A stretch of 64,000 bases of DNA, taken from NCBI RefSeq assembly GCF_001579845.1, contig NZ_CP007440.1, positions 1,240,001-1,304,000 on the forward strand. Direction: 5' to 3'. A program made the translations under genes and the position numbers. Of the stretch, positions 1 through 64,000 are shown piece after piece. Origin of the DNA: Rhodoplanes sp. Z2-YC6860. Its GTDB lineage: Bacteria > Pseudomonadota > Alphaproteobacteria > Rhizobiales > Xanthobacteraceae. Position 1 is the stretch's first letter. The number at the start of each line of letters is the position of its first letter. The notes below the pieces were generated by a model. That model saw only the letters and a program-made list of their open reading frames with translations. It had not been told where the DNA came from and made no database searches.

Positions 1-1
1 G

Positions 2-538
2 GACAACCTGACTGGCCTCGCCAACCGGCGCGGCTTCAACGAGACGCTCGAGCGTGAATGGCAGCGTGCCATACGCGAGCGCAAGCCGCTGTCGCTGGTG
101 ATGATCGACATCGATAATTTCAAACGCTTCAACGATAGCCTCGGCCACCTGGAGGGCGACCGGGTGCTCGCGGCCGTGGCTGCCGCGATGCGCCGTGCCG
201 TCCAGCGCCCCGCTGATCTCGCTGCGCGTTATGGCGGCGAAGAACTGGCTGTCCTCTTGCCTGACACCGACGCCAAGGGTGCGCGTCGCATCGCCGAAAC
301 GGTGCTGATGAACGTGCGGCGGCTCGATGAGCCGCATCCGTCGAGCGAGTACGGCATCGTCACGGTCAGTGTCGGCGTCGCGACCACATTGCCGGCGCTA
401 GGCGCCGAATCAGCTTCGCTCATCACATTGGCGGATGCGGCGCTCTATGACGCCAAGCAATCCGGCCGCAACCAGATTCGCGAGAGCAACGTCTCGGCGC
501 CCGATTTTGGCCGCCAGGTGGTGCGGATCGGCGCTTGA
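2..538 (+). CDS. GGDEF-domain diguanylate cyclase, C-terminal part (5' end outside window)
   Basis: Synthesises c-di-GMP from two GTP. The reading frame is open from base 2 and begins at the DNLTGLANRRGF block that opens a GGDEF domain, so only this catalytic domain is visible and any sensor region lies outside the window. The active-site loop is YGGEEL, a functional variant of GGDEF, and MIDIDNFKRFND carries the metal-binding Asp. The protein ends soon after the domain with AALYDAKQSGRNQI, the usual GGDEF C-terminus. I see no inhibitory-site RxxD directly before the loop. The input signal cannot be told from this fragment. Confidence 0.93.
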   Translation, partial: DNLTGLANRRGFNETLEREWQRAIRERKPLSLVMIDIDNFKRFNDSLGHLEGDRVLAAVAAAMRRAVQRPADLAARYGGEELAVLLPDTDAKGARRIAETVLMNVRRLDEPHPSSEYGIVTVSVGVATTLPALGAESASLITLADAALYDAKQSGRNQIRESNVSAPDFGRQVVRIGA

Positions 539-730
539 TTGCCGACATCCGAGTCTGGCTTTCCTCACAAGGCAAGACGTCACGCGATGGCGTCTGCTCC
601 TCAAGCAGAGCCCGACGTTGCGCGCAGCGTTGCACGGCGGCCACATGCCAAAATCATCGGTGTGTCTGCCGCCGCCGCCGCTGGATTCGCGCGTCATCGC
701 GTTGCTAGTCTGCCATGGGGTGGGTGGGCC

Positions 731-958
731 ATGTACGCGTTGGACACGGCGGATTTGATTCCGCTGATCGGCAAAACTGTTCGCATCCGAAATGGGAAGC
801 AGACCTTCGTCGGTCTGCTCGTCGGCCCCAGTCAGAAAAAGTTCACGCGCGACAACGGGTGGCTCTATTACGGCTTCACCCTGGAGGGCGAAGGCTTCGA
901 GATGGAGTTCGCCTGGTGGGACTGGTTTGTCGAAGCGATCGAAGAGCCGGCCTGGTAG
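731..958 (+). CDS. Small hypothetical protein, about 75 aa
   Basis: Not recognised. The ATG at 731 follows a GGTGGG stretch and gives a compact acidic, aromatic-rich protein (MYALDTADLIPLIGKTVRIR ... DWFVEAIEEPAW). It looks like a small beta-rich domain, with short strands and the motif GKTVRIRNGKQTFVGLL. The frame stays open upstream to 539, but that extension is Ala/Arg-rich, low in complexity and unlike the rest, so I prefer the internal start. It sits between the GGDEF gene and the convergent chemoreceptor, ending only two bases from the latter's stop. Function unknown. Confidence 0.55.
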   Translation: MYALDTADLIPLIGKTVRIRNGKQTFVGLLVGPSQKKFTRDNGWLYYGFTLEGEGFEMEFAWWDWFVEAIEEPAW

Positions 959-960
959 CC

Positions 961-2631
961 CTAAGCCCTCCGCACACGGCGCGTAAAATCAAGAGCGTCT
1001 CGGCTGAGCGTCGCGGCCTGTTGATTGAGATCCGCTGCCGCAGCAAGCACCTGCTCGGCACCCCGGCCGGTTTGTCCGACGCGGCTGCTCACGTCGGCGA
1101 TGTTCTCGAGCACACGGCGGGTGCGTTCCGCGGTGGCATCGATGCTTTCTGCAATCTGGCGCGCGGCCTGGTCCTGCTGCTGAACCGAATAGGAAATCGC
1201 GCCGGAGATGCTCTCGACTTGCTCCATGACTTGGGAAACCGCCTGATTGGCAGCCTTGACGGTTTCGATCACCTGACAAATGGATTGGGTTTTGGATCTG
1301 ATTTCCGCAAGTGCCTTGGTAGACTGTGCGGCCAGCGCCTTGACCTCTTGCGCAACCACCACGAAACCGCGTCCGGCATCGCCGGCCCGAGCGGCCTCGA
1401 TCGTGGCGTTCAGCGCCAGCAGGTTCGTCTGGCTGGCGATGTTGGTGATCATGCCGGCGAATTCGTCGATGTCTCGGACGCTCTGCGCCAGCTCCGCGGT
1501 GTTCTGTAGAGCGCTGTCTGTCCGGCGCATCGCTTCGGCAATGACATCGGATGCCCGGCGCGCTTGATCGCTGACCTCTCCGATCGAGGCGGACAGTTCT
1601 TCCACGGCGGTCGCGACGCCGGTGGCGCTCTCCGAGGTGTCGCCGGCTGCCGACGCCGCCATTTTGGCGTGCTGCAGCGATTCGTCGGACACCTCATTCA
1701 TGCTTCGGGCAAAGGTTTCGAGCTCGGTCGCCGAATGCTCTACAGCCGTGGCGATCGACAAGATGCCGGACTCGAACGTCGCTGCGACCGCTTCGAGCGC
1801 GGCTGCCTTGTCCTTCTCGGCCTGTTCGCGCTCGCTGACGCGTTTCTTCTCGGCCTCGCGCAGGGCGAGAGCGTTGTCGCGAAACACCTCGACGGCGCGG
1901 GCCATGGCGCCGATTTCGCCGGAGCGGCCAGCTCCTTGGATGGGCAGGTCGATCTGGCCAGCCGCCATCCGCGTCATGGTGAAGGCCATCCGTTGCAGCG
2001 GGCGTGCCACGAAGAATTGACTCAGAAGAAAAGCGATGACGAGTGACGTGGCTGTCCCCACCGTCGCGATACCGATGGTCATGCGGTAGATGAAGGCGCC
2101 GCGCTCGACCGTCTCGGCCTCGGCTGCCTGGGCCTGACCGCCCAGGATATTGATGAGCCGGTTCACTTGAGCGCCGACGTCGTCGCGGGCCACGTCGAAT
2201 GTGAGATCGACGATGCGCTGTGCCTCCGGCCGGTTGCCGGACTTCAGATGACCGATCATTTCGGTCGCAAGCGCGTGGGCCTTTTCAAGTCGCGCCAGGA
2301 TATTCCCAACGTCCTCGGCTGCCGCCGGATAGGAGGCTGTCACATTGTTCAAGGAATTCTTCGCGGCGCTGTATTCATCGTTGATGAACGATGCGGATTC
2401 GCGGAAGACGTCTGGATCGATTGTTGCGTAGCTTTTGTAAGTGGCGACGGCAAACGACTCGACTGCGGTCTTGCCCTGGGCGAGCGCCAATCGGGCTGGC
2501 GCAATGTGCTGGGTCAGATTTTCGTTGAGCTCGCTCAGCTCGTTGAGGCGCTGCAGGCAGAACCAATTGGTGGCAATAAACATCAATCCCAACGCTGCAA
2601 TCAGGATTACAGCTTTGACGGCGGTGGACAT
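961..2631 (-). CDS. Methyl-accepting chemotaxis protein
   Basis: Transmembrane chemoreceptor of 556 aa that would signal to CheA/CheW. A first membrane segment lies at about residues 5-25, followed by a periplasmic four-helix-type sensor of about 155 residues. The second segment is near 183-206, and a HAMP region follows ([19 protein letters not shown]). The cytoplasmic part is a long coiled coil with the conserved hairpin tip ([18 protein letters not shown], about residues 395-415). No C-terminal CheR-binding pentapeptide is present. No chemotaxis genes are adjacent, so it is an orphan receptor, and the ligand cannot be inferred. Confidence 0.95.
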
Positions 2632-2760
2632 GCGTGCCGGTCGGGGACTTTGTAAATGGATCGATCTTTTGAATATTTCAGTTTCGTTGTTGCATCGTTA
2701 ATGCTGCTGTCGCGGCAATGAAATGACAGCATCCGTGTCACAGCTTCTACTTGGCCTGTT

Positions 2761-3726
2761 CTATTTGGCCAGACCGATCACGGTCAGCGCCTTGGCCCAT
2801 TGAACGGTTTCGTCGCGCAGCATGGCGGAGTACTCGCCTGGCGAATTGGCCACGGCGATGGAGCCGATTTCGGCCATTCGCTTCCGATGCGTTTCGTCCT
2901 TGGACATTTCGCTCATGACACGGGCGAGCTTGTCGAGGATCGCCGGCGGCGTGCCGGCCGGCGCGAACAGGCCGTTCCAGGACTCGACCGGATAGTCGAC
3001 GAGGCCAAGCTCCATCAGGGTCGGGATTTCCGGCGTTTGCGGATTGCGTTTGGCGGTGGTGATCGCGAGCGGACGCACCGACCCGGCCGCCATCTGCGCC
3101 ATCGCGTCCGACATGTTCGAGAAGGCGAGTTGCACCTCGCCCGACACGACCGCGGCCGTCGCCAGCGCACCGCCGCGATAGGGCACGGCGGTGAAGTTCG
3201 ATCCGGTCTTGACCCGGAAAATCTCGGCGGCGAACTGCATCAGCCCGCCGGCACCCACCGTGCCGTAGCTCAAGCCGCCTGGTCGGTGCTTGCTGAGCGC
3301 CGCGACCTCCGCGGCGGTTTTTGCGTCGAGCGCCGGGTTGACGACCAGGATCAACGGATTGGTGTTGATCAGGCTGACGGGCGCGAGGTCCTTCAGGGGA
3401 TCGTAAGGCAGCTTTTCGGTTGCCGGCGAAACCGTGATTGGGCCGATGCCGCAGACGCAGAGCGTGTAACCGTCCGGCGGCGACTTCGCGACCACGTCGG
3501 TGCCGTTGATGCCGCCGGCGCCGGCGCGGTTCTCGACCACGACGCCGACGTTGAGCATTTTCTGCATGTAGGCGGCGGTGAGCCGCCCGACCACGTCGGT
3601 GTTGCCGCCTGCAGCGAATGGCACGATGAGCTTGATGGCCCGGTTGGGATAGCTCTCCTGAGCCGTGGAAATCTGCGTTGCCGCCAATGACAGAAGCACC
3701 GCTGCGCCAAGAATAGCCAACCGCAT
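2761..3726 (-). CDS. Bug/TctC-family solute-binding protein
   Basis: Periplasmic receptor of the tripartite tricarboxylate transporter family, 321 aa. A Sec signal peptide (MRLAILGAAVLLSLAATQIS, cleaved near AQES) precedes the family hallmarks YPNRAIKLIVPFAAGGNTD and KSPPDGYTL. The length is normal. No TctA/TctB membrane subunits are nearby, which is usual for Bug receptors. It is followed on the same strand by a second Bug gene, whose start is about 1 kb upstream. The substrate, probably a carboxylate, is not predictable. Confidence 0.93.
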   Translation of the reverse strand: MRLAILGAAVLLSLAATQISTAQESYPNRAIKLIVPFAAGGNTDVVGRLTAAYMQKMLNVGVVVENRAGAGGINGTDVVAKSPPDGYTLCVCGIGPITVSPATEKLPYDPLKDLAPVSLINTNPLILVVNPALDAKTAAEVAALSKHRPGGLSYGTVGAGGLMQFAAEIFRVKTGSNFTAVPYRGGALATAAVVSGEVQLAFSNMSDAMAQMAAGSVRPLAITTAKRNPQTPEIPTLMELGLVDYPVESWNGLFAPAGTPPAILDKLARVMSEMSKDETHRKRMAEIGSIAVANSPGEYSAMLRDETVQWAKALTVIGLAK

Positions 3727-3771
3727 CCCAGCCCCCGAATTTGTGATCGTCCGGCGCTCGATCCTAAGGGC

Positions 3772-4770
3772 TCACAGCGCCTTCATGCCAGCAGCTTGGA
3801 TCACCGGCACGAGACGCTTGCGTTCGGTCTCAAGGAACGCCTGCGCGGCCGCGGCGGATGCGTCCTGCCGTGTTTCCAGGCCGGCCGCCTCGAGTGCGCG
3901 AATGAACGCGGGGTCCTTCACGGCTTCGGCCGTCGCATTCGAGATCTGCAGCACGATCGGTTGCGGCGTTCCGGCGGGCGCGAACACGCCGGCCGAAAGC
4001 TGCACCACCATGCCGGGCAGGCTTTCCACGGCCGCCGGAATGTCCGGCGCGGCCTTCAGGCGGGTCGGTCCGCACACCGCAAGGAGGCGCACCTTGCCGG
4101 CGCGGTGCGATTCCAGCACCTGGCCGGTGACGTTCGGCGTCGCGAACGGCGTGGTGCCGGCAAGCAGATCCGCGAAAGCCGGGCCCGCGCCGCGGTACGG
4201 GATGTGGGTGATGCCCGGCGCCTTGATGGTCTGCTTGAACAGCTCGCCCGCAAGGTTGCCGACGGTGCCGGGGCCGGCCGATCCGTAGGACAGCTTGTCG
4301 GCGTTCGCCTGCGCGTACTTGATGAACTCGGCGAGGTCTTTCACCGGCACGCTGGGATGCACGACGATGCCGGGCGTCGAGGTGGCGATGATGGAGATGG
4401 CCGCGAAGCTCGTGACCGGATCGTAGGGCGGCGAGGCCATCAGCGAGGGTGTGATGATCTGTGAGCTGGTGTCGCCGAACAGCAGCGTGTAGCCGTCCGG
4501 CGTTGCGCGCGCGACGTTGCTGGCGCCGAGCGTGCCGCCACCGCCGCCCTGGTTCTCGATGACCACGGAACCGAGCACGGACTTCATCCGCTCGCCCCAG
4601 TGACGGGCCATGACGTCGACCACGCCACCCGGCGCATAGGGCACAATGACGCGGATCGGCCGGTCGGGATATTTCGACTGCGCCAAGGCGGGCCAAAAAG
4701 GCATGGAGGAGGGCAAGGCCGCAGCCACCATGGTTGCGCCCATTGCCTTCATGCAGTCACGCCGATTCAT
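3772..4770 (-). CDS. Bug/TctC-family solute-binding protein with Tat-like signal
   Basis: A second Bug receptor, 332 aa, upstream of the previous gene and separated from it by 45 bases. I chose the ATG at 4770 because it has a GGGAGG ribosome site six bases upstream and yields MNRRDCMKAMGATMVAAALP, a twin-arginine-type signal. The frame could open at 4860, but that extension has no signal character. Family motifs include YPDRPIRVIVPYAPGGVVD, IENQGGGGG and ATPDGYTLLFGD. Substrate unknown. The tandem pair differs in sequence and export signal, so it is not a recent duplication. Confidence 0.92.
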   Translation of the reverse strand: MNRRDCMKAMGATMVAAALPSSMPFWPALAQSKYPDRPIRVIVPYAPGGVVDVMARHWGERMKSVLGSVVIENQGGGGGTLGASNVARATPDGYTLLFGDTSSQIITPSLMASPPYDPVTSFAAISIIATSTPGIVVHPSVPVKDLAEFIKYAQANADKLSYGSAGPGTVGNLAGELFKQTIKAPGITHIPYRGAGPAFADLLAGTTPFATPNVTGQVLESHRAGKVRLLAVCGPTRLKAAPDIPAAVESLPGMVVQLSAGVFAPAGTPQPIVLQISNATAEAVKDPAFIRALEAAGLETRQDASAAAAQAFLETERKRLVPVIQAAGMKAL

Positions 4771-4888
4771 GCCCATCCTCCCGAACCATTGTTTTTGAAG
4801 CCATAAGCTTGGCCCCAGGTTCGCATGCGGCGGAACCCGGGGGTAGCCCCTGAGCCTCAATTGGGATGGTTCGTGGCGTCGCGGACGA

Positions 4889-5110
4889 TCAGGCGGCGTT
4901 CGGGAAGCGCTCGCGCAGCAGCTCTCTCAAAGCCGCCTTACCGGCTTTCGTCGCATCGGACATGGTGGCGAAATGCTGCCGTGACTGGTCGATGGCCTTG
5001 GTCTTGCCGGCCGCCCAGATCTCCCACCGCCAGGGCGTTTCCGAGTGCTCGCGGCGCCTCACGGCGAGGTGATAGTCGCGGGGTTCCAGTTCGATATGAT
5101 CGTCTGACAT
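4889..5110 (-). CDS. Small hypothetical protein, 73 aa
   Basis: Not recognised with certainty. It is a short soluble protein, MSDDHIELEPRDYHLAVRR through ALRELLRERFPNAA, with charged ends and a central WRWEIWAAGKTKAID strand-like stretch. This resembles small conserved proteins of Bradyrhizobium-type genomes. It stands alone between the Bug genes and the end of the glycan operon. No strong ribosome site is seen directly before the ATG. The composition is coding-like, and the alternative frames here are poor. Confidence 0.6.
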   Translation of the reverse strand: MSDDHIELEPRDYHLAVRRREHSETPWRWEIWAAGKTKAIDQSRQHFATMSDATKAGKAALRELLRERFPNAA

Positions 5111-5243
5111 AGCCGAAACGCGCTGCTCCGCGCAGGTTCAAGTGTTCGTATTGGGGAAGCCGCGCCGATGGCACGCAACGAAGATATAGGCGGATTTGTG
5201 TAGTTCTCAAGCCTTAAGCAGCGGTTGACGCAGATCAATCGGA

Positions 5244-7370
5244 TCAGGGTGAATGGGGAGGCCTGAAGACCTGGGCCCAGAACAGGGGGCGCCGGTAGCT
5301 CAGCACGACCGATCGCGCGCCCTGCGGAACCTCGAGCAGCATGTGGATGAGGTTTGCCGAACGGACCGGGACCTTTTCGCCCGTGTCGGTGACGGCGCTC
5401 CACCACGGCAGCCAGGTCTGGTTGACCAGGACAGGACCGCCGACACCCCCGGTTGCAATCTCGATCGTCGACCCGCTTCGTTTGGCGCTGAGAGGAGCGA
5501 CACCGCTCAATTCGGATCGCGTCTGCGGCTCGCCTGAATGAACGATCGCCTGCCCCTGCAGGGCCTGAGTCTCCAGCGCGCTAAAGAGCGCCGTGTCGTC
5601 GGCCGTCTCAGGCAGGACGGTAACCGCGGTGGCGCGCCATGCGACGGGCAGCGGGGCTGCCAGCTTGTAGACGAACACCGGCTGCGGAGCAGCGAGAAGA
5701 AAGCGCAACGTGTGCGTGGACTCCTGCTCGGCGGGCCCGGAGACCTGCGTGAGCTCGGCCGATTGGAGCTTCCGGTAGCTCAGCAGATAGCCGACGCCGG
5801 CCAGACGAAGCAGCTTGAGATCGGCGAGCCGGTCGATGTCGAGCGGCTGACAGCATTGGATGAAGTCGCTGTTCAACCCGAAGCCGAGCATCTCGCGGGT
5901 GGGCAGGTTCGCGCCGCGCATGACGCCTGTGGACCAAAACCGGTGGATGTTGCGATCCATCAAGGTCGCCGCGCCATCGAAGGTCGACAGGCCGTAGTTC
6001 ACCATCGCGTTGGGGTCGAGCTGCGTCGGCAAGCTGACCACCCGGGCCGCCGGATCGGTGCGCCAATCCGTTTGCTTGAGATTGGGGATCTCGGTGAGCG
6101 ATGCGAATGTGCCGCGTGTCAGGGTCTGCAGCCCGGAATGAACCTTGACGCTGAAAAGCATTCCGGCAGCGATCCCCAAGGCGAGCGATGTTGCCCATCG
6201 CGTCACGCGCCACTCGTGATTCCGGCCGACAAAGGCGGCCACGCCCGCAGCGCCGGCCAAGAGACCCATGCTGAACGCGCCGTATTGGAGATACCATCGA
6301 TAGGTCGCGAGGAACGGCAGTCCGAGAGCGGACCAGGGCATGGCCTGCAGCGGGACGGTGGCCACCGCGAGAGCCAAGGCGGTTCCGGCCGCGACGGCGA
6401 CGCGCCAGGATCGGACGGCGATGCTCGCGATCAGCGCAAAGATCAGCGGCAAGCCGAACGGCCATCCCGCATAGTTGAAGCTCAGCACCGGTCGCAGCAT
6501 GTAGTCGAGCTGCGCGACAAGGTTTGCGATCAGGTCCGGCGCCTGCTCCGGTCCACCCGATGCGCGCTCGGACCACGGCAGAAACTGGAAAAAGGCGAAC
6601 AGAGTCTCGGCATAGTTGGCGAGCCACAGCACGGTCAGGACAAGCAGTCCGCCAACGGCCAACACCGCGGACTGAGGCCCGATCCACAGCCAGAGGCAGA
6701 CGACGCAGGCCCAGAGCAGCGGCAACCAGTAGATCGGATCGGTGGTGCCGATGTAGAACGCGCCAAGGACGCCGAGCCCCAGCCACCCGCGCACATCGTT
6801 GCGGAACGCGAACAGCGCGAACAGCAGAAGCGGCAGTCCGGCGATCGAAAAGCCGTAGAGAAACGTCAGGCCCACTGTGAACTCGTAGGCGGTCGCATAG
6901 AGCATGCCGAAGGCAAGCGCCACGCCGCGCGGACAGCGAAGGAGCCGGTGCGCGAAAAGATAGATCCCGGCGATGCCGGACAGGGTGACGGTGACGCGGC
7001 TGACCACCGTCACGGCCCAGAGCGGCAGAACCTGGAGCAGCAGCAATCGGATCGAGAAGAATTCGCCGCCGATCCGGCCGAAGGCGTATCGGTCGGCTCC
7101 GCCCGCAAGCTCCGGCAGGAACGGCGCGTTGCCTTGCTTTGCCAGCCAGCCGAAATACGCGATGAACAGCCGGTCGCCGTCGCCCCATTCGAGCCGCGAC
7201 AATGGTCCGGGGAAGATGCCTTCAGCCTGCACCAGAGCGACCCAGACCAGCGAGAGCACCACGACCTGGGTGCCGCTCAAGGTCCACCTTCGGCCGGCCA
7301 GCAGGTAACACAGCGCCGCGCCCGCGATGGCGGCGACCCAGGGTCCGAATGTTTCGACGATGGACAGCAT
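5244..7370 (-). CDS. Large polytopic membrane protein of the glycan operon (GT-C-like)
   Basis: Last gene of the minus-strand glycan operon, 708 aa. The ATG at 7370 overlaps the stop of the nucleotidyltransferase gene (TGATG), which decides the start over the much longer open frame reaching 7784. There are roughly 11-13 hydrophobic segments in the first 420 residues (for example ALCYLLAGRRWTL, GVALAFGMLYATAYEFTVGL, YIGTTDPIYWLPLLWACVV). A soluble, probably extracytoplasmic, C-terminal part of about 250 residues follows. This layout suits a GT-C-fold glycosyltransferase or a YfhO-like glycan membrane protein. No single catalytic motif proves it. Confidence 0.75.
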   Translation of the reverse strand: MLSIVETFGPWVAAIAGAALCYLLAGRRWTLSGTQVVVLSLVWVALVQAEGIFPGPLSRLEWGDGDRLFIAYFGWLAKQGNAPFLPELAGGADRYAFGRIGGEFFSIRLLLLQVLPLWAVTVVSRVTVTLSGIAGIYLFAHRLLRCPRGVALAFGMLYATAYEFTVGLTFLYGFSIAGLPLLLFALFAFRNDVRGWLGLGVLGAFYIGTTDPIYWLPLLWACVVCLWLWIGPQSAVLAVGGLLVLTVLWLANYAETLFAFFQFLPWSERASGGPEQAPDLIANLVAQLDYMLRPVLSFNYAGWPFGLPLIFALIASIAVRSWRVAVAAGTALALAVATVPLQAMPWSALGLPFLATYRWYLQYGAFSMGLLAGAAGVAAFVGRNHEWRVTRWATSLALGIAAGMLFSVKVHSGLQTLTRGTFASLTEIPNLKQTDWRTDPAARVVSLPTQLDPNAMVNYGLSTFDGAATLMDRNIHRFWSTGVMRGANLPTREMLGFGLNSDFIQCCQPLDIDRLADLKLLRLAGVGYLLSYRKLQSAELTQVSGPAEQESTHTLRFLLAAPQPVFVYKLAAPLPVAWRATAVTVLPETADDTALFSALETQALQGQAIVHSGEPQTRSELSGVAPLSAKRSGSTIEIATGGVGGPVLVNQTWLPWWSAVTDTGEKVPVRSANLIHMLLEVPQGARSVVLSYRRPLFWAQVFRPPHSP

Positions 7371-8191
7371 CAGCCCGATGCGGTCCCTTTGAACAGCTCC
7401 TGCTGCGCCTGGCTCAATCGGACGTTCAGATCGAGCGCTCCCGCCGAGCGCGGATCGTCCAGCCGCTGCGCATTGGCGATTTCCACATCCTTCGGGGTGT
7501 CGATGGCGAACCAGTAGCCCTCGATGGGGTGATGACGCGCTTGTCCTTGGGTGATGAGCTTGCCGTAAAGCTCGGATTCGAAATTCTTGGTGCTTGCAAG
7601 GTCGACAGCGTCGAGCGCGTTTGGCCGCAGCAAAGCGATACCGGAGTTGACGTACGCGCGATGGAGCGCGCCGGTCCCGTTGGGATCGAGGACCTGAAAG
7701 CTCCGGACCAGCGAGTCTCGGGTGAAATCGATCACCTTGTCGCCATCCATGACCAGCAATCCGAATTGCGACACCACAGGGCACGACATCAGCGTGACGG
7801 CCATGCCGCTCGCCTCGTGCTCCGACATGACGTTCGCGACCGGGAAATCGAAAAGCGTGTCGCCGTTGATCAGCAGGAAGCTCGTTTGCGGCAGCAGATG
7901 CCGGACGCGCTGCAGGCGCAAACCCACTTCGGTGCTCTCACCGGTCGGGATGGCGTCGATCCGAACATCCCACTCCGTGAGATTGCGGTCGATGAATCCC
8001 TGGATCTGATCGCCGCGGTATCCGAGCGGCAGAATGAAATGCCGGAAACCCTCGAGATAGAGCCGGGCCACGATGTACCAGAGGATCGGACGGCCGCGCA
8101 CCTCGATCAGTGCTTTCGGCAACTGGTCGCCCAACGAGCCAAGCCGCTGGCCCCGGCCTCCGCAAAGTATGACGGCCGTATGCTCCCGCAT
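7370..8191 (-). CDS. Sugar-1-phosphate nucleotidyltransferase (glucose-1-phosphate cytidylyltransferase-like)
   Basis: Activates a sugar 1-phosphate to an NDP-sugar, 273 aa. The N-terminal GGRGQRLG and LPKAL motifs bind NTP and metal. PILWYIVARLYLEGFRHFIL and LGYRGDQIQGF resemble RfbF-type glucose-1-phosphate cytidylyltransferases, and INGDTLFDF carries the product-site Asp. A CDP-glucose 4,6-dehydratase-like gene in the same operon (13635-14633) supports a CDP-sugar route, although guanylyl- or thymidylyl-transfer cannot be excluded. It starts four bases after the upstream Gfo/Idh gene and overlaps the downstream membrane protein by one base. Confidence 0.85.
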   Translation of the reverse strand: MREHTAVILCGGRGQRLGSLGDQLPKALIEVRGRPILWYIVARLYLEGFRHFILPLGYRGDQIQGFIDRNLTEWDVRIDAIPTGESTEVGLRLQRVRHLLPQTSFLLINGDTLFDFPVANVMSEHEASGMAVTLMSCPVVSQFGLLVMDGDKVIDFTRDSLVRSFQVLDPNGTGALHRAYVNSGIALLRPNALDAVDLASTKNFESELYGKLITQGQARHHPIEGYWFAIDTPKDVEIANAQRLDDPRSAGALDLNVRLSQAQQELFKGTASG

Positions 8192-8195
8192 GCAT

Positions 8196-9131
8196 TCAAT
8201 CCGAAAGTAATGCCGCCATGAAGGTCATGATCTTGTTGACGTAGGCTGCCTCGCCCGAGATCGGCCGGCCGGCGCGCGCGGCCGACAAGGCGCGCTGCAG
8301 CGAGGCGGCCATCGGGTTGGGCACCTCGATGCGTTTGCCCGAGAACGCCAGATAGACACGGAAGCTGTTGCCGACGGCTTCCTGCTCGCGGTCCACCTGC
8401 TGGCCGTTGACAACGAAAGACAGCGTGGACCCTGGTTGAGTGGAATCCTGTTCGAGCTCGAACCTGCATCGCGTCTGGCCGGCCGTGAATTCGAAATGCC
8501 AGGCGTTGTCTTCCTCGCGTCGCGAAATTTGGACCGGCAGATCGATCGGAGAGTTCGACGCCTCCGCCAGCGTGAGCAACGCCGACAACGCATGCGGCAG
8601 CAGATCGACCGCGATCATGCGGCCGCGGTAGCGTCCGCGGGTACGATACCTGAAGCTGAAATCGCGCAAAGGCGGCAAGGGCCCCGCGGCTTGCGCATAG
8701 GCGTCGGCCAGCAGTCCGGTCGGATGATTGACTGCCAGCCGGCCGCCGGCTGCCTCGAACAGTTCGTCTGTGATCTTCCGCACAGCGGACTGTGACGCGC
8801 GATCGACCCAGAAAAACGGCTTCTCCACCAGGATGAAGGCGCCGGTCGGCAGCAACTGGCGGCAGTGCTCGACATGAAGCTCGGTCGGCGTGCAGATGCT
8901 GATGAAGTCGACGTCGCGTTCCAACAAGTCCGGCAGGCCGTTCACGGCTTGCACCGGGCGTCCGAGCTGATCCGAAAGCCTGCCGGCGGTCGCCGCCGCC
9001 GAAGCCGAACTTCGCCCTGCGACCAGGAGCGCATCACATCCGCCGGCCGCGAGCTCGCGCATATGAGCCGCGCCGATCCCAGCTGCTCCTACCACCGCCG
9101 CGGAGAACAGCGGCGCGACACTGACCGGCAT
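8196..9131 (-). CDS. Gfo/Idh/MocA-family oxidoreductase
   Basis: NAD(P)-dependent sugar oxidoreductase, 311 aa. The ATG at 9131 is preceded by AGAGGAAG, and the frame open to 9209 adds an unlikely basic extension. The Rossmann motif is degenerate (AAVVGAAGIGAAHM), followed by ISICTPTELHVEHC and the EKPFFW motif that carries the catalytic Lys of this family. The C-terminal half is the usual beta-sheet substrate domain. It sits inside the glycan operon between the radical SAM and nucleotidyltransferase genes and probably oxidises or reduces an NDP-sugar or its ketone. A second family member lies at 11622-12644. Confidence 0.85.
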   Translation of the reverse strand: MPVSVAPLFSAAVVGAAGIGAAHMRELAAGGCDALLVAGRSSASAAATAGRLSDQLGRPVQAVNGLPDLLERDVDFISICTPTELHVEHCRQLLPTGAFILVEKPFFWVDRASQSAVRKITDELFEAAGGRLAVNHPTGLLADAYAQAAGPLPPLRDFSFRYRTRGRYRGRMIAVDLLPHALSALLTLAEASNSPIDLPVQISRREEDNAWHFEFTAGQTRCRFELEQDSTQPGSTLSFVVNGQQVDREQEAVGNSFRVYLAFSGKRIEVPNPMAASLQRALSAARAGRPISGEAAYVNKIMTFMAALLSD

Positions 9132-9142
9132 CGCTTCCTCTG

Positions 9143-10315
9143 CTACCCCGTACGAAACGCATCTTGAAAGACGCGATTCACGGTGTGCTCTTTCCGATCG
9201 CAACGGCAATCGTTCTTGGTCATCTTTTGATGCTGACTGTCGAGGAACGACCAGAAGTCAGTCGTGTCGTAGTCGTAGTAGGCATCCCAGAAATCGCGCG
9301 TCTGCAGATTGCCGAGCGCCATGTCCCGGAAATGCAGCGCCGCGGATTGGGAGCAATTCGCCAGCCAGCCATCGTAGCCGATGGTCGGGTAGATGAAGCG
9401 TGCGAAGCACGGCAAGGTCCGGCGCTCGGAAATCTGCTGGTCGCTGTCGTAGTCCAGCAGCAGCACCTTCGTGCGCTCGCCGGAAAACTGCGCCACGACC
9501 GGCTTGAGCCGTGCGTGAACCTGATCGATCTCCTGCCGGGTCATGATGATCGAGCCGTCTTCCTTTTCCATGCCGCGCGGCAGTTGCGGATAGGAAAAGC
9601 GGACCGAGTCCGCACCGGCTGCGATCAGATCGCGAATTCCCTTTTCCACCACGGCGGGATCGCTGTTCTCCCGGGTGAGGAGATAGTTTGTCGCGATATC
9701 GAGAACAGCGCCGCGCTCCCGGCGGCTCTTGTTCAAGCGCGCGATGTTGTCGACGACCTTGCTGTAGAGATCGGCTTTGGTCGTGACGCTGTGCGTGCGG
9801 TTGTAAGACTCCGGCGTTCCGGCATCGACACTGACCGTGATGTAATTGGTGTCGCGATTGGACGCCCGTGTCATCAGATCGACGAAGCGCGCACTGGCCC
9901 GCAGCAGTTTGGAATGTACGCCGATGACCTGGTTCAGTTCCTGCGACACGCCGATCAGATCGTCGATGTGCTCGTAGTTCAGCGGGTCGGTGGCGTAGCC
10001 CGCATAGATGATCTTGTCGACGCGGCCGTGCGGCCCGTTTGCAGTCTGCTTGATGAGATCGACGTAGCGCTCAGGCTTGAGGCGTTCGCCGGTGTTCTCG
10101 GAGGAGCCGCCGTAGCAGTACGAGCAGGGCATCCAGCAGATTTCGCGGCCCTTGATGCGGCCCGGCTGCACCTCGACCTGGTACGGCACCACGGTCTTGG
10201 CCAGGATTTGCTCGACCAGCACGTGCGCGTCGTCGAAATAGCGTGTGCGGTAGGCAATCCGCTCTGCGAGCCCCGAGGCGCGGCCTGCGCTTTGCACTGG
10301 TTCCAACACGCTCAT
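9143..10315 (-). CDS. Radical SAM enzyme of the glycan operon
   Basis: 390 aa with a CxxxCxxC cluster motif (CWMPCSYCYGG, about residues 57-67) that binds the [4Fe-4S]/SAM centre. A long TIM-barrel-type body follows (IIYAGYATDPLN, NYITVSVDAGTPESYN). The C-terminal region carries further Cys residues (LPCFARF, LANCSQ, DCRCDRKE), recalling a SPASM/Twitch auxiliary-cluster domain. The start at 10315 overlaps the methyltransferase stop by four bases (ATGA), arguing for translational coupling. Neighbours make NDP-sugars, so a sugar or lipid-linked glycan is a plausible substrate. A peptide substrate is the alternative, but no small precursor gene is seen. The exact subfamily is not recognised. Confidence 0.88.
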   Translation of the reverse strand: MSVLEPVQSAGRASGLAERIAYRTRYFDDAHVLVEQILAKTVVPYQVEVQPGRIKGREICWMPCSYCYGGSSENTGERLKPERYVDLIKQTANGPHGRVDKIIYAGYATDPLNYEHIDDLIGVSQELNQVIGVHSKLLRASARFVDLMTRASNRDTNYITVSVDAGTPESYNRTHSVTTKADLYSKVVDNIARLNKSRRERGAVLDIATNYLLTRENSDPAVVEKGIRDLIAAGADSVRFSYPQLPRGMEKEDGSIIMTRQEIDQVHARLKPVVAQFSGERTKVLLLDYDSDQQISERRTLPCFARFIYPTIGYDGWLANCSQSAALHFRDMALGNLQTRDFWDAYYDYDTTDFWSFLDSQHQKMTKNDCRCDRKEHTVNRVFQDAFRTG

Positions 10316-11574
10316 TCGGACAGGATCCGCAACTCCGGCAGCGGCAGTACGAACTTGGACTTGAGCCCCCGCTTGCGAAGATCGGCGCTGATCGGCTGCC
10401 AATAATGCCACGCCAGCAGGACAGTATAATCGGGCTGTTCCTTAAACAAGATCGAGTTTTCGACGACCGGAATATGCTTTCCGGGCAAATGCAACCCGAG
10501 TTTGAGGGATGTCGGCTGCTCGGCGATATAGGGCATCAATTCCCGGTCGATACCGACATAGTTCAGCAACGTTGCACAACGACCGGGGCAGGAATTTCCG
10601 ACGAAGCGCTGTTGTTTGGCCTCGGCTTCGACAGCCAGGTTGTAGAGGCTGCGTTTGGTCTGGAGCACCTTGGCACGGAACTGGTCGTAGATGGCGCTGT
10701 CGTAGAGACCCGCCTGGTGCTCTTCGGCGATGAGGTTGCTCAGCCCCGCCGACGCCGGCCGGTTCCGGCCCTTGGCCACGAACACACGAATCGAGCCGCC
10801 GTAGCTTGCGACGCGATAGGCGTCGACGACCGACAGATCGTAGTAGCTGAACAGCTGCAGCAGCGGCTTCATCGCATACGAGCGCAGATGCTCGTGGTAG
10901 ATGGAATCGTATTGCAGTTGCTCGATGATGTTCAGCAGGTAATGGTTCTCGATCACGAAGACGCCGTCGTCATCGAGCAGGCGTTCGACGCCGCGAATGA
11001 CCGAACCCAGCGACGCCATGTGCGCGAACATGTTCGTCGCGGTGATCAGCTTGGCCTTGCCGTGCTGACGCAGGATTTCATCGGCGAGCTTGTCGGTGAA
11101 GAACGACTGGATCGTGTCGATACCGTCTTCGACCGCAAACTTGGCCACGTTGGTCGGCTCGATTCCAAGCACCCGCATGCCTTGGCGTTTGAAGCCCTTC
11201 AGCAGCGTTCCGTCGTTGCTGCCGATGTCGATCACCAGCGAGTCTAACGGGATGTTGCAGCGCTTGACGAGATCGATGCTGAGCCGGTGATGATGATCGG
11301 CCAGCTCCTTGGTGATGCCTGAACGATAAGGATATTCCCGGTGGTACACCTTGCTCCCGTCGACGACGTAGTCGATCTGCACCAGGCCGCAATCACGACA
11401 CCGCACCATGCGCAGAGGATAGGTCTCTTCCGGTTCGTTCAACTGCGCGGCCGTCAGCAAGCTGTCGCAGGGGGCCTGGTGGCCCAGATCAAGAACCAGC
11501 TCGAGCTGCTTCGAATTGCAGACCTGGCAGAATGGCAGATGGCCTGGCTCAAAATCGTGAACTGGCGTCTTCAT
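10312..11574 (-). CDS. SAM-dependent C-methyltransferase, TylCIII/NovU-like
   Basis: 420 aa. An N-terminal zinc knuckle (FCQVCNS and RCRDCG, about residues 15-62) precedes a SAM-binding Rossmann domain (VIDIGSNDGTLL) and a C-terminal domain with YDSIYHEHLRSY. That His/Glu segment is typical of NDP-4-keto-hexose 3-C-methyltransferases. These add a methyl branch at C3 of a 4-keto-6-deoxy sugar nucleotide, which matches the dehydratase-like enzyme upstream in the same operon. It is 47 bases downstream of the Gfo/Idh gene and is coupled to the radical SAM gene. The exact sugar is not predictable. Confidence 0.88.
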   Translation of the reverse strand: MKTPVHDFEPGHLPFCQVCNSKQLELVLDLGHQAPCDSLLTAAQLNEPEETYPLRMVRCRDCGLVQIDYVVDGSKVYHREYPYRSGITKELADHHHRLSIDLVKRCNIPLDSLVIDIGSNDGTLLKGFKRQGMRVLGIEPTNVAKFAVEDGIDTIQSFFTDKLADEILRQHGKAKLITATNMFAHMASLGSVIRGVERLLDDDGVFVIENHYLLNIIEQLQYDSIYHEHLRSYAMKPLLQLFSYYDLSVVDAYRVASYGGSIRVFVAKGRNRPASAGLSNLIAEEHQAGLYDSAIYDQFRAKVLQTKRSLYNLAVEAEAKQQRFVGNSCPGRCATLLNYVGIDRELMPYIAEQPTSLKLGLHLPGKHIPVVENSILFKEQPDYTVLLAWHYWQPISADLRKRGLKSKFVLPLPELRILSE

Positions 11575-11621
11575 CGTTGAATCTCGCTACACTTCCTGCG
11601 ACGGCACGTCCAAGCGGCCTT

Positions 11622-12644
11622 TCAACTAGCCGACCGGCGGGCCAGCAGCAATGGCTCCATCAGCCGCTGCACGCGGAGTGCGTCCGCGAACGACGGCCGC
11701 GCTTCGCTGCCCGCCTGGATGGCCGCAACAAAGCGCTCGGCGATCCGGGCGGCCGGCGCGATGCGCGGATCCTCGCCCGGCTGCAACGCCGGCAAATCGG
11801 CGGGAACAGATGGAGTCGAGGGCGATGACTCGCCCCGGCGTTGGACCTGGAGCGTAAATTTGACCGGATTTGCAGTGGAATTGGCCAACGTCAGGGTTCC
11901 TTCGTCGCCGAGGAACTTGAGATGATGGCCGCCGCCGTTGAAAGCCACGTCACAGAGGACGACGGCGCCGGTGGCGCCGCCCGCGAATCTCATCTGCAAG
12001 CCCGCCAACGTGTCACCGCCGCTTTGACCGGGCGCCAGCGAGAGTTGACCAGACAACGCTTCGATCGTTCCGCAGAACCATTCGAGATAGTGCAGCGTGT
12101 GCGAACCAAAGTATTGCAGGACGCCGCCGCCACGGCCGCTGACCGTTTTCCAACTGCCGGTGTTGCGTGCGTGGTCATAGCTTTCAAACAGCCACGTCAC
12201 GACGACGTGCCTCAGAGGGCCGATGGCGCCTTGCTCCAGCAATGCCTTGGCGACGCGCCACGCAGCGAGCTCGGGGAAAATGAAATCGACGACCGCGGGC
12301 ACGCCGGCCTGGGCGGCCAACGAGGTCAATCGCTCTGCTTCTGCAACTGAGGTCGCCAAGGGCTTTTCGGCAAACACCGGGAGGCGGCGTTCGAGTGCGA
12401 ATTGAGCGACCGTCGCCTGCTGGTCGGGCGGCACCGCAATTGCGACCGCGTCGACATGCGTTCTAGCGAGCAGCGCTTCCAGACTGGGTGCGACGTCCTT
12501 GATGCCAAACGCTGCCGCAACCTTATCGCGGCGCGCAGCGCTCGGTGCACAGAGGCCTGCGATCTCGACATCGCGGCAGCGCCGGAATGCTGGGGCGAGG
12601 ACGTATCCGCCATACCCCGCGCCGACGATCGCGACCCGTGTCAT
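11622..12644 (-). CDS. Gfo/Idh/MocA-family oxidoreductase
   Basis: 340 aa NAD(P)-dependent dehydrogenase or reductase. It has the Rossmann motif VAIVGAGYGGYVLAP and the catalytic-Lys segment FAEKPLATS. Around residues 165-185 there is GGGVLQYFGSHTLHYLEW, whose His residues are in the usual substrate-site position. It lies three bases after the GT2 gene and before the C-methyltransferase. It is paralogous to, but clearly diverged from, the gene at 8196-9131. Two such enzymes in one operon suggest separate oxidation and reduction steps on the sugar nucleotide. Confidence 0.88.
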   Translation of the reverse strand: MTRVAIVGAGYGGYVLAPAFRRCRDVEIAGLCAPSAARRDKVAAAFGIKDVAPSLEALLARTHVDAVAIAVPPDQQATVAQFALERRLPVFAEKPLATSVAEAERLTSLAAQAGVPAVVDFIFPELAAWRVAKALLEQGAIGPLRHVVVTWLFESYDHARNTGSWKTVSGRGGGVLQYFGSHTLHYLEWFCGTIEALSGQLSLAPGQSGGDTLAGLQMRFAGGATGAVVLCDVAFNGGGHHLKFLGDEGTLTLANSTANPVKFTLQVQRRGESSPSTPSVPADLPALQPGEDPRIAPAARIAERFVAAIQAGSEARPSFADALRVQRLMEPLLLARRSAS

Positions 12645-12647
12645 CGC

Positions 12648-13616
12648 TCAGCCGGCTTTCGGCTTGGAGGGTTCGGGCGGAAAGTTGATTCGTTCCGACT
12701 CGATGACCTTCGAGCCGAATCTCACCTGCTGATGGATCGCCGCGATGTATTCGCCGAGAATTCCAAGGAAGAAGAGTTGAATGCCGGAGAAGAAAAACAG
12801 CGCGACGATCAATGTCGGAATGCCTGACTGGATCGATGACGTGCCGTGCACGACAAGAAAGATCAGATTGGCAATTGCGTAAATGACGCTCGCGGCCGCC
12901 AGCAGCAGGCCGGTGGCTGTCAGGATACGAATCGGCGCCTTGGTAAAGCCAAGCATGCCGTTGAGGCCGATATCGATCAGGGCCAACAGCCGGTTCTTGG
13001 AGACGCCGCGCCGGCGTGCGCGCCAGACATACGGAATCGAGTAGGGCCGGAAACCCGTATAGGCGATGAGACCGCGAATGTACGGGTTGTGGTCGTCGAA
13101 ACCTGTCACGGCGTCGCTGACCTGGCGATCGATCAGCTGGAATTCGCCGACGTCGGTGGGGATATCGATATTGGCGAGGCGCTTGACCGCCCGATAATAG
13201 AGCCAGCGGGTGGTGCTCATGACGGTGCCTTCATCGCGCTGGGTGCGCACGCCCTGAACGACCTTGTGTCCTTCTTCCCAGCGCTTGACGAATTCGACGA
13301 TGAGCTCCGGCGGGTCCTGCAGATCGACCGCCATCATCACCACGGTGGCATCGCCGCTCGATGCCTTCAGGGCGTTGAAGGTCGATCGAAGCGGGCCGAC
13401 GTTGCGGGCGTTGACGATGATCTTGACGCACGGATCGTCCTTGGCGATCTCGCGGAGGATATCGACGGTGTTGTCGGTCGACGAGTTGTCGGCGAAAATA
13501 TGCTCGCGCTCGTAGCCTGCGAGCGGTCCGGCAAACAGATCGCGTATCGCTTCGTAGCAGCTACGAACGTTGTTCGCCTCGTTGTAGCAAGGCGAAATGA
13601 TCGTAATGCGCTTCAT
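12648..13616 (-). CDS. Family 2 glycosyltransferase, polyprenyl-phosphate sugar transferase type
   Basis: 322 aa. The N-terminal GT-A domain has ISPCYNEANNV, FADNSSTDNT and the metal-binding/substrate segment MAVDLQDPPELI. Two C-terminal hydrophobic segments (about 232-260 and 266-293) anchor it in the membrane. This layout is that of DPM1/ArnC/GtrB enzymes, which move a sugar from an NDP donor to undecaprenyl phosphate on the cytoplasmic face. The following polytopic protein at 5244-7370 could be the cognate GT-C enzyme using the lipid-linked sugar outside (inference). It lies 18 bases after the dehydratase gene. Confidence 0.9.
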   Translation of the reverse strand: MKRITIISPCYNEANNVRSCYEAIRDLFAGPLAGYEREHIFADNSSTDNTVDILREIAKDDPCVKIIVNARNVGPLRSTFNALKASSGDATVVMMAVDLQDPPELIVEFVKRWEEGHKVVQGVRTQRDEGTVMSTTRWLYYRAVKRLANIDIPTDVGEFQLIDRQVSDAVTGFDDHNPYIRGLIAYTGFRPYSIPYVWRARRRGVSKNRLLALIDIGLNGMLGFTKAPIRILTATGLLLAAASVIYAIANLIFLVVHGTSSIQSGIPTLIVALFFFSGIQLFFLGILGEYIAAIHQQVRFGSKVIESERINFPPEPSKPKAG

Positions 13617-13634
13617 GTCGAGGCCCTGGTCGCT

Positions 13635-14633
13635 TCATCCGCCCGAGCGGCTGAGATACCCGCGATACCACTTCACCGTTTCGGCGAGCGCAAGATCGAA
13701 ATCGTGGCGCGGGCGCCAATCCAGGGTCGTTCGGGCCTTGTCGCAGTTCACCTGCATGAACCGGATTTCCGCCTTGGCGGTCTCGTTGATCTGCGGCTCG
13801 GTCTTCGAGTCCATCAGTGTCAGGATACGCCTGACGATATCGATGACCTCGATGTTGATCTCCTGCGAAAAATTGAACGGCTCGCCGCGGAGCTTGGGAT
13901 CGCGCGCGACGGCCTGCGCCAGCAGCAACTGGGTGTCGACCGCATCCTCGATATACAGGAAGTCCCGCGTGAACTTTCCGTCGGAGCGCAACACCACGGG
14001 CTCTCCGCGCGCGACCGATCGTATGGTTCCCGGGATGATCCGGTGCCAGTTGAAATCCCAGCCGCCGAAGTAGTTGGCGCATCGGGTCACGGCGACGGGA
14101 AGGCCGTACACCTTGCCATAGCTCTGCGCGAGCAGGTCTTGCGATGCCTTGGCGACCTCGTAGGGATGCCGCGGGGCGAGGTTTTGCGATTCGCGATATG
14201 GCACCGCCTGTGGCCCGTAGGCCTTGTCCGAGGACGAGACCACCGCGGCGCACTCCGGCGCGCGATGGCGAACGGCCTCGAGCAATTGCAGCGTGCCGTC
14301 GGTGGCGCTGCGGAAGCTTTCGGCCGGCCGGCGGTAAAAATCCTCAACGTCAGAATTGGCCGCGAGGTGAAAGAGTGCATCGATGGGGCCAGCATCGAAC
14401 GCCGCCTTGACGACATCCGGGGAGGCCATGTCGCCTGGGATGACGCGGCATTGAGCGGCAAGGTTTTCGACGGCGAACCGGCTTTGCGGCCGGTCGTTCC
14501 GCACGATCGCCAGCACGTCGGATTTGTATTCGAGCAGGCGGGCGACCAGCGATCCGCCCAGGAAGCCCGTCGCGCCCGTCACCAGGACACGTTTGCCTCG
14601 CCAGAATGACGGCTCCGGACCGGCGTCAGGCAC
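13635..14633 (-). CDS. NAD-dependent sugar dehydratase, CDP-glucose 4,6-dehydratase-like (SDR)
   Basis: 332 aa extended SDR. It has TGATGFLGGSL for NAD binding, SSSDKAYG for the catalytic Ser/Asp region and HPYEVAKAS for the YxxxK pair. The segment VTRCANYFGGWDFNWHRIIP strongly recalls RfbG CDP-glucose 4,6-dehydratases, making the 4-keto-6-deoxy intermediate that C-methyltransferases use. The start is GTG at 14633, overlapping the upstream epimerase by eight bases. A cytidylyltransferase-like gene later in the operon fits the CDP-sugar reading. dTDP- or GDP-linked substrates are less likely but possible. Confidence 0.85.
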   Translation of the reverse strand: MPDAGPEPSFWRGKRVLVTGATGFLGGSLVARLLEYKSDVLAIVRNDRPQSRFAVENLAAQCRVIPGDMASPDVVKAAFDAGPIDALFHLAANSDVEDFYRRPAESFRSATDGTLQLLEAVRHRAPECAAVVSSSDKAYGPQAVPYRESQNLAPRHPYEVAKASQDLLAQSYGKVYGLPVAVTRCANYFGGWDFNWHRIIPGTIRSVARGEPVVLRSDGKFTRDFLYIEDAVDTQLLLAQAVARDPKLRGEPFNFSQEINIEVIDIVRRILTLMDSKTEPQINETAKAEIRFMQVNCDKARTTLDWRPRHDFDLALAETVKWYRGYLSRSGG

Positions 14634-15672
14634 GAGCGCCGGTCCAGCGGAAATCCGCGTCGATCTGATTGCCGGCGCGCAGGTCCTGAATCCGCTTCAG
14701 CCGGATGAACTTGGCTCCGAGAAGTCTCTCTGGATCAGGTTCGTGCAGTTGCAGCCAGTCGCGCAGCTCGACGGCGCCTTTTTCCAGGTTCCATTGCGGG
14801 GCGAAGCCGGGAAGCTCCGTCAGCACGCGCGTGAAGTTGACGCGATAGCTCCGCGGATCGTTGCCGTTTTCGCCGGTGATTTCGATCTTGCAGTTCGGCA
14901 GCGTCGCAGCCGCGACCTCGGCGATCTGCCGCACCGAGTAATTGCAATCGATGCCACCGACATTGAACACCGTGTGGCGAAGGCTGCCGACCGGCGCCTG
15001 CGCGGCCGCAAGCGCGGCGCGGGAAATATCCTCGATGTGAACCATCGGCCGCCATGGCGTGCCGTCCGATAGCACGCGAATGACTCCGGTGGTGTAGCCA
15101 TAGGCCATCAGATTGTTCAGCACGAGATCAAGGCGCGTGCGCGGGCTGACGCCATAGGCCGTCGCGTTGCGCAGCATGATCGGCTCGAACGTCGCGTCGG
15201 CCAAGGCCTGCAACGCGGCTTCGCCGCTGACCTTCGACTTGGCATATGCGGAGACCGGTGCGAACGGCGCGCTCTCGTCAAGATCGCCGGCCGCCGCGCC
15301 GGACGCACCGTAAAGGGAGCACGAGGACGCCATGACAAAGCGGCGCACGCCCGCGCGCTTGGCCATCTGGCCGCAGCGGGCGGTGCCGCCGCCGTTGATG
15401 GCTTCCGTCTTGGCCGCAACGATGTCGCCGATCGGATCGTTCGAAAGCGCCGCCAGATGCACGACGGCGTCGATGCCGCGAAACGCCGATTCGTCGATGT
15501 CGCGGATGTCGCCTTTCAATTCGTGGTTCGGATAGCACTCCGCAGGAGCATCCTCGATCTGCTCCCGGAAGTATCCCGTGTCGTAACCGGTGACTTCATG
15601 CCCGGCTTTCCGGAACACCCGCGTCATGACCGGACCGATGTAGCCGCAATGCCCCGTGATCAGTACTCGCAT
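14626..15672 (-). CDS. NAD-dependent epimerase/dehydratase (extended SDR)
   Basis: 348 aa. The ATG at 15672 gives the clean SDR N-terminus MRVLITGHCGYIGP. The frame open further upstream runs through the tRNA-Ser gene and is rejected. Motifs are the glycine-rich TGHCGYIG, MASSCSLYG, and the YAKSK catalytic pair. It resembles UDP-glucose 4-epimerase-type SDRs of surface-sugar clusters. It is the first gene of the minus-strand glycan operon, with its 5' end about 125 bases downstream of tRNA-Ser, so the operon promoter should lie between 15673 and 15798. The exact substrate is unknown. Confidence 0.87.
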   Translation of the reverse strand: MRVLITGHCGYIGPVMTRVFRKAGHEVTGYDTGYFREQIEDAPAECYPNHELKGDIRDIDESAFRGIDAVVHLAALSNDPIGDIVAAKTEAINGGGTARCGQMAKRAGVRRFVMASSCSLYGASGAAAGDLDESAPFAPVSAYAKSKVSGEAALQALADATFEPIMLRNATAYGVSPRTRLDLVLNNLMAYGYTTGVIRVLSDGTPWRPMVHIEDISRAALAAAQAPVGSLRHTVFNVGGIDCNYSVRQIAEVAAATLPNCKIEITGENGNDPRSYRVNFTRVLTELPGFAPQWNLEKGAVELRDWLQLHEPDPERLLGAKFIRLKRIQDLRAGNQIDADFRWTGARA

Positions 15673-15798
15673 CTGTTGCGAACTCTCTTCCCGACGATGT
15701 CTGCTGCGGGAGGTGTGTAGCGTATAAGTGGAGCGGCTTGAAGCCGCGTCACATGATCTGTTGAGGGGGCAGGAGAGGCCGGCTGGCGGCGATTTGAC

Positions 15799-15888
15799 TG
15801 GCGGAGAGAGTGGGATTCGAACCCACGATACGGTTTCCCGTATACACGCTTTCCAAGCGTGCGCCTTAAGCCACTCGGCCATCTCTCC
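15799..15888 (-). tRNA. tRNA-Ser (GGA)
   Basis: Reading the minus strand, the acceptor stem GGAGAGA pairs with TCTCTCC before discriminator G and an encoded CCA (15799-15801). The D-arm region is GGCCGAGTGGCTTAAGGC, and the anticodon loop TTGGAAA gives anticodon GGA. There is a long variable arm (GTATACGGGAAACCGTATC region) as expected of a class II serine tRNA, and the T arm contains GGTTCGAATCC. It lies upstream of the glycan operon on the same strand. Confidence 0.97.
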
Positions 15889-16006
15889 GGCGCCCGTGTC
15901 ATGAAGGCCCGGACGACTTTTTTCAAGTCCTGAGCGCCGGCATGCGCCCGTGTTTCCTAAGGAAGTCCCACCAAGGCGGATTTTATGGCTGAACACCTCT
16001 GTTCCG

Positions 16007-16030
16007 GGTCATATCCAATGAGATACAACG
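16007..16030. promoter_or_regulatory. Degenerate ModE box upstream of modA
   Basis: GGTCATAT, an 8-base spacer, then ATACAACG. Compared with the E. coli ModE half-sites CGTTATAT and ATATAACG, the left arm matches 6 of 8 and the right arm 7 of 8, with the same 8-base spacer. It ends 19 bases before the modA ATG, where repressor binding would block the promoter. Supported by the much better copy at 16941-16966 and by a ModE-type gene at 18387. Confidence 0.5.
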
Positions 16031-16049
16031 GGCTCTCCGGGAGTGTCCG

Positions 16050-16871
16050 ATGCGGATTATCTTCTCTTCTGGCTTGTTCTCTCTGAGCTTGGCGCTTTGC
16101 ATGACGATCACCACGGTCCGGGCGGCCAACGACACTGTGCAGCTTTACGCCGCCGGCAGCCTGCGCAGCGCGCTGACCGATGTCGGCCGCGCGTTCAAGG
16201 CCGCGACCGGCACGACGGTGGAGGCCAAGTTCGGGCCGTCCGGATTGCTCAAGGACGAGATCGCAGGCGGCGCCAAGGCCGAGGTCTTTGCCGCCGCCAA
16301 CATGGAGCATCCGCAGGCGCTCGCCACGGCAAAGCGGGGCGGGCCGGTGGTGCTGTTTGCGCGCAACGAGTTGTGCGCGCTGGTCAGCCCCACGCTCGCG
16401 GTGACGTCCGAGACGCTGCTCGACGCGATGCTCGATCCCAAGGTCAAGCTCGGCACCTCGACGCCGCGCTCGGATCCTTCCGGCGACTACACGTTCGAGA
16501 TGTTCCGCAAAGCCGAAGCGCTCAAGCCCGGCGCGCAGGCCACGCTGGAGAAGAAGGCGCTGCAATTGATGGGCGGTGCATCGAGCGTGACGCCGCCGCC
16601 CGGGCGGCTCGTCTACAGCTGGCATATCGAGGAGGGCCGCGCCGACATGTTCCTCGCGTATTGCACGGCGACCCGCGAGGCGCAGAGGCACAGTCCGGAT
16701 ATGAAGGTCGTGGCGCTGCCCCATGCGCTCGCCGTCGGCGCCGACTACGGGCTGACCGTGATCGAGGGCGCGTCATCCGCGGCCTATCGTTTCGCGATGT
16801 TCATTCTGTCGGTCGAAGGGCAGCGGATTCTCGCGGGCTACGGTTTCGGCGCGCCCGGTCTGCCGCAATAG
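16050..16871 (+). CDS. modA: Molybdate-type ABC transporter substrate-binding protein (ModA family)
   Basis: 273 aa with a Sec signal peptide ending near VRAAND, then LYAAGSLRSALTDVGRAF and FGPSGLLKDEIAGGA. These Ser-containing segments bind the oxyanion in ModA/WtpA proteins. VFAAANMEHPQALA and LGTSTPRSDPSGDYTFEMF follow as in the family. No ModB permease or ModC ATPase is next to it; the only importer nearby is the FecCD-type system at 18884-21708. It is the first plus-strand gene of the molybdenum island, preceded by a likely ModE box. Affinity for molybdate versus tungstate cannot be read from sequence. Confidence 0.85.
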   Translation: MRIIFSSGLFSLSLALCMTITTVRAANDTVQLYAAGSLRSALTDVGRAFKAATGTTVEAKFGPSGLLKDEIAGGAKAEVFAAANMEHPQALATAKRGGPVVLFARNELCALVSPTLAVTSETLLDAMLDPKVKLGTSTPRSDPSGDYTFEMFRKAEALKPGAQATLEKKALQLMGGASSVTPPPGRLVYSWHIEEGRADMFLAYCTATREAQRHSPDMKVVALPHALAVGADYGLTVIEGASSAAYRFAMFILSVEGQRILAGYGFGAPGLPQ

Positions 16872-16940
16872 AGAGGTATCCGGAGCGCGGCCACCATGAC
16901 GCTTTCGGGGCTTGTTTCTCTTCGGAAGAGCGTGTCATAG

Positions 16941-16966
16941 TCGCTATATCTTGTCAGATATAGCGA
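16941..16966. promoter_or_regulatory. ModE box (molybdate-responsive operator), perfect inverted repeat
   Basis: TCGCTATAT and ATATAGCGA form a perfect 9-base inverted repeat around the 8-base spacer CTTGTCAG. This is the half-site sequence and spacing of E. coli ModE operators. It ends 10 bases before the ATG of the DUF2325 gene, overlapping where its promoter or ribosome site should be. A ModE-type DNA-binding protein is encoded 1.4 kb downstream. Confidence 0.8.
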
Positions 16967-16976
16967 GCGTATCGGC

Positions 16977-18308
16977 ATGGGGACCCATTTGCAGCTTTGG
17001 CGCGGCGGCCATTCCGAGGTGCCCCCGAATCTGCGCCTGCCGCAGCCGCCTGCGGACCTTCCCAATCTGCCAGGATTGACTGTGCCGGCACTGACGGCGC
17101 CCGTACCGGTTCCGGCCAGTCCGGCCGCGCTGAAGCCCCATGCGCTCAAGCGCCGGGTGCGGATCTGGGAGATCAACACCAACCTGCATTGTTCGGTGAT
17201 CGGCACCTGCCTGTCGGCCGCCGAATTGCGGCGTGTCCTGGTGAAGCTGAAGATCGCCGGCATCGAGACCGCGGACGAGCACGAGTTGCACATGCTCGGC
17301 GTGCTGCTCGCCAACCGGCCGCAGGAGGGCGGCAAGCTCCTGCAAAAGACGCTCGACCGGCGCCACGAGGTCACGCTCAACCAGTTCGCCAAGGCCAGAG
17401 ACGACGCGGCGATCGGAACGCTGTGGAAGAAGGCCGTCAGCAGCGGTGACATTCCAGGCGCCTATTGGGCGGTGCTCACTCATCCCGACGCCTCCGACAA
17501 GATGGTGCAGAAAGCGTTCGGCGACGTGCACATGCTGTCGCATCTGATGGGCGCGACGAACTGCGCCGATCTGCAGCGCATGCACCAGCTCGAGGACGAG
17601 CTTGCGACGCTGGAAGCCAAGCTCGAGCGGCAACAGCGCCAGCTGCGCGATGGCTTCATCGAACGCGACGGCAAAATCGCGCGGCTGAGCGCGATGCTGG
17701 CCGAGAAGGTCCAAGGCGACGTGGCCCGCCGTCCGGAGGACGAAGCCGCCGAGGCCGCCGCGCTGAAGGACACGATCGCGGACTTGAACGACCGCCTGTC
17801 GCGGGAAACCGCGCGCCGCGAGCGGCTCGAGCAGCGGCTTGCCAATTTTGAAAGCAGCGACGCCGCGCGCCGCCGCGCCGAGACCGAGCGTGATTCGATC
17901 CGCGAGGAGCTGGAGGCGATGGAGCGGCAGGTCGCGGTCCTGTTCGACGGAGACAATCGCGAAGCGGTGCCCCAGGTCGATCTCGGCGGCGCGACCATTC
18001 TCTATGTCGGCGGCCGCGCCAATCAGTTGCCGCGGTTCAAGACGCTGGTGGAGCAGGCCGGCGGCGCGTTCATCCACCATGATGGCGGTGTCGAGGACGC
18101 CGCCGCGCTGCTGCCGGGGTTCGTCGGCCGCGCCGACGTGACGCTGTTTCCCGTCGACTGCATCAGCCACAACGCGATGAACCAGGCCAAGCGCGTTTGC
18201 CAGCAGCTCAACAAGCCGTTCGTGCCGCTGCGGACCTCAAGTCTCGCCTGTCTTCTGTCGGTGCTGCCGTCGCTGTCGCGCGCGGCCGAGGTGCTCGAAG
18301 CCGGCTGA
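16977..18308 (+). CDS. DUF2325-domain protein under a ModE box
   Basis: 443 aa, soluble. A Pro-rich N-terminus (about residues 10-55) leads to a conserved region starting RRVRIWEINTNLHCSVIGTC. A long charged coiled coil follows at about 204-320, then a C-terminal DUF2325 domain (about 338-430, ILYVGGRANQLPRF and PVDCISHNAM). The DUF2325 fold suggests a small nucleotide- or ligand-binding Rossmann-like domain. Its biochemical role is not established. A near-perfect ModE operator touches its start, and the next gene is a ModE-type regulator, tying it to molybdenum homeostasis. The ribosome site is weak, so the mRNA may be nearly leaderless. Confidence 0.85.
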   Translation: MGTHLQLWRGGHSEVPPNLRLPQPPADLPNLPGLTVPALTAPVPVPASPAALKPHALKRRVRIWEINTNLHCSVIGTCLSAAELRRVLVKLKIAGIETADEHELHMLGVLLANRPQEGGKLLQKTLDRRHEVTLNQFAKARDDAAIGTLWKKAVSSGDIPGAYWAVLTHPDASDKMVQKAFGDVHMLSHLMGATNCADLQRMHQLEDELATLEAKLERQQRQLRDGFIERDGKIARLSAMLAEKVQGDVARRPEDEAAEAAALKDTIADLNDRLSRETARRERLEQRLANFESSDAARRRAETERDSIREELEAMERQVAVLFDGDNREAVPQVDLGGATILYVGGRANQLPRFKTLVEQAGGAFIHHDGGVEDAAALLPGFVGRADVTLFPVDCISHNAMNQAKRVCQQLNKPFVPLRTSSLACLLSVLPSLSRAAEVLEAG

Positions 18309-18386
18309 GCCGCAGAGCCGAAAGGCAGCTTTCTGACCCGCGGAATTCCGGTATATCCTGTTGCTTCGGCGCGGGACCGGTCACGT

Positions 18387-18791
18387 ATGGGCGACACCAG
18401 ATTGACATTGCGGGTGGATTTTGGCGGCAACCGCTCGATCGGTCCGGGCAAGGTGAGGCTTCTGGAAGCCGTCGGCCGCACCGGGTCGATCTCCCAGGCC
18501 GGCCGCGAACTCGGCATGTCGTACCGGCGGGCCTGGCTCCTCATCAACGATCTGAATCTCTGCTTCCAGCAACCGGTGGTGTCGGCGCATCCCGGCGGCT
18601 CGCAGGGCGGCGGCGCCGAACTCACGAAGTTCGGGCAGAAGCTGGTCGCCGATTACCGCTCGATCGAGAGCGATGCGTTCTCGGCGACGAAGTCACATCT
18701 GCGCGATCTTGAATCGTCGCTGCGGCCTCCGGACCGTGCCTCGGTCGAAAAGCAGAAAAAGACCTCGATCAAGTCGCGCACGCGCTCCTAA
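18387..18791 (+). CDS. ModE-type winged-helix regulator, DNA-binding domain only
   Basis: 134 aa. Residues 15-110 match the N-terminal LysR-like wHTH of ModE (RLLEAVGRTGSISQAGRELG, then MSYRRAWLLINDLN and GGGAELTKFG). The C-terminal TOBE/Mop molybdate-binding domains of full ModE are absent. The tail is short, charged and Lys-rich. Such single-domain ModE proteins are known in alphaproteobacteria, where molybdate sensing may be indirect. It is 78 bases after the DUF2325 gene and probably binds the boxes at 16007 and 16941. Confidence 0.88.
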   Translation: MGDTRLTLRVDFGGNRSIGPGKVRLLEAVGRTGSISQAGRELGMSYRRAWLLINDLNLCFQQPVVSAHPGGSQGGGAELTKFGQKLVADYRSIESDAFSATKSHLRDLESSLRPPDRASVEKQKKTSIKSRTRS

Positions 18792-18883
18792 GCGGCGCTT
18801 CCTTTTGCCGGGAAAACGCTGTAACCGTCCGCATACAGCGGTCGGCCGCCACGCCGGCCGTGTCTGGCACCCAGGAGACCGCG

Positions 18884-19912
18884 ATGCTGTTCGACCGCCG
18901 TGCGCTGCTCAGCGGAGCGGCAGCAACACTGCTGGCGCCGCGCGTCGCGCGCGCTGCGGCAGTCTCCGACGATGCCGGCCGCACGATTCAGATTCCCGCG
19001 AAGGTCGAACGGGTGTTCACGGCAGGACCGCCCGCCGCGATCCTGCTTTATACCTTTGCGCCGGAGCTCCTGATCGGCTGGCCCAATCCGCGCCGTCCGG
19101 AGGAGTGCGAACTCATGGCGGCGGACGCCTGCTCGAAGCCGCAGGTCGGACGGATCACCGGCCGTGGCAACACCGCCAATCTCGAGGTGGTGCTGCAACT
19201 CAAGCCGGATCTCATTCTCGACGTCGGCTATATCTCGGACACCTACATATCGCTTGCAAACCGCGTCCAAGAGCAGACCGGCATTCCCTACGCGCTGCTC
19301 GACGGCAAGTTCGACGCGATGGTTTCGACCTATCGCAAACTCGGCGCGCTGACCGGGCGGCCGGATCAGGCCGAAGGCTTTGCTCGCTATGCCGAGCAGA
19401 CCATGACGACGATCAAGCAGCGTATCGCCAAGATCCCTGAGAGCGAGCGTCCGCGGGTCTATTACGGCCGCGGCCCCCGAGGGCTCGAAACCGGGCTCGG
19501 CGGCTCGATCAACATGGAAACCATCGAGTTTCTCGGCGCGCACAACGTCGCCGCCGAGCGCAAGGGCGGGATCGTCAACGTTTCGGTCGAGCAGGTGCTC
19601 GCCTGGAATCCGGACGTCATCATCACCATCGACGGCGGTTTTGCCGCGAGCGTGCGCAACGATCCGTTGTGGGCGCCGATCAAGGCGGTGCAGAGCGGCC
19701 GCGTACACCTGTCGCCGCATCTGCCGTTCGGCTGGGTCGATTTCCCGCCGTCGGTCAACCGGCTGATCGGGTTGTGGTGGCTGGCCAAGGTGCTCTACCC
19801 GGAGCAATTCCCCGAGGACCTCAAGCCGCTGACGCGTGATTTCTATACGCAGTTCTATCACAAGACGCTGACCGATGCGCAGATCGAGAGTGTTCTGTCA
19901 GGCCGCGGCTGA
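18884..19912 (+). CDS. ABC transporter substrate-binding protein, BtuF/FepB/MolA type
   Basis: 342 aa. The ATG at 18884 has AGGAG eight bases upstream and gives MLFDRRALLSGAAATLLAPR, a Tat-like signal. An earlier in-frame ATG lies at 18860. The mature protein has the TroA-like two-lobe layout with a long linking helix (DDAGRTIQIPAKVERVF, LKPDLILDVGYISD). It is the binding protein of the FecCD-type importer that follows. These importers usually carry siderophores, haem or B12. Haemophilus MolA belongs to the same group and binds molybdate/tungstate, which the surrounding Mo genes make attractive here. The substrate is an inference. Confidence 0.85.
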   Translation: MLFDRRALLSGAAATLLAPRVARAAAVSDDAGRTIQIPAKVERVFTAGPPAAILLYTFAPELLIGWPNPRRPEECELMAADACSKPQVGRITGRGNTANLEVVLQLKPDLILDVGYISDTYISLANRVQEQTGIPYALLDGKFDAMVSTYRKLGALTGRPDQAEGFARYAEQTMTTIKQRIAKIPESERPRVYYGRGPRGLETGLGGSINMETIEFLGAHNVAAERKGGIVNVSVEQVLAWNPDVIITIDGGFAASVRNDPLWAPIKAVQSGRVHLSPHLPFGWVDFPPSVNRLIGLWWLAKVLYPEQFPEDLKPLTRDFYTQFYHKTLTDAQIESVLSGRG

Positions 19913-19924
19913 TACTTTGCGGAC

Positions 19925-20938
19925 ATGACTCGCTCCGCCGCGCCCGGCCTGCTGATCGCCTGCGCGATCCTCATTGTCGGCCTCCTCGTCGCTTTCACGG
20001 TCGGCCGTTATCCGATCGGGCTCGCCGATCTCATGAGCGTTGTCGCTGGCAAGCTCACCGGCCGCGAGGCCGACGTGCCGGCGGCCGTGCAGAACGTCAT
20101 CTGGCAGGTGCGAGGCCCGCGCATCCTCTCCGCTGCGCTGGTCGGTGGGGCGCTGGCGGTTGCAGGCACCGCCTTCCAGGGTCTGTTCCGCAATCCACTG
20201 GTGTCGCCGGATATTCTTGGCGCGTCGTCGGGCGCTGCGCTTGGCGCGGTGCTCGGTATTTTCTTCTCGCTCGGCGTATTCGCAATTCAGGCTTTGGCTT
20301 TCGCCGGCGGGCTGATCGCGGTCGCGGCGGTGTACATGATCGGCACCGCGGTGCGGGCACGCGATCCGATCCTGGTGCTGGTGCTAACCGGCGTGGTGGT
20401 CGGCGCGCTGCTCGGCGCGGGCGTCGGCCTCGTGAAGTATCTCGCCGATCCGTACAACCAGCTTCCGGCCATGACGTTCTGGCTGCTGGGCAGTCTCTCC
20501 TCGGTCGCCGTTCCCGATCTCATTCCACTGTTCGGTCCGGTCGCGATCGGCACCGCGGTGCTGCTGGCGCTGCGCTGGCGCATGAACGTGATGTCGCTGC
20601 CCGAGGAGGAGGCCCGCGCGCTCGGCGTGCCGACCGGGCCGTTGCGCATCGCCATTGTCGCCGCAGCAACGCTCGTTACCTCGGCAAGCGTTGCGACCGC
20701 CGGCGTGATCGGCTGGGTCGGTCTCGTGGTGCCGCATCTCGCCCGCACACTCGTGGGACCGGACTTCGCGCGGCTCATTCCGGCGGCAGCCTTGCTCGGC
20801 GGCGGATTTCTCCTGGTGATCGACACGCTCGCCCGCACCATGGCTCCGATCGAGATTCCGCTTGGCATTCTCACCGCGGTGGTCGGCACGCCGTTCTTCA
20901 TCTGGCTGCTCACCAGCGTCTCCAAAACCTGGTCGTGA
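19925..20938 (+). CDS. FecCD-family ABC transporter permease
   Basis: 337 aa with about ten membrane segments typical of type II importers (BtuC/FecC/MolB). Motifs include RGPRILSAALVGGALAVAG, FRNPLVSPDILGASSGAALG and the C-terminal VPHLARTLVGPDF, the cytoplasmic coupling region. The gene starts 12 bases after the binding protein and ends overlapping or abutting the ATPase start (GTGACGATG), so all three form one operon. It differs from the ModB-type permease expected for ModA. Confidence 0.93.
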   Translation: MTRSAAPGLLIACAILIVGLLVAFTVGRYPIGLADLMSVVAGKLTGREADVPAAVQNVIWQVRGPRILSAALVGGALAVAGTAFQGLFRNPLVSPDILGASSGAALGAVLGIFFSLGVFAIQALAFAGGLIAVAAVYMIGTAVRARDPILVLVLTGVVVGALLGAGVGLVKYLADPYNQLPAMTFWLLGSLSSVAVPDLIPLFGPVAIGTAVLLALRWRMNVMSLPEEEARALGVPTGPLRIAIVAAATLVTSASVATAGVIGWVGLVVPHLARTLVGPDFARLIPAAALLGGGFLLVIDTLARTMAPIEIPLGILTAVVGTPFFIWLLTSVSKTWS

Positions 20939-20940
20939 CG

Positions 20941-21708
20941 ATGAAATTGTCCGGGCACGATCTCACCATCGGCTACAGCGAACGGGTGGTCGGCCGCAAT
21001 CTCGACGTCGCGCTTGCGACCGGCGAGGTGCTGGCGCTGCTCGGGCCGAATGGCGGCGGCAAGACCACGCTGTTGAAGACGTTGCTGGGCCTGCTGGCGC
21101 CGCACAGCGGCGAAGTTCGGCTCGGCGACAAGCCGCTCGCGGGCTATGCCAGCCGCGATCGTGCACGGCTGATCGCTTACGTTCCGCAAACGCACGCCGC
21201 GACCTTCGCCTTCACGGTCGAGGCCGTGGTGCTGATGGGCCGCACCGCCCACGGCAACTTGTTCAGCCGGCCGAGCGCCGCCGATCGCGCCGTCGCCGCC
21301 CGCGTGCTCGAACGCTTCGGCATCGCGCATCTGGCTGCGCGGCCCTACACCGAGATTTCCGGCGGCGAGCGGCAGCTTGCGCTGTTGGCACGTGCGCTCG
21401 CGCAGGAACCGCAGTTCATCGTGCTCGACGAGCCGACCGCAAGCCTCGACTTCGGCAATCAGGGCAAGGTGATGCGCGAGATCCGCGCCTTGGCGGCCTC
21501 CGGCCTCGGCGTTCTTTTCACCACCCACGATCCGAACCACGCGATGCGCGCGGCCGATCGCGCCTACCTGCTGAAGCAGGGCACCCGCCTGGCGGAAGGC
21601 GTGACTGTTTCGGTGCTCAACCGGCTGCAATTGGAAGCGCTCTACGGCGCGCCGGTCGAGGTCCTGACCGACACCGGGTCCGGGGCCAGCGCCTTTCTGC
21701 CGGGCTAG
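20941..21708 (+). CDS. ABC transporter ATP-binding protein (FecE/BtuD/MolC type)
   Basis: About 255 aa. Walker A is GPNGGGKTT, the Q-loop region is AYVPQTHAATFAF, the signature is ISGGERQLALLARAL, Walker B is FIVLDEP, and the switch His is in FTTHDPNHAM. A GTG two codons upstream (20935) is an alternative start overlapping the permease stop. It powers the importer formed with 18884-20938. No C-terminal TOBE domain is present, unlike ModC, in line with the FecE/MolC type. Confidence 0.94.
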   Translation: MKLSGHDLTIGYSERVVGRNLDVALATGEVLALLGPNGGGKTTLLKTLLGLLAPHSGEVRLGDKPLAGYASRDRARLIAYVPQTHAATFAFTVEAVVLMGRTAHGNLFSRPSAADRAVAARVLERFGIAHLAARPYTEISGGERQLALLARALAQEPQFIVLDEPTASLDFGNQGKVMREIRALAASGLGVLFTTHDPNHAMRAADRAYLLKQGTRLAEGVTVSVLNRLQLEALYGAPVEVLTDTGSGASAFLPG

Positions 21709-21796
21709 GGAATAAACCGAGGGATCTGCGTGTTGTTGGTGATGTCCTTGCCATTGAGATGCCCGCCGGGCATCGGCTGAGGGAAGGAATACCCCC

Positions 21797-22042
21797 ATGA
21801 AGATTCATATTCTCGTGACGGCTCTCATTGCCTCGGTCGCGCTTGCGTCGCCCGCCGATGCGGCGTCCAAGAAAAAGAAAAAAGGGGTGCATCGCGCCCC
21901 GATCGGGGCCGTATACTCGAACCGGGACGCCTTTTCGTCGTATGACGTCTACGTCAGCGGCGAATTGATCGGCCGCGATCCCGATCCGTCGATCCGCGCT
22001 TTCATGATACGCAATCCCCACATCTGGGACGCCCCGAACTGA
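21797..22042 (+). CDS. Small secreted hypothetical protein, 81 aa
   Basis: Not recognised as a named family. A Sec signal peptide (MKIHILVTALIASVALASPA, cleaved near ADA) is followed by a Lys-rich stretch (SKKKKKGVHR) and a short mature domain with SYDVYVSGELIGRDPDPSIR and a C-terminal IRNPHIWDAPN. GGGAAGGAAT before the ATG is a convincing ribosome site. It lies between the FecCD-type ABC operon and the signal-less ModA-like gene on the same strand. There is no evidence of a direct role in metal transport. Confidence 0.7.
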   Translation: MKIHILVTALIASVALASPADAASKKKKKGVHRAPIGAVYSNRDAFSSYDVYVSGELIGRDPDPSIRAFMIRNPHIWDAPN

Positions 22043-22063
22043 AGAGTGAGTTGACCGCGCCGC

Positions 22064-22753
22064 ATGACAAAAATCCGGGTGATGAGTGCAGGCGCGGTCG
22101 AAGGTCCGGTGGCGGAGCTTGCGCCGAAATTCACGCAAGCCAAAGGCATCGAGGTCGATCTGGCCTTCAACACCGTCGGCGCGCTGAAGCAGCGTTTCAC
22201 CGGCGGCGAGAAGGCCGACGCGATCATCCTGTCGTTTCCGGCCATCGAGGCACTGGAGGCCGAAGGCCGCATTGCACCAGGAAGCCGCACCGATCTCGGC
22301 CTTGCGACCTGTGGCGTCGCGGTGCGTGACGGCATGATGATGCCGAACATCGCGACGCTCGACGGCTTCAAGCGGATGCTGAACTTTGCCGTATCGATCG
22401 CCGCCAACGATCCGGCCCATGGCGGCTCGTCCGGCATCTACCTCGCCGATCTGTTGAAGCGGATGGGTCTTTACGAGCAGATCGCGCCAAAGATGAAGCT
22501 CTACAAGACCGGCCGCGAATGCGCGCTGGCGCTGGTGCGCGGCGAGGCCGAGATCGGCATCACCTTCACCAGCGAGTTCATCGCGGTGCCGGGCACCCGG
22601 GTGGTGGGCGTGCTGCCGGGTGAAATCGCCTATGTGAACGGCTATGCGGGGGCCATCGCCAAAGACGGCGCGACCGAGCCGGCGCGGGCTTTCCTCAAGT
22701 TCCTGACCGAGCCGGAGTCGAAGGCGTGCTTCGCGCGCTTCGGCCTCGGCTAA
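22064..22753 (+). CDS. ModA-like solute-binding protein without signal peptide
   Basis: 229 aa. The ModA fold signature is clear (IRVMSAGAVEGPVAELAPKF, FTGGEKADAIILSFPAIEAL, GGSSGIYLADLLKRMG, EAEIGITFTSEF). The protein starts directly with MTKIRVMSAG and has no hydrophobic signal, so it should remain in the cytoplasm. It could be an intracellular molybdate or other oxyanion binder or a co-regulator rather than a transporter part. It lies 22 bases after the small secreted protein and 66 bases before fdhD. An upstream signal-containing start is not available, because an in-frame extension runs into the preceding gene. Confidence 0.8.
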   Translation: MTKIRVMSAGAVEGPVAELAPKFTQAKGIEVDLAFNTVGALKQRFTGGEKADAIILSFPAIEALEAEGRIAPGSRTDLGLATCGVAVRDGMMMPNIATLDGFKRMLNFAVSIAANDPAHGGSSGIYLADLLKRMGLYEQIAPKMKLYKTGRECALALVRGEAEIGITFTSEFIAVPGTRVVGVLPGEIAYVNGYAGAIAKDGATEPARAFLKFLTEPESKACFARFGLG

Positions 22754-22818
22754 CCCTTTCGCATAACAGTCCGCGCCCCTCTCTAGGGCTACGCCGCGCG
22801 TCCCTATATAAAGAGACG

Positions 22819-23700
22819 ATGCGCAAGCCGAAGGACTATCTGATCAAGCCGGACCCGCTCGACCCGCGGCTGACCGAGCGCGTCACCGGCGTCGATCAGA
22901 CCGGCGCCAGGATCGAAACCGCGGTGACGGTCGAGCGCGCGCTGACGATCTTCCTCAATTCGCAGGAGATCGTCACCGCGATGACGATCGGCGACTACCC
23001 GGAATATCTCGCAATCGGCTACCTGCTCAATCAGAACATGCTGCGGCCGGACGACACCATCACGGCCGTCGACTACGACGAAGACTTGGCGGTGGTCGTG
23101 GTGCGCACCAAGCGCAAGACCAATTACGAGAAGAAGCTGAAGAAGAAGGTGCAGACCTCGGGCTGCGCCCAGGGCACCGTGTTCGGTGATCTCATGGAGG
23201 CGCTCGAAGACATCAAGCTGCCGGATGCAGAGCTCCGCACCTCTTGGCTTTATGCGCTGACCAACAAGATCAACACCACGCCGTCGCTCTATCTCGAAGC
23301 CGGTGCGATTCACGGCTGCGTGCTCGCGGTGGGAGAGCAGCCGCTGGTCTACATGGAGGACGTCGGCCGCCACAACGCCGTCGACAAGATCGCTGGCTGG
23401 ATGTTCAAGCACCGCGTACGGCCCGACGACAAGATTTTCTACACCACCGGCCGGCTCACCTCGGAGATGGTGATCAAGACGGTGCGCATGGGCATCCCGA
23501 TCCTGGTGTCGCGTTCGGGCTTCACGGCCTGGGGTGTCGAGCTCGCCCGCAAGGCCAACCTCACGCTGGTCGGCCGTGCTCGCGGCAAGCGCTTCATGGC
23601 GCTCGCCGGCGAAAGCCGCATCGTGTTCGATCAGGACTTGGCCTACGTCGAGGAGGAAAGCTCCAAGCACCGGCGGAAAGCCGCGGCGCATGACGACTGA
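22819..23700 (+). CDS. fdhD: FdhD-family formate dehydrogenase accessory protein
   Basis: 293 aa. FdhD hands sulfur from the cysteine desulfurase to the molybdenum cofactor of formate dehydrogenase. Family blocks are [45 protein letters not shown] and [13 protein letters not shown]. The Cys loop is divergent: [11 protein letters not shown] keeps one Cys where E. coli has CxxC. The upstream frame open from 22726 overlaps the previous gene and is unlikely. The last 11 bases overlap mobA, so the two are translationally coupled. Confidence 0.93.
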
Positions 23701-24319
23701 CGGTGGGACGCTGGGGCTGGTCCTCGCCGGCGGACTGGCACGGCGGATGGGTGGCGGCGACAAGCCGCGCACCATGATCGGCGGCGAGACCATTCTGTCG
23801 CGCGTCATCGAGCGGTTCGCGCCGCAATGCACGCGGCTCATTCTCAACGCCAATGGCGATCCGGCGCGTTTTGCCGACACCCGACTGCCGGTGATCCCCG
23901 ACGACGTGCCGGATTTCGCGGGACCTTTGGCCGGCGTGCTGGCCGGGCTCGACTGGGCGGCGGCGCATGCGCCGGGCGTCGAATACGTTGCGAGCGTGCC
24001 GGGCGATTGCCCCTTCCTGCCGCGCGATCTCGTGACACGGCTGCATCAGGCGCGACTCGCTGAGAACAAACAGCTCGCCTGTGCGCGTTCCGGCGAGTGG
24101 CGGCACCCGGTGGTGGCGCTATGGACCGTTTCCCTGCGCGATGACCTGCGCCAGGCGTTGGTCCGAGAGGGTTTGCGCAAGATCGAGATCTGGACCGCAC
24201 GTCACGGCATCGCGCTGGCGGACTGGCCGCTTGAGCCGGTCGATCCGTTCTTCAACGTCAACACGCCCGAGGATGCCGCGGCCGCGGAACGCCTGGCGGC
24301 GCAATATCCAAACGCGTAA
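23690..24319 (+). CDS. mobA: Molybdenum cofactor guanylyltransferase
   Basis: 209 aa. Attaches GMP to Mo-molybdopterin to give the MGD cofactor used by DMSO-reductase-family enzymes such as formate dehydrogenase. The N-terminal nucleotide-binding signature is [17 protein letters not shown], with [20 protein letters not shown] and [13 protein letters not shown] following, and the C-terminus is NVNTPEDAA. The start ATG (23690) lies within the end of fdhD. Its presence says the target enzyme of this island uses bis-MGD rather than the MCD cofactor of xanthine-dehydrogenase-type enzymes. Confidence 0.95.
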
Positions 24320-24325
24320 GCGAAC

Positions 24326-25600
24326 TCAGCCCATCAGCGTCGCGTAAGACAGAAAGCCAACCGTCGCGCCGGGCTCGAGCGTCGTCGTGTCTTCGGCAAG
24401 CTCGGCAAGGCCGTCGGTCTCCGTGAGCGACGTGATGACGCCCGCGCCTTCCTGCGGGTGCTTCACCGCTTCGATCGTGCCGTCTGTGCCAGGCCGCAAC
24501 GCCACGCGGACATACTCGCGGCGGCCGCTCTTCTTCCTGTAGCGAAACGCGAGCCGCACCGGCAACGCGGTGAGCGGCTCGGCATTGGCTCCGGCGAGCC
24601 GCAGAAACAGCGGCCGCACCACGCGCACGAACGTGACGAAGGCCGCGACCGGATTGCCCGGCAAGCCAAGGAAGGCCGCGGCCGTGCCTGGATTTCCTGC
24701 GGGTACGACGCCCATCGCCACCGGCCGGCCCGGCTTGATCGCGACGCGCCAGAACACGAGCTTGCCGATTTTCTCGACGGCGTCGCGCACGTGATCGGCT
24801 TCGCCGGTCGAGACGCCGCCTGAGGTCAGCACCAGATCGTGATCGCGTGCGGCCTTGGCGATGCCCGCTTCCAACGCTGCCGGGTCGTCCTTGAGGATGC
24901 CGAGATCGGTCACCTCGGCGCCCAGCCGATCCAGCATGCCGTCCAGGAGAAAGCGGTTGGCGTCGTACAAGGCCGCGGCAGGCCGTGGCTTGCCGGGTTC
25001 GACGATCTCGTCGCCGGTCGAGAACAACGCGACGCGAACCCGCCGACGCACCTTGAGTTCGGTCAGTCCAACGGCTGCGGCGAGGGCCACATCTTGCACC
25101 GCGAGCCGCCGTCCTGCCGGCAGCAGCAGCGAGCCTTTTTTCACATCCTCGCCCGCGAGCCTGCGATTGGCGCCAGGCTTCAGCCCGGCCGGTACGATGA
25201 CGGCGTCGTCCTCGGTGCGCACATCCTCCTGCATGAACACCGTGTCGGCATCGGCCGGCATCGGCGCGCCGGTGAAGATGCGAGTCGCCTGGCCTGTGCC
25301 AAGCGACGCGTCCGCGGCGCGGCCTGCAGTCAGCCGCCCGGTGATCGATAGCTTCGTCTCGCCATTCGGATCGAGATCGCGATGCCGCACCGCATAGCCA
25401 TCGACCGCAGAATTGTCGAACGGCGGCAGATCGAGCGGCGCGATCACGTTATCGGCGAGCACGCGGCCGCGCGCCGCTGCGAGCTTCACGGTCTCGGTTT
25501 CGCTCACCGGCTGCACGCGCTCGGCGATCAGCCGCTCCATCTCTGCGATCGGCATCAACGGGCCGGAAAACGCAAAGCAGTCGTCGCTGAGTTGCGCCAT
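24326..25600 (-). CDS. moeA: Molybdopterin molybdenumtransferase MoeA
   Basis: 424 aa. Inserts molybdate into adenylated molybdopterin. Conserved segments are LPPFDNSAVDGYAVR, RIFTGAPMPADAD, FSTGDEIVEPG, LTSGGVSTGEAD and FLGLPGNPVAAFVTF. The ATG at 25600 forms TGATG with the mobB stop and has GAGG six bases upstream; a GTG at 25603 is the alternative. It is convergent with mobA, with only six bases between the stops. This is the orthodox MoeA of the window. Two further MoeA-like genes are at 27751-30842. Confidence 0.95.
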   Translation of the reverse strand: MAQLSDDCFAFSGPLMPIAEMERLIAERVQPVSETETVKLAAARGRVLADNVIAPLDLPPFDNSAVDGYAVRHRDLDPNGETKLSITGRLTAGRAADASLGTGQATRIFTGAPMPADADTVFMQEDVRTEDDAVIVPAGLKPGANRRLAGEDVKKGSLLLPAGRRLAVQDVALAAAVGLTELKVRRRVRVALFSTGDEIVEPGKPRPAAALYDANRFLLDGMLDRLGAEVTDLGILKDDPAALEAGIAKAARDHDLVLTSGGVSTGEADHVRDAVEKIGKLVFWRVAIKPGRPVAMGVVPAGNPGTAAAFLGLPGNPVAAFVTFVRVVRPLFLRLAGANAEPLTALPVRLAFRYRKKSGRREYVRVALRPGTDGTIEAVKHPQEGAGVITSLTETDGLAELAEDTTTLEPGATVGFLSYATLMG

Positions 25601-26127
25601 CACGCACCTCGCATGGCGGCCACCGCACTCTGCAGGGGCGCAGCGTGCCGCAGCAGCATATCGGCAATCGTCTCGATGTCGTCGAGATCGATCACCGGCA
25701 CATTGGCCTGCGGCAATGGCGTATCCGAGGCGATGGCGACGATATGCGGATCATCCGGATGGATGAGCGGCTTGCCGTTGGCCGCGCGGTGAATCTCAAG
25801 CTTGGGAAATGCGTCGCGTTTGAAGCCTTCGACCAGCACCAGATCGACCGATGCAAACTTGCCCAAAAGATCGGCGAGGTCCCATTCCGGTTCGTCACGC
25901 AACTCGTGCAGCACCGCAAAGCGCTTCGCCGAGCTGATCACAACTTCGGTTGCGCCCGCGCTGCGGTGCATGAACGAATCCTTGCCCGGCTGATCGAGGT
26001 CGAACCCGTGATGCGCGTGCTTCAGCGTCGACACGCGCTGACCGCGCGCGATCAGGCGCGGTAACACCTTGGTGATCAGCGTGGTCTTGCCCGAGCCGCT
26101 CCAGCCGGCGAGTCCGATGATGCGCAT
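25600..26127 (-). CDS. mobB: Molybdopterin-guanine dinucleotide biosynthesis adapter MobB
   Basis: 175 aa GTP-binding protein that assists MobA. It starts MRIIGLAGWSGSGKTTLITK with an intact P-loop and has STLKHAHHGFD and VLVEGFKRDAFPKLEI. I chose the ATG at 26127, preceded by AAAGGTCA; another ATG four codons upstream (26139) is possible. The much longer open frame to 26295 lacks coding character. It is transcribed together with moeA, divergent from the small gene at 26327. Confidence 0.94.
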   Translation of the reverse strand: MRIIGLAGWSGSGKTTLITKVLPRLIARGQRVSTLKHAHHGFDLDQPGKDSFMHRSAGATEVVISSAKRFAVLHELRDEPEWDLADLLGKFASVDLVLVEGFKRDAFPKLEIHRAANGKPLIHPDDPHIVAIASDTPLPQANVPVIDLDDIETIADMLLRHAAPLQSAVAAMRGA

Positions 26128-26326
26128 TGACCTTTGCATGCAGCCCTTATAGCAAAACGCCGATATTGGAGCGCCCTTGACGTGGCTGCCGGGCCGTTCG
26201 GGCGCTCCTTGCGGCATTCCAACCACGGGATGCTGTTTTCGTTCTTGCCGCTTTTGAATGCTGTGGCCGCTGGCCCGCAGTGTGACATTGCGCACTCACC
26301 GCTTCCTGGGTGGGTTTGCTATTGGA

Positions 26327-26542
26327 ATGCCCATGCTTCGTGAACTTGCGCATCTGCTTGAGATCCAGAAAGACATTCGGGCCAAAGCGAAGGTGCTGGC
26401 CACCGTGGCTGAAAAGCAGGCTGGCTCGGCCGTGGCCGACCGATGCGAAAGGCTGTCGCTGGAGTGCAAGCAACTCGACAGCGCCATCGAGGCGTTCGTC
26501 AGCAGCACGCTCGCCAGCCAGCCGTCGCAGGGCACCGCTTAA
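26327..26542 (+). CDS. Small hypothetical helical protein, about 71 aa
   Basis: Not recognised. From the ATG at 26327 (or the next one at 26333) it reads LRELAHLLEIQKDIRAKAKV and continues as an amphipathic, probably all-helical protein with two Cys residues (RCERLSLECKQL). The composition is plausible for a real small protein. The upstream ORF extension to 26258 is probably not translated. It is divergent from mobB. Evidence is only codon character and a weak TTGGA ribosome site. Confidence 0.45.
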   Translation: MPMLRELAHLLEIQKDIRAKAKVLATVAEKQAGSAVADRCERLSLECKQLDSAIEAFVSSTLASQPSQGTA

Positions 26543-26872
26543 CGCCGAGCGACTTAGCATCTGAATTGTTTTTGTGCGGGCCCGGCTGCGAAAGGCCGGT
26601 GCTCGCGTTATATCGCCGCATCGATCGCGCTGCCGCACGCGTTCATCGCGCCCGATGTCTGCACGGGAGAGCATTTTCATCCGCATTTTGAAAGCGCTAG
26701 GGCGCGCCGCACGATTGAGATGGCGCTGCGCAGTCTGGAATTATTCTACCTCTAAAATGTTGTTTTTGCTCGCCTTTTCATTGACGTGGAATTCGCCGTC
26801 CGGCTTGGTCGCGATACGACGCGCTGTCGATCGTGGCGGCGCGCGGGGCGCAATAATGACAAGGAGTGGATC
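26543..26872. other. Non-coding stretch of 330 bases
   Basis: No convincing gene on either strand. It holds a short AT-rich region around 26735-26790, unusual for this GC-rich window, which is a likely promoter for the PepSY/cytochrome b pair. The iron-control-like box at 26734-26750 lies in it. A single ModE-like half-site CGTTATAT lies at 26606-26613, without a good second arm. Confidence 0.6.
26734..26750. promoter_or_regulatory. Possible iron-control element (Irr-type box)
   Basis: TCTGGAATTATTCTACC contains the perfect core GAATTATTC and matches 10 of the 14 fixed bases of the rhizobial ICE consensus TTTAGAA-N3-TTCTAAA. It is followed by an AT-rich stretch and lies about 120 bases before the PepSY-like gene. 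Irr would link this pair to haem/iron status. Only one box is seen, so this is tentative. Confidence 0.35.
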
Positions 26873-27157
26873 ATGAAAACGCTGTTCGGTGCGTTGCTGG
26901 GCTTCGGCCTGTCGCTCGCGCTGATCGGGCCGTCGCCGGCATTGGCCGACGGCTTCACGAATTGCACGAAGGCCGCGAAGGCTTCCTGGAAGCCGGCCAG
27001 CGAAGCCGAGGCTGCGGCCAAGGCCGCGGGCTACGAGGTGCGTCGCTCGAAGATCGAAGGCTCCTGCTACGAAGTTTATGGCGTGAAAGACGGCAAGCTG
27101 TTCGAGCTGTTCTACAGCCCGGAGGATCTCACGCTGAAACACACCAAGGCCAAGTGA
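26873..27157 (+). CDS. Small secreted PepSY-like protein, partner of cytochrome b
   Basis: 94 aa. A Sec signal peptide (MKTLFGALLGFGLSLALIGP, cleaved near ALADG) precedes a mature domain with EAEAAAKAAGYEVRRSKIEG and SCYEVYGVKDGKLFELFYSP, which resembles a PepSY-type unit. Two Cys residues (NCTK and SCYE) could form a periplasmic disulfide. AAGGAG lies eight bases before the ATG. PepSY-domain proteins are often paired with a cytochrome b561-type gene, as here with a 39-base gap. A role in periplasmic electron transfer or haem handling is inference. Confidence 0.8.
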   Translation: MKTLFGALLGFGLSLALIGPSPALADGFTNCTKAAKASWKPASEAEAAAKAAGYEVRRSKIEGSCYEVYGVKDGKLFELFYSPEDLTLKHTKAK

Positions 27158-27196
27158 CCGTGTGGTTGACCCGCAGCAAGTGACGCGTCGTTCGCC

Positions 27197-27754
27197 TTGA
27201 ACAGCTTGGACAAAAACCCGCCGGCGCAAAGCTTCGCGCCGGCGGTCGTGGTTTGGGATTGGCCGTTGCGGCTGATCCATTGGACGCTCGCGGCGTCGAC
27301 GCTGATTGCCTGGTTCACCGCCAACATTTTCGACACGGTTCACGAGATCGCCGGCTACACGGTGATCGTTCTGCTCGTGCTTCGTATGGTCTGGGCTTTC
27401 GCGGGCAATCGTTACGCGCGGTTGCATGGTGCGATCCGGCCGCTGCGGATCACGTTGCAATATTTGCGGCAACTGACGCGTGGCGAGACCGGACGCTATC
27501 TCGGATTGAATCCGGCCGGCGCCGCCATGGCCGTTGTGCTCATCCTGTCGCTCGCCGTGTCGTCGATCAGCGGCTGGATGCAAATCACGGAACGGTATTT
27601 CGGAGACGAGTGGGTCGAGCGCGTGCACACCTGGTCGTCGAACCTGGTACTGGGCCTCGCGATCGTTCACGTGCTCGGCGTGCTGCTGGTGTGCGGGCTT
27701 CAGAAAGAGAATCTGGTGCGCGCGATGATCACCGGAAAAAAGCGGCCGCGTTAA
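27197..27754 (+). CDS. Cytochrome b561-type di-haem membrane protein
   Basis: 185 aa. About four to five membrane helices carry His residues placed for haem b: PLRLIHWTLAAST, FDTVHEIAGY, WVERVHTWSSN and LAIVHVLGV. This is the prokaryotic cytochrome b561/Ni-hydrogenase-type b fold that moves electrons between the quinone pool and a periplasmic partner. The start is TTG (27197). Its stop shares the bases TTAA with the stop of the convergent moeA-fusion gene. In this setting it may serve a molybdoenzyme or the PepSY partner; neither is proved. Confidence 0.88.
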   Translation: MNSLDKNPPAQSFAPAVVVWDWPLRLIHWTLAASTLIAWFTANIFDTVHEIAGYTVIVLLVLRMVWAFAGNRYARLHGAIRPLRITLQYLRQLTRGETGRYLGLNPAGAAMAVVLILSLAVSSISGWMQITERYFGDEWVERVHTWSSNLVLGLAIVHVLGVLLVCGLQKENLVRAMITGKKRPR

Positions 27755-29733
27755 AGCTCGGCCGGCTGCATGCCGAGAGCGGCGATGCGCTCGCGCGTTC
27801 GCGGGTCGCGCAAGGCCGCCAGGAATGCTCGCACGGCCGGCCGGTCGCGGCGGCTTTCGACCAGGAGGAAATCGTAGTGCTCCGGCGTGAGCGGCAGGAA
27901 TGCGAGCCCGTACATGCGCGCCACCGGGTCGATGGCCACGCCCCAGTCGGCGCGTCCCTGCGCCACCGCGGCGGCGACGGCGTTGTGCGAGCGCGGCTGA
28001 TTGGCGTAGCCCGGCGGTCTTGTGCCTCCCAGCAGTTTGTCGATCAGAATGCGGGTGCCCGCGCCGGCATTGCGGTTGACCATCAGGCAGTCGTGATCGT
28101 TGCGCACGGCATGCACTGCATCTTCGGCGTTCTTGCCTTCGAAGCGCGCATCACCGGGCCGGAACAGCACGCCTTGCATGCGCTGCCAGCCTTTGACGAG
28201 CGAAATCTCCGGCGCCAGGAGATGCTCGTTGTAGATGCCGGTCGTCGGATCGACGAGATGCACCGGCGCGAGGTCGCACTGGCCGCGCATCGCGGCCGAG
28301 ACACCGCCCTGGCTGCCGACCGCGATGGTGCGGGCGCTGAAGCCGCGCTCGGCGAGCGCGCCGACCACGACATCGAGGGCGACATCATGACTGCCCATGA
28401 TCACGACGTCGGGTGCGCGGGCGCTGTCGCCGATCAGCGTGACGTGGCTTTGCGTGTCGGCATCGAGGACTGCCGCCAATGCATCGACCTCGATGAAGCC
28501 GTCGGCCTGCGAGAAGCTCGTCACCGCGCCCGAGCCCTTGGCGGTCGGAAATGCCACGGCGCCGTGCTGATCGGCGACCAGTGACACCAGCACGAACTCC
28601 TTGCGGCCGAGCTCGGACGTGATGCGGAGCGGCACGCGCGCCTCCAGGATCTGCGCCGCTTCGGGTTTGAGGCCTGCGCGGGCGCGAATTACCGGCGCGA
28701 CGAAGGCGTGGAACGTGAAGATCGCCGATGTGGGAAAGCCCGGCAGCACGGCGATCGGCTTGCCGTCCGCGACCGCGAGACAGAGCGGCTTGCCGGGCTT
28801 GAGCGCCACGCCGTGCACCAGGATGCCGGGCTTGCCGAGCTGCGAGACGACGCGATGCGAGAGGTCACCCGCGCCCTTCGAGGTGCCGCCGGACAGCACC
28901 ACCATGTCGCATTCGGTAAGCGCGCGGCGCACCGCGTGTTCCAGCGCAGGCGGATCGTCAGGAAACGCACCGTAGGTCACCGGCTCGCCGCCGGCCTCGG
29001 CGACAGCCGCGGCGACAATCGCGCCGTTGGAATCGTAGACCCCGCCGGGCCGCAGCGTCTCGCCGGGCGGCACCAGCTCGTCGCCGGTCGAGAGCACCGC
29101 GACCTTCGGCTTCCGCACCACCTCGACGTCTGCCAACCCGCAAGCCGCCAGCACGCCGATCTCACGCGAGCCGATCAGCTGACCCTTGCGCATCAGGGTC
29201 TCGCCGCGCGCAATGTCGGAGCCAGCGTAGGAGATGAACTGTCCCGGCGTTACGGTGCGGCGCAGCTCGATGGCGGGCAACCGCTCGATCAGCTCGGTGT
29301 GCTCGATCATGATCACCGCGTCGGCGCCGCGCGGGATGACACCGCCGGTCGCGATCGTGGTCGCAGTGCTGGGCTGCACTTCGACCTGCGGCGCGTGTCC
29401 GCAGGCGATCACCTCGGCGTTGAGCGCGATCTGCTTCGGGGTTCGCTCGTTGGCGCCCGCGGTGTCGGCAGCGCGGAGCGCGAAGCCGTCGACATTGGCG
29501 CGGTCGAACGGCGGCACGTCGATCGGCGCCGTGAGATCATGGGCCAGCACGCGGCCAAGCGCGGCCGCAAGCGTCACGCGTTCGGCGGGGAGCGGCGAAA
29601 GATCGAGATGAGCTTCGAAGCGCTTCTTGGCCTCCTCGGCCGACACGACTTCGAGGAACTGTTCCTGGCGCGCCGCGGCGCGGACCTGAGCCAGCAGGTC
29701 GCTCTCGTCGCGCGATGTCGAAGCGCCCATCAT
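27751..29733 (-). CDS. MoeA fused to a periplasmic-binding-like domain
   Basis: About 660 aa. Residues about 20-420 are a full MoeA (PPFDRANVDGFALRA, ATGGVIPRGADAVIM, LSTGDELVPPGE, VLSGGTSKGAGDLSHR, VLPGFPTSAIFTFHAF). Residues about 430-655 are a ModA/LysR-effector-like PBP domain (VVIMGSHDVALDVVVGALAE, LAPVHLVDPTTGIYN, VNRNAGAGTRILIDKLLGG). This fusion is best known in archaea and some bacteria and might couple oxyanion capture to Mo insertion. The ATG at 29733 overlaps the upstream stop by four bases. No signal peptide, so it is cytoplasmic. Confidence 0.92.
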   Translation of the reverse strand: MMGASTSRDESDLLAQVRAAARQEQFLEVVSAEEAKKRFEAHLDLSPLPAERVTLAAALGRVLAHDLTAPIDVPPFDRANVDGFALRAADTAGANERTPKQIALNAEVIACGHAPQVEVQPSTATTIATGGVIPRGADAVIMIEHTELIERLPAIELRRTVTPGQFISYAGSDIARGETLMRKGQLIGSREIGVLAACGLADVEVVRKPKVAVLSTGDELVPPGETLRPGGVYDSNGAIVAAAVAEAGGEPVTYGAFPDDPPALEHAVRRALTECDMVVLSGGTSKGAGDLSHRVVSQLGKPGILVHGVALKPGKPLCLAVADGKPIAVLPGFPTSAIFTFHAFVAPVIRARAGLKPEAAQILEARVPLRITSELGRKEFVLVSLVADQHGAVAFPTAKGSGAVTSFSQADGFIEVDALAAVLDADTQSHVTLIGDSARAPDVVIMGSHDVALDVVVGALAERGFSARTIAVGSQGGVSAAMRGQCDLAPVHLVDPTTGIYNEHLLAPEISLVKGWQRMQGVLFRPGDARFEGKNAEDAVHAVRNDHDCLMVNRNAGAGTRILIDKLLGGTRPPGYANQPRSHNAVAAAVAQGRADWGVAIDPVARMYGLAFLPLTPEHYDFLLVESRRDRPAVRAFLAALRDPRTRERIAALGMQPAEL

Positions 29734-30842
29734 GGCCACGGCCGCACAATGACGCGTGCGCCTTGCTGATGGCCTTCGCTGTCGGCCGGTATCAGAATCC
29801 AGCCTTCCGCCTTGATCAACGATTGCAGTGACAGGTAGCCCGCTGCGACCGGCTCGACGCGGGCGAGCCGCCGCCGCACCGGCACGACTTCCGCCAGGCC
29901 CAGCGGCGAGGTGATCTTCCGGCCGAGTTCGGCCGCGAACGGCTGGTCCTCGATCAGCCGGAACGCGAGCCGCGCCAGCATGCGGCGGCCGATCGTCAGC
30001 CAGCCGGCGAGCGCCGCGTCGACGCGCCCGGGAAGCAGCAGCACCGGCCGCGATTTGACCGAGCCGATCGCCGTGGTCTCGCCGGGCGCGATGGCGACGC
30101 CGTGGAAGGCGACCTTGCCGAGACGCGCAAGCGTGCGGACGCTCTTGTCGTTGCGGCCGCTGCCGGTGCCTCCGATCGCGACCACTGCATCGGTGGTTTC
30201 GTCACCCAGCGCGGCTTCAAGCGTGGCCCCTTGCGTGATCGCCAGACCGCTTTCCGCGTTGATCGCACTCGCAATCAGCGCAGCCGCGCTTGCTGCAATC
30301 GCACCGTCATTCTCACAAACCACACGGACGCGCGGCTGACGCACCATGACGCGTTCAACGCCCAACGCCGCGAGCAGCGCCACGTCGATCCGCCGCAGCG
30401 CGGCGCCGCCGAGCCGGAGTTTCAGTCCTGCGGCGGCGTCGATGTCCGGCAGCAGCACGCCTTCGTCGGGCGCGACGGTCGACAGCGCTTCGGCTGTGGC
30501 GCCGCGCATCTGCACGGCATCGATCGGCGCCACCGCGTCGACGCCTTCAGGCAAGGACGCGCCGGCATCGACGCGGGCAGGCTTGGTTGCCAGCGCAGCC
30601 GGCGCATAGGAGCTCGCGTCGAGAGTCTCTTCCGAGCGCACCGCAAATCCGTCGCGCAACGCCAGCGCGGATCGCGGATGGCCCGTTTGGGCGATCACGT
30701 CCGCGGCAAGCGCGAGACCTGTCGCCCTGCTGAGCGCCTCCTCGCGCGGGACGACCGGCATGATCGCGAGATCGAAGCTTGCGAGCACGTCGGCAAGCGG
30801 GGTCAGCCGCGCGATCCGCTGGATGTCGGAATCCTCAAGCAT
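29730..30842 (-). CDS. Divergent MoeA-like protein
   Basis: 370 aa. The MoeA order of segments is kept but eroded. LALRDGFAVRSEET stands for the FDNSAVDGYA block, VCENDGAIAA replaces the STGDEL loop, AIGGTGSGRNDKSV replaces SGGVSxGxxD, and LLPGRVDAALAGWL replaces GLPGNPVS. Loss of several catalytic loop residues suggests an inactive or specialised partner of the fused MoeA downstream, with which it overlaps by four bases. It is the first gene of this two-gene minus-strand operon. It is divergent from the TusA-type gene, 68 bases away. Confidence 0.85.
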   Translation of the reverse strand: MLEDSDIQRIARLTPLADVLASFDLAIMPVVPREEALSRATGLALAADVIAQTGHPRSALALRDGFAVRSEETLDASSYAPAALATKPARVDAGASLPEGVDAVAPIDAVQMRGATAEALSTVAPDEGVLLPDIDAAAGLKLRLGGAALRRIDVALLAALGVERVMVRQPRVRVVCENDGAIAASAAALIASAINAESGLAITQGATLEAALGDETTDAVVAIGGTGSGRNDKSVRTLARLGKVAFHGVAIAPGETTAIGSVKSRPVLLLPGRVDAALAGWLTIGRRMLARLAFRLIEDQPFAAELGRKITSPLGLAEVVPVRRRLARVEPVAAGYLSLQSLIKAEGWILIPADSEGHQQGARVIVRPWP

Positions 30843-30910
30843 GAGGGGAACTTGACGCGATGCAGCCGAGGTGTCCAGTGTGGCACCAACGCACGCAAGA
30901 GATTGATCGG

Positions 30911-31165
30911 ATGGCGGAATCCAGGGCCAAGGAAGCCAAAACGGCGCCGGCTGCCGTCAACATGCGCGGGCTCAAGTGTCCGCTGCCGGTTCTCAAGACC
31001 CGCAAGCTTCTTTCAAAGATGACGCCGGGCGAGGTGCTGGTAATCGAATGCACCGATCCACTGACGACGCTCGACATTCCGAATCTGCTGCGCGAGACCG
31101 GCGACATGCTGGTGAGCGACAGCAAGAAGGGCCGCGTGCTGACTTTCCGGATCAGGAAGGCTTAG
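30911..31165 (+). CDS. tusA: TusA-family sulfur carrier protein
   Basis: 84 aa from the ATG at 30911; an upstream ATG at 30860 adds an unlikely extension. The diagnostic motif NMRGLKCPLPVLKTRKLL carries the sulfur-accepting Cys in a CPxP context, followed by GEVLVIECTDPLTTLDI. TusA passes sulfane sulfur to tRNA thiolation and, in E. coli, influences Moco biosynthesis and FdhD. Its position at the end of the molybdenum island suits sulfur delivery to the cofactor. A 12-base run upstream (AGAG) gives a modest ribosome site. Confidence 0.92.
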   Translation: MAESRAKEAKTAPAAVNMRGLKCPLPVLKTRKLLSKMTPGEVLVIECTDPLTTLDIPNLLRETGDMLVSDSKKGRVLTFRIRKA

Positions 31166-31177
31166 GTTTTTCTCCGA

Positions 31178-31300
31178 CCTCATCCTGAGGAGCATCGCGA
31201 AAGCGATGCGTCTCGAAGGATGGGCGGCCCGGTCGGTGGCGGCCCCATGGTTCGAGACGCTTGCCTACGCTTCACTTCGGCAAGCTCCTCACCATGAGGC
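31178..31300. repeat. Palindromic mosaic repeat, family A copy 1
   Basis: Outer arms CCTCATCCTGAGGAGC and GCTCCTCACCATGAGG, inner hairpin GCATCGC-GAAA-GCGATGC (31192-31209), and inner arms GCGTCTCGAA and TTCGAGACGC. It fills the gap between two convergent genes (tusA and a Bug receptor), so it may also act as a terminator or mRNA-end structure. Copy 2 is at 46780-46938. Confidence 0.85.
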
Positions 31301-31312
31301 CGATAGAGAGCT

Positions 31313-32281
31313 TCACTGTTTGCCAAGGAGGCCGGTGCGTTCCATCACCGGCTTCCAGGTCGCGACCTCGGCATCGATGTACCTGTTGAACTGCTCGAAG
31401 CTCATCGGATCGGCGATCAGACCATCCCGGCGCAACCGCGCCTCGGTCTCGGGCAGTTGCATGCCGCGGTTGATCTCGGCGTTCATCTTCTCGGTGATCG
31501 CTTTCGGCAGGTTCGCCGGCCCCGAAAGGGCGAACCATAGCGTGACCACCATGTCGTAGCCCTGCTCCTTGAAGGTCGGGATGTCCGGAAAATCCGGCAG
31601 CCGTGCCTTGCCGGTGTGCGCCAGCGCACGCAGCGTGCCGCTTCGCACCAGCGCCGCCGCCGATGACACGGTCTGTACCGAGAAGGCGATGTGGCCGCCG
31701 GCCAAATCCGTCAGGCCCTGGGCAGCGCCCTTGTAAGGGACATGTTCGAATTTCACCTTGGCGAGGTCCGCCAGATACTCGCCGAACAGATGGCCCGAGC
31801 TGCCGACGCCTGACGACGAATAAGTGAGCGGCTTGGCGCTGGTCCGCGCCTGCTCGATGAACTCCTTCAGGGTCTTCGCCGGATTGTTGGCGTTCACCAC
31901 AACGATCAGCGGCGAGCCCGCGATCATCGCGATGTTGGTCAGATCGCGCTTGGGATCGTAGGTGAGCTTGGGGTTGCCGAGCGGATGCAGCACCAGCAGC
32001 GATGCATTGGTGAGCACGAAGTTGTAGCCGTCTGGCGAGGAGTCGGCGACCGACTTCACACCGATTACGCCACCGGCGCCGGCCCGCGTTTCCACGTAGA
32101 ACTGTTGATTGAGCACCGACGACAGGTGATCGGCAACGAGCCTCGTCAGCACGTCGGCGGTGCCACCGGCCGCGAAGGTGTTGACCATCCGCACCGGCCG
32201 CGACGGCCAGTCATCGGCCAGAGCCGGCGTGGCGAGCATTGTGGCAACGGCCAAAGCCAGCGCTGCGCGAAGCGGCCTCAT
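31313..32281 (-). CDS. Bug/TctC-family solute-binding protein
   Basis: 322 aa. The ATG at 32281 has GGGAGG upstream and a Sec signal (MRPLRAALALAVATMLATPA, cleaved near ALADD). Family motifs are WPSRPVRMVNTFAAGGTADV, ETRAGAGGVIG, SSPDGYNFVL and VPYKGAAQGLTDL. No transporter membrane genes are adjacent. It is divergent from the CoA-transferase gene, 163 bases away, so it may be co-regulated with that catabolic set and capture the acid that is later activated to its CoA ester (inference). Confidence 0.93.
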   Translation of the reverse strand: MRPLRAALALAVATMLATPALADDWPSRPVRMVNTFAAGGTADVLTRLVADHLSSVLNQQFYVETRAGAGGVIGVKSVADSSPDGYNFVLTNASLLVLHPLGNPKLTYDPKRDLTNIAMIAGSPLIVVVNANNPAKTLKEFIEQARTSAKPLTYSSSGVGSSGHLFGEYLADLAKVKFEHVPYKGAAQGLTDLAGGHIAFSVQTVSSAAALVRSGTLRALAHTGKARLPDFPDIPTFKEQGYDMVVTLWFALSGPANLPKAITEKMNAEINRGMQLPETEARLRRDGLIADPMSFEQFNRYIDAEVATWKPVMERTGLLGKQ

Positions 32282-32444
32282 GGCACGGTCCTCCCGAAGT
32301 GTTCTCGTTTTTCGAAAGTGTAAGGGAACCGAAACTGCGTCAGCAACTGTGCCGAAGCCGCAGGGCGGGCAATGGGCCGTAGACAAGCTTCCGGATATCG
32401 GGGAATGTCGCGCCGGATCCATAACCTCGCCGGTGCTGCTAAAA

Positions 32445-33638
32445 ATGGCTATTCCGAAGGCATCTCAAGCCCTGTCGCGTTTTACCGTTCTTGATCTGAC
32501 CCGCGTGCGGTCCGGCCCGACCTGCGTGCGCCAGCTCGCCGACTGGGGGGCCAACGTCATCAAGATCGAGCAACCGCCGGACGAGAGCGGCGGCGAGTCC
32601 ATGGGCGGTCCGCGCGAGAATCCCGACTTCCAGAATTTGCACCGCAACAAGCGGAGTATGACCCTCAACCTGAAGTCCAAGGAAGGCCGCGCGGCGTTCC
32701 TGAAGATGGTCAAGAAGGCCGACGTTGTGGTCGAGAATTTCCGGCCTGACGTGAAGCGGCGGCTGAAGATCGACTACAAGGACCTCAAGAAGATCAATCC
32801 GCGGATCGTCTACGGCAGCATCTCCGGTTTCGGCCAGGATGGCCCCTACGAAAGCCGTCCCGGCTTCGACCAGATCGCTCAGGGCATGGGCGGACTGATG
32901 TCGATCACCGGACTGCCGGGTCAGGGGCCGGTGCGCGTCGGTATCCCGGTCGCCGACCTGACGGCCGGTTTGTTCTGCGCGATGGGCATCCTCACGGCAC
33001 TGCTCGAGCGCGAGAAGTCTAAGAAGGGCCAGCACATCTCAACCTCGCTGCTGCAGGCGCAGATTTTCATGCTCGACTTCCAGGCGGCGCGCTGGCTGAT
33101 CGGCAAGGACGTGCCCAAGCAGGCCGGCAACGACCACCCGACCTCGATCCCGACGGGCGTGTTCAAGACCACCGACGGCTACATCAACATCGCCACCACC
33201 GGCGGCGCGATCTGGGAGCGCTTTGCCAAGGCGCTCGGCGCGGAGGCGATGCTGAACAATCCGGACTATGCCACCGCCAAGTCGCGGTCGGCCAACCGCA
33301 AGGCGCTCAACGAGGAGATCGGCACCTACACGCCACACAAGTCGAGCGCCGAGTGGATCGAGATCATGAACAACGCCGGCGTGCCGTGCGGCCCGATCTA
33401 CAACATCGACCAGGTGTTCGCCGACCCGCAGGTCAAGCATCTCGGTATCGCCCAGAGCGTCAAGAAGCGCGACAAGTCGACCATGCAGGTCGTTGGCCAG
33501 CCGATCATCATGTCGAGGACCAAGAGCAAGATCGCTGCGCCGCCGCCGGAGATGGGGCAGCACACCAACGAAGTGCTCAAGGAGTTCGGATTCAGCGCCA
33601 AGGAAATCGCCGCGCTGCATAAAGCCAAGGCCGTCTGA
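32445..33638 (+). CDS. CaiB/BaiF-family CoA-transferase (class III)
   Basis: 397 aa. Moves CoA between acyl groups through an aspartyl-CoA intermediate. LDLTRVRSGPTCVRQLADWG, KIEQPPDESGGESMGG and LHRNKRSMTLNLKS are the classic N-terminus, and the catalytic Asp is in VENFRPDVKRRL. The ATG at 32445 fits; the longer open frame from 32160 crosses the divergent promoter region. Length matches formyl-CoA/carnitine CoA-transferases. It is followed 38 bases later by an enoyl-CoA hydratase-like gene, implying an acyl-CoA catabolic step. The substrate is unknown. Confidence 0.93.
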   Translation: MAIPKASQALSRFTVLDLTRVRSGPTCVRQLADWGANVIKIEQPPDESGGESMGGPRENPDFQNLHRNKRSMTLNLKSKEGRAAFLKMVKKADVVVENFRPDVKRRLKIDYKDLKKINPRIVYGSISGFGQDGPYESRPGFDQIAQGMGGLMSITGLPGQGPVRVGIPVADLTAGLFCAMGILTALLEREKSKKGQHISTSLLQAQIFMLDFQAARWLIGKDVPKQAGNDHPTSIPTGVFKTTDGYINIATTGGAIWERFAKALGAEAMLNNPDYATAKSRSANRKALNEEIGTYTPHKSSAEWIEIMNNAGVPCGPIYNIDQVFADPQVKHLGIAQSVKKRDKSTMQVVGQPIIMSRTKSKIAAPPPEMGQHTNEVLKEFGFSAKEIAALHKAKAV

Positions 33639-33676
33639 GGCCGGCGCGCGCAAGCGAAACATTCAGGAGAACAAGA

Positions 33677-34480
33677 ATGAACCAGAGTGCACCGATCACC
33701 GACAAGATGCTGTCCAAGAAGGAGGGCAGCGTCGGCTACGTCATCTTCAACAATCCGGAGCGGCACAACGCCGTGTCGCTCGATATGTGGATGGCGGCGG
33801 GCAAGATGCTCGACGAGTTCCGCAACGACAACAACATCAAGGCCGTGGTCGTGACCGGCGCGGGCGGCAAGGCCTTCGTGTCGGGCGCCGATATCTCTCG
33901 CTTCGAGAAGGAGCGTTCCTCGGAAGACGCGATCGTGCGTTACAACCAGGTGGTGGAGCAGAGCTACGCGGCGTTCCACGAGTTTCCGAAGCCGACGATC
34001 GCGATGATCCGCGGCTATTGCATCGGCGGCGGCATGGGCCTTGCCACCTGCTGCGACATCCGCATCGCGACCGAAGGCTCGAAGTTCGCGGTCCCGGCCG
34101 CCAAGCTCGGGCTGGGCTACGCCTATCCGGGCCTGAAGCGTCTGGTCGACGTCGTGGGTCCGTCCTATGCGATGGAGATATTCTACACGGCGCGGCAATT
34201 CACCGCAGCCGAGGCCTACGACATGGGCCTCGTCAACCGCGTGCTGCCCGACGGCGAGCTCGAAAGCTACGTGAAGAATTATGCCGATATGATCGCGGGA
34301 AATGCGCCGCTGACGATCCGCGCCGTGAAGGCCGTGGTCAGCGAGATGATCAAGGACGAGAGCAAGCGCGACCTGAAGCGTGCCCAAGACGCCGTGGACG
34401 CCTGCTTCAAGAGCCGCGATTATGAAGAGGGCCGCAAGGCCTTCATGGAAAAGCGCAAGCCGGTGTTCACCGGGTCCTGA
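33677..34480 (+). CDS. Enoyl-CoA hydratase/isomerase-family protein
   Basis: 267 aa crotonase fold. GAGGKAFVSGADISRFE supplies the first oxyanion-hole segment and GYCIGGGMGLATCCDIRIA the second. The usual PE of the first catalytic Glu is PA here (FAVPAAKLGLGYAYPG). The second Glu is kept in SYAMEIFYTARQ. So it may be an isomerase or another crotonase reaction rather than a normal hydratase. AGGAGAACAAGA is a good ribosome site. Probably co-transcribed with the CoA-transferase. Confidence 0.9.
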   Translation: MNQSAPITDKMLSKKEGSVGYVIFNNPERHNAVSLDMWMAAGKMLDEFRNDNNIKAVVVTGAGGKAFVSGADISRFEKERSSEDAIVRYNQVVEQSYAAFHEFPKPTIAMIRGYCIGGGMGLATCCDIRIATEGSKFAVPAAKLGLGYAYPGLKRLVDVVGPSYAMEIFYTARQFTAAEAYDMGLVNRVLPDGELESYVKNYADMIAGNAPLTIRAVKAVVSEMIKDESKRDLKRAQDAVDACFKSRDYEEGRKAFMEKRKPVFTGS

Positions 34481-34547
34481 CGGAAGATTTGCACCATTCG
34501 TGGTGTTGTTCTGCTGCCCATCAGAGGCATGAGCGGGGGGATTCACC

Positions 34548-35606
34548 TTGGCGTCCGTCGAACTGCGTGGTCTGACCAAGAAGTACGGCCCACTGGCCGT
34601 TGTCGATGACGTCTCGCTGTTGATCGAGCATGGCACGCTGGTGTGCCTGCTCGGGCCATCCGGCTGCGGCAAGACCACGACGCTGCGTCTCGTCGCGGGT
34701 TTCGTCGAGCCGACCGAGGGCGAGATTCGCGTCGGCGAGCGCGTCGTGTCGTCGCCGCAGAAGACACTGCCGCCCGAGCGGCGCAACATGTCGATGATCT
34801 TCCAGAGCTACGCGCTCTGGCCGCATATGACGGTGGCGGAGAACATCGTCTATGGGCTCAAGCTGCGGAAGGTCGACAGCGACACCATCAGGAAGAAGCT
34901 CGACGACATTCTCGCCACCACCAAGCTCGCGCCGCTGGCGCAGCGTTATCCGGGCGAACTTTCGGGCGGTCAGCAGCAGCGCGTGGCGCTGGCCCGCGCG
35001 CTGGTCGTGGGGCCGGAGACGCTTCTGCTCGATGAGCCGTTGTCGAACCTCGATGCGAACCTCCGCGAGGAGATGCGCTTCGAGGTGCGGCGTCTGCACG
35101 ACGCCTTCCGCTACACGACGATCTACGTCACCCACGACCAGTCCGAAGCGATGACCACCGCCGACCTGATCTGCGTGATGAACGCCGGAAAGATCGAGCA
35201 GGCGGCCTCGCCGCAGGAAGTCTACGACCGTCCGGCGTCGGAATTCGTTGCGCGCTTCATCGGCATGAGCAACGTCTTCAAGGGCAAGACGCTCGATGGG
35301 AATACCGTTTCGCTGGCAGGAACGCCGCTGCGCGTCAGTGGCGAGACGCTGAAGGGCGCCGACACGCCGGTGTCGATCCGTCAGCATCAGATCGAGCTGC
35401 TGGCCAAGGAGCCCGCCGACAAGGCCAACATCATTCCGGCCAAGGTGATGCGGCAGGTCTTTCTCGGCTCGAGCCGCGACTATATGGTCGAGGTCGGGGA
35501 CGGCACTCAACTTCGACTGATCACAGCGGCGAGCGAAAGCGTCGCGCCAGGCGCAGGCGTCTGGCTGAGACTGCCGCCAGAGAACTGCCGAGCGCTGGCC
35601 CGCTAA
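34548..35606 (+). CDS. ABC importer ATP-binding protein, FbpC/PotA-like
   Basis: 352 aa starting at TTG after a GGGGGG stretch. Walker A GPSGCGKTT, Q-loop MIFQSYALWPHMTV, signature LSGGQQQRVALARAL, Walker B LLLDEPLSNLDANL, and switch His in YVTHDQSEAM. A C-terminal TOBE-type region of about 110 residues follows. It is the only ATPase of the importer made by 35667-40610 and belongs to the group for Fe3+, spermidine, thiamine and phosphonates. Nearby CoA genes may belong to the same pathway, since all run on the same strand. Confidence 0.94.
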   Translation: MASVELRGLTKKYGPLAVVDDVSLLIEHGTLVCLLGPSGCGKTTTLRLVAGFVEPTEGEIRVGERVVSSPQKTLPPERRNMSMIFQSYALWPHMTVAENIVYGLKLRKVDSDTIRKKLDDILATTKLAPLAQRYPGELSGGQQQRVALARALVVGPETLLLDEPLSNLDANLREEMRFEVRRLHDAFRYTTIYVTHDQSEAMTTADLICVMNAGKIEQAASPQEVYDRPASEFVARFIGMSNVFKGKTLDGNTVSLAGTPLRVSGETLKGADTPVSIRQHQIELLAKEPADKANIIPAKVMRQVFLGSSRDYMVEVGDGTQLRLITAASESVAPGAGVWLRLPPENCRALAR

Positions 35607-35666
35607 CCCGGGTCAACGACAAAAATAAGAAAAGCAAGGCAGAGGAGAACCAAGGAGGATGCAAGG

Positions 35667-36728
35667 ATGGGTCAAAAGTTCACGAGACGCCGCGTTCTGA
35701 AGGGCGCCGGCGCAACGGCGCTCACGGTTTTTGCTTCGCCGATCCGGGCCGCCGCTCCGCCCGCCGAGGCGGTCACGCCGGAGCTGATCGCCGCAGCCAA
35801 GAAGGAAGGCAAGGTCGTCCACTACACCTCGGTCGATCTGCCGCTCGCCGAAAAAGTCTCCAAGGCGTTCGAGGCCAAATATCCGGGCATCTCGGTGCGC
35901 GTCGAGCGCACCGGTGCCGAACGCGTCTTCACCCGTATCGCCCAGGAGCAGTCGAGCCACGTCTTTGCCTGCGACGTCGTGCAGTCGTCCGACGCGGCGC
36001 ATTTCGTGGTGTGGAAGCGCGACGGCCTGCTGGCGCCCTATGTGCCCGAAGAGGTCGCCAAGCATTATCCGCCCCAGCACAAGGATCCCGACGGTCTGTT
36101 TGCGAGCTACCGCGTCTATCTCTGCGTAATGGCGCGCAACACGGACCTCGTGAAGGCCGAGAACGCGCCGAAAAGCTTCCGCGATCTGCTCGATCCGAAA
36201 TGGGCCGGCAAGATCGTCAAGGCGCATCCGGGCTATAGCGGCACGATCCTCACCGCGACCTACCAGACCGCGCGCGATGTGGGCTGGGACTATTACGAGA
36301 AGCTCGCCAAGCAGCGCGTCATGCAGGTGCAGTCGGCGTCCGATCCGCCGAAGAAGCTCGCGCTCGGCGAGCGCGCCATCATGGCCGACGGCATCGAATA
36401 CGGCATCCTTCAGCTCAAGGAAGATGGCAAGCCGGTCGATCCGATCTATCCGGAGGAAGGATCGCCGCTGATCATCGGACCGAACGGCGTGCTGAAAAGC
36501 GCGCCGAATCCGAACGCCGCGCGGCTGTTGCAGAGTTTCATGCTGTCGGCGGAGTGCCAGCAGTTCAATGTCGATCTCGGCGGGCTTCGCACCGCCCATG
36601 ACCTGGTTAAGGACAAGCCGGGCCGCAAGCCTTTCAACGAGATCAAGGTGATGAAGGACGATGCTGCCGCAGTCGAACGCGACAGCGAAGAGATCAAGAA
36701 GCGATACACGCAGTACTTCAAAGTCTGA
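35667..36728 (+). CDS. ABC importer substrate-binding protein, tandem copy 1
   Basis: 353 aa, FbpA/ThiB-like fold. The Tat signal is KFTRRRVLKGAGATALTVFA. The mature part starts with PELIAAAKKEGKVVHYTSVD and has VRVERTGAERVFTRIAQEQ, FRDLLDPKWAGKIVKAHPGY and PPKKLALGERAIMADG. AAGGAGG lies shortly upstream. It is the first of three neighbouring paralogues sharing nearly all these blocks, with the same C-terminal KKRY/KTRY-x-x-x-FKV end. Substrate unknown; iron(III) complexes or small organic acids are both compatible. Confidence 0.93.
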   Translation: MGQKFTRRRVLKGAGATALTVFASPIRAAAPPAEAVTPELIAAAKKEGKVVHYTSVDLPLAEKVSKAFEAKYPGISVRVERTGAERVFTRIAQEQSSHVFACDVVQSSDAAHFVVWKRDGLLAPYVPEEVAKHYPPQHKDPDGLFASYRVYLCVMARNTDLVKAENAPKSFRDLLDPKWAGKIVKAHPGYSGTILTATYQTARDVGWDYYEKLAKQRVMQVQSASDPPKKLALGERAIMADGIEYGILQLKEDGKPVDPIYPEEGSPLIIGPNGVLKSAPNPNAARLLQSFMLSAECQQFNVDLGGLRTAHDLVKDKPGRKPFNEIKVMKDDAAAVERDSEEIKKRYTQYFKV

Positions 36729-36736
36729 GGTGCACC

Positions 36737-37798
36737 ATGCGCAAGACTATTTCCCGCCGTGATGTTCTGGCCGGCACGGGCGCGGTGGCGCTCGGGCTTG
36801 CCTCCTCCCGCGTGCTCTCGGCCGCGCCCGCAGCCTCGCCCGTGACCCCCGAACTGATCGAGGCGGCCAAGAAAGAGGGCAAGGTCGTCTACTACACGTC
36901 GGTCGATCTTCCGCTCGCCGAGAAGATCGGCAAGGCCTTCGAGGCCAAGTATCCAGGCGTTGCAGTGCGCGTCGAGCGCTCCGGAGCCGAGCGCGTGTTC
37001 CAGCGCATCGGCCAGGAGTACGCGAGCCGCATCTATGCGGCCGACGTGGTGAACTCGTCGGATGCAGCCCATTTCATTGTCTGGAAACGCGACGGCATCC
37101 TCGCGCCTTACGTTCCGGAGGATGTCGCGAAATATTATCCGCCCGAGCATCAGGATGCCGACGGGCTCTATGCGAGCTTCCGCGTCGGGCTCAGCGTCAT
37201 CGCCTACAACACCAATCTGGTGAAGCCCGAGGAGGCGCCGAAGAGCTTTGCCGACCTGCTCGATCCGAAATGGGCCGGCAAAATCTGCAAGGCGCATCCG
37301 GGCTACAGCGGCACCATCATGACTGCGACGTTCCAGATCGCGCGCGATCTCGGCTGGGAGTATCTGGAGAAGCTCGCCAGGCAGCGCGTCATGCAGCTGC
37401 AGTCGTCGACCGATCCGCCGAAGAAGCTTGCGCTCGGCGAGCGAGCGATCGAGGCCGACGGCAACGAGTACAACGTCTTCCAGATCAAGGAGAGCGGTGG
37501 GCCGGTTGAGCCGGTCTACGCCACCGAGGGCACCCCGCTCGTGGTCGGTCCGAACGCGGTGTTCAAGAACGCGCCCAACCCGAACGCGGCACGGCTGTTC
37601 CAGAGCTTCTGCTTCACGGCCGAATGCCAGCAGTTGATCTCCGACGTCGGCGGTCAGCGCTCGATCCATCCGGCAGTCAAGGAGAAGGCCGGCCGCAAGC
37701 CCTTCAAGGAGGTGAAGACCATGAAGGAGGATGCCGCCGGCGTCGAGAAAACGGCGGACGAGATCAAGACGCGCTACAGCCGCCTCTTCAAGGTGTGA
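36737..37798 (+). CDS. ABC importer substrate-binding protein, tandem copy 2
   Basis: 353 aa paralogue starting eight bases after copy 1. The Tat-like signal is TISRRDVLAGTGAVALGLAS. It keeps KKEGKVVYYTSVDLPLAEKI, VRVERSGAERVFQRIGQEY, FADLLDPKWAGKICKAHPGY and PPKKLALGERAIEADGNEY. Differences cluster in the segments likely to line the binding cleft (for example ADGNEYNVFQIKESGG versus ADGIEYGILQLKEDGK in copy 1). This suggests altered ligand range rather than simple dosage. Confidence 0.93.
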   Translation: MRKTISRRDVLAGTGAVALGLASSRVLSAAPAASPVTPELIEAAKKEGKVVYYTSVDLPLAEKIGKAFEAKYPGVAVRVERSGAERVFQRIGQEYASRIYAADVVNSSDAAHFIVWKRDGILAPYVPEDVAKYYPPEHQDADGLYASFRVGLSVIAYNTNLVKPEEAPKSFADLLDPKWAGKICKAHPGYSGTIMTATFQIARDLGWEYLEKLARQRVMQLQSSTDPPKKLALGERAIEADGNEYNVFQIKESGGPVEPVYATEGTPLVVGPNAVFKNAPNPNAARLFQSFCFTAECQQLISDVGGQRSIHPAVKEKAGRKPFKEVKTMKEDAAGVEKTADEIKTRYSRLFKV

Positions 37799-37808
37799 GG
37801 ATCAACCC

Positions 37809-38876
37809 ATGCTCAAATCTCATTTGACGCGGCGAGATATCCTGCAGGGCACCACGGCGCTGGCTGTCAGTGCGGTGTTCGCCGAGCCGGTGCGGGCTGC
37901 GCCGCCGCCCGCGGAAGCGATCACGCCGGCGCTGATCGAGGCCGCGAAGAAAGAAGGCAAGTGCTCCTTCTACACGGCGATGGACCTGCAATTCGCTGAA
38001 ACGCTCGGCAAGGAGTTCGAGAAGAAGTATCCGGGCATCGCGGTGCGCGTCGAGCGGTCCGGTGCCGAGCGGGTGTTCACCCGCATCGGCCAGGAATATT
38101 CCAGCAATGTGCATGCGGTGGACGTGGCCAACACGGCCGACCAGTCGCATTGCATCGTCTGGAAAAGGAACGGCTGGCTCGCGCAGTATCTGCCCGAGGA
38201 GGTCGTGCAGAACTACGACAAGACCTACTACGACCCCGAAGGCTTTGAGGTGGTGACGCGCGTGCTGGTCTCGCCGTTCGGCATCAACACCGACCTGGTG
38301 AAGATGGCGGACGCGCCGAAGAGCTTCGCCGACCTGCTCGATCCGAAGTGGGCCGGCAAGATGGTGAAGGCGCATCCCGCCTATAGCGGCACCATCATGA
38401 ATTCGACGTTCCAGGTGGCGCGCGATCTCGGCTGGGACTATCTGGAAAAGCTCGCAAAGCAGCGCGTGCTGCAAGTGCAGTCGGCGACCGATACGCCGAA
38501 GAAGATCGCGCTCGGCGAGCGTGCCGTCATGATCGACGGCGCCGGTTATCTCGTGATCCGCGACAAGGAAGCCGGCAAGCCGGTCGACGTGATCTATCCG
38601 TCGGAGGGCACGCCGGTGGCGACCAGCCCCAGCGTCGTCTTCAAGGCTGCGCCCAATCCCAATGCAGGGCGGCTGTTCTTCAGCTGGATGCACGGCCGCG
38701 AGGGTCAGCAGATCCTGATCGACTACGCGCGGCAGTATTCGGCGCACAAGCAGGCGGTCGAGAAGCCCGGCGTGCGCAAGCTCGCTGACATCAAGCTGAT
38801 GAAAGAGGATCCCGAAGGGGTCGAGAAGGGCGCCGAAGAGATCAAGAAGCGCTACGCGCAGATTTTCAAAGTGTGA
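37809..38876 (+). CDS. ABC importer substrate-binding protein, tandem copy 3
   Basis: 355 aa, ten bases after copy 2. The Tat-like signal is HLTRRDILQGTTALAVSAVF. It is the most diverged copy: KKEGKCSFYTAMDLQFAETL, VDVANTADQSHCIVWKRNGW, KMVKAHPAYSGTIMNSTF and TPKKIALGERAVMIDGAGY. The longer open frame from 37731 overlaps copy 2 and is not used. All three copies share one ATPase and one permease, so they likely feed the same channel with related ligands. Confidence 0.93.
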   Translation: MLKSHLTRRDILQGTTALAVSAVFAEPVRAAPPPAEAITPALIEAAKKEGKCSFYTAMDLQFAETLGKEFEKKYPGIAVRVERSGAERVFTRIGQEYSSNVHAVDVANTADQSHCIVWKRNGWLAQYLPEEVVQNYDKTYYDPEGFEVVTRVLVSPFGINTDLVKMADAPKSFADLLDPKWAGKMVKAHPAYSGTIMNSTFQVARDLGWDYLEKLAKQRVLQVQSATDTPKKIALGERAVMIDGAGYLVIRDKEAGKPVDVIYPSEGTPVATSPSVVFKAAPNPNAGRLFFSWMHGREGQQILIDYARQYSAHKQAVEKPGVRKLADIKLMKEDPEGVEKGAEEIKKRYAQIFKV

Positions 38877-38888
38877 GCATTCGCCACG

Positions 38889-40610
38889 ATGACCATCGCA
38901 GCCACTGAATCACCGGCCGGAGTCCAGCACGGCTTCGACTACACGAAGATCGTGCTCTACGTCTTCGCCGCCGTGCTGGTGATGCTGATCCTGCTGCCGA
39001 TGTCGTGGCTGGTCTATTACAGCTTCGTCAACAAGGACGGCGCCTTCACGCTCAGCAACTTCGCGACGTTGTTCAGCGACCCGACGTTGATCGAGCCGTT
39101 CGTGACCACCTTGATCCTCGCCACCTCGGTGAGTGTGATCTGCTGCGCGGTGGCGGCGCCGATGGGCTGGCTGGTGGCGCGCACCGACATGCCGCTCCGC
39201 CGAACGGTGCGGGTGATGGTCACCGCGTCCTTCGTGACGCCGCCGTTCCTCGGAGCCATCGCCTGGGAGCTGCTGGCCGCGCCGAACAGCGGCCTCCTCA
39301 ACAAGCTTTTTCGTACGCTCACCGGCGCCGAGCCCGACGACGTCCTGTTCAACATCTATTCGTTCCCCGGCCTGATTTTCGTGATCGCCTGCTACACGTT
39401 TCCCTACGTGTTCGTGCTGGTGGCCAATGCGCTCGACCGGACACCTGGCGAGCTGGAAGACGCCTCGGCGGTGCTCGGCGGCGGCACCTGGGTGACGGCG
39501 CGGCGGGTCACCATTCCGCTCGCGCTGCCGGCGCTGCTCGCCGGCGCGCTGGTCGCATTCCTTCAGGCCATGACGCTGTTCGGCTCTCCTGCGATTCTCG
39601 CGCTGCCGGCGGGGTTCCACACCATGACCACCAAGATCTGGAGCCTGTTCCAGTATCCGCCGAAACCGGAGCTTGCCGCCGCGGCCTCGCTGCCGCTGCT
39701 CATTCTCACGGTGCTGCTGCTCCGGGCCGAGAACATGATCCTCGGCCGGCGGTCCTATGCGGTGCTGGGCGGCAAGAACAGCGAGCCGCGCCTCGTCCGG
39801 CTCGGCAAGCTGAAATGGGTGGCGCTGGCCTTCTGCTTCATCGTGCTGCTGAACCCGGTGTTCCTGCCTTACGGCGCGCTGCTGAACGCCGCCTTCTCCA
39901 AGGTCGCTTCGCAGTTCGTGTCGTTCAGCAACTTCACGTTCCACAACATCTATTTCGTGTTCTATGAGCTGTCGGCGACGAAACTCGCGCTCTACAACAC
40001 CTTCGTCCTCGGCATCGCCACTGCGACCATCGGCACCGTGCTGGCGGTGGTGATCTCCTATCTGACCACACGCGAGGCAGTGACCGGGCATAAGGCGCTG
40101 GGCTTCCTTGCCACCGCGCCGGTCGCCATTCCGGGCATCGTGCTCGGCGTCGGCCTGTTCCTGAGCTACACCCGGCCGCCCTTCGTGCTCTACGGCACGC
40201 TGTGGATCCTGCTGCTGGCGTTCCTGACACTGTCGATGCCCGCCGCCTACCAGCAGATGCAATCGGCCTTCAAGGCGATCCATCCGGAGCTGGAGGACGC
40301 AAGCCGCATCCTGGGCGCGACGCGGCTTCGCGCGCTGGCGCAAATCACCGCACCGCTGCTGCGAACGTCCGTGATCGCGACCTGGTGCTTTGTATTCGTC
40401 GGCACCATCCGCGAATTGTCGGCTGCCGTGATGCTGTTCACGTCCGAGACCAAGGTCGTCTCGGTGCTCATCTTCGATCTCAACGAGAGCGGCGATCTTG
40501 CGGCCATTGCGGTGCTTGGCCTGATCATGCTGATCGTCACCTCGGCCATCGTCGCTTTGGCCAACCGCCTGCGGCTCGGCGCTGGAAACGTCAGATTGCG
40601 GGACAACTGA
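38889..40610 (+). CDS. ABC importer permease, fused two-domain (FbpB/ThiP-like)
   Basis: 573 aa with about twelve membrane helices in two repeated halves. Each half carries an EAA loop: ELEDASAVLGGGTWVTARRV (about 190-210) and PELEDASRILGATRLRAL (about 465-485). Typical of single-chain permeases of the iron(III)/thiamine/phosphonate group. It starts 12 bases after binding protein 3, completing an importer of one ATPase, three receptors and one permease. The palindromic repeat at 40642 follows its stop. Confidence 0.95.
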   Translation: MTIAATESPAGVQHGFDYTKIVLYVFAAVLVMLILLPMSWLVYYSFVNKDGAFTLSNFATLFSDPTLIEPFVTTLILATSVSVICCAVAAPMGWLVARTDMPLRRTVRVMVTASFVTPPFLGAIAWELLAAPNSGLLNKLFRTLTGAEPDDVLFNIYSFPGLIFVIACYTFPYVFVLVANALDRTPGELEDASAVLGGGTWVTARRVTIPLALPALLAGALVAFLQAMTLFGSPAILALPAGFHTMTTKIWSLFQYPPKPELAAAASLPLLILTVLLLRAENMILGRRSYAVLGGKNSEPRLVRLGKLKWVALAFCFIVLLNPVFLPYGALLNAAFSKVASQFVSFSNFTFHNIYFVFYELSATKLALYNTFVLGIATATIGTVLAVVISYLTTREAVTGHKALGFLATAPVAIPGIVLGVGLFLSYTRPPFVLYGTLWILLLAFLTLSMPAAYQQMQSAFKAIHPELEDASRILGATRLRALAQITAPLLRTSVIATWCFVFVGTIRELSAAVMLFTSETKVVSVLIFDLNESGDLAAIAVLGLIMLIVTSAIVALANRLRLGAGNVRLRDN

Positions 40611-40641
40611 TCACCCTTTATTTCAGCATGCGCCGTTCTCT

Positions 40642-40795
40642 CCCCGTCATCCTGAGGTGCTCGGCCGCAGGTCGAGCCTCGAAGGATCGACAGCCTCGAA
40701 ATCCCGGTCCGTCTCCTTCGAGGCTCGTTCGCCATAGCGCGTCGAAGACGCGCGTGAACGCGCTTATGGCTCGCTCGCACCTCAGGATGACGGGG
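40642..40795. repeat. Palindromic mosaic repeat, family B
   Basis: Perfect 19-base outer arms (40642-40660 and 40777-40795, CCCCGTCATCCTGAGGTGC and its complement). Inner arms carry CTCGAAGGAT/CTTCGAGGCTC. A 40-base cassette at 40731-40770 recurs in the unrelated-looking repeat at 60127-60166. The TCATCCTGAGG and CTCGAAGGAT words are shared with family A. Lies between the permease and MmgE/PrpD genes. Confidence 0.9.
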
Positions 40796-40824
40796 ATGGT
40801 ATTGGTCGTGTTAAGAGATTGATC

Positions 40825-42198
40825 ATGGACGCAAAACTTCCCGACATTGCCATTGCCGAACTGCTTGCCGAACGCATCGTGGCGGTCGATGCCGCTAAGC
40901 TGCCCGACGCCGCGCGATCCAAATATGAAGAGACCTTGATCGACGTCGCCGGTCTCTGTCTCGCCGCGCGGAACGAGGACTACGTCAAGGCCGCGATCGA
41001 CGGCTGGGACGAGGACGGACCTTGCACGGCGATCGGCCATAAACGAGCGCTGAGCGCAGCGGGCGCGGCCTTCGTCAACGGCACCGCGGCGCACGGCGAG
41101 GACTTCGACGACACCTTCGAAGGCGGCCCGGTGCATGCCGGCGCGGTGATCATCCCGGCGGTGCTCGCCACGGCCGAACGACACGGCATCGGCGGCAAAG
41201 CCGCGCTGGAAGGCATCGCGGTCGGTATCGAGATCATGTGCCGGCTCGGCCTCGTTGCGCCGAAGATGGTGCACAAGGCGGGCTTTCATCCAACCGCGGT
41301 GTTCGGTGCGATGGGCGCCACGGCCGCCGTCGGCAAGGCGCTTGGACTGAACAAGAAGCAGATCGTCGATGCCTTCGGCGTCGTCGGCTCGATGGCATCG
41401 GGCATCATCGAATATCTCGCCGAAGGCACCTGGACCAAGCGGATGCATGCCGGCTGGGCTGCGCAGTCGGGCATGCGCGCGGCGTTGTTTGCGCGCGCGG
41501 GTTTTTCCGGGCCACGCACGGTGTTCGAGGGTTCGCACGGCTTCTTCCATGGCTTCGCCAACACCACGACAGGCGACTTCGACGCTGTGACCGGCGATTT
41601 CGGCTCGCGCTGGATCGGGCAGACGCTGGCCTTCAAGCTCTATCCCTGCGGGACCATGACCCATCCTTACATCGACTGCGCGCGACGGCTCGGCGCCAGG
41701 GGCATCAAGCCCGACGACGTGGTCGAGATGGTCTGCGATGTGGGCGAGGGCACGGTGCACCGGCTCTGGGAGCCGCTCGCCGCGAAGCAGACCCCGAAGA
41801 ACGGTTATGCCGGCAAGTTCTCGCAGCCCTACTGCATTGCTGCGGGCTTCATCCGCGGCAACGTAGGCCTGAGCGATTTCTCCGACGCCGCGGTGGGCGA
41901 GCCCGCCGTGGTCGCGCTCGCCCAGAAGGTCCGTTACCGGATCGATCCGGACAATCCCTACCCGAACAACTTCACCGGCCACATCCGCGCGACCTTGCGC
42001 GACGGCAGCGTCATCGAGGAGCGCCAGCCGCACATGCGCGGCGGCGCTCATGAGCCGCTGAGCCGGAAGGATATCGAGGACAAGTTTCTGCTCAATGCGC
42101 GCCATGGCGGCTACGACGCGACGCGTGCGCAGGCGGCGTTGAAAATCGCGTCGAACGTGTTCGGCGGACGGATCGATCTGTCTGCTTTGAGAGCGTAA
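40825..42198 (+). CDS. MmgE/PrpD-family protein
   Basis: 457 aa. The family includes 2-methylcitrate dehydratase, cis-aconitate decarboxylase and iminodisuccinate epimerase. Recognised from GTAAHGEDFDDTFEGGPVHA, MHKAGFHPTAVFGAMGATA-like order (MVHKAGFHPTAVFGAMGA) and FKLYPCGTMTHPYIDCA. ATG at 40825 after AAGAGATTGATC; a TTG two codons upstream is the alternative. Neither 2-methylcitrate synthase nor lyase is near, so propionate use is not supported. The reaction here is unknown. The downstream SDR, MFS and oxidoreductase genes suggest carboxylic acid catabolism. Confidence 0.9.
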   Translation: MDAKLPDIAIAELLAERIVAVDAAKLPDAARSKYEETLIDVAGLCLAARNEDYVKAAIDGWDEDGPCTAIGHKRALSAAGAAFVNGTAAHGEDFDDTFEGGPVHAGAVIIPAVLATAERHGIGGKAALEGIAVGIEIMCRLGLVAPKMVHKAGFHPTAVFGAMGATAAVGKALGLNKKQIVDAFGVVGSMASGIIEYLAEGTWTKRMHAGWAAQSGMRAALFARAGFSGPRTVFEGSHGFFHGFANTTTGDFDAVTGDFGSRWIGQTLAFKLYPCGTMTHPYIDCARRLGARGIKPDDVVEMVCDVGEGTVHRLWEPLAAKQTPKNGYAGKFSQPYCIAAGFIRGNVGLSDFSDAAVGEPAVVALAQKVRYRIDPDNPYPNNFTGHIRATLRDGSVIEERQPHMRGGAHEPLSRKDIEDKFLLNARHGGYDATRAQAALKIASNVFGGRIDLSALRA

Positions 42199-42323
42199 CT
42201 CTCTCCGTCATTCCGGGACGCTCGAGAAGCGAGCGAGCCCGGAATCCAGAGGCAGTTACTGACCGTGGTTCTGGATTCCGGGTTCGGCGCTATCGCGCCG
42301 CCCCGGAACGACGTGGAGAGAGT
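42198..42323. repeat. Palindromic mosaic repeat, family C copy 1
   Basis: Outer arms at 42198-42217 and 42301-42323 (ACTCTCTCCGTCATTCCGGG against CCCGGAACGACGTGGAGAGA plus GT). Inner arms are CCCGGAATCCAG and CTGGATTCCGGG, and hairpin loops include CTCG-AGAAG-CGAG. It begins on the last base of the MmgE/PrpD stop codon and ends seven bases before the SDR start. Copy 2 is at 55595-55699. Confidence 0.9.
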
Positions 42324-42330
42324 GGAGTCA

Positions 42331-43080
42331 ATGTCAGATCAAGAACTCAAAGGCCGCGTGGCCATCATCACCGGTTCGGGCCGCAGCATCGGCCGTTCCA
42401 TGGCGCTCGAACTCGCCGCCGGCGGCGCGGCCGTGGTCGTCAATGTGCGGAGCAATCGTGCCGAAGGCGAGGCCGTGGTCAAGGAGATCGAAGCCAAAGG
42501 CGGCCGCGCCATGGTCGCGGTCGCCGACGTTGTCGACGCGCCCGCGGTGGAGGCCATGGCGCAGGGCGCGTTGAAAAAATTCGGCCGCATCGACTACCTC
42601 ATCAACAACGCGGCGCTGCGCCAGGAGAAGGCCATCGACCACATGAGCTTCGAAGACTGGCGCTCGATCATCGGCGTCACCCTCGATGGCGCGTTCCACT
42701 GCGTGAAAGCCTGCCTCGAATCGATCAAGAAGAGCGACGCCGGTTCGATCATCAATATCGGCGGTCTGACGGGCGCAATGGGCGCGCCGGATCGCGCCCA
42801 TGTCGTCACCGCCAAGGCCGGCATCGCGGGCTTCACGCGGGCGCTCGCGATGGAACTTGCCCCGCACAAGATCACCGTGAACACGATCGTACCGTCGATG
42901 CAGGCCAAGCCGGATAAGCCCAACGACATCCCGGCCCACCCGATCTACCGACCGCTGTTGGGCCGCGCCGGATGGCCGACCGACGCGGCACCGCTTGCAC
43001 GGCTCTTGCTTGGACCCGGCGGACGTTACATTACGGGTCAGCTCATCAACGTGAACGGCGGCACCTACTTCAACGTGTGA
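42331..43080 (+). CDS. Short-chain dehydrogenase-like protein lacking the Ser-Tyr pair
   Basis: 249 aa classical SDR. TGSGRSIGRSMA binds the nucleotide, LINNAAL is the NNAG block and GGRYITGQLINVNGG the C-terminus. The usual Ser of NISS is Gly (IINIGGLTGAMG), and the Tyr of YxxxK is Val (AHVVTAKAGIAGF), with only the Lys kept. It may be a non-catalytic or altered SDR. The start 8 bases after repeat C1 means its ribosome site lies in, or next to, the repeat arm (GTGGAG). Between MmgE/PrpD and MFS genes on one strand. Confidence 0.88.
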   Translation: MSDQELKGRVAIITGSGRSIGRSMALELAAGGAAVVVNVRSNRAEGEAVVKEIEAKGGRAMVAVADVVDAPAVEAMAQGALKKFGRIDYLINNAALRQEKAIDHMSFEDWRSIIGVTLDGAFHCVKACLESIKKSDAGSIINIGGLTGAMGAPDRAHVVTAKAGIAGFTRALAMELAPHKITVNTIVPSMQAKPDKPNDIPAHPIYRPLLGRAGWPTDAAPLARLLLGPGGRYITGQLINVNGGTYFNV

Positions 43081-43116
43081 GCGCCGTACCAAGCAGATAG
43101 CGAGACACAGCGAGCG

Positions 43117-44340
43117 ATGACGCGATCACCCCCGAGCTGGACTGTGGTGATCGCGGTCATCCTGGCGTTGCAGACCGTCTCGGCGACGCTCGGCCGGCTC
43201 GTACCGGTCGCGGGCCCGGCGTTCACGCTCGAGTTCGGCTGGGATCAGGCTTGGGTCGGTTATCTCGCAGCGGCCAGCATTGTCGGCGCCTTGTTCGTGC
43301 TGACCTCCGGCATCGGCCTGATGCACCGGCTCGGCGGCGTGCGCGCGCTGCAATTGAGTCTGCTGGTCGGCTCCGCAAGCCTTTCACTCTATCTGGTGCC
43401 CTCGATCACGATGGCGTTGATCGCGAGCATCTGTGTGGGCTTGAGCAGCGGCACCGCCAACCCGGCGGGCAGCGAGGTGCTGACGCGCTACACGCCGCGT
43501 GAGCATCGCAATCTCGTCTTCTCCATCAAGCAGGCCGGCGTGCCCCTCGGCGGCATTGTCGGCGGCGTTGCGATCCCGCCGCTGATCGATTGGCTCGGCT
43601 GGCGGTTCGCTTCGGTCGTGATTGCCGCGGTCTGCATCGTCGCGGTGCTCGCCACCTGGCCGTTTCAGAAGAGCATCGATCCGCTGCCCGAGGAGCGGGC
43701 GCATTATCGGCTCCTCAGCTTCCGGCTCACCGACATCCTCGTGCCGATGCGTTCGCTGTCGCGCGGCGATCGGCTGTGGCGGGCATCCTGGGTCGGCGGC
43801 CTGCTGGCGATCCCGCAGGCCGGCTGGATCACCTTCCTGGTGACCTATCTGGTCGTCGCGCTCGGCCAGTCGCTCAACACGGCAGGCTTCGTGTTCGCCG
43901 TGATGCAGACCAGCAGCATGTTCGGCCGCGTGATCCTGGGCTGGGTCGCCGATCGCGTCGGCTCGGGCCCGGGCACATTGATGATGGCCTCGATCGGCTC
44001 GGCGATCTCGACAATCCTGTTGGGCTTGAGCACGCCGGCATGGCCGCTTTGGGCGTTCCTGCTGCTCGCGGCGTTCGCCGGTATCGCGGTCTCGGGCTGG
44101 AACGGCGTTCAGATCGCGGAGGTGGCCCGGCGTTCGCCACCCGAGCTGATCGGGGAGACCGCTGCCGGCTCCGTCATCATGATCTTTCTCTCGAACATGC
44201 TCACGCCGGTAGCTTTTGCGGTCTTCATCGCAGCGACCAACCGGTACGATCTGGCTTTTCTGATTTCCGGCGTATTCAGCCTGATCTGCGTGCCCATTCT
44301 CTACGGGATTGATCGTCGCCCAACCCCGGATGCCGCGTGA
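43117..44340 (+). CDS. Major facilitator superfamily transporter
   Basis: 407 aa with about twelve membrane helices. The N-half has LVPVAGPAFTLEFGWDQAWV and GLSSGTANPAGSEVLTRYTP, and the loop EHRNLVFSIKQAGVPLGGIV follows. The C-half has MQTSSMFGRVILGWVADRVG with the conserved motif-A-like GWVADR. Closest in style to aromatic/organic acid permeases of Rhizobiales, but the substrate is not predictable. It starts 36 bases after the SDR and ends before a GC-rich hairpin at 44381-44403. Confidence 0.93.
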   Translation: MTRSPPSWTVVIAVILALQTVSATLGRLVPVAGPAFTLEFGWDQAWVGYLAAASIVGALFVLTSGIGLMHRLGGVRALQLSLLVGSASLSLYLVPSITMALIASICVGLSSGTANPAGSEVLTRYTPREHRNLVFSIKQAGVPLGGIVGGVAIPPLIDWLGWRFASVVIAAVCIVAVLATWPFQKSIDPLPEERAHYRLLSFRLTDILVPMRSLSRGDRLWRASWVGGLLAIPQAGWITFLVTYLVVALGQSLNTAGFVFAVMQTSSMFGRVILGWVADRVGSGPGTLMMASIGSAISTILLGLSTPAWPLWAFLLLAAFAGIAVSGWNGVQIAEVARRSPPELIGETAAGSVIMIFLSNMLTPVAFAVFIAATNRYDLAFLISGVFSLICVPILYGIDRRPTPDAA

Positions 44341-44380
44341 TCGGCACTGCCTATGTCACGATTACAGAAGCTTAATTTGG

Positions 44381-44403
44381 CCAAGGGGCTGGTCGCCCCT
44401 AGG
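44381..44403. terminator. Possible terminator hairpin after the MFS gene
   Basis: CCAAGGGGC and GCCCCTAGG pair with one mismatch around the loop TGGTC, starting 40 bases after the MFS stop. There is no T-run, so Rho-independent termination is uncertain. Confidence 0.35.
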
Positions 44404-44456
44404 CTCACAAGAACGTGACACAATGTCGCGCTAAACCAGCGTAGTGTGGCCCAGTA

Positions 44457-44475
44457 TGTCAGGGTTTTCCTGACA
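44457..44475. promoter_or_regulatory. Perfect inverted repeat before the 2OG oxygenase start
   Basis: TGTCAGG and CCTGACA flank the 5-base spacer GTTTT, ending 18 bases before the ATG at 44494. It could be an operator or a 5'-leader hairpin. If the earlier ATG at 44446 were used instead, it would lie in coding sequence. Confidence 0.4.
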
Positions 44476-44493
44476 AATTGGAATGGGACTGCC

Positions 44494-45168
44494 ATGCTGG
44501 GAATGCCTTCGCTGTCGGCCGCTGGGGCCGAACTCATTGAAAAACAAGTATTTATGCTCTTCCCGACGCCGATGTTCACGGGAAAGGTCCCGGACATCTC
44601 GCTCTGCGACCGGGTCGAGAAATACCTCCGCGAACTTCGCAAATCAGGTGAGGGGAGGTCCTCACCCAAGGGCGCTAGCCCGGCCTACATCACGCCGGAC
44701 AATCTCCACACCAGACCGCAGATGGCGGAACTGGTCGGCGTGGTGATGAGCGAAACCAGCAAGGTTCTGGACGCCTACGCGATCAAGCGGGATTCGCACT
44801 ACATCACCGGCATGTGGGCGAACATCACGCACCCGAACAATCGGCAGAACGTCCACGTTCACCCGAACTGTCTGCTCAGCGGCCTCATCTACATCAAGGC
44901 TCCGCCGAATTGCGGGCCGACCATGTTTCTCTCGCCGCGCAAGCTTTCGAAGAATTTTGAGCCGCAATACAAGACAAAGAACGACATCAATTCAGACTTC
45001 ATGGTCGTGCCACCCGAGAAGGGCCGCATGCTCATTTGGCCGAGCCACATCCCGCACGTGGTCGATTCCGGCACCGCCGATGAGTCCGAGGAGCGCATCG
45101 TTGTCGCCTTCAACGTGATGATCCGGGGCCGCGTCGATCTGTTCACGGCGAGCCTGGATCTCGGCTGA
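44494..45168 (+). CDS. 2OG-Fe(II) oxygenase-family protein (TIGR02466-like)
   Basis: About 224 aa. The iron/2-oxoglutarate motif is visible: NVHVHPNCLLSGLIYIKAP for the first His pair, GRMLIWPSHIPHVVDSG for the distal His, and ERIVVAFNVMIRG with the Arg expected to hold 2-oxoglutarate. The family is thought to hydroxylate unknown targets. I prefer the ATG at 44494; the ATG at 44446 gives 16 more residues and would include the inverted repeat at 44457-44475. It is a stand-alone gene between the MFS and aldehyde dehydrogenase genes. Confidence 0.82.
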   Translation: MLGMPSLSAAGAELIEKQVFMLFPTPMFTGKVPDISLCDRVEKYLRELRKSGEGRSSPKGASPAYITPDNLHTRPQMAELVGVVMSETSKVLDAYAIKRDSHYITGMWANITHPNNRQNVHVHPNCLLSGLIYIKAPPNCGPTMFLSPRKLSKNFEPQYKTKNDINSDFMVVPPEKGRMLIWPSHIPHVVDSGTADESEERIVVAFNVMIRGRVDLFTASLDLG

Positions 45169-45177
45169 CGCCTCCGT

Positions 45178-45256
45178 CACTCCCGTCCATCTGCCGATAG
45201 CGCGGCCGGAGGCATCCGGATGCCGCGGTCGCCGCTCGGGCGGCGATCCGGGAGTG
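45178..45256. repeat. Compound palindrome between oxygenase and aldehyde dehydrogenase genes
   Basis: Outer arms CACTCCCG and CGGGAGTG enclose a perfect 14-base palindrome GGCATCCGGATGCC (45211-45224) and hairpin TCGCCGC-TCGG-GCGGCGA (45229-45246). Only one copy is seen in the window, so its family is unknown. It could act as a terminator for the oxygenase gene. Confidence 0.6.
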
Positions 45257-45324
45257 TGGCCGCGCCCGGCCGGAAATGCTAAATCCTCGCCCGAGGGAAC
45301 CAGCCAGAAAAAAGCGAGGGTGTC

Positions 45325-46755
45325 ATGTACGGCGAGCTAGGCCTTTTCATCGACGGCACTTGGCGGAAGAACGGCAGCGGCAACAAGGGCGAGGACGTCA
45401 TCAATCCGGCGACCGAGAAGCCGTTGGCGCATCTGCCCCATGCCAGCACCGCCGATCTCGACGAGGCGCTGGAATCCGCCAGGAAGGGCTTCGCCGTCTG
45501 GCGCGCCACCTCGGCCTATGACCGCTGCAAGATCATGCACAAGGCCGCCGACCTGATGCGCGAGCGCCACGACGCGATCGCCAAGATCATGGTGCTGGAG
45601 CAGGGCAAGCCCTATCCCGAGGCGCGCGGCGAGGTGATCGTCTCGGCCGACATCATCGACTGGTATGCGGAAGAAGGCCGCCGGAGCTACGGCCGCATCG
45701 TGCCGGGTCGCGGCAAGGGCGTGCGCCAGCTCGTGGTGCAGGAGCCGATCGGCGTGGTTGCGGCGTTCACGCCGTGGAATTTCCCGGTGCTGACGCCGGC
45801 CCGCAAGATCGGTGGTGCGCTCGCGGCCGGCTGCTCGCTTATCCTCAAGGCGTCGGAAGAGACACCCGGCGCCTGCGTCGAGATGGTGAAGTGCTTCGTC
45901 GATGCGGGCATGCCCAAGGGCGTGCTGCAGCTGGTGTTCGGCGTGCCGGCGCAGGTGTCCGAGCACCTGATGGCGAAGGATGCCATCCGGAAAATTTCGT
46001 TCACGGGCTCGATCCCGGTCGGTAAGCATCTTGCGGCGCTCGCAGCGAAGGGCATGAAGCGCACCACCATGGAGCTTGGCGGTCATTCGCCGGTCGTGGT
46101 GTTCGCCGATGCCGATCCAGAGAAGGCCGCCGACACGATCGCGGCGTTCAAGTATCGCAACGCCGGGCAGGTCTGCATCTCGCCGACGCGCTTCTATGTG
46201 CAGGAAGACGTTTATCCGCGCTTCCTGAAGCGCTTCACCGAGTATGCCAACGGCGTCAAGCTCGGTGACGGCCTCGACAAGTCCACCACCATGGGCCCGA
46301 TGGCCAACGCGCGGCGGATCGAGGCGATGGAAAGCTTCGTCAACGACGCCAAGAGCCGGGGCGGCAAGATCCAGACTGGCGGGGAGCGCGGCGGCAACCA
46401 GGGCTATTTCTACAAGCCGACCGTGATCACCGACATTCCGGACGACTCCAAGATCATGACCCAGGAGCCGTTCGGGCCGCTCGCGCCGATCGTCACCTTC
46501 AAGTCGTTCGACGAGGTCGTGCAGCGCGCCAACTCGCTGGAGTTCGGCCTTGCGGCCTACGCGTTCACCACGTCGAACGCGACGGCTGCGGCGATCGGCG
46601 ATGCGCTGGAGAGCGGCATGGTCGGCGTGAACTCCGTGGCGATCTCGACGCCGGAAACGCCGTTCGGCGGCGTCAAGGAATCCGGCCACGGCAGCGAAGG
46701 CGGCATCGAGGGCTTGGGCGCCTATCTCGTCACCAAGTTCATCTCGCAGGGCTGA
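45325..46755 (+). CDS. NAD(P)-dependent aldehyde dehydrogenase, succinate-semialdehyde dehydrogenase-like
   Basis: 476 aa. Oxidises an aldehyde to the acid. Catalytic Cys is in AGQVCISPTRFYVQ, the general-base Glu in TMELGGHSPVVVF, and coenzyme binding is seen in FTGSIPVGKHLAALA and TPWNFPVLTPARKIGGALAA. The tail TPFGGVKESGHGSEGG is typical of the GabD group. GCGAGGG precedes the ATG. It precedes the Rieske ferredoxin gene with an intervening family A repeat, so joint transcription is unclear. Confidence 0.94.
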   Translation: MYGELGLFIDGTWRKNGSGNKGEDVINPATEKPLAHLPHASTADLDEALESARKGFAVWRATSAYDRCKIMHKAADLMRERHDAIAKIMVLEQGKPYPEARGEVIVSADIIDWYAEEGRRSYGRIVPGRGKGVRQLVVQEPIGVVAAFTPWNFPVLTPARKIGGALAAGCSLILKASEETPGACVEMVKCFVDAGMPKGVLQLVFGVPAQVSEHLMAKDAIRKISFTGSIPVGKHLAALAAKGMKRTTMELGGHSPVVVFADADPEKAADTIAAFKYRNAGQVCISPTRFYVQEDVYPRFLKRFTEYANGVKLGDGLDKSTTMGPMANARRIEAMESFVNDAKSRGGKIQTGGERGGNQGYFYKPTVITDIPDDSKIMTQEPFGPLAPIVTFKSFDEVVQRANSLEFGLAAYAFTTSNATAAAIGDALESGMVGVNSVAISTPETPFGGVKESGHGSEGGIEGLGAYLVTKFISQG

Positions 46756-46779
46756 ACAGCAAGCTAAACTCCATCCCCG

Positions 46780-46938
46780 CCTCATCCTGAGGAGCGGCCG
46801 GAGGCCGCGTCTCGAAGGATGGGGTGGCCCGCCGATCTCGGGTTTACCCGGGATCGGACTCTTGGGTGCCCAAGTCGGGTAAACCCGACTTGGGACGTTC
46901 GAGACGCGTTGCTTCGCAACGCTCCTCACCATGAGGCC
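46780..46938. repeat. Palindromic mosaic repeat, family A copy 2
   Basis: Same outer arms as copy 1 (CCTCATCCTGAGGAGC, GCTCCTCACCATGAGG). It carries extra internal palindromes: GCGGCC-GGA-GGCCGC, a perfect 12-base-arm palindrome at 46869-46894 (CCCAAGTCGGGT, AA, ACCCGACTTGGG), and GCGTTGC-TTC-GCAACGC. It fills most of the gap between the aldehyde dehydrogenase and the Rieske protein. Confidence 0.88.
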
Positions 46939-46972
46939 GGGAGAGGACCTAACTAGAGCAAACAAGAGAACC

Positions 46973-47299
46973 ATGGCTGATCTGACAAAACTCTGCGCCA
47001 CCTCCGACATCGCGGAAGGCACCGTCAAAAGCTTCGAAGTCGGAAGCAACGTGCTGGCGGTCTATAACGTCGGAGGGGAATATTTCGTCACCGACAACGA
47101 ATGCACCCACGGCGCGGCGAGCCTCGCCGAGGGTATTCTCGAGGACGACGTCATCGAGTGCACGCTGCACTTCGGCGCCTTCAACGTGAAGACCGGCAAG
47201 GCCGTGCAGGCGCCGTGCTTCACGGCGCTGCGGACCTACAAGGTGGTGCTGCAGGATGGCCAGGTGATGGTCGACCTCGACAAGGAAGCGGGGGAATAG
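46973..47299 (+). CDS. Rieske-type [2Fe-2S] ferredoxin
   Basis: 108 aa, soluble, single domain. Cluster ligands are in NECTHGAASLAEG and IECTLHFGAFN (CxH...CxxH). Such proteins carry electrons to Rieske non-haem iron oxygenases. A ring-hydroxylating oxygenase lies 4.6 kb downstream (51567-53374) without its own ferredoxin, so this could be its partner (inference). The ATG at 46973 starts MADLTKLCATSDIAEG, as usual for the family; a start at 46931 would read through the repeat and is rejected. Confidence 0.93.
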   Translation: MADLTKLCATSDIAEGTVKSFEVGSNVLAVYNVGGEYFVTDNECTHGAASLAEGILEDDVIECTLHFGAFNVKTGKAVQAPCFTALRTYKVVLQDGQVMVDLDKEAGE

Positions 47300-47328
47300 C
47301 CTCTCGCCAGGCGCGGCAGCTCGGAACC

Positions 47329-47841
47329 ATGGCCGGATATGTCGCTCTTCTGCGTGCCGTAAACGCGGGCGGCACAGGCAAGCTCCCCATGGCGGAACTG
47401 AAGGCCATGTGCATCGATGCCGGATTTACCGACGTCGAAACCTACATCGCCAGCGGCAATGTCGTGTTTGAAAGCAAGGCTGCCACTGCGAAAGTGAAGG
47501 CAGAGCTGGAGAAACGGTTGCGTGACTACAGCGGAAAATCGGTTGGTGTCGCGGTCCGCACCGCAGCCGAAATGCAAGCCGTCTTGAAAGGGAATCCGTT
47601 TCCCAAGGCTGCCCCGAACTTCACGACGGTCATTTTTCTCGACGAGCCGCCGCCAGCGGATGCCCTGAAGCATGCGACCGGGCTGAACGACGAGACAATG
47701 CGGCTGGGGTCGCGTGAGATCTACGTCCACTATCCCAGCGGCATGGGCCGGTCCAAATTGAAGATACCGGCCGCCAAGCTCGGCACAGCGCGCAACGTCA
47801 ACACCGTCACCAAGCTGACGGAAATGGTGTTGAAGCTTTAA
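47329..47841 (+). CDS. DUF1697-family protein
   Basis: 170 aa. Clear family signature YVALLRAVNAGGTGKLPMAE, then AGFTDVETYIASGNVVFES and GRSKLKIPAAKLGTARNVNTV. Structures of this family show two ferredoxin-like halves, but the biochemical function is not known. The ATG at 47329 lies 30 bases after the Rieske gene, so co-transcription is possible. A bidirectional hairpin follows at 47887. Confidence 0.9.
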   Translation: MAGYVALLRAVNAGGTGKLPMAELKAMCIDAGFTDVETYIASGNVVFESKAATAKVKAELEKRLRDYSGKSVGVAVRTAAEMQAVLKGNPFPKAAPNFTTVIFLDEPPPADALKHATGLNDETMRLGSREIYVHYPSGMGRSKLKIPAAKLGTARNVNTVTKLTEMVLKL

Positions 47842-47886
47842 GCGCTCTCACGCGGTCGCTCAGCCGATTTTCGTTCCAGGCCGCCG

Positions 47887-47908
47887 CGGCGGGATTGTTA
47901 TCCCGCCG
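47887..47908. terminator. Bidirectional hairpin between convergent genes
   Basis: CGGCGGGAT and ATCCCGCCG form a perfect 9-base stem around loop TGTT. It overlaps the last codons of the minus-strand molybdoenzyme, with the stop codon in the loop region. Without a T-run, but well placed to separate the two convergent transcripts. Confidence 0.55.
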
Positions 47909-50231
47909 TCATGTCCTGGCACGCGCGCCAGACCTTCTCCGGCGTCGCCGGCATCTGGAGCTTATGGCCCGAACCCGGAATCGCGTCCGAGAACGCGTTC
48001 ATGACCGCCGCGATCGCCGCCGTGGTGCCGGCTTCACCGGCACCCTTGACGCCAAGCGGATTGGTGGTCGCCGGCACGATCACGACATCGTCCTTGAAGC
48101 TCGGCAGATCGTCGGCGCGCGGCATGGCGTAGTCCATGAATGACGCACTGACGAGCTGGCCGCCGTCGTCATAGACGGTCTGCTCCATCATCGCCTGGCC
48201 GACGCCCATGGCCACGGAGCCGTGCACCTGGCCCGCCACGATGGTGTGATCGAGGATGTTGCCGCTGTCGTCGACCGCCGTGTAGGACGCAAGCCGCGAG
48301 AGGCCGGTGGCCGGATCGACCTCGACCTCGGCGATGTGGCAGCCGTTGGGGAAGGTGAGCGGCGTATCGGTGACCACCTTGGTGTCGAGGTCCTCGGCGA
48401 TCTCGCCCTTCTGCTTCATCTCCTTGGCACGCGCCGCCACGTCGAACAGCGACATGCGGCGGTCGGTGCCGACCACGTTGAAGGCGCCGTTCTTGAATTC
48501 GATGTCGCCTTCGCCGGCCTCGAGCGCCGCTGCCGCGACCTTGGTGCCCTTGGCGAGCATCGCTTCCAGCGTCTTCACCATGGCATGGCCTGCCGTCATC
48601 GCGGTGCGCGAGCCGACCGAGGCATAGCCCGCGATCTCGTGGGCGCTGTCGCCATGAGCGTGACCGACCTGGTCAGCCTTGATGCCGAGCCGTTCGGCGA
48701 CCATGCGCGGGAAGATCGTGGCGTGGCTCTGGCCGGTCGACTGCACGTTCATCACGAACGTCATCTTGTCGCCACCCGGGAAAACCACCTGCGTGCCTTC
48801 GGTCGGTGAGCCGCCGGCATGTTCCAGCACGAAGCAGACACCGAGCCCGCGGAGCAGGCCCTTCTTCTTCGATTCCTTCTTGCGCGCCTTGAAGCCCGCA
48901 TAGTCGGCAAGCTTCAGCCCGGCGTCGACGACGGTTGCGAAATCGCCGCTGTCGTAGGTGGTGCCGATCGCCGTCTTGTACGGCATCGCCTTCTTGGAGA
49001 TCAGGTTCTTCTTGCGCAGCTTGACCGGATCGATGCCGGTGACGCGTGCGGCTTCATCGACCACGCGCTCCAGGCAGTAGCTCGCCTCGGGGCGGCCGGC
49101 GCCGCGATAGGGCGCGGTCGGCGTGGTGTTGGTGAACACGCACTTCGCCTGCACGTCCATCAGCTTGATGTCGTACATGCCGGGCAGGCAGCGGGTGAAG
49201 TTGGCGGTGTGGATGTTGGCGCCGACCGCGCCCACATAAGCGCCGAGGCTGCCGTCATGGCGCAGCCGCAGCGCCAGGAACTTGCCGCTGGCGTCGAGCG
49301 CGAGTTCGACCTCGCTGTAGGCGTCGCGGGCGTGGTTGTCGCTGACGAAGGACTCGTTGCGGCCCGACATCCAGTGCACCGGCCGGCCGATCTTCTTGGA
49401 GCCGACCAGCATCGCGACGTATTCCGGATAGGGGCCGGTCTTGAGCCCGAAGGCGCCGCCAACCTCCTCGGTGGTGACGCGGATCTTGGTCGGCGGAATG
49501 CCCATCACGCCGGCCATGGCGTCGCGCATGGCGCGTGCGCCCTGCGAGCAGACGCGCAGCAGATAGCTGTCGTTCGCCTTGTCGTAGCTCGCGGTGCCGC
49601 CGCGCGGCTCCATCGAGGCGACGTTGATGCGCTGATGAACGAGCGACACCCGCGCCACATGCGCGGCCGACTTGATCGCCTCGTCGACCTTCTTGGCCAT
49701 CTCGTCCGGATTGGCGGCGAGCCCCATCCAGTCGACTGCGACGTTGCCGGGCGCCTCGGCCCAGACTTGCGGCGCGCCGGGCTTCAGCGCCTCGCGGATG
49801 TCGGTCACCGCCTCAAGCGGCTCGTATTCGACCTCGACCACCTCGGCGCCGTCCTGCGCGGCCGCGGCGGTCTCGCCGAGGACCATCGCGACGGCCTCGC
49901 CGATGTGACGCACCCGTTCGCCAGCCAGCGCGGGCCGCACCGGCATGGCGAGCTTGCCGCCATTGCGCCCCGCCACGGGCGGATGCTGCGACAGGTTTTT
50001 GACACCGGCAGCCGTGATGTCCGCCATGGTGATCACCGCGACGACCCCCTTGATCGCCAGGGCGGCATCCACCTTGACCGATTTCACGTCGGCGTGGCCG
50101 TGGGGCGAGCGGACGAACGCCGCGTAGGTCTGCCCGGGCAACGGCGCGTCGGCCATGTAGCGGCCGGTGCCGCGCAGCAGATAGTCGTCCTCGACGCGCT
50201 TCGTGGCGGGATGGGAGGTCGTGGTGTCCAT
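47898..50231 (-). CDS. Xanthine dehydrogenase-family molybdopterin-binding large subunit (CoxL/AOR type)
   Basis: 777 aa. Binds Mo-MCD and holds the substrate site. Recognised by LRGTGRYMADAPLPGQ, EEVGGAFGLKTGPYPEYVA, TTPTAPYRGAGRPEASYCLE and the catalytic Glu in VKGAGEAGTTAAIAA. The loop at PYRGAGR is not the AYRCSFR loop of true CO dehydrogenase, so it is a form-II-like hydroxylase of unknown substrate. No small Fe-S or FAD subunit is adjacent, so partner subunits must be elsewhere. Divergent from the Gfo/Idh gene, 77 bases away. Confidence 0.93.
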   Translation of the reverse strand: MDTTTSHPATKRVEDDYLLRGTGRYMADAPLPGQTYAAFVRSPHGHADVKSVKVDAALAIKGVVAVITMADITAAGVKNLSQHPPVAGRNGGKLAMPVRPALAGERVRHIGEAVAMVLGETAAAAQDGAEVVEVEYEPLEAVTDIREALKPGAPQVWAEAPGNVAVDWMGLAANPDEMAKKVDEAIKSAAHVARVSLVHQRINVASMEPRGGTASYDKANDSYLLRVCSQGARAMRDAMAGVMGIPPTKIRVTTEEVGGAFGLKTGPYPEYVAMLVGSKKIGRPVHWMSGRNESFVSDNHARDAYSEVELALDASGKFLALRLRHDGSLGAYVGAVGANIHTANFTRCLPGMYDIKLMDVQAKCVFTNTTPTAPYRGAGRPEASYCLERVVDEAARVTGIDPVKLRKKNLISKKAMPYKTAIGTTYDSGDFATVVDAGLKLADYAGFKARKKESKKKGLLRGLGVCFVLEHAGGSPTEGTQVVFPGGDKMTFVMNVQSTGQSHATIFPRMVAERLGIKADQVGHAHGDSAHEIAGYASVGSRTAMTAGHAMVKTLEAMLAKGTKVAAAALEAGEGDIEFKNGAFNVVGTDRRMSLFDVAARAKEMKQKGEIAEDLDTKVVTDTPLTFPNGCHIAEVEVDPATGLSRLASYTAVDDSGNILDHTIVAGQVHGSVAMGVGQAMMEQTVYDDGGQLVSASFMDYAMPRADDLPSFKDDVVIVPATTNPLGVKGAGEAGTTAAIAAVMNAFSDAIPGSGHKLQMPATPEKVWRACQDMTAG

Positions 50232-50308
50232 GTCGGCTAGGGCTTTCCGGAGAGGGCAGATAAGCTATGGAGGAACCACAGAAATAACGGCCGGAAAAGC
50301 CCCGCGCA

Positions 50309-51505
50309 ATGACTGAAAATGACGCGAATTCAGCCACGATCGGCCTGGGGGTCGTGGGCCTTGGCATGGCAGGCGCCGTCATGGTCCACGCCGCGGCGGC
50401 GCATAGCGGTTATGTGCTCAAGGCCGCCGCCGATCCGCATTCCGGGCCGCGCGAGGCCTTCGCCCGCGACCACAATGCCCGGGCCTATGCCGATGTCCGC
50501 GAGCTCGTGGCGGATCCCGAGGTCGATGCGGTCTACATCGCCACACCGCACCAGTTCCACGCGCCGCATGCGGTGCTCGCCGCCGAGCACGGCAAGCACA
50601 TTATCCTGGAAAAGCCGATGGCGCTCACGCTCGAGGACTGCGACATCATCATTGCCGCGGTCGAGCGCCACAAGGTGCATCTCGTGGTTGGCCACACCCA
50701 CGCCTTCGATCCGAACGTGCGGCTGATGTGCGACATCATCGCGCGCGGCGAATTGGGGAAGCTCGGGCTGATCAACAGCTTCAACTACACGAATTTCCTC
50801 TATCGCCCGCGCCGCCCTGAGGAACTCGATACGTCAAAGGGCGGCGGCATCCTGTTCAACCAGGTGCCGCATCAGATCGACACCGCGCGATTGCTCGCGG
50901 GCGGCATCGTCAGGAGCGTGCGCGCGCAAGCGAGTGTGCTCGACCCATCGCGGCCGACCGAGGGAAGCTGCGCGGCGCTTCTGCAATTCGACAATGGTGC
51001 GGCCGCCTCGCTGGTCTACAGCGGCTACGACCATTTCGATTCCGACGAATGGCACTTCGGTCTCAGCGAGCGCGGCGCGCCGAAACCGATTGCGCATGGG
51101 GCTGCGCGCCGTGCGCTCGCGAAAGCGGCGGACGAGACAAAAGCGCGCACTGAAACCTTCGCTTATGGGAACACCGCCAGCGCGCTGCCGCCGCACCAGC
51201 CGCATTTCGGCATCACCATCGTGACCTGTTCCGGGGGCGACATGCGCGCCTCGGCCGACGGCGTTACGATCTACGGCCGCGACGGCGTCCGGGAAATCCC
51301 TATCCCGCGTGGCACCAGCATGCCGGGGCGGCGTGAGGTGCTGGACGATCTCGCGACCGCTATCCGGACCAACCGCAAGCCCGTGCACGACGGCCGTTGG
51401 GGCAAGGCCACTGTCGAGGTCGCGCTGGCGATCCTTCGTTCATCGCAACAGAACATGGAAATCCGGCTGGAACACCAGGTGGCGGTGGACGGCCCACCGC
51501 GCTAA
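50309..51505 (+). CDS. Gfo/Idh/MocA-family oxidoreductase
   Basis: 398 aa. Rossmann motif GVVGLGMAGAVMVHAAAAHS, the usual VYIATPHQFHAPH and the catalytic Lys in LEKPMALTLEDC, then HTHAFDPNVRLM and FNQVPHQIDTARLLAGG. In aromatic degradation clusters, members of this family act on phthalate- or similar diol products, for example 4,5-dihydro-4,5-dihydroxyphthalate dehydrogenases, and this one has that look. It lies 61 bases before the ring-hydroxylating oxygenase alpha subunit, so it could oxidise the dihydrodiol made by that enzyme (inference). Confidence 0.88.
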   Translation: MTENDANSATIGLGVVGLGMAGAVMVHAAAAHSGYVLKAAADPHSGPREAFARDHNARAYADVRELVADPEVDAVYIATPHQFHAPHAVLAAEHGKHIILEKPMALTLEDCDIIIAAVERHKVHLVVGHTHAFDPNVRLMCDIIARGELGKLGLINSFNYTNFLYRPRRPEELDTSKGGGILFNQVPHQIDTARLLAGGIVRSVRAQASVLDPSRPTEGSCAALLQFDNGAAASLVYSGYDHFDSDEWHFGLSERGAPKPIAHGAARRALAKAADETKARTETFAYGNTASALPPHQPHFGITIVTCSGGDMRASADGVTIYGRDGVREIPIPRGTSMPGRREVLDDLATAIRTNRKPVHDGRWGKATVEVALAILRSSQQNMEIRLEHQVAVDGPPR

Positions 51506-51566
51506 ATATAGACAAACTGCAAATCCCGGCGCTGCGACGCGTCACTCTTTCGCTGGAGCTCGACCC

Positions 51567-52868
51567 ATGCTCGATCAGCCCCACAAAAACGGCCGCCCGA
51601 ACGGCAAGCTCATCGTCGAAGACCTCGAGAACCTGACGTTCCAGGTCCATCGCAGCGTGTTCGTCTCGCCGGAGATTCTGGAGGACGAGAACCGCGCCAT
51701 CTTCGACAAGTGCTGGGTCTATGTCGGCCACGCCTCGGAGATCAAAAATCCCGGCGACTTCGTCACCCGCCACGTCGCCGGCCGCCCGGTGATCTTCTGC
51801 CGCGACCGGCAGGGCAATGTCCGCGCGCTGTTCAACGTCTGCCGCCACCGCGGCGCCATCGTCTGCCGCGAGCGCGAGGGCAACACCCGGCAGTTCTACT
51901 GCATCTATCACGGCTGGGCTTACAACACCGACGGTTCGATCAAGGGCATCCCGGGCGACGAGGCCTACGCGCCGACCTTCGACAAGAAGGGCAAGGGCCT
52001 GGTGCCGGTGCCGCGGCTCGAGCACTACAAGGATTTCTATTTCGCCAATCTCGATCCGGATGCGGTCGATCTTCCGACCTATCTGGCCGGCGCGAAGGAT
52101 TACATCGACCTCGTGGTCGATCAGTCGCCGTCCGGCAAGATGGAGATCATCTCCGGCGTACAGGAATACGACATCAAGGCGAACTGGAAGCTGCTCGTCG
52201 AGAACAGCGTCGACGATTACCACCTCGTCACCACGCACTCGACATGGCTGAACTACATGCGCAACTCCGGCGTCAACGTGACTCCGGCCAAGGGCCACAT
52301 GCTGCCGACCAAGGGCTTCGGCCTCGATCTCGGCAACGGCCATCTCACCACCGACAACCCGAACTATCGCGGCCGTCCGGTGGCGAAGTGGATCTCGGTC
52401 TATGGCGAGGAGGCCAAGGCCGACATCGACGCGATCCGCAAGGAGCTGGTCGGGCGGCTGGGCGAGGAGCGGGCGGCGCGCGTCGCCGACACCAACCGCA
52501 ACCTCTGCATCTTCCCGAACCTCGTGATCAACGACGGTTCGTCGGTGACGGTGCGGCACTTCACGCCGGTCGGACCGGACCTGATGAAGGTCACGGCCTG
52601 GGCGCTTGGGCCGGTCGAGGAGACCGAGGCCCAGCGCGCGCGGCGGTTGCACGCCTTCCTCACCTTTTACGGTCCGGGCGGCTTCGCGACGCCCGACGAC
52701 GTCGCGGCGCTGGAGCTCGCGCAGCAGGGCTATGCGGCGTGGCGCGAGGTGCCGTGGACCGATCTGTCGCGCGGCATGGGCAACAGCCAGGAGCAGCTTG
52801 CGACCGACGAAGGCCATCTGCGGGTGTTCTGGCGCAAGTGGAACGAGATGATGGAGGCGCGGGCATGA
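51567..52868 (+). CDS. Rieske ring-hydroxylating oxygenase, alpha subunit
   Basis: 433 aa. Rieske cluster ligands are in NVCRHRGAIVCRE and YCIYHGWAYN. Mononuclear iron ligands are in ENSVDDYHLVTTH (two His), with a downstream Asp expected. The N-terminus and length match the benzoate/anthranilate/salicylate-type alpha subunits. It activates O2 for cis-dihydroxylation or hydroxylation of an aromatic acid. The ATG is at 51567; the stop overlaps the beta subunit start (ATGA). No reductase gene is in the window; the Rieske ferredoxin at 46973 may help. Confidence 0.94.
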   Translation: MLDQPHKNGRPNGKLIVEDLENLTFQVHRSVFVSPEILEDENRAIFDKCWVYVGHASEIKNPGDFVTRHVAGRPVIFCRDRQGNVRALFNVCRHRGAIVCREREGNTRQFYCIYHGWAYNTDGSIKGIPGDEAYAPTFDKKGKGLVPVPRLEHYKDFYFANLDPDAVDLPTYLAGAKDYIDLVVDQSPSGKMEIISGVQEYDIKANWKLLVENSVDDYHLVTTHSTWLNYMRNSGVNVTPAKGHMLPTKGFGLDLGNGHLTTDNPNYRGRPVAKWISVYGEEAKADIDAIRKELVGRLGEERAARVADTNRNLCIFPNLVINDGSSVTVRHFTPVGPDLMKVTAWALGPVEETEAQRARRLHAFLTFYGPGGFATPDDVAALELAQQGYAAWREVPWTDLSRGMGNSQEQLATDEGHLRVFWRKWNEMMEARA

Positions 52869-53374
52869 ACAAGCCGCTCGATCATGCCGCGACGGTGACG
52901 CGCGCCGAGGTGGAGGATTTCCTCTACCTTGAGGCTGACCTGCTCGATGCCTGGCGGCTCGACGACTGGCTCGGGTTGCTCACCGAAGACGCCACCTATT
53001 ACGTGCCGCCGAACGACAAGCCGGACGGCGACCATCGCTTCACGCTGTTCACCGTGGCCGACGACATCGTGCGGCTCCGCGAGCGCATCATCCGGTTGAA
53101 GGACCCGAACTGTCACGCCGAGTATCCGCCATCGCATACGCGGCGGATGATCAGCAACGTGCGGATCACCGGGACCGAGGGCGACCTGATCCTGGTTGCG
53201 GCGAACTTCGCGATCTATCGCCATCGCAGGCACGAGCAGGCGCCGCGGCAATTCATCGGCCGCTACCGTCATAAGCTCAAGCAGACCGATGCCGGGCTGA
53301 AGATTTACGAGCGCCGCGCCATCCTCGACGCCGAGGAGTTGGGCCCGATGGGCGCGGTGAGTTTCCTGCTCTGA
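52865..53374 (+). CDS. Ring-hydroxylating oxygenase, beta subunit
   Basis: 169 aa, SnoaL-like fold that builds the alpha3beta3 scaffold. Conserved stretches are EVEDFLYLEADLLDAWRLDDW, YYVPPNDKPDGD, SHTRRMISNVRI and FIGRYRHKLKQ, with YERRAILDAEEL near the end. The ATG overlaps the alpha stop by four bases, so the two are translationally coupled. Beta subunits are structural and not catalytic. Confidence 0.94.
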   Translation: MNKPLDHAATVTRAEVEDFLYLEADLLDAWRLDDWLGLLTEDATYYVPPNDKPDGDHRFTLFTVADDIVRLRERIIRLKDPNCHAEYPPSHTRRMISNVRITGTEGDLILVAANFAIYRHRRHEQAPRQFIGRYRHKLKQTDAGLKIYERRAILDAEELGPMGAVSFLL

Positions 53375-53441
53375 CGGCGACGCCTGGACCGGCCTTGTGC
53401 CTGCCCAGCGCAGCTTGCTTTAATCAACATTGACAAGACCA

Positions 53442-53465
53442 ATGGCCGGGAACCAGCCCGGCCAT
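53442..53465. terminator. Hairpin between oxygenase and amidohydrolase genes
   Basis: ATGGCCGGG and CCCGGCCAT form a perfect 9-base stem around the loop AACCAG, 67 bases after the beta-subunit stop and 20 before the amidohydrolase ATG. It may terminate part of the transcript or protect the upstream message. Confidence 0.45.
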
Positions 53466-53485
53466 CGCTTTAGAAGGGGAAGGAC

Positions 53486-54490
53486 ATGCCGAATCCGCTC
53501 GCGATCGATGCCCACGCGCATATCTGCACCGAGGAGACCATGAACCTCCTCAACAAGGAGGTGCCCAAGGTCGCGTCCAGTCTCAAGGAATACGAGAAGG
53601 ATGTGTTCGAGTGGACGGTGGCCGGCGTGCCGTACCGGCCGCTGCCGCGCGGCGGCTTCGACATCGAGCAGCGGCTGAAGGACATGAAGGCGTCCGACGT
53701 CGACATGCAGGTGCTGTCGAACACGCCGCAGACGTTCATGTACAACCAGGATGCCGGCATGACGGCGGCGGCCTGTGTCATCCAGAACGATCAGATCGCC
53801 AAGCACGTCCGCGACTATCCGAAGAGCTTCTACGGCATCGCGACGTTGCCGATGCAGGATCCGAAGGCCGCGGCCGACGAGCTTGAGCGCGCGATCTCGA
53901 AGCTCGGGCTCAAGGGCATGCAGATCGGCTCCAACATCAACGGCAAGAACCTCGACGAGCCGGAGTTCGAGCCGGTCTGGCAGGTGGCCAACCAGCACCA
54001 CGCCTTCTGCATGATTCATCCCAACAATGTCGCTGGCATGGACCGGCTGCGGAAATATTATCTCAACAACCTGATCGGCAATCCGCTCGACACCACCATC
54101 GCCGCGGCTTCGCTGGTGTTCGGCGGCGTGATCGAGCGCTTCCCCAACATCCGCTTTTACATGGTGCATGGCGGAGGTTTCACGCCGTATCAGGCGGGGC
54201 GCTGGCAGCACGGCTGGCATGTGCGGCCCGAGCCGAAGGTCAATCTCAAATATCCGCCGGCCGAGACCATCCGCACTTTCTATTGGGACACAATTCTGCA
54301 CTCGAAGCCGCAGCTCGAGTTCCTGGTGCAGGAATGGGGCGCCGCCAAGGTCATCCTCGGCAGCGACTATCCCTACGACATGGGCACCTTCGAATGCGCA
54401 CGCCAAGTCAAGGCGCTGTCCTGCGGCGAGCTCGACAAGGTGACGATGCTGAACGGCCTCGTTCAGAAGCTGCTGGCGGACGTGCGGTAA
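53486..54490 (+). CDS. ACMSD-like amidohydrolase/decarboxylase
   Basis: 334 aa TIM-barrel metal enzyme. DAHAHICTEETM supplies the metal HxH, a central His is in YMVHGGGFTPY, and the catalytic Asp is in LGSDYPYDMGTF. These match 2-amino-3-carboxymuconate-semialdehyde and dihydroxybenzoate decarboxylases. GGGGAAGGAC is a strong ribosome site. Placed after the oxygenase genes, it could decarboxylate or hydrolyse a ring-derived acid. The exact reaction cannot be set from sequence. Confidence 0.92.
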   Translation: MPNPLAIDAHAHICTEETMNLLNKEVPKVASSLKEYEKDVFEWTVAGVPYRPLPRGGFDIEQRLKDMKASDVDMQVLSNTPQTFMYNQDAGMTAAACVIQNDQIAKHVRDYPKSFYGIATLPMQDPKAAADELERAISKLGLKGMQIGSNINGKNLDEPEFEPVWQVANQHHAFCMIHPNNVAGMDRLRKYYLNNLIGNPLDTTIAAASLVFGGVIERFPNIRFYMVHGGGFTPYQAGRWQHGWHVRPEPKVNLKYPPAETIRTFYWDTILHSKPQLEFLVQEWGAAKVILGSDYPYDMGTFECARQVKALSCGELDKVTMLNGLVQKLLADVR

Positions 54491-54500
54491 GGGTGACGTG

Positions 54501-55568
54501 ATGGCGGAAGCGAAGGGCGCGCCGGTCGCAGCGTCTGCGATCGCGGCATTCATCAAAGACGCCATGATGGCGGTCGGCATGCCGGATGCCGACGCGGCAA
54601 AGGTCGCCGAGCTGATGCTCGAAGCCGATCTCGCCGGTGCCGACGCGCATGGCGTGTTCCGGTTGCCGCAGTACGTCCGGCGCATCAAAGCGGGCGGCGT
54701 CAACCCGAAGGCCACCATCAAGGTGGAGAAGACGGCGCCCGCGACCGCCGTCGTCGACGGCGACAACGGCATGGGACATCTGGTGATGCAGCGTGCCGCC
54801 GACACCGCGATTGCGCTCGCGAAAGACACCGGCGTCGCCTGGGTCGGCGCGCGGCGCTCAAACCACGCGGGCGCGGCTGGCACTTACGCCGCGATGGCGC
54901 TGCCGCACAACATGGTCGGCATCTATTCGGCGGTGGCCAACGCCAACCACATGCCGGCCTGGGGTGCGGCTGAAAGCCTGCTCAGCACCAATCCCATTGC
55001 GGTCGCTGTGCCGGCTGGGGAGGAAGCCCCGGTGGTGCTCGACATCGCCACGACGGTCGTCTCCTACGGCACCGTGAAGGCCTACAAGCTTCAGGGCAAG
55101 GAGATGCCGGAAGGCTGGATGGTCAGCGCGAAGGACGGCAAGCCGATCACCGATTCGGGCAAGATCGCCGAGGGCTTGCTGATGCCGATCGGCGGCCACA
55201 AGGGCTCGGGTCTTGCCTTGGTGCTGGGGCTGCTCGCCGGTGTGCTGAACGGCGCGGCCTTCGGGCGCGAGGTGGTCGATTTCAACGCCGACGACGAGAG
55301 CGAGTGCAACACCGGCCACTTCATCATCGCGTTGGATATCTCGCGCTTCATCCCGCTCGATGTGTTCAAGGCGCAGATGGACCGGCAGCTGCGCGATCTC
55401 AAAGCCTCGAAGGTGCTGCCAGGCTTCGACGCGATCCGCCTGCCGGGCGAGCAGCGCCGCACCCGCCGCGCCGAGCGGCTGTCGAAGGGCGTGCCGGTGT
55501 TTCCGGAGGTCGTGGCGCAGCTCGACAAGCTTGCGGGCGAGCTGAAGATCAAGCCGCTCGAGCGCTAA
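54501..55568 (+). CDS. Malate/L-lactate/ureidoglycolate dehydrogenase-family oxidoreductase (Ldh_2)
   Basis: 355 aa NAD(P)-dependent dehydrogenase of the YlbC/YiaK family, which differs from the Rossmann Ldh. Catalytic His is in VGARRSNHAGAAGTYA. ADAHGVFRLPQYVRRI and STNPIAVAVP, with LMPIGGHKGSGLAL, are the family blocks. ATG at 54501; a GTG one codon before is possible. It follows the amidohydrolase by ten bases and probably oxidises or reduces a 2-hydroxy acid made from the aromatic acid. It ends just before repeat C2. Confidence 0.93.
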   Translation: MAEAKGAPVAASAIAAFIKDAMMAVGMPDADAAKVAELMLEADLAGADAHGVFRLPQYVRRIKAGGVNPKATIKVEKTAPATAVVDGDNGMGHLVMQRAADTAIALAKDTGVAWVGARRSNHAGAAGTYAAMALPHNMVGIYSAVANANHMPAWGAAESLLSTNPIAVAVPAGEEAPVVLDIATTVVSYGTVKAYKLQGKEMPEGWMVSAKDGKPITDSGKIAEGLLMPIGGHKGSGLALVLGLLAGVLNGAAFGREVVDFNADDESECNTGHFIIALDISRFIPLDVFKAQMDRQLRDLKASKVLPGFDAIRLPGEQRRTRRAERLSKGVPVFPEVVAQLDKLAGELKIKPLER

Positions 55569-55594
55569 CTGCGTTTCTCTGTACTCTCCCCACG

Positions 55595-55699
55595 GTCATT
55601 CCGGGGCACGCGCGAAGCGCGTGAACCCGGAATCCAGACGAGAACTCGGAGTGCCGTGCTGGATTCCGGGTTCCGGCCTTCGGCCGGCCCCGGAATGAC
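55595..55699. repeat. Palindromic mosaic repeat, family C copy 2
   Basis: Outer arms GTCATTCCGGGG and CCCCGGAATGAC. Inner arms are CCCGGAATCCAG (55626-55637) and CTGGATTCCGGG (55659-55670), with hairpins CACGCGC-GAA-GCGCGTG and CCGGCC-TTC-GGCCGG. It has the same architecture as copy 1 at 42198 and sits between two convergent genes. Confidence 0.9.
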
Positions 55700-55713
55700 G
55701 GCGGAGCGAGCTG

Positions 55714-56742
55714 CTACTTCGGCGCCATGGCGTCGCGCACGCGCGCGACCGTCTCTGGCGGCGTCTTGTAGATCTCCGTGATCAGCGCCGCGACCTGCTC
55801 GCCAGTCAGCGGATCGATCTCGATCTTCAGCTTTTCGGCCTCCGCCTGCAGCTCCGGATCTTTCATCGCCGCATCGAACGCGCGGCGGATCGCATTGACA
55901 CGCTCCGCCGGCACGTTCGGCGGCAGGAAGAACGGCCGGCCGAACTCGAGCCGCGCCAGCGCCAGGTTCAGCGCCTGCTTCTGCTCTTCGGTCTTGGCCT
56001 GGTCGAGGATCAGCGGCACGTCAGGCAGCTCAGGATGCTTGCGCAGCGACCACTGCGCGAGGATGCGGATTTTCTTGTCCTTGATCCACTGCTCGCTGAT
56101 CGCTTTGAGCGTCGACCAGTTGGCCCAGGTGCCGTAGACCTCGCCACGTTCCATCGCCAAATGAATCTTCGGTGTCGCCTCGTAGCCGGTGATGACCTTG
56201 AACTTCCAGCCGAACAGCTTTTCGGCGAGCTTTGGATAGTCGTACTGCGTCGAGCCCGGGGCTTGCGCGCCGACGATCATCTCCTTGCTGGTGAGATCGG
56301 TGAGCGACATGATCGGCGAGGCCGCCCAGACGTACATCGCCTGCGTTTCGCGGTTGGTGCTGCCGACCCAGTTGAGCTTGGTCGCCTCGAAGCGCGCGCC
56401 GACCGGCTGCAGCAGCGGCGTGGTCGGCAGTCCATTGAACGAGGCGCCGATCGCGGTGCCGTCGAACGGCCCGGCCGCATAGAGCTGATTGGTCATGCTC
56501 AGCGAGCCCGCACCGGGCTGGTTCTGCACGATGACGCTTGGATTGCCGGGAATGTATTTCGGCAGGTAGCGCGCCAGAAGCCGTGCATTGATGTCGTAGC
56601 CCGAGCCGACGCCGATGCCGACGACGAGCCGCACGATCTTGCCCTTGTAGAAATTCGCAACATCGTCTTGGGCACCAGCGGGCGCGGCGGCGCCAAGAAT
56701 CGCACTGAGCATCAGGCCGAGCGCAAGCAGAATGCGTTTCAT
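55714..56742 (-). CDS. Bug/TctC-family solute-binding protein
   Basis: 342 aa. Start at the ATG 56742 with Sec signal KRILLALGLMLSAILGAAAP, cleaved near AGAQD. Less typical than the other three Bug proteins: the opening is YKGKIVRLVVGIGVGSGYDI, then VQNQPGAGSLSMTNQLY. It still keeps the two-lobe layout. Fifty bases downstream of a Gfo/Idh gene on the same strand, so it may deliver the compound degraded by the minus-strand set (Gfo/Idh, CoA-transferase). No TctAB partners in the window. Confidence 0.9.
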   Translation of the reverse strand: MKRILLALGLMLSAILGAAAPAGAQDDVANFYKGKIVRLVVGIGVGSGYDINARLLARYLPKYIPGNPSVIVQNQPGAGSLSMTNQLYAAGPFDGTAIGASFNGLPTTPLLQPVGARFEATKLNWVGSTNRETQAMYVWAASPIMSLTDLTSKEMIVGAQAPGSTQYDYPKLAEKLFGWKFKVITGYEATPKIHLAMERGEVYGTWANWSTLKAISEQWIKDKKIRILAQWSLRKHPELPDVPLILDQAKTEEQKQALNLALARLEFGRPFFLPPNVPAERVNAIRRAFDAAMKDPELQAEAEKLKIEIDPLTGEQVAALITEIYKTPPETVARVRDAMAPK

Positions 56743-56792
56743 GTTCCCATCCCTTCGTTGTTTTGCGCCAGGCTTATGCCGCCCGTTACGCG

Positions 56793-57908
56793 TCAGGCTG
56801 CCCGCTTTTCCTCGTCGGGGTCGAGCGGCAACTTCACCGGCTGCTTGCGCTTGGCTGAAAGGTCCAGCGCCTTGGTCAGCATCAGGTTGTTGTGCGCCTG
56901 TTCGATGGTCGCGGCCGGCGTCGGCAGGCCGAGCGCCACCCGATTGAGCCACGACACCGTCTCGTCGGCCATCGGGCCGCGCAATTCGCCAAGCGCCATA
57001 TCGCCGGGAGGATAGCTGCCGAGGAAGTCAACGAGCCGCGACTGGTCCGGCGCGTAGCCTTCGCTTTGCGGCTTCGACACGGCGAGCACCATGTCGCGAT
57101 GGGTGTCGTCGATGGTGAGCACGCCGTCGGTGCCGGTGATGCCGACCTCGAGCGAATAGACCGCGCCAGGCCAGGTCACCGGCAGCGCCCAGGAGATGTT
57201 GAGATGGTAGATGCAGCCGTCCGACATCATGATCATGCCGGCGGTTGCATCGATGCCCTGGTAGAGCGGGCCCAGCACCTTGTCGACCGAGCGCGCGTAG
57301 CACTCGACCGGTGTCTTCGCCTCCAGGTACCACATGCACATGTCGAGCGCGTGGGTGCCGGAAATCACCATCGGCGAGATGGACTTGGGATCGTCGGTGC
57401 GCTTGTAGTTGTCGATCGCTACCAGGCGGTTCATGAACGCACGCGAGGTGACGAGCGTGACATCGCCGAGCGCGTTGGTGCGCACCTTCTCCTTCCCGGC
57501 GAGCCACTTCCGGCGGAAGCGCTGGGTGTAGCCGACCACGGCGTCGACCTTGGCGTCCTTGATGGCTTTCAGCACCTTGGCGGATTGCGCCAGGTCAGTC
57601 GCCAACGGCTTCTCGATCAGGAGCGGAATGCCGCGTTCGACCGCGACCATGATCGGATCGACATGCAGATGCTCGTCGGTCGCGATGATGGCGCAGGTCA
57701 CCTCGGGCCGCTTGAGCAATTCGACATGACTCTGCGTGACGAAATCCGCGCCCACGCGCGGTGCGACTTCGCCCGCGCGGTTCGGGTTCTTCTCGGCGAG
57801 CCCGATCCATTTCACCGCCGGATGGCGGTTCGCGACCTCGCCACGGAACAGTCCGACGCGACCGCCGCCGATGATGGCGAGGCCGATTTCTGCGGCTTGG
57901 GTTCTCAT
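56793..57908 (-). CDS. Gfo/Idh/MocA-family oxidoreductase
   Basis: 371 aa. Rossmann motif LAIIGGGRVGLFRGEVAN, CAIIATDEHLHVDPI, catalytic Lys in IEKPLATDLAQS, and MVISGTHALDMCMWYLEA with the His of the active site. It precedes a Bug receptor on the same strand and is separated from its upstream paralogue by repeat D1. The two genes at 56793 and 58087 are clearly paralogous but differ strongly, so they likely handle different steps or substrates. Confidence 0.9.
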   Translation of the reverse strand: MRTQAAEIGLAIIGGGRVGLFRGEVANRHPAVKWIGLAEKNPNRAGEVAPRVGADFVTQSHVELLKRPEVTCAIIATDEHLHVDPIMVAVERGIPLLIEKPLATDLAQSAKVLKAIKDAKVDAVVGYTQRFRRKWLAGKEKVRTNALGDVTLVTSRAFMNRLVAIDNYKRTDDPKSISPMVISGTHALDMCMWYLEAKTPVECYARSVDKVLGPLYQGIDATAGMIMMSDGCIYHLNISWALPVTWPGAVYSLEVGITGTDGVLTIDDTHRDMVLAVSKPQSEGYAPDQSRLVDFLGSYPPGDMALGELRGPMADETVSWLNRVALGLPTPAATIEQAHNNLMLTKALDLSAKRKQPVKLPLDPDEEKRAA

Positions 57909-57925
57909 GGCAGGGCCTCTCCACT

Positions 57926-58062
57926 CGTGTCCCGCACGCGGTGCAGCGCAAGCGAAGCGCAGCGGTGCACCGCAGATGCGGGACCCCGGTTGGCTTGCAA
58001 CAAGAAACCGGGGTCCCGGGTCTGCAGCGCATCACTTCGTGCTGCGCTGCGCCCGGGACACG
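57926..58062. repeat. Palindromic mosaic repeat, family D copy 1
   Basis: Outer arms CGTGTCCCG and CGGGACACG, central arms GGGACCCCGGTT and AACCGGGGTCCC. Nearly the same sequence occurs inverted at 62070-62194. It lies between two minus-strand Gfo/Idh genes, in what otherwise looks like one operon. Confidence 0.93.
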
Positions 58063-58086
58063 AGAGCGTGCCTCGCTGAAATATTC

Positions 58087-59190
58087 TCATTTCTGCATCG
58101 CCGGATTGTCGCCCGCGCGATAGCGCGCTTTGAGGTCGGCAATGGCCGCGACGGTCTCGTTCGTCAGCGGCAGGTTCACCGGTTCACCGCGATCGGCCGA
58201 AAGATCCGCGGCCGAATAAGTCTCCATCACCATGCGGGCGTGCTCGGGCTTCACCATCACCGGCTTGTTCTGGATGCAGGACTCGATGAAGTGGATGGTC
58301 TCCGGCCCCATGCCGCCGGCGAACACATGATCGACCTGCTCGCCCGGCATGGTCGACATCGGGAACACCTGTCCGGTTTTCTCGGTGTTGAGCCAATGAT
58401 CGCGTGCGGTGTCGTCCAGCACCAGCGCGCCGTCGGTCCCGGTGATCTCGATCCAGGTCGAGCAGTAGTTCGGAAAGCTCTCCGGAAAATTCCAGCCGCC
58501 GCCGATCATCACCACAACGCCGTTGTCCATGGTCACGGTGGTGAACATCACGTCGTGCGACCCATTGATGGGCTCCATGTAGCCGTAGGCGCCTTGCGAA
58601 TACACGCGGATCGGCTTGGCCGGCTCCAGAAGCCACATCACGAAGTCGAGGTCGTGCGTCGATTCCATCACCACCGGCGAGAGCCGCACCCGGCTTGCGA
58701 TCTTCTTGCCGAGCGCGCGCGACAGATGGCGGCTGACCAGGATCGATACCACCTTGCCCAGCGTGCCGTCGACGATCTTCTTCTTGGCGTAGGCGATCTT
58801 CTGATTGAAGCGCTGCGAATAGCCGATGGTGAATTTCAGGTTGTTGCGCTTGGCGATCGCGATCAGCTCGTCGGCCTCCCACAGCTCGAGCGCGATCGGC
58901 TTCTCCAGCATCACGTGCTTCCCGGCGCGCAGGCAGTCGCGGGCGATCGGATAGTGGTTCGTCTCCGGCGTGGTCGAGATGAACACCACCGAGATGTTGT
59001 CGTTCTTGATGATGTCCTGGTAGTCGAGCGTCGCGGTCGCGGGCTTGTAGCGCGCCTTCAACTCCGCCAGCCGATCCGGCTTGATGTCGCAGATGTGGAG
59101 CTTGTCCACCAGCGCCGTCCGCGACAGCGTCTCCACCCGCGTGCCGCCCACCCAACCCACGCCGATGGCGCCGACTTCGACTGTCTTCAC
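58087..59190 (-). CDS. Gfo/Idh/MocA-family oxidoreductase
   Basis: 367 aa, GTG start at 59190 after GGTTGGAAGC. Rossmann motif GAIGVGWVGGTRVETLS, VVFISTTPETNHYPI, catalytic Lys in LEKPIALELWEADE and YSQRFNQKIAYAKK. Then STHDLDFVMWLLEP, with the His typical of the substrate pocket. It is 72 bases downstream of the CoA-transferase beta subunit gene, which supports a shared minus-strand transcript. Confidence 0.9.
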   Translation of the reverse strand: MKTVEVGAIGVGWVGGTRVETLSRTALVDKLHICDIKPDRLAELKARYKPATATLDYQDIIKNDNISVVFISTTPETNHYPIARDCLRAGKHVMLEKPIALELWEADELIAIAKRNNLKFTIGYSQRFNQKIAYAKKKIVDGTLGKVVSILVSRHLSRALGKKIASRVRLSPVVMESTHDLDFVMWLLEPAKPIRVYSQGAYGYMEPINGSHDVMFTTVTMDNGVVVMIGGGWNFPESFPNYCSTWIEITGTDGALVLDDTARDHWLNTEKTGQVFPMSTMPGEQVDHVFAGGMGPETIHFIESCIQNKPVMVKPEHARMVMETYSAADLSADRGEPVNLPLTNETVAAIADLKARYRAGDNPAMQK

Positions 59191-59262
59191 GCTTCCAACC
59201 CCTTGATTGAATTTTTCGTGGACGCATAAAGACCACGCCGGGGCGGGGTCCGCAATGCGTGT

Positions 59263-60030
59263 TTATGAGGCGGCGGTGACGCCGAAAACCCGGCTGGCGA
59301 ATTGCGGGTAGACCTCGGCCAGCTCGGGAGCGACCACCTGCCGCATCAGCCGGAGCGTCTCGGCGGACGGTGCGGGCGTCACCGGCACCTCCGGCGGGCG
59401 GTCGAACTCGAAGCCGGTGTTGACGATCACCTCGGCGAGCGTGTGACCCGGATGCACGCTTTCCAGCCGGAATCTTCTCCGGTCCTGGTCGAACGAGAAC
59501 AGGCAGCGGTTGGTGATCAGCGCGATCGGCCCGCCGTTGCGATAAACGTTGTCGTCGCTGCCGCCGGGCGCGCTCACGTAAGACACCTTTGGCACCAGCG
59601 TGCGCTTCGAATGCTCCGTGCGGAACAGGATCACCTTCGGCACGACGAAGTAGAGGTACGACGATCCGAACGAGCCGGGGAAGCGCGCGGTCGGATGCTC
59701 CTGCTCGCCGATGCTGACGAGGTTGATGTTGCCTTCGCCGTCGATCTCGCCGCCGGACAGAAAGAACACGTCGATGCGGCCCTGGCCGGCACAGTCGAAC
59801 AGCTCGCGTCCGCCATCGGTGAAGAAGGTGTTCTTCGGGCTGCCGAGCAGCGAGACGTAAGGCTTGTCGAGATTGAGCTCGCGGCCGCGCGCGCGCGCGA
59901 CCAGGGCGGCGGTCGCGGGGATCGGCGAGGCGTTGCCGACCGCGATGTGTTTGACGATGCCGATCAGATCGGCAACGACGGCTGCGAGCAGTTCTTCATC
60001 GCGGAAGTTGGCAGACTGATCGTGAGTCAC
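59263..60030 (-). CDS. CoA-transferase subunit beta (GctB/IpdB-like)
   Basis: 255 aa, GTG start at 60030. Blocks SPKNTFFTDGGRELFDCAGQG, FFLSGGEIDGEGNINLVSIG and VVPKVILFRTEHSKR resemble the beta subunit of glutaconate CoA-transferase and of IpdB, a steroid ring hydrolase of the same fold. The LSGGEIDGEGNIN segment is family-typical. Its alpha partner is the gene at 60234, with a palindromic repeat between the two. The substrate is unknown. Confidence 0.9.
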   Translation of the reverse strand: MTHDQSANFRDEELLAAVVADLIGIVKHIAVGNASPIPATAALVARARGRELNLDKPYVSLLGSPKNTFFTDGGRELFDCAGQGRIDVFFLSGGEIDGEGNINLVSIGEQEHPTARFPGSFGSSYLYFVVPKVILFRTEHSKRTLVPKVSYVSAPGGSDDNVYRNGGPIALITNRCLFSFDQDRRRFRLESVHPGHTLAEVIVNTGFEFDRPPEVPVTPAPSAETLRLMRQVVAPELAEVYPQFASRVFGVTAAS

Positions 60031-60035
60031 AGTTT

Positions 60036-60200
60036 ACCCTCCCCTGGAGGGGGAGGGTCGCGAGCGAAGCTCGCGGGGTGGGGTGATCTTCTTTGCAAAA
60101 AAGTTCACCCCACCCCGCCCGCCTCCGCCATAGCGCGTCGACGACGCGCGTAAACGCGCTGGTGGCTGCGGCGGTCGACCCTCCCCCTCCAGGGGAGGGT
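60036..60200. repeat. Palindromic mosaic repeat, family E
   Basis: Perfect 25-base outer arms (60036-60060 and 60176-60200, ACCCTCCCCTGGAGGGGGAG plus GGTCG and its complement). Inner arms GGGGTGGGGTGA and TCACCCCACCCC, and a 40-base cassette at 60127-60166 shared with family B. It lies between the two CoA-transferase subunit genes. Confidence 0.93.
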
Positions 60201-60233
60201 GGCCGAGCTTTGGGCTTGGTCTAGCGTGATCCA

Positions 60234-61064
60234 TCACGCAGCTTTTCGTTCGTAGACGTACTGGTCGAGATATTTCCTGAAGCCGTCTTCTGTCCCGGCG
60301 AGTCCGGCATACTCCTTCAGATGCTCGGCGTCCCAGGCGTAGTGATCGGGCAGCGGTAGCGGCCAGCAGCCGCGTTCGGCGACCGCAACGCTTTCGACAT
60401 AGAAACCAGGAATCGTTCCCGCGGCGAGCGTCTTGTCTTCCAGCAGATTGCCGTCGAATATTTTTTCGACAGTCGCGACGGTCTTCTCCGCGGCATGCGC
60501 CATGGTCATCAGCTCGCGTTGGCGACCGATCCAGACATTGCCGTCGCGGTCCGCCATCGGTGCGTGAAACAGCGCGACATCGGGCTTGATCGCCGGCAGC
60601 AGCACGATCGGATCGGAGCCCTCCGCGGTGTCGTCGAACGGATTGTCGATGATCTTCCAGTCCGGCCGGTTCTTCAGCACGTCGCTGCCGATCAGGCCGC
60701 GCAGCGGCATGAACGGCACGCCCTTCTCGGCGGCCTGGAACGCGGCGTGCAGCGCCGGACAGGTCGCGTCCCTCATGCGGATCGTGCCTTTGAGGATCGC
60801 CTGGGTGAAGCGCGGCGCGAGGCCGAACTCTCCGAGGCTGACCGCGGAGGTCTCCAGCGTCTCGACCGCGCCGGCCCCGATCAGAAGATCGGCCTGCATG
60901 GTCGAGGTCGGCAGTGCGATCAGGTGCAGCCGCTTGATGCCGCGGCGGATGAGCGCCCGCGTCGCCGCCATCGGCACGCCGGAGCTCTCGCGCGGCACCG
61001 CGAGAACGCAGCCGTCGGCGATGGGCGCAAGCGCGTCGTCGAGGGAACGGGCGATGGTCGGCAT
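60234..61064 (-). CDS. CoA-transferase subunit alpha (GctA/IpdA-like)
   Basis: 276 aa. MPTIARSLDDALAPIADGCV, HLIALPTSTMQADLLIGAGA and RDATCPALHAAFQAAEKGVP fit the alpha subunit of glutaconate-type CoA-transferases. Another block is RDGNVWIGRQRELMTMA. It is the first gene of the minus-strand set and is divergent from the MetF-like gene, 97 bases away. The pair moves CoA to an acid, or performs an IpdAB-type ring opening; sequence alone does not choose between these. Confidence 0.9.
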   Translation of the reverse strand: MPTIARSLDDALAPIADGCVLAVPRESSGVPMAATRALIRRGIKRLHLIALPTSTMQADLLIGAGAVETLETSAVSLGEFGLAPRFTQAILKGTIRMRDATCPALHAAFQAAEKGVPFMPLRGLIGSDVLKNRPDWKIIDNPFDDTAEGSDPIVLLPAIKPDVALFHAPMADRDGNVWIGRQRELMTMAHAAEKTVATVEKIFDGNLLEDKTLAAGTIPGFYVESVAVAERGCWPLPLPDHYAWDAEHLKEYAGLAGTEDGFRKYLDQYVYERKAA

Positions 61065-61161
61065 GACCCGATTCTATGGCCAGCGGCGCTGCACGCCAAG
61101 TGGGCAGGAGCGGCTTTTGCCCATGCTTGAAACGGGGCAGAAATTGGAGAACAACCGGCTC

Positions 61162-62061
61162 ATGCCGATGCTCAGAGACAAGCTCGCCACCGATCGTTTC
61201 GTCATCACCGCCGAGATCGCGCCTCCGGTGTCCTGCGACGCCGCCGATCTGATGGCCAAGGCCGCGCCGCTCAAGGGCCACGCCGATGCGGTCAACGTCA
61301 CCGACGGCGCCGGCGCGCGTGCTCATATGGGGGCCGTCGGCGCGGCCGCGATCCTGCTCCAGGAGGGCATCGAGCCGATTTTGCAACTCACCTGCCGCGA
61401 CCGGAACCGGATCGCGCTGCAAAGTGAGCTGATGGCGGCGGCTGCGCTGGGGGTGCGGAATCTGCTGCTGCTCAAGGGGGACGATCCCAAGCAGGGCGAC
61501 CAGCCGGATGCGAAGCCGGTGTTCGACTACGACACCGCGGCGTTGACCGCGGTTGCGGTCGCGATCCGCGACAAGGGCGAATTGCCGACCGGCAAGAAGG
61601 TTTCCGGCAAGGCCGAGTTCTTCATCGCCGCGGCCGACGTGCCGATCGATCCGCCGGCCGGGTGGGAGCCGAAGTCGCTGAAGGCCAAGCTCGCGGCCGG
61701 CTGCGAATTCGTGCAGACGCAGTTCTGCATGGATGCGTCGGTTGTGCGCCGCTACATGGCGCGGCTCGCTGAGCATGGCGTGAAGGTGCCGTTCCTCATC
61801 GGCATCTCGCCGCTGCGTTCGGCGAAGTCGGCGCGCTGGATGCGGGAGAAGCTGTTCGGAACGATCATTCCGGACGCGACGGTGGCGCGGCTCGAAGCCG
61901 CGAGCGATCCGGCTGCCGAGGGCCGCAAGCTCTGCCTCGACCTGATGAAGGAGCTTGCCACCATCCCGGGCGTCGCCGGCGTGCACATCATGGCGCCGGG
62001 CAACGAAGCTGCGATTGCCGATGTGATCAAGGTTGCCGCCGGTTTAAAGCGGGCGAGATAG
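61162..62061 (+). CDS. Methylenetetrahydrofolate reductase-family protein (MetF-like)
   Basis: About 299 aa FAD-type TIM barrel. FVITAEIAPPVSCDAADLMA, NVTDGAGARAHMG and PILQLTCRDRNRIALQSELM are typical of the MetF group, and LLLLKGDDPKQGDQPDAKPV contains the GDxP motif. Several ATGs are available (61123, 61162, 61168). It may reduce methylene-THF or serve a one-carbon step in demethylation of methoxylated aromatics, as paralogues do in other alphaproteobacteria. Divergent from the CoA-transferase. Confidence 0.85.
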   Translation: MPMLRDKLATDRFVITAEIAPPVSCDAADLMAKAAPLKGHADAVNVTDGAGARAHMGAVGAAAILLQEGIEPILQLTCRDRNRIALQSELMAAAALGVRNLLLLKGDDPKQGDQPDAKPVFDYDTAALTAVAVAIRDKGELPTGKKVSGKAEFFIAAADVPIDPPAGWEPKSLKAKLAAGCEFVQTQFCMDASVVRRYMARLAEHGVKVPFLIGISPLRSAKSARWMREKLFGTIIPDATVARLEAASDPAAEGRKLCLDLMKELATIPGVAGVHIMAPGNEAAIADVIKVAAGLKRAR

Positions 62062-62069
62062 CGCAGCTT

Positions 62070-62194
62070 GTGTCCTGGGCGCAGCGCGGCACGAAGTGAT
62101 GCGCTGCAGACCCGGGACCCCGGTTTCTTGGCAAGCCAACCGGGGTCCCGCATCTGCGGTGCACCGCTACGCGCTGCACCGCGTGCGGGACACG
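62070..62194. repeat. Palindromic mosaic repeat, family D copy 2 (inverted relative to copy 1)
   Basis: The reverse complement reads like copy 1 at 57926-58062 over nearly the whole length, with small length differences near the D1 AGCGAAGCGC loop. Outer arms are GTGTCC and CGGGACAC, inner arms GGGACCCCGGTT and AACCGGGGTCCC. Lies just after the MetF-like stop. Confidence 0.93.
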
Positions 62195-62225
62195 TGTTGA
62201 AAGAGTCACGCCAAGCAACAAGGAA

Positions 62226-62253
62226 AAAGGCCCGGCGTTTCCGCCGGGCCTTT
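62226..62253. terminator. Bidirectional Rho-independent terminator
   Basis: AAAGGCCCGGCG and CGCCGGGCCTTT form a perfect 12-base stem around loop TTTC, with A-rich and T-rich ends on each side. It separates the convergent MetF-like and molybdoenzyme genes and should work in both directions. Confidence 0.88.
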
Positions 62254-62275
62254 GCATTCCTCTTGTGCCGTAAAC

Positions 62276-64000
62276 TTACGACAGCGCCTGCTTCACCCGA
62301 TCCGGCGAGAACGGCACGCGCCTGATCCGCACGCCGGTCGCGTCGAAGATCGCGTTCGCGATCGCCGCCGCCACCGGACGGATGCTCGGCTCGCCCGCGC
62401 CCGACGGCGCGATCTCCGGATGGTTGATCAGCACGAAGTCGATCTTCTCCGGCGTCTCGGTGATGTCGAGGATCGGATAGGTCTGCCAGTCGACGCTGGT
62501 GACGTTCTTGTTGTCGAACTTGACCTCCTCCCACAGCGTGCGGGAGATGCCCTGCACGATGTTGCCCTCGATCGCCTTCTCCAGCCCATCGGGATTGATG
62601 ATCTGGCCGCAGTCGTGCGCCACCGTGAAGCGCTTGGCGAAGACCTTGCCGCTGCCGCGGTCGATCTCCACCTCGGCGATCACCGCGACGCGCGTGCCGT
62701 TGCGCTGCGAATAGGCGATGCCGCGGCCCGCGACCTTCTCGCCGGTCTGGCCCTTGCGCGGCGACGGCCGCGTGTCCCAGCCGAACTTCTGCGCCGCGCC
62801 CTTGATCAGCGCGATGTCGCGCGGATCCTTGACGTACTTCATGCGGAACTCGATCGGGTCCTGGTTGGTCGCCGCCGCCAGCTCGTCCATGAAGGATTCG
62901 CTCGCGAAGTGGATCTGCGGTCCCACGGGGTCGCGCAGATGCGAGGTGCGCAGAGGCGACGAGCGCTCCAGCAGCGGCGGGATGGTTTCCCACGAGGTCT
63001 TCTTGTTGGCGAACTCGTAGGACTCCGCCGGAATGCCGAAGCCGTCGCCGGACTTCAACGCCACGCCGAGCGTCTGGCCGGCGAGCGTGTCGAACAGCTT
63101 GCTGCCGTTGGTGTCGACGTCGACGCGGGAAAACGCCTTGCTCTTGAACTCATAGGCGATGACGTTGCCCTGGGCATCGAGCGCCGCGCGGGCGGTGTGG
63201 ATCGACGCCGGACCCTTCGGGTCCCAGCCCGTGCCTTGCTCGCGCATGTACTGCAGACGCACCGGCTTGCCGACCGCCTTGGCCAGCACCGCGCAGTCAG
63301 CGGCGCAGTCGTCGGCGTCGTTGCGGCCGTAGGAGCCTGGGCCGGTGATCCAGCGCACATGCACGTTCTCGAGCGGTACGCCGAGCTGCGAGGCGAGGCC
63401 GATCTGCACGAAGTGGCTCTTCTGCGTGCCGCTCCAGCAGTTGACCTTGTCGCCCGCAATCTCGACCACGGCGCAGGCCGGGCCCATCGGGGCGTGCGAC
63501 TGGAACGGCCATTCGTACTCGGCCTCGATCACTTTCGCGGCGGTCTTGAAGGCCTCGTCGACATTGCCGGCAGTCTTGCCCTCGACCTGGCTTTTGCGCA
63601 CCGGCGCCTTGCGGATGTGGTCGTAGAGCGCGTTCTGGTTGGGGAACGGAGGCTCGACCTTCGACCACTCGATCTTGAGCGCCTGCATAGCCCTGATCGC
63701 ATCCCATTCCTTGGGCGCGACCAAGCCGATGAAACCGTTCTGATGAACGATCTGGACGCCCGGAATGTCCTTCACCGAGCTTTCGTCGACCTTCACCGGC
63801 ACGGCGCCTGCCACCGGCGGCCGGATCACCCGGCCGTGCACCATGCCCGGCACCTTGATGTCGACGACATAGTCCTCCTGCGAGAATACCTTCGGTGCCA
63901 CGTCCTCGCGCTTGATCGGCTGGCCGACGACCTTGTGGTCCTTGTAGGACTTCGGCTGCGCCTTGCCGGGGGCATAGAGCGCGTTGCCCATCTGCTTGTT
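62276..64000 (-). CDS. Xanthine dehydrogenase-family molybdopterin-binding subunit (isoquinoline 1-oxidoreductase beta-like), 5' end outside window
   Basis: The minus-strand frame is open to the right edge, so the N-terminus lies outside; 574 residues are visible. Molybdopterin-site and substrate-channel blocks are EYEWPFQSHAPMGPACAVVE, YGRNDADDCAADCAVLA, HLRDPVGPQIHFASESFMDE and VAHDCGQIINPDGLEKAIEG. The catalytic Glu is in SGAGEPSIRPVAAAIANAIF. This order matches IorB-type large subunits that pair with a small [2Fe-2S] subunit, not seen here. Unlike 47898-50231, its form resembles isoquinoline or nicotinate-type hydroxylases. The substrate is unknown. Confidence 0.92.
   Translation of the reverse strand, partial: NKQMGNALYAPGKAQPKSYKDHKVVGQPIKREDVAPKVFSQEDYVVDIKVPGMVHGRVIRPPVAGAVPVKVDESSVKDIPGVQIVHQNGFIGLVAPKEWDAIRAMQALKIEWSKVEPPFPNQNALYDHIRKAPVRKSQVEGKTAGNVDEAFKTAAKVIEAEYEWPFQSHAPMGPACAVVEIAGDKVNCWSGTQKSHFVQIGLASQLGVPLENVHVRWITGPGSYGRNDADDCAADCAVLAKAVGKPVRLQYMREQGTGWDPKGPASIHTARAALDAQGNVIAYEFKSKAFSRVDVDTNGSKLFDTLAGQTLGVALKSGDGFGIPAESYEFANKKTSWETIPPLLERSSPLRTSHLRDPVGPQIHFASESFMDELAAATNQDPIEFRMKYVKDPRDIALIKGAAQKFGWDTRPSPRKGQTGEKVAGRGIAYSQRNGTRVAVIAEVEIDRGSGKVFAKRFTVAHDCGQIINPDGLEKAIEGNIVQGISRTLWEEVKFDNKNVTSVDWQTYPILDITETPEKIDFVLINHPEIAPSGAGEPSIRPVAAAIANAIFDATGVRIRRVPFSPDRVKQALS

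Follow-up and report, generated by a model that had tools for sequence, protein, structure and literature searches.

A conserved, predicted ModE operator links one clade of long DUF2325 proteins to molybdenum homeostasis

The window analyzed here is a 64,000-nucleotide stretch of the genome of Rhodoplanes sp. Z2-YC6860 (contig NZ_CP007440.1). Within it, a ModA-type molybdate-binding protein is encoded on the forward strand at 16050-16871 (NCBIfam NF002917, 321.3 bits against a cut-off of 264; PF13531, 149.3 bits). It is followed on the same strand by a gene for a long, 443-aa DUF2325 protein (16977-18308), whose PF10087 match at residues 341-430 (71.9 bits against a gathering cut-off of 33.6) places it in the Pfam family, and by a gene for a 134-aa protein with a ModE DNA-binding domain only (18387-18791; TIGR00637, 90.0 bits against a curated cut-off of 98.5; PF00126, 29.2 bits). 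Further forward-strand genes encode a Peripla_BP_2 binding protein (18884-19912; PF01497, 68.6 bits; start chosen by eye, with a GTG at 18860 also possible), a FecCD-type permease (19925-20938; PF01032, 281.7 bits) and an ABC transporter ATPase (20935-21708; PF00005, 104.5 bits). Judged from its gene context, the Peripla_BP_2 protein is probably molybdate-specific. The same strand carries a second ModA-like binding protein (22064-22753; PF13531, 125.1 bits; TIGR01256, 46.9 bits, below the 62.5 cut-off), FdhD (22819-23700; PF02634, 247.1 bits) and MobA (23534-24319; TIGR02665, 205.2 bits; the frame is taken from the first start, with the MobA domain itself starting near residue 60), while MoeA (24326-25603; PF03453, PF00994 and PF03454) and MobB (25600-26295; TIGR00176, 161.1 bits) lie on the reverse strand.

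A ModE-type inverted repeat, TCGCTATAT-N8-ATATAGCGA, occupies positions 16941-16966 with no mismatches and ends 10 bases before the DUF2325 start codon (ATG at 16977), as a preliminary description of this DNA had claimed. It is the sole match in the window at up to three mismatches (expected, 0), and its 8 + 8 core has no other perfect match in the 8.19-Mb genome. Genome-wide, 15 sites were found at up to three mismatches, versus 5 when the pattern was read backwards. No sigma-70-type promoter was recognized. An operator-like repeat with the core and spacing of ModE sites, positioned at the promoter or start, is what a predicted member of a ModE regulon carries, and the DUF2325 gene has one. 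With a position weight matrix (PWM) derived from the boxes of loci L011-L090, this box scored 32.7 bits.

The second-best PWM score in the window (19.7 bits) belongs to a weak ModE-type box at 16007-16030, GGTCATAT-CCAATGAG-ATACAACG, upstream of the modA ATG at 16050. It has three mismatches to CGYTATATN8ATATARCG, in keeping with the weaker modA box of the preliminary description, and no counterpart was found before modA in L011 or L012, the two relatives nearest to the window. A further weak box, which had been overlooked, lies at 18817-18840 ahead of the Peripla_BP_2, FecCD and ATPase genes (three mismatches; 10.4 bits, third in the window). Before the same Peripla_BP_2-type gene in related loci, a box with up to two mismatches was found in 5 of 10 cases, 4 of which were distinct from the DUF2325 box.

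Conservation of the DUF2325 box was assessed in the best 80 of 340 relatives of the protein, all from alpha- and betaproteobacteria. A box with up to three mismatches occurs within 450 bp upstream in 69 of these 80 (31/33 Burkholderia-group loci and 38/47 others), and in 64 with up to two; neither 1600 dinucleotide shuffles nor 80 intragenic stretches yielded any. The possibility that the repeat would lack conservation before DUF2325 orthologues, which had been set out beforehand as grounds for abandoning the idea, did not materialize. Of these 80 upstream stretches, 35 also matched the pattern read backwards at up to three mismatches and 11 did so at up to two; this was judged a poor control because the ATATA cores are retained, and dinucleotide shuffles were used instead. 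When spacers of 2-15 were allowed, 46 of 50 half-site pairs had a spacer of 8. The distance from the box to the first in-frame start has a median of 52 bases (n = 69), and such proximity is the placement expected of a repressor site. The remaining 11 relatives have no box at up to three mismatches within 450 bp; in L017, L042, L070 and L075 one lies farther upstream and may serve another gene, and in L022 it coincides with the match start itself. Five of the six loci L003-L008 were already among the 80 and add no extra evidence.

NifQ and molbindin (Mop) are molybdenum-handling proteins. At least one of ModE, NifQ, molbindin or ModA was found in the fetched flanks of 63 of the 80 loci, comprising all 33 of the Burkholderia group and 30 of the 47 others; the 17 loci with none of these core genes include some short contigs. 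ModE was the commonest neighbor of those sought, lying within 1 kb in 44/80 loci. NifQ is a neighbor in 29/80 loci, 28 of them from the Burkholderia group. A molbindin query matched in 24/80, with at least 60% identity (molbindin proper) in 12; the remaining matches could represent TOBE domains belonging to ModC or ModE, and in L037 and L090 the match does fall inside the ModE frame. Restricting molbindin to the 12 leaves the core gene count at 63/80. When boxes that also serve a divergently oriented DUF2325 gene are left out of the count, boxes still precede ModA1-type genes (9/30), the Peripla_BP_2 gene (4/10) and aldehyde dehydrogenase genes (4/20), and none occur in control stretches inside these genes. 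Boxes preceding ModE itself are few (7/47, versus 2 in controls). A general role tied to nitrogenase was considered and rejected, as nifH scored above its family cut-off in 5 of 28 tested genomes that carry the DUF2325 gene and did not do so in the genome of the window.

It is very unlikely that the repeat is a structural element or the operator of some other regulator. Such a reading could draw on the score of the adjacent ModE, which falls under the curated family cut-off, but the core and spacing equal those of the E. coli consensus as quoted in an excerpt of PMC545781, the loci hold further boxes of this kind ahead of genes for ModA and molybdate-type transporters, and ModE is the most frequent neighbor sought.

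The protein at 18387 had been described as a ModE-type wHTH; the DNA-binding domain is indeed present, but a profile search reported no TOBE/Mop domain, and the protein is not a full-length ModE, as it lacks the C-terminal molybdate-binding portion. Its gene is the sole ModE match at E ≤ 1e-10 in the genome (G000:1258438, 90.1 bits, below the 98.5-bit cut-off of TIGR00637). The only TOBE match in that genome (28.0 bits) lies in a 459-aa frame outside the ModE gene, and neither a molbindin nor a TOBE-bearing ModE was found there. Short proteins prevail among the relatives as well, in that 44 of the 48 listed ModE frames, including that of the window, are under 220 aa. How ModE proteins with only a DNA-binding domain sense molybdenum was asked for Desulfovibrio in the available part of PMC545781, and the 18387 protein revives that question.

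One answer would be a split regulator, in which the DUF2325 protein serves as the missing sensor or modulator of the adjacent ModE. We consider this improbable. The frequent proximity and short length of ModE and the want of a molbindin or TOBE-bearing ModE in the genome of the window speak for such an arrangement, but most genomes with ModE do without a long DUF2325 (ModE at E ≤ 1e-10 occurs in 99/385, whereas a long DUF2325 was matched over its full length in 5/385), a co-repressor needed at high molybdenum is unlikely to come from a gene that is itself shut down under that condition, and molbindin proper could do the sensing in the 12 related loci that have it. Slightly more doubtful still is the version in which DUF2325 is the missing molybdenum-sensing or signal-passing partner of DNA-binding-only ModE proteins and its iron-branch paralogues act likewise beside Fur-type regulators. 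Every one of the 7 genomes in the family sample that gave a full-length DUF2325 match also matches ModE (an eighth, G131, has DUF2325 fragments only and was omitted); this co-occurrence counts for little because 140 of 149 genomes have some ModE match at E ≤ 0.001, many of them weak.

In a phylogenetic tree, the box was confined to one clade of long DUF2325 proteins (SH-aLRT 99), where 50 of 61 rows have it, versus 0 of 32 rows outside; none of 500 label shuffles was as clustered as the observed distribution. The tree omitted 24 closely related Burkholderia-group rows (including the boxless L075), L013 (frame not called), and L172, L112, L118 and L119 as repeats. The molybdenum context that had been claimed for DUF2325 thus applies to this clade, and does not extend to the family at large. 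L195 was assigned to the molybdenum branch by its motif and a 2-mismatch box; it and L194 are branch loci without a core molybdenum gene. In 21 neighborhoods of other long or short family members, there were no boxes and no core molybdenum genes. Seventeen of these are tree rows outside the clade (L181, L182 and L186, which have no clear frame, correspond to rows L151, L152 and L157), and the tree did not include L196-L199, of which L197 and L198 are short forms and L196 has no clear frame. Long DUF2325 proteins outside the molybdenum branch (L101, L102, L129-L131, L150-L164 and others) share its architecture, and those of L121 and L122 also keep C72, C78, H105, H185 and H189; they differ in having no ModE box and, in part, in having iron-type neighbors. 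Iron-uptake-type genes adjoin 7 of the 21, as tblastn matches in six (the queries came from three of these, L121, L122 and L147) and as an imelysin-family gene in L145.

These neighbors bear on the possibility that the gene is indeed under ModE control while its product does not handle molybdenum and instead serves more generally in metal starvation or oxidative stress, for instance by protecting or repairing metal proteins; the family would then simply be connected to the metalloregulator that matters in each case. Cj1384, a short DUF2325 protein of Campylobacter that according to the accessible text of PMC9426514 is regulated by Fur and PerR and adjoins katA, would also fit. We regard this as the strongest alternative, albeit an unlikely one: core molybdenum genes accompany 63/80 molybdenum-branch loci versus 0/21 other contexts, and the iron-type set matched in only 1 of the 80 (L090). 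The family as a whole looks to be controlled by metal status, with a molybdenum branch that includes the protein of the window and an iron-linked branch.

To our knowledge, DUF2325 has no accepted function. The AlphaFold2 model of the 443-aa protein (mean pLDDT 85.2, pTM 0.49) comprises a low-confidence stretch (1-55), a helical domain with conserved Cys and His (about 60-191; pLDDT 94.4 when modeled separately), a coiled coil (about 196-323) and a Rossmann-like DUF2325 domain (340-442). C72, C78, H105, H185, H189, C395 and H398 are invariant among 52 sequences, which only hints at a metal or molybdenum site. Identification by fold was rejected, since the whole model had no match at E ≤ 0.001, the best being response-regulator-like and other alpha/beta folds; the N-terminal domain alone likewise gave no Foldseek match in the PDB at E ≤ 0.001. 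In a sequence search of solved structures, all matches listed (60 of 65) align to the coiled-coil stretch.

From the box, its conservation and clade specificity, and the gene company, all of which are read at the sequence level, we infer ModE binding, a direction of regulation and a biochemical role. Our preferred reading, to which we assign a probability of roughly 60%, is that the DUF2325 gene belongs to the ModE regulon and that its product handles molybdenum in the starving cell. When molybdate is plentiful, the neighboring ModE would occupy the repeat that closely precedes the start codon, very probably repressing the gene; when molybdenum is scarce, the gene would be released along with the molybdate uptake genes. 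The product would be a soluble protein that captures, holds or passes on scarce intracellular metal, with the helical domain contributing the invariant Cys and His, the coiled coil mediating self-association and the Rossmann-like DUF2325 domain at the C-terminus. It may belong to a wider metal-status-controlled family, some other members of which adjoin iron-uptake-type genes. The conserved ModE-type operator and the repeated presence nearby of genes for ModE, NifQ, molbindin and ModA place one defined DUF2325 clade in molybdenum homeostasis, and box conservation is the first firm clue to the role of this protein family. The sister branches with iron-type neighbors suggest a general metal-status role, and the question of what DUF2325 does is narrowed to a few simple experiments. 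In the literature searched, DUF2325 is named in four papers and PF10087 in none, and the excerpts examined from three of the four make no mention of molybdenum; an earlier database prediction, for example in RegPrecise, may exist.

The role proposed for DUF2325 is comparable to that of NifQ and molbindin, its neighbors in the molybdenum branch; the likeness here lies in gene company and not in any demonstrated sequence relation. With known ModE operators, including those of E. coli and the Mo-boxes of Rhodobacter capsulatus MopA/MopB, the window's repeat shares the half-site core CGNTATAT, the 8-base spacing and a position close before the gene, and in the excerpts of the papers found a DUF2325 gene is not among the targets. 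Half-sites and spacer had been said to equal those of E. coli; relative to the consensus ATCGNTATATA-N6-TATATANCGAT given in the excerpt of PMC545781, core and spacing do match, but in the window C/G takes the place of the innermost A/T pair, and G stands at both outermost positions, where the consensus has A and T. Cj1384 shares the DUF2325 domain, but at the 104 aa reported in the accessible text it is too small to include the coiled coil and the N-terminal domain, and its context there is iron and peroxide, whereas that of the window's protein is molybdenum.

The DUF2325 gene of the window (16977-18308) encodes a 443-aa protein with a C-terminal PF10087 domain and is the only DUF2325 match in the genome. 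Its neighbors are a ModA gene (16050), a gene for a ModE DNA-binding domain (18387-18791) and a Peripla_BP_2/FecCD/ATPase set (18884-21708), and a second ModA-like protein, FdhD, MobA, MoeA and MobB are also encoded around it; the stretch is a molybdenum uptake and cofactor region. The perfect repeat TCGCTATAT-N8-ATATAGCGA, described earlier as preceding the DUF2325 gene, was confirmed at 16941-16966, and no second site with three or fewer mismatches to it was found in the 64-kb window. Within the 8,193,889-base genome, its 8 + 8 core occurs without mismatch only here. Allowing two mismatches, the exact pattern found three more genome sites (two ModE-box-like and one plain AT repeat); at up to three mismatches there were 15 sites, versus 5 for the pattern read backwards. 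The claimed likeness to E. coli ModE operators was also borne out, as core and spacing equal the E. coli ModE consensus quoted in two papers (PMC545781, PMC2700814). Judged by its sequence, the repeat is a predicted ModE site.

An alignment of five family homologues with the window protein identified 340 relatives in named genomes; for the best 80, the 450 bp preceding the match start were searched for CGYTATATN8ATATARCG. The preliminary description had proposed such a scan of related genomes, and the box was present at three or fewer mismatches in 69 of these best 80 of 340 relatives, compared with 0 of 1600 dinucleotide-shuffled versions of these stretches and 0 of 80 intragenic control stretches. 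Best sites had 0, 1, 2 and 3 mismatches at 8, 30, 26 and 5 loci, respectively. The pattern read backwards, which retains the ATATA cores, was found at the same threshold in 35 of 80 upstream stretches. When spacers of 2 to 15 and one mismatch per half-site were allowed, 46 of 50 half-site pairs had a spacer of 8. The first in-frame start followed the box by a median of 52 bases (n = 69). Within the Burkholderia group 31 of 33 loci carried the box, as did 38 of the 47 loci outside it. In the remaining 11 relatives the best upstream site had 4-7 mismatches; a box lies farther upstream in four of them (L017, L042, L070, L075), where it may serve a different gene, and at the match start itself in L022.

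Of 397 genomes of the order searched with a paralogue as query, 48 gave a match; the 30 best-matching loci were checked for the box. Four had it within one mismatch (L172 and L169 with 0, L165 and L179 with 1), L172 being the window's own locus; the other 26 had at least five mismatches. In a quick 93-row tree, in which 27 forks are open, five terminal branches are long and the deeper order is uncertain, one 61-row clade (SH-aLRT 99) contained all 50 rows with a box. None of the 32 rows outside it had one, and none of 500 label shuffles was as clustered. The predicted box is thus restricted to one clade of long DUF2325 proteins, the molybdenum branch.

Among the 80 molybdenum-branch loci, ModE occurred in 47 (within 1 kb in 44), ModA1-type genes in 30, NifQ in 29, aldehyde dehydrogenase in 20 and molbindin proper (at least 60% identity to the query) in 12, and 63 held at least one of ModE, NifQ, molbindin and ModA; relatedness inflates these totals, since ModE (33 of 33 Burkholderia-group loci versus 14 of 47 others) and NifQ (28 versus 1) are unevenly distributed. 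A core molybdenum gene was still present in 30 of the 47 loci of the mixed set outside the Burkholderia group. NifQ-like genes adjoin DUF2325 and ModE at L047, L054, L062, L065 and L069, and nifH did not exceed the family cut-off in any of these genomes, which suggests that molybdenum handling by NifQ-like proteins is not confined to nitrogenase. At L148 (G526), a single box (6667-6690) lies in the divergent start region of the DUF2325 and molbindin genes. Decayed DUF2325 remnants were seen at L133, L134 and L132 (G208, G434 and G448); a perfect box persists in L134 and a 3-mismatch box in L133, adjoining a frame that by eye resembles the same aldehyde dehydrogenase.

A rival reading assigns the DUF2325 protein a general metal-stress role, and the other branch of the family is partly linked to iron. 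Its 21 contexts contained no ModE, NifQ, molbindin or ModA, and no box at two or fewer mismatches anywhere in the fetched stretches. Six of the 21 gave tblastn matches to an iron-type set (imelysin, di-haem oxidoreductase, a binding protein read as ferric, Fur and an unnamed 181-aa companion), of which we take imelysin and the ferric-type binding protein to be linked to iron; three of the six had supplied the queries (L121, L122, L147) and three had not (L181, L182, L187). L145, with an imelysin-family protein, is a seventh; the remaining contexts had neither molybdenum-type nor iron-type genes, which makes the link to iron a partial one. Within the molybdenum branch, L090 alone also matched the iron-type set. 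The 181-aa family recurs beside iron-branch DUF2325 genes at L121, L122, L181, L182 and L187, in each case with imelysin, di-haem oxidoreductase or ferric-type binding protein. Control by Fur and PerR has been reported for the short DUF2325 protein Cj1384 of Campylobacter (PMC9426514).

AlphaFold2 divided the window protein into a helical part (60-191), a coiled coil (196-323) and an alpha/beta part (340-442), with a mean pLDDT of 85.2 and a pTM of 0.49, which leaves their relative placement uncertain. Modeled alone, the helical part reached pLDDT 94.4 and had no PDB match at E ≤ 0.001. Residues H71, C72, C78, H105, H169, H185, H189, H368, D369, C395 and H398 are invariant in 52 molybdenum-branch rows, and C72, C78, H105, H185 and H189 were still kept after two iron-context proteins were added; this pattern fits a putative bound metal or cofactor. 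Gene company and conserved Cys/His together point to a protein that would handle intracellular molybdenum under scarcity. In the best-supported reading, ModE would bind the conserved box and repress the DUF2325 gene when molybdenum is sufficient, and scarcity would release the gene.

The genome's only ModE at E ≤ 1e-10 (18387-18791) is a DNA-binding domain. A search of this genome turned up neither molbindin nor a ModE with a TOBE domain, its single TOBE match scoring 28.0 bits in a 459-aa frame. This lends appeal to a second rival reading, in which the DUF2325 protein would be the sensor partner of the short ModE, but ModE often occurs in the absence of DUF2325. In L011 and L012, which are close relatives, the cluster does include a molbindin.

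Boxes before further genes also speak for a ModE site. At the same 80 loci, boxes with two or fewer mismatches within 450 bp upstream preceded 11 of 30 ModA1-type genes (9 without sites shared with the DUF2325 gene), 5 of 10 Peripla_BP_2 genes (4), 7 of 20 aldehyde dehydrogenases (4) and 4 of 29 NifQ genes (4), each with 0 in controls inside genes; molbindin-like matches gave 8 of 24 (8; control 4) and ModE 7 of 47 (3; control 2). Elsewhere in the window's genome (G000:7821692-7822318), a canonical ModB that scores above the family cut-off has no box at three or fewer mismatches within the surrounding 9 kb. In the same genome, a box (L124:4439-4462, G000:4438438) precedes a 262-aa protein without a Pfam match and then a TonB-dependent receptor, a gene set that is perhaps an outer-membrane route for molybdenum. 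Another (L123:4404-4427, G000:3959403) directly precedes the probable start of a gene for an aldehyde dehydrogenase, possibly a molybdenum-free replacement for a molybdoenzyme.

The ModE regulon is already known. In the literature searched, which took in few subscription papers and neither preprints nor RegPrecise, DUF2325 was named in four papers but no link between it and molybdenum was seen, PF10087 was unmentioned, and DUF2325 was not seen as a target in the papers on ModE. What appears to be new is the clade as a target, the sharpness of its boundary and the molybdenum/iron split of the family. It is plausible that ModE also controls molybdenum-free backups, which for the dehydrogenase we infer by analogy with Rhodobacter capsulatus, where MopA/MopB are reported to control the alternative nitrogenase (PMC6925177).
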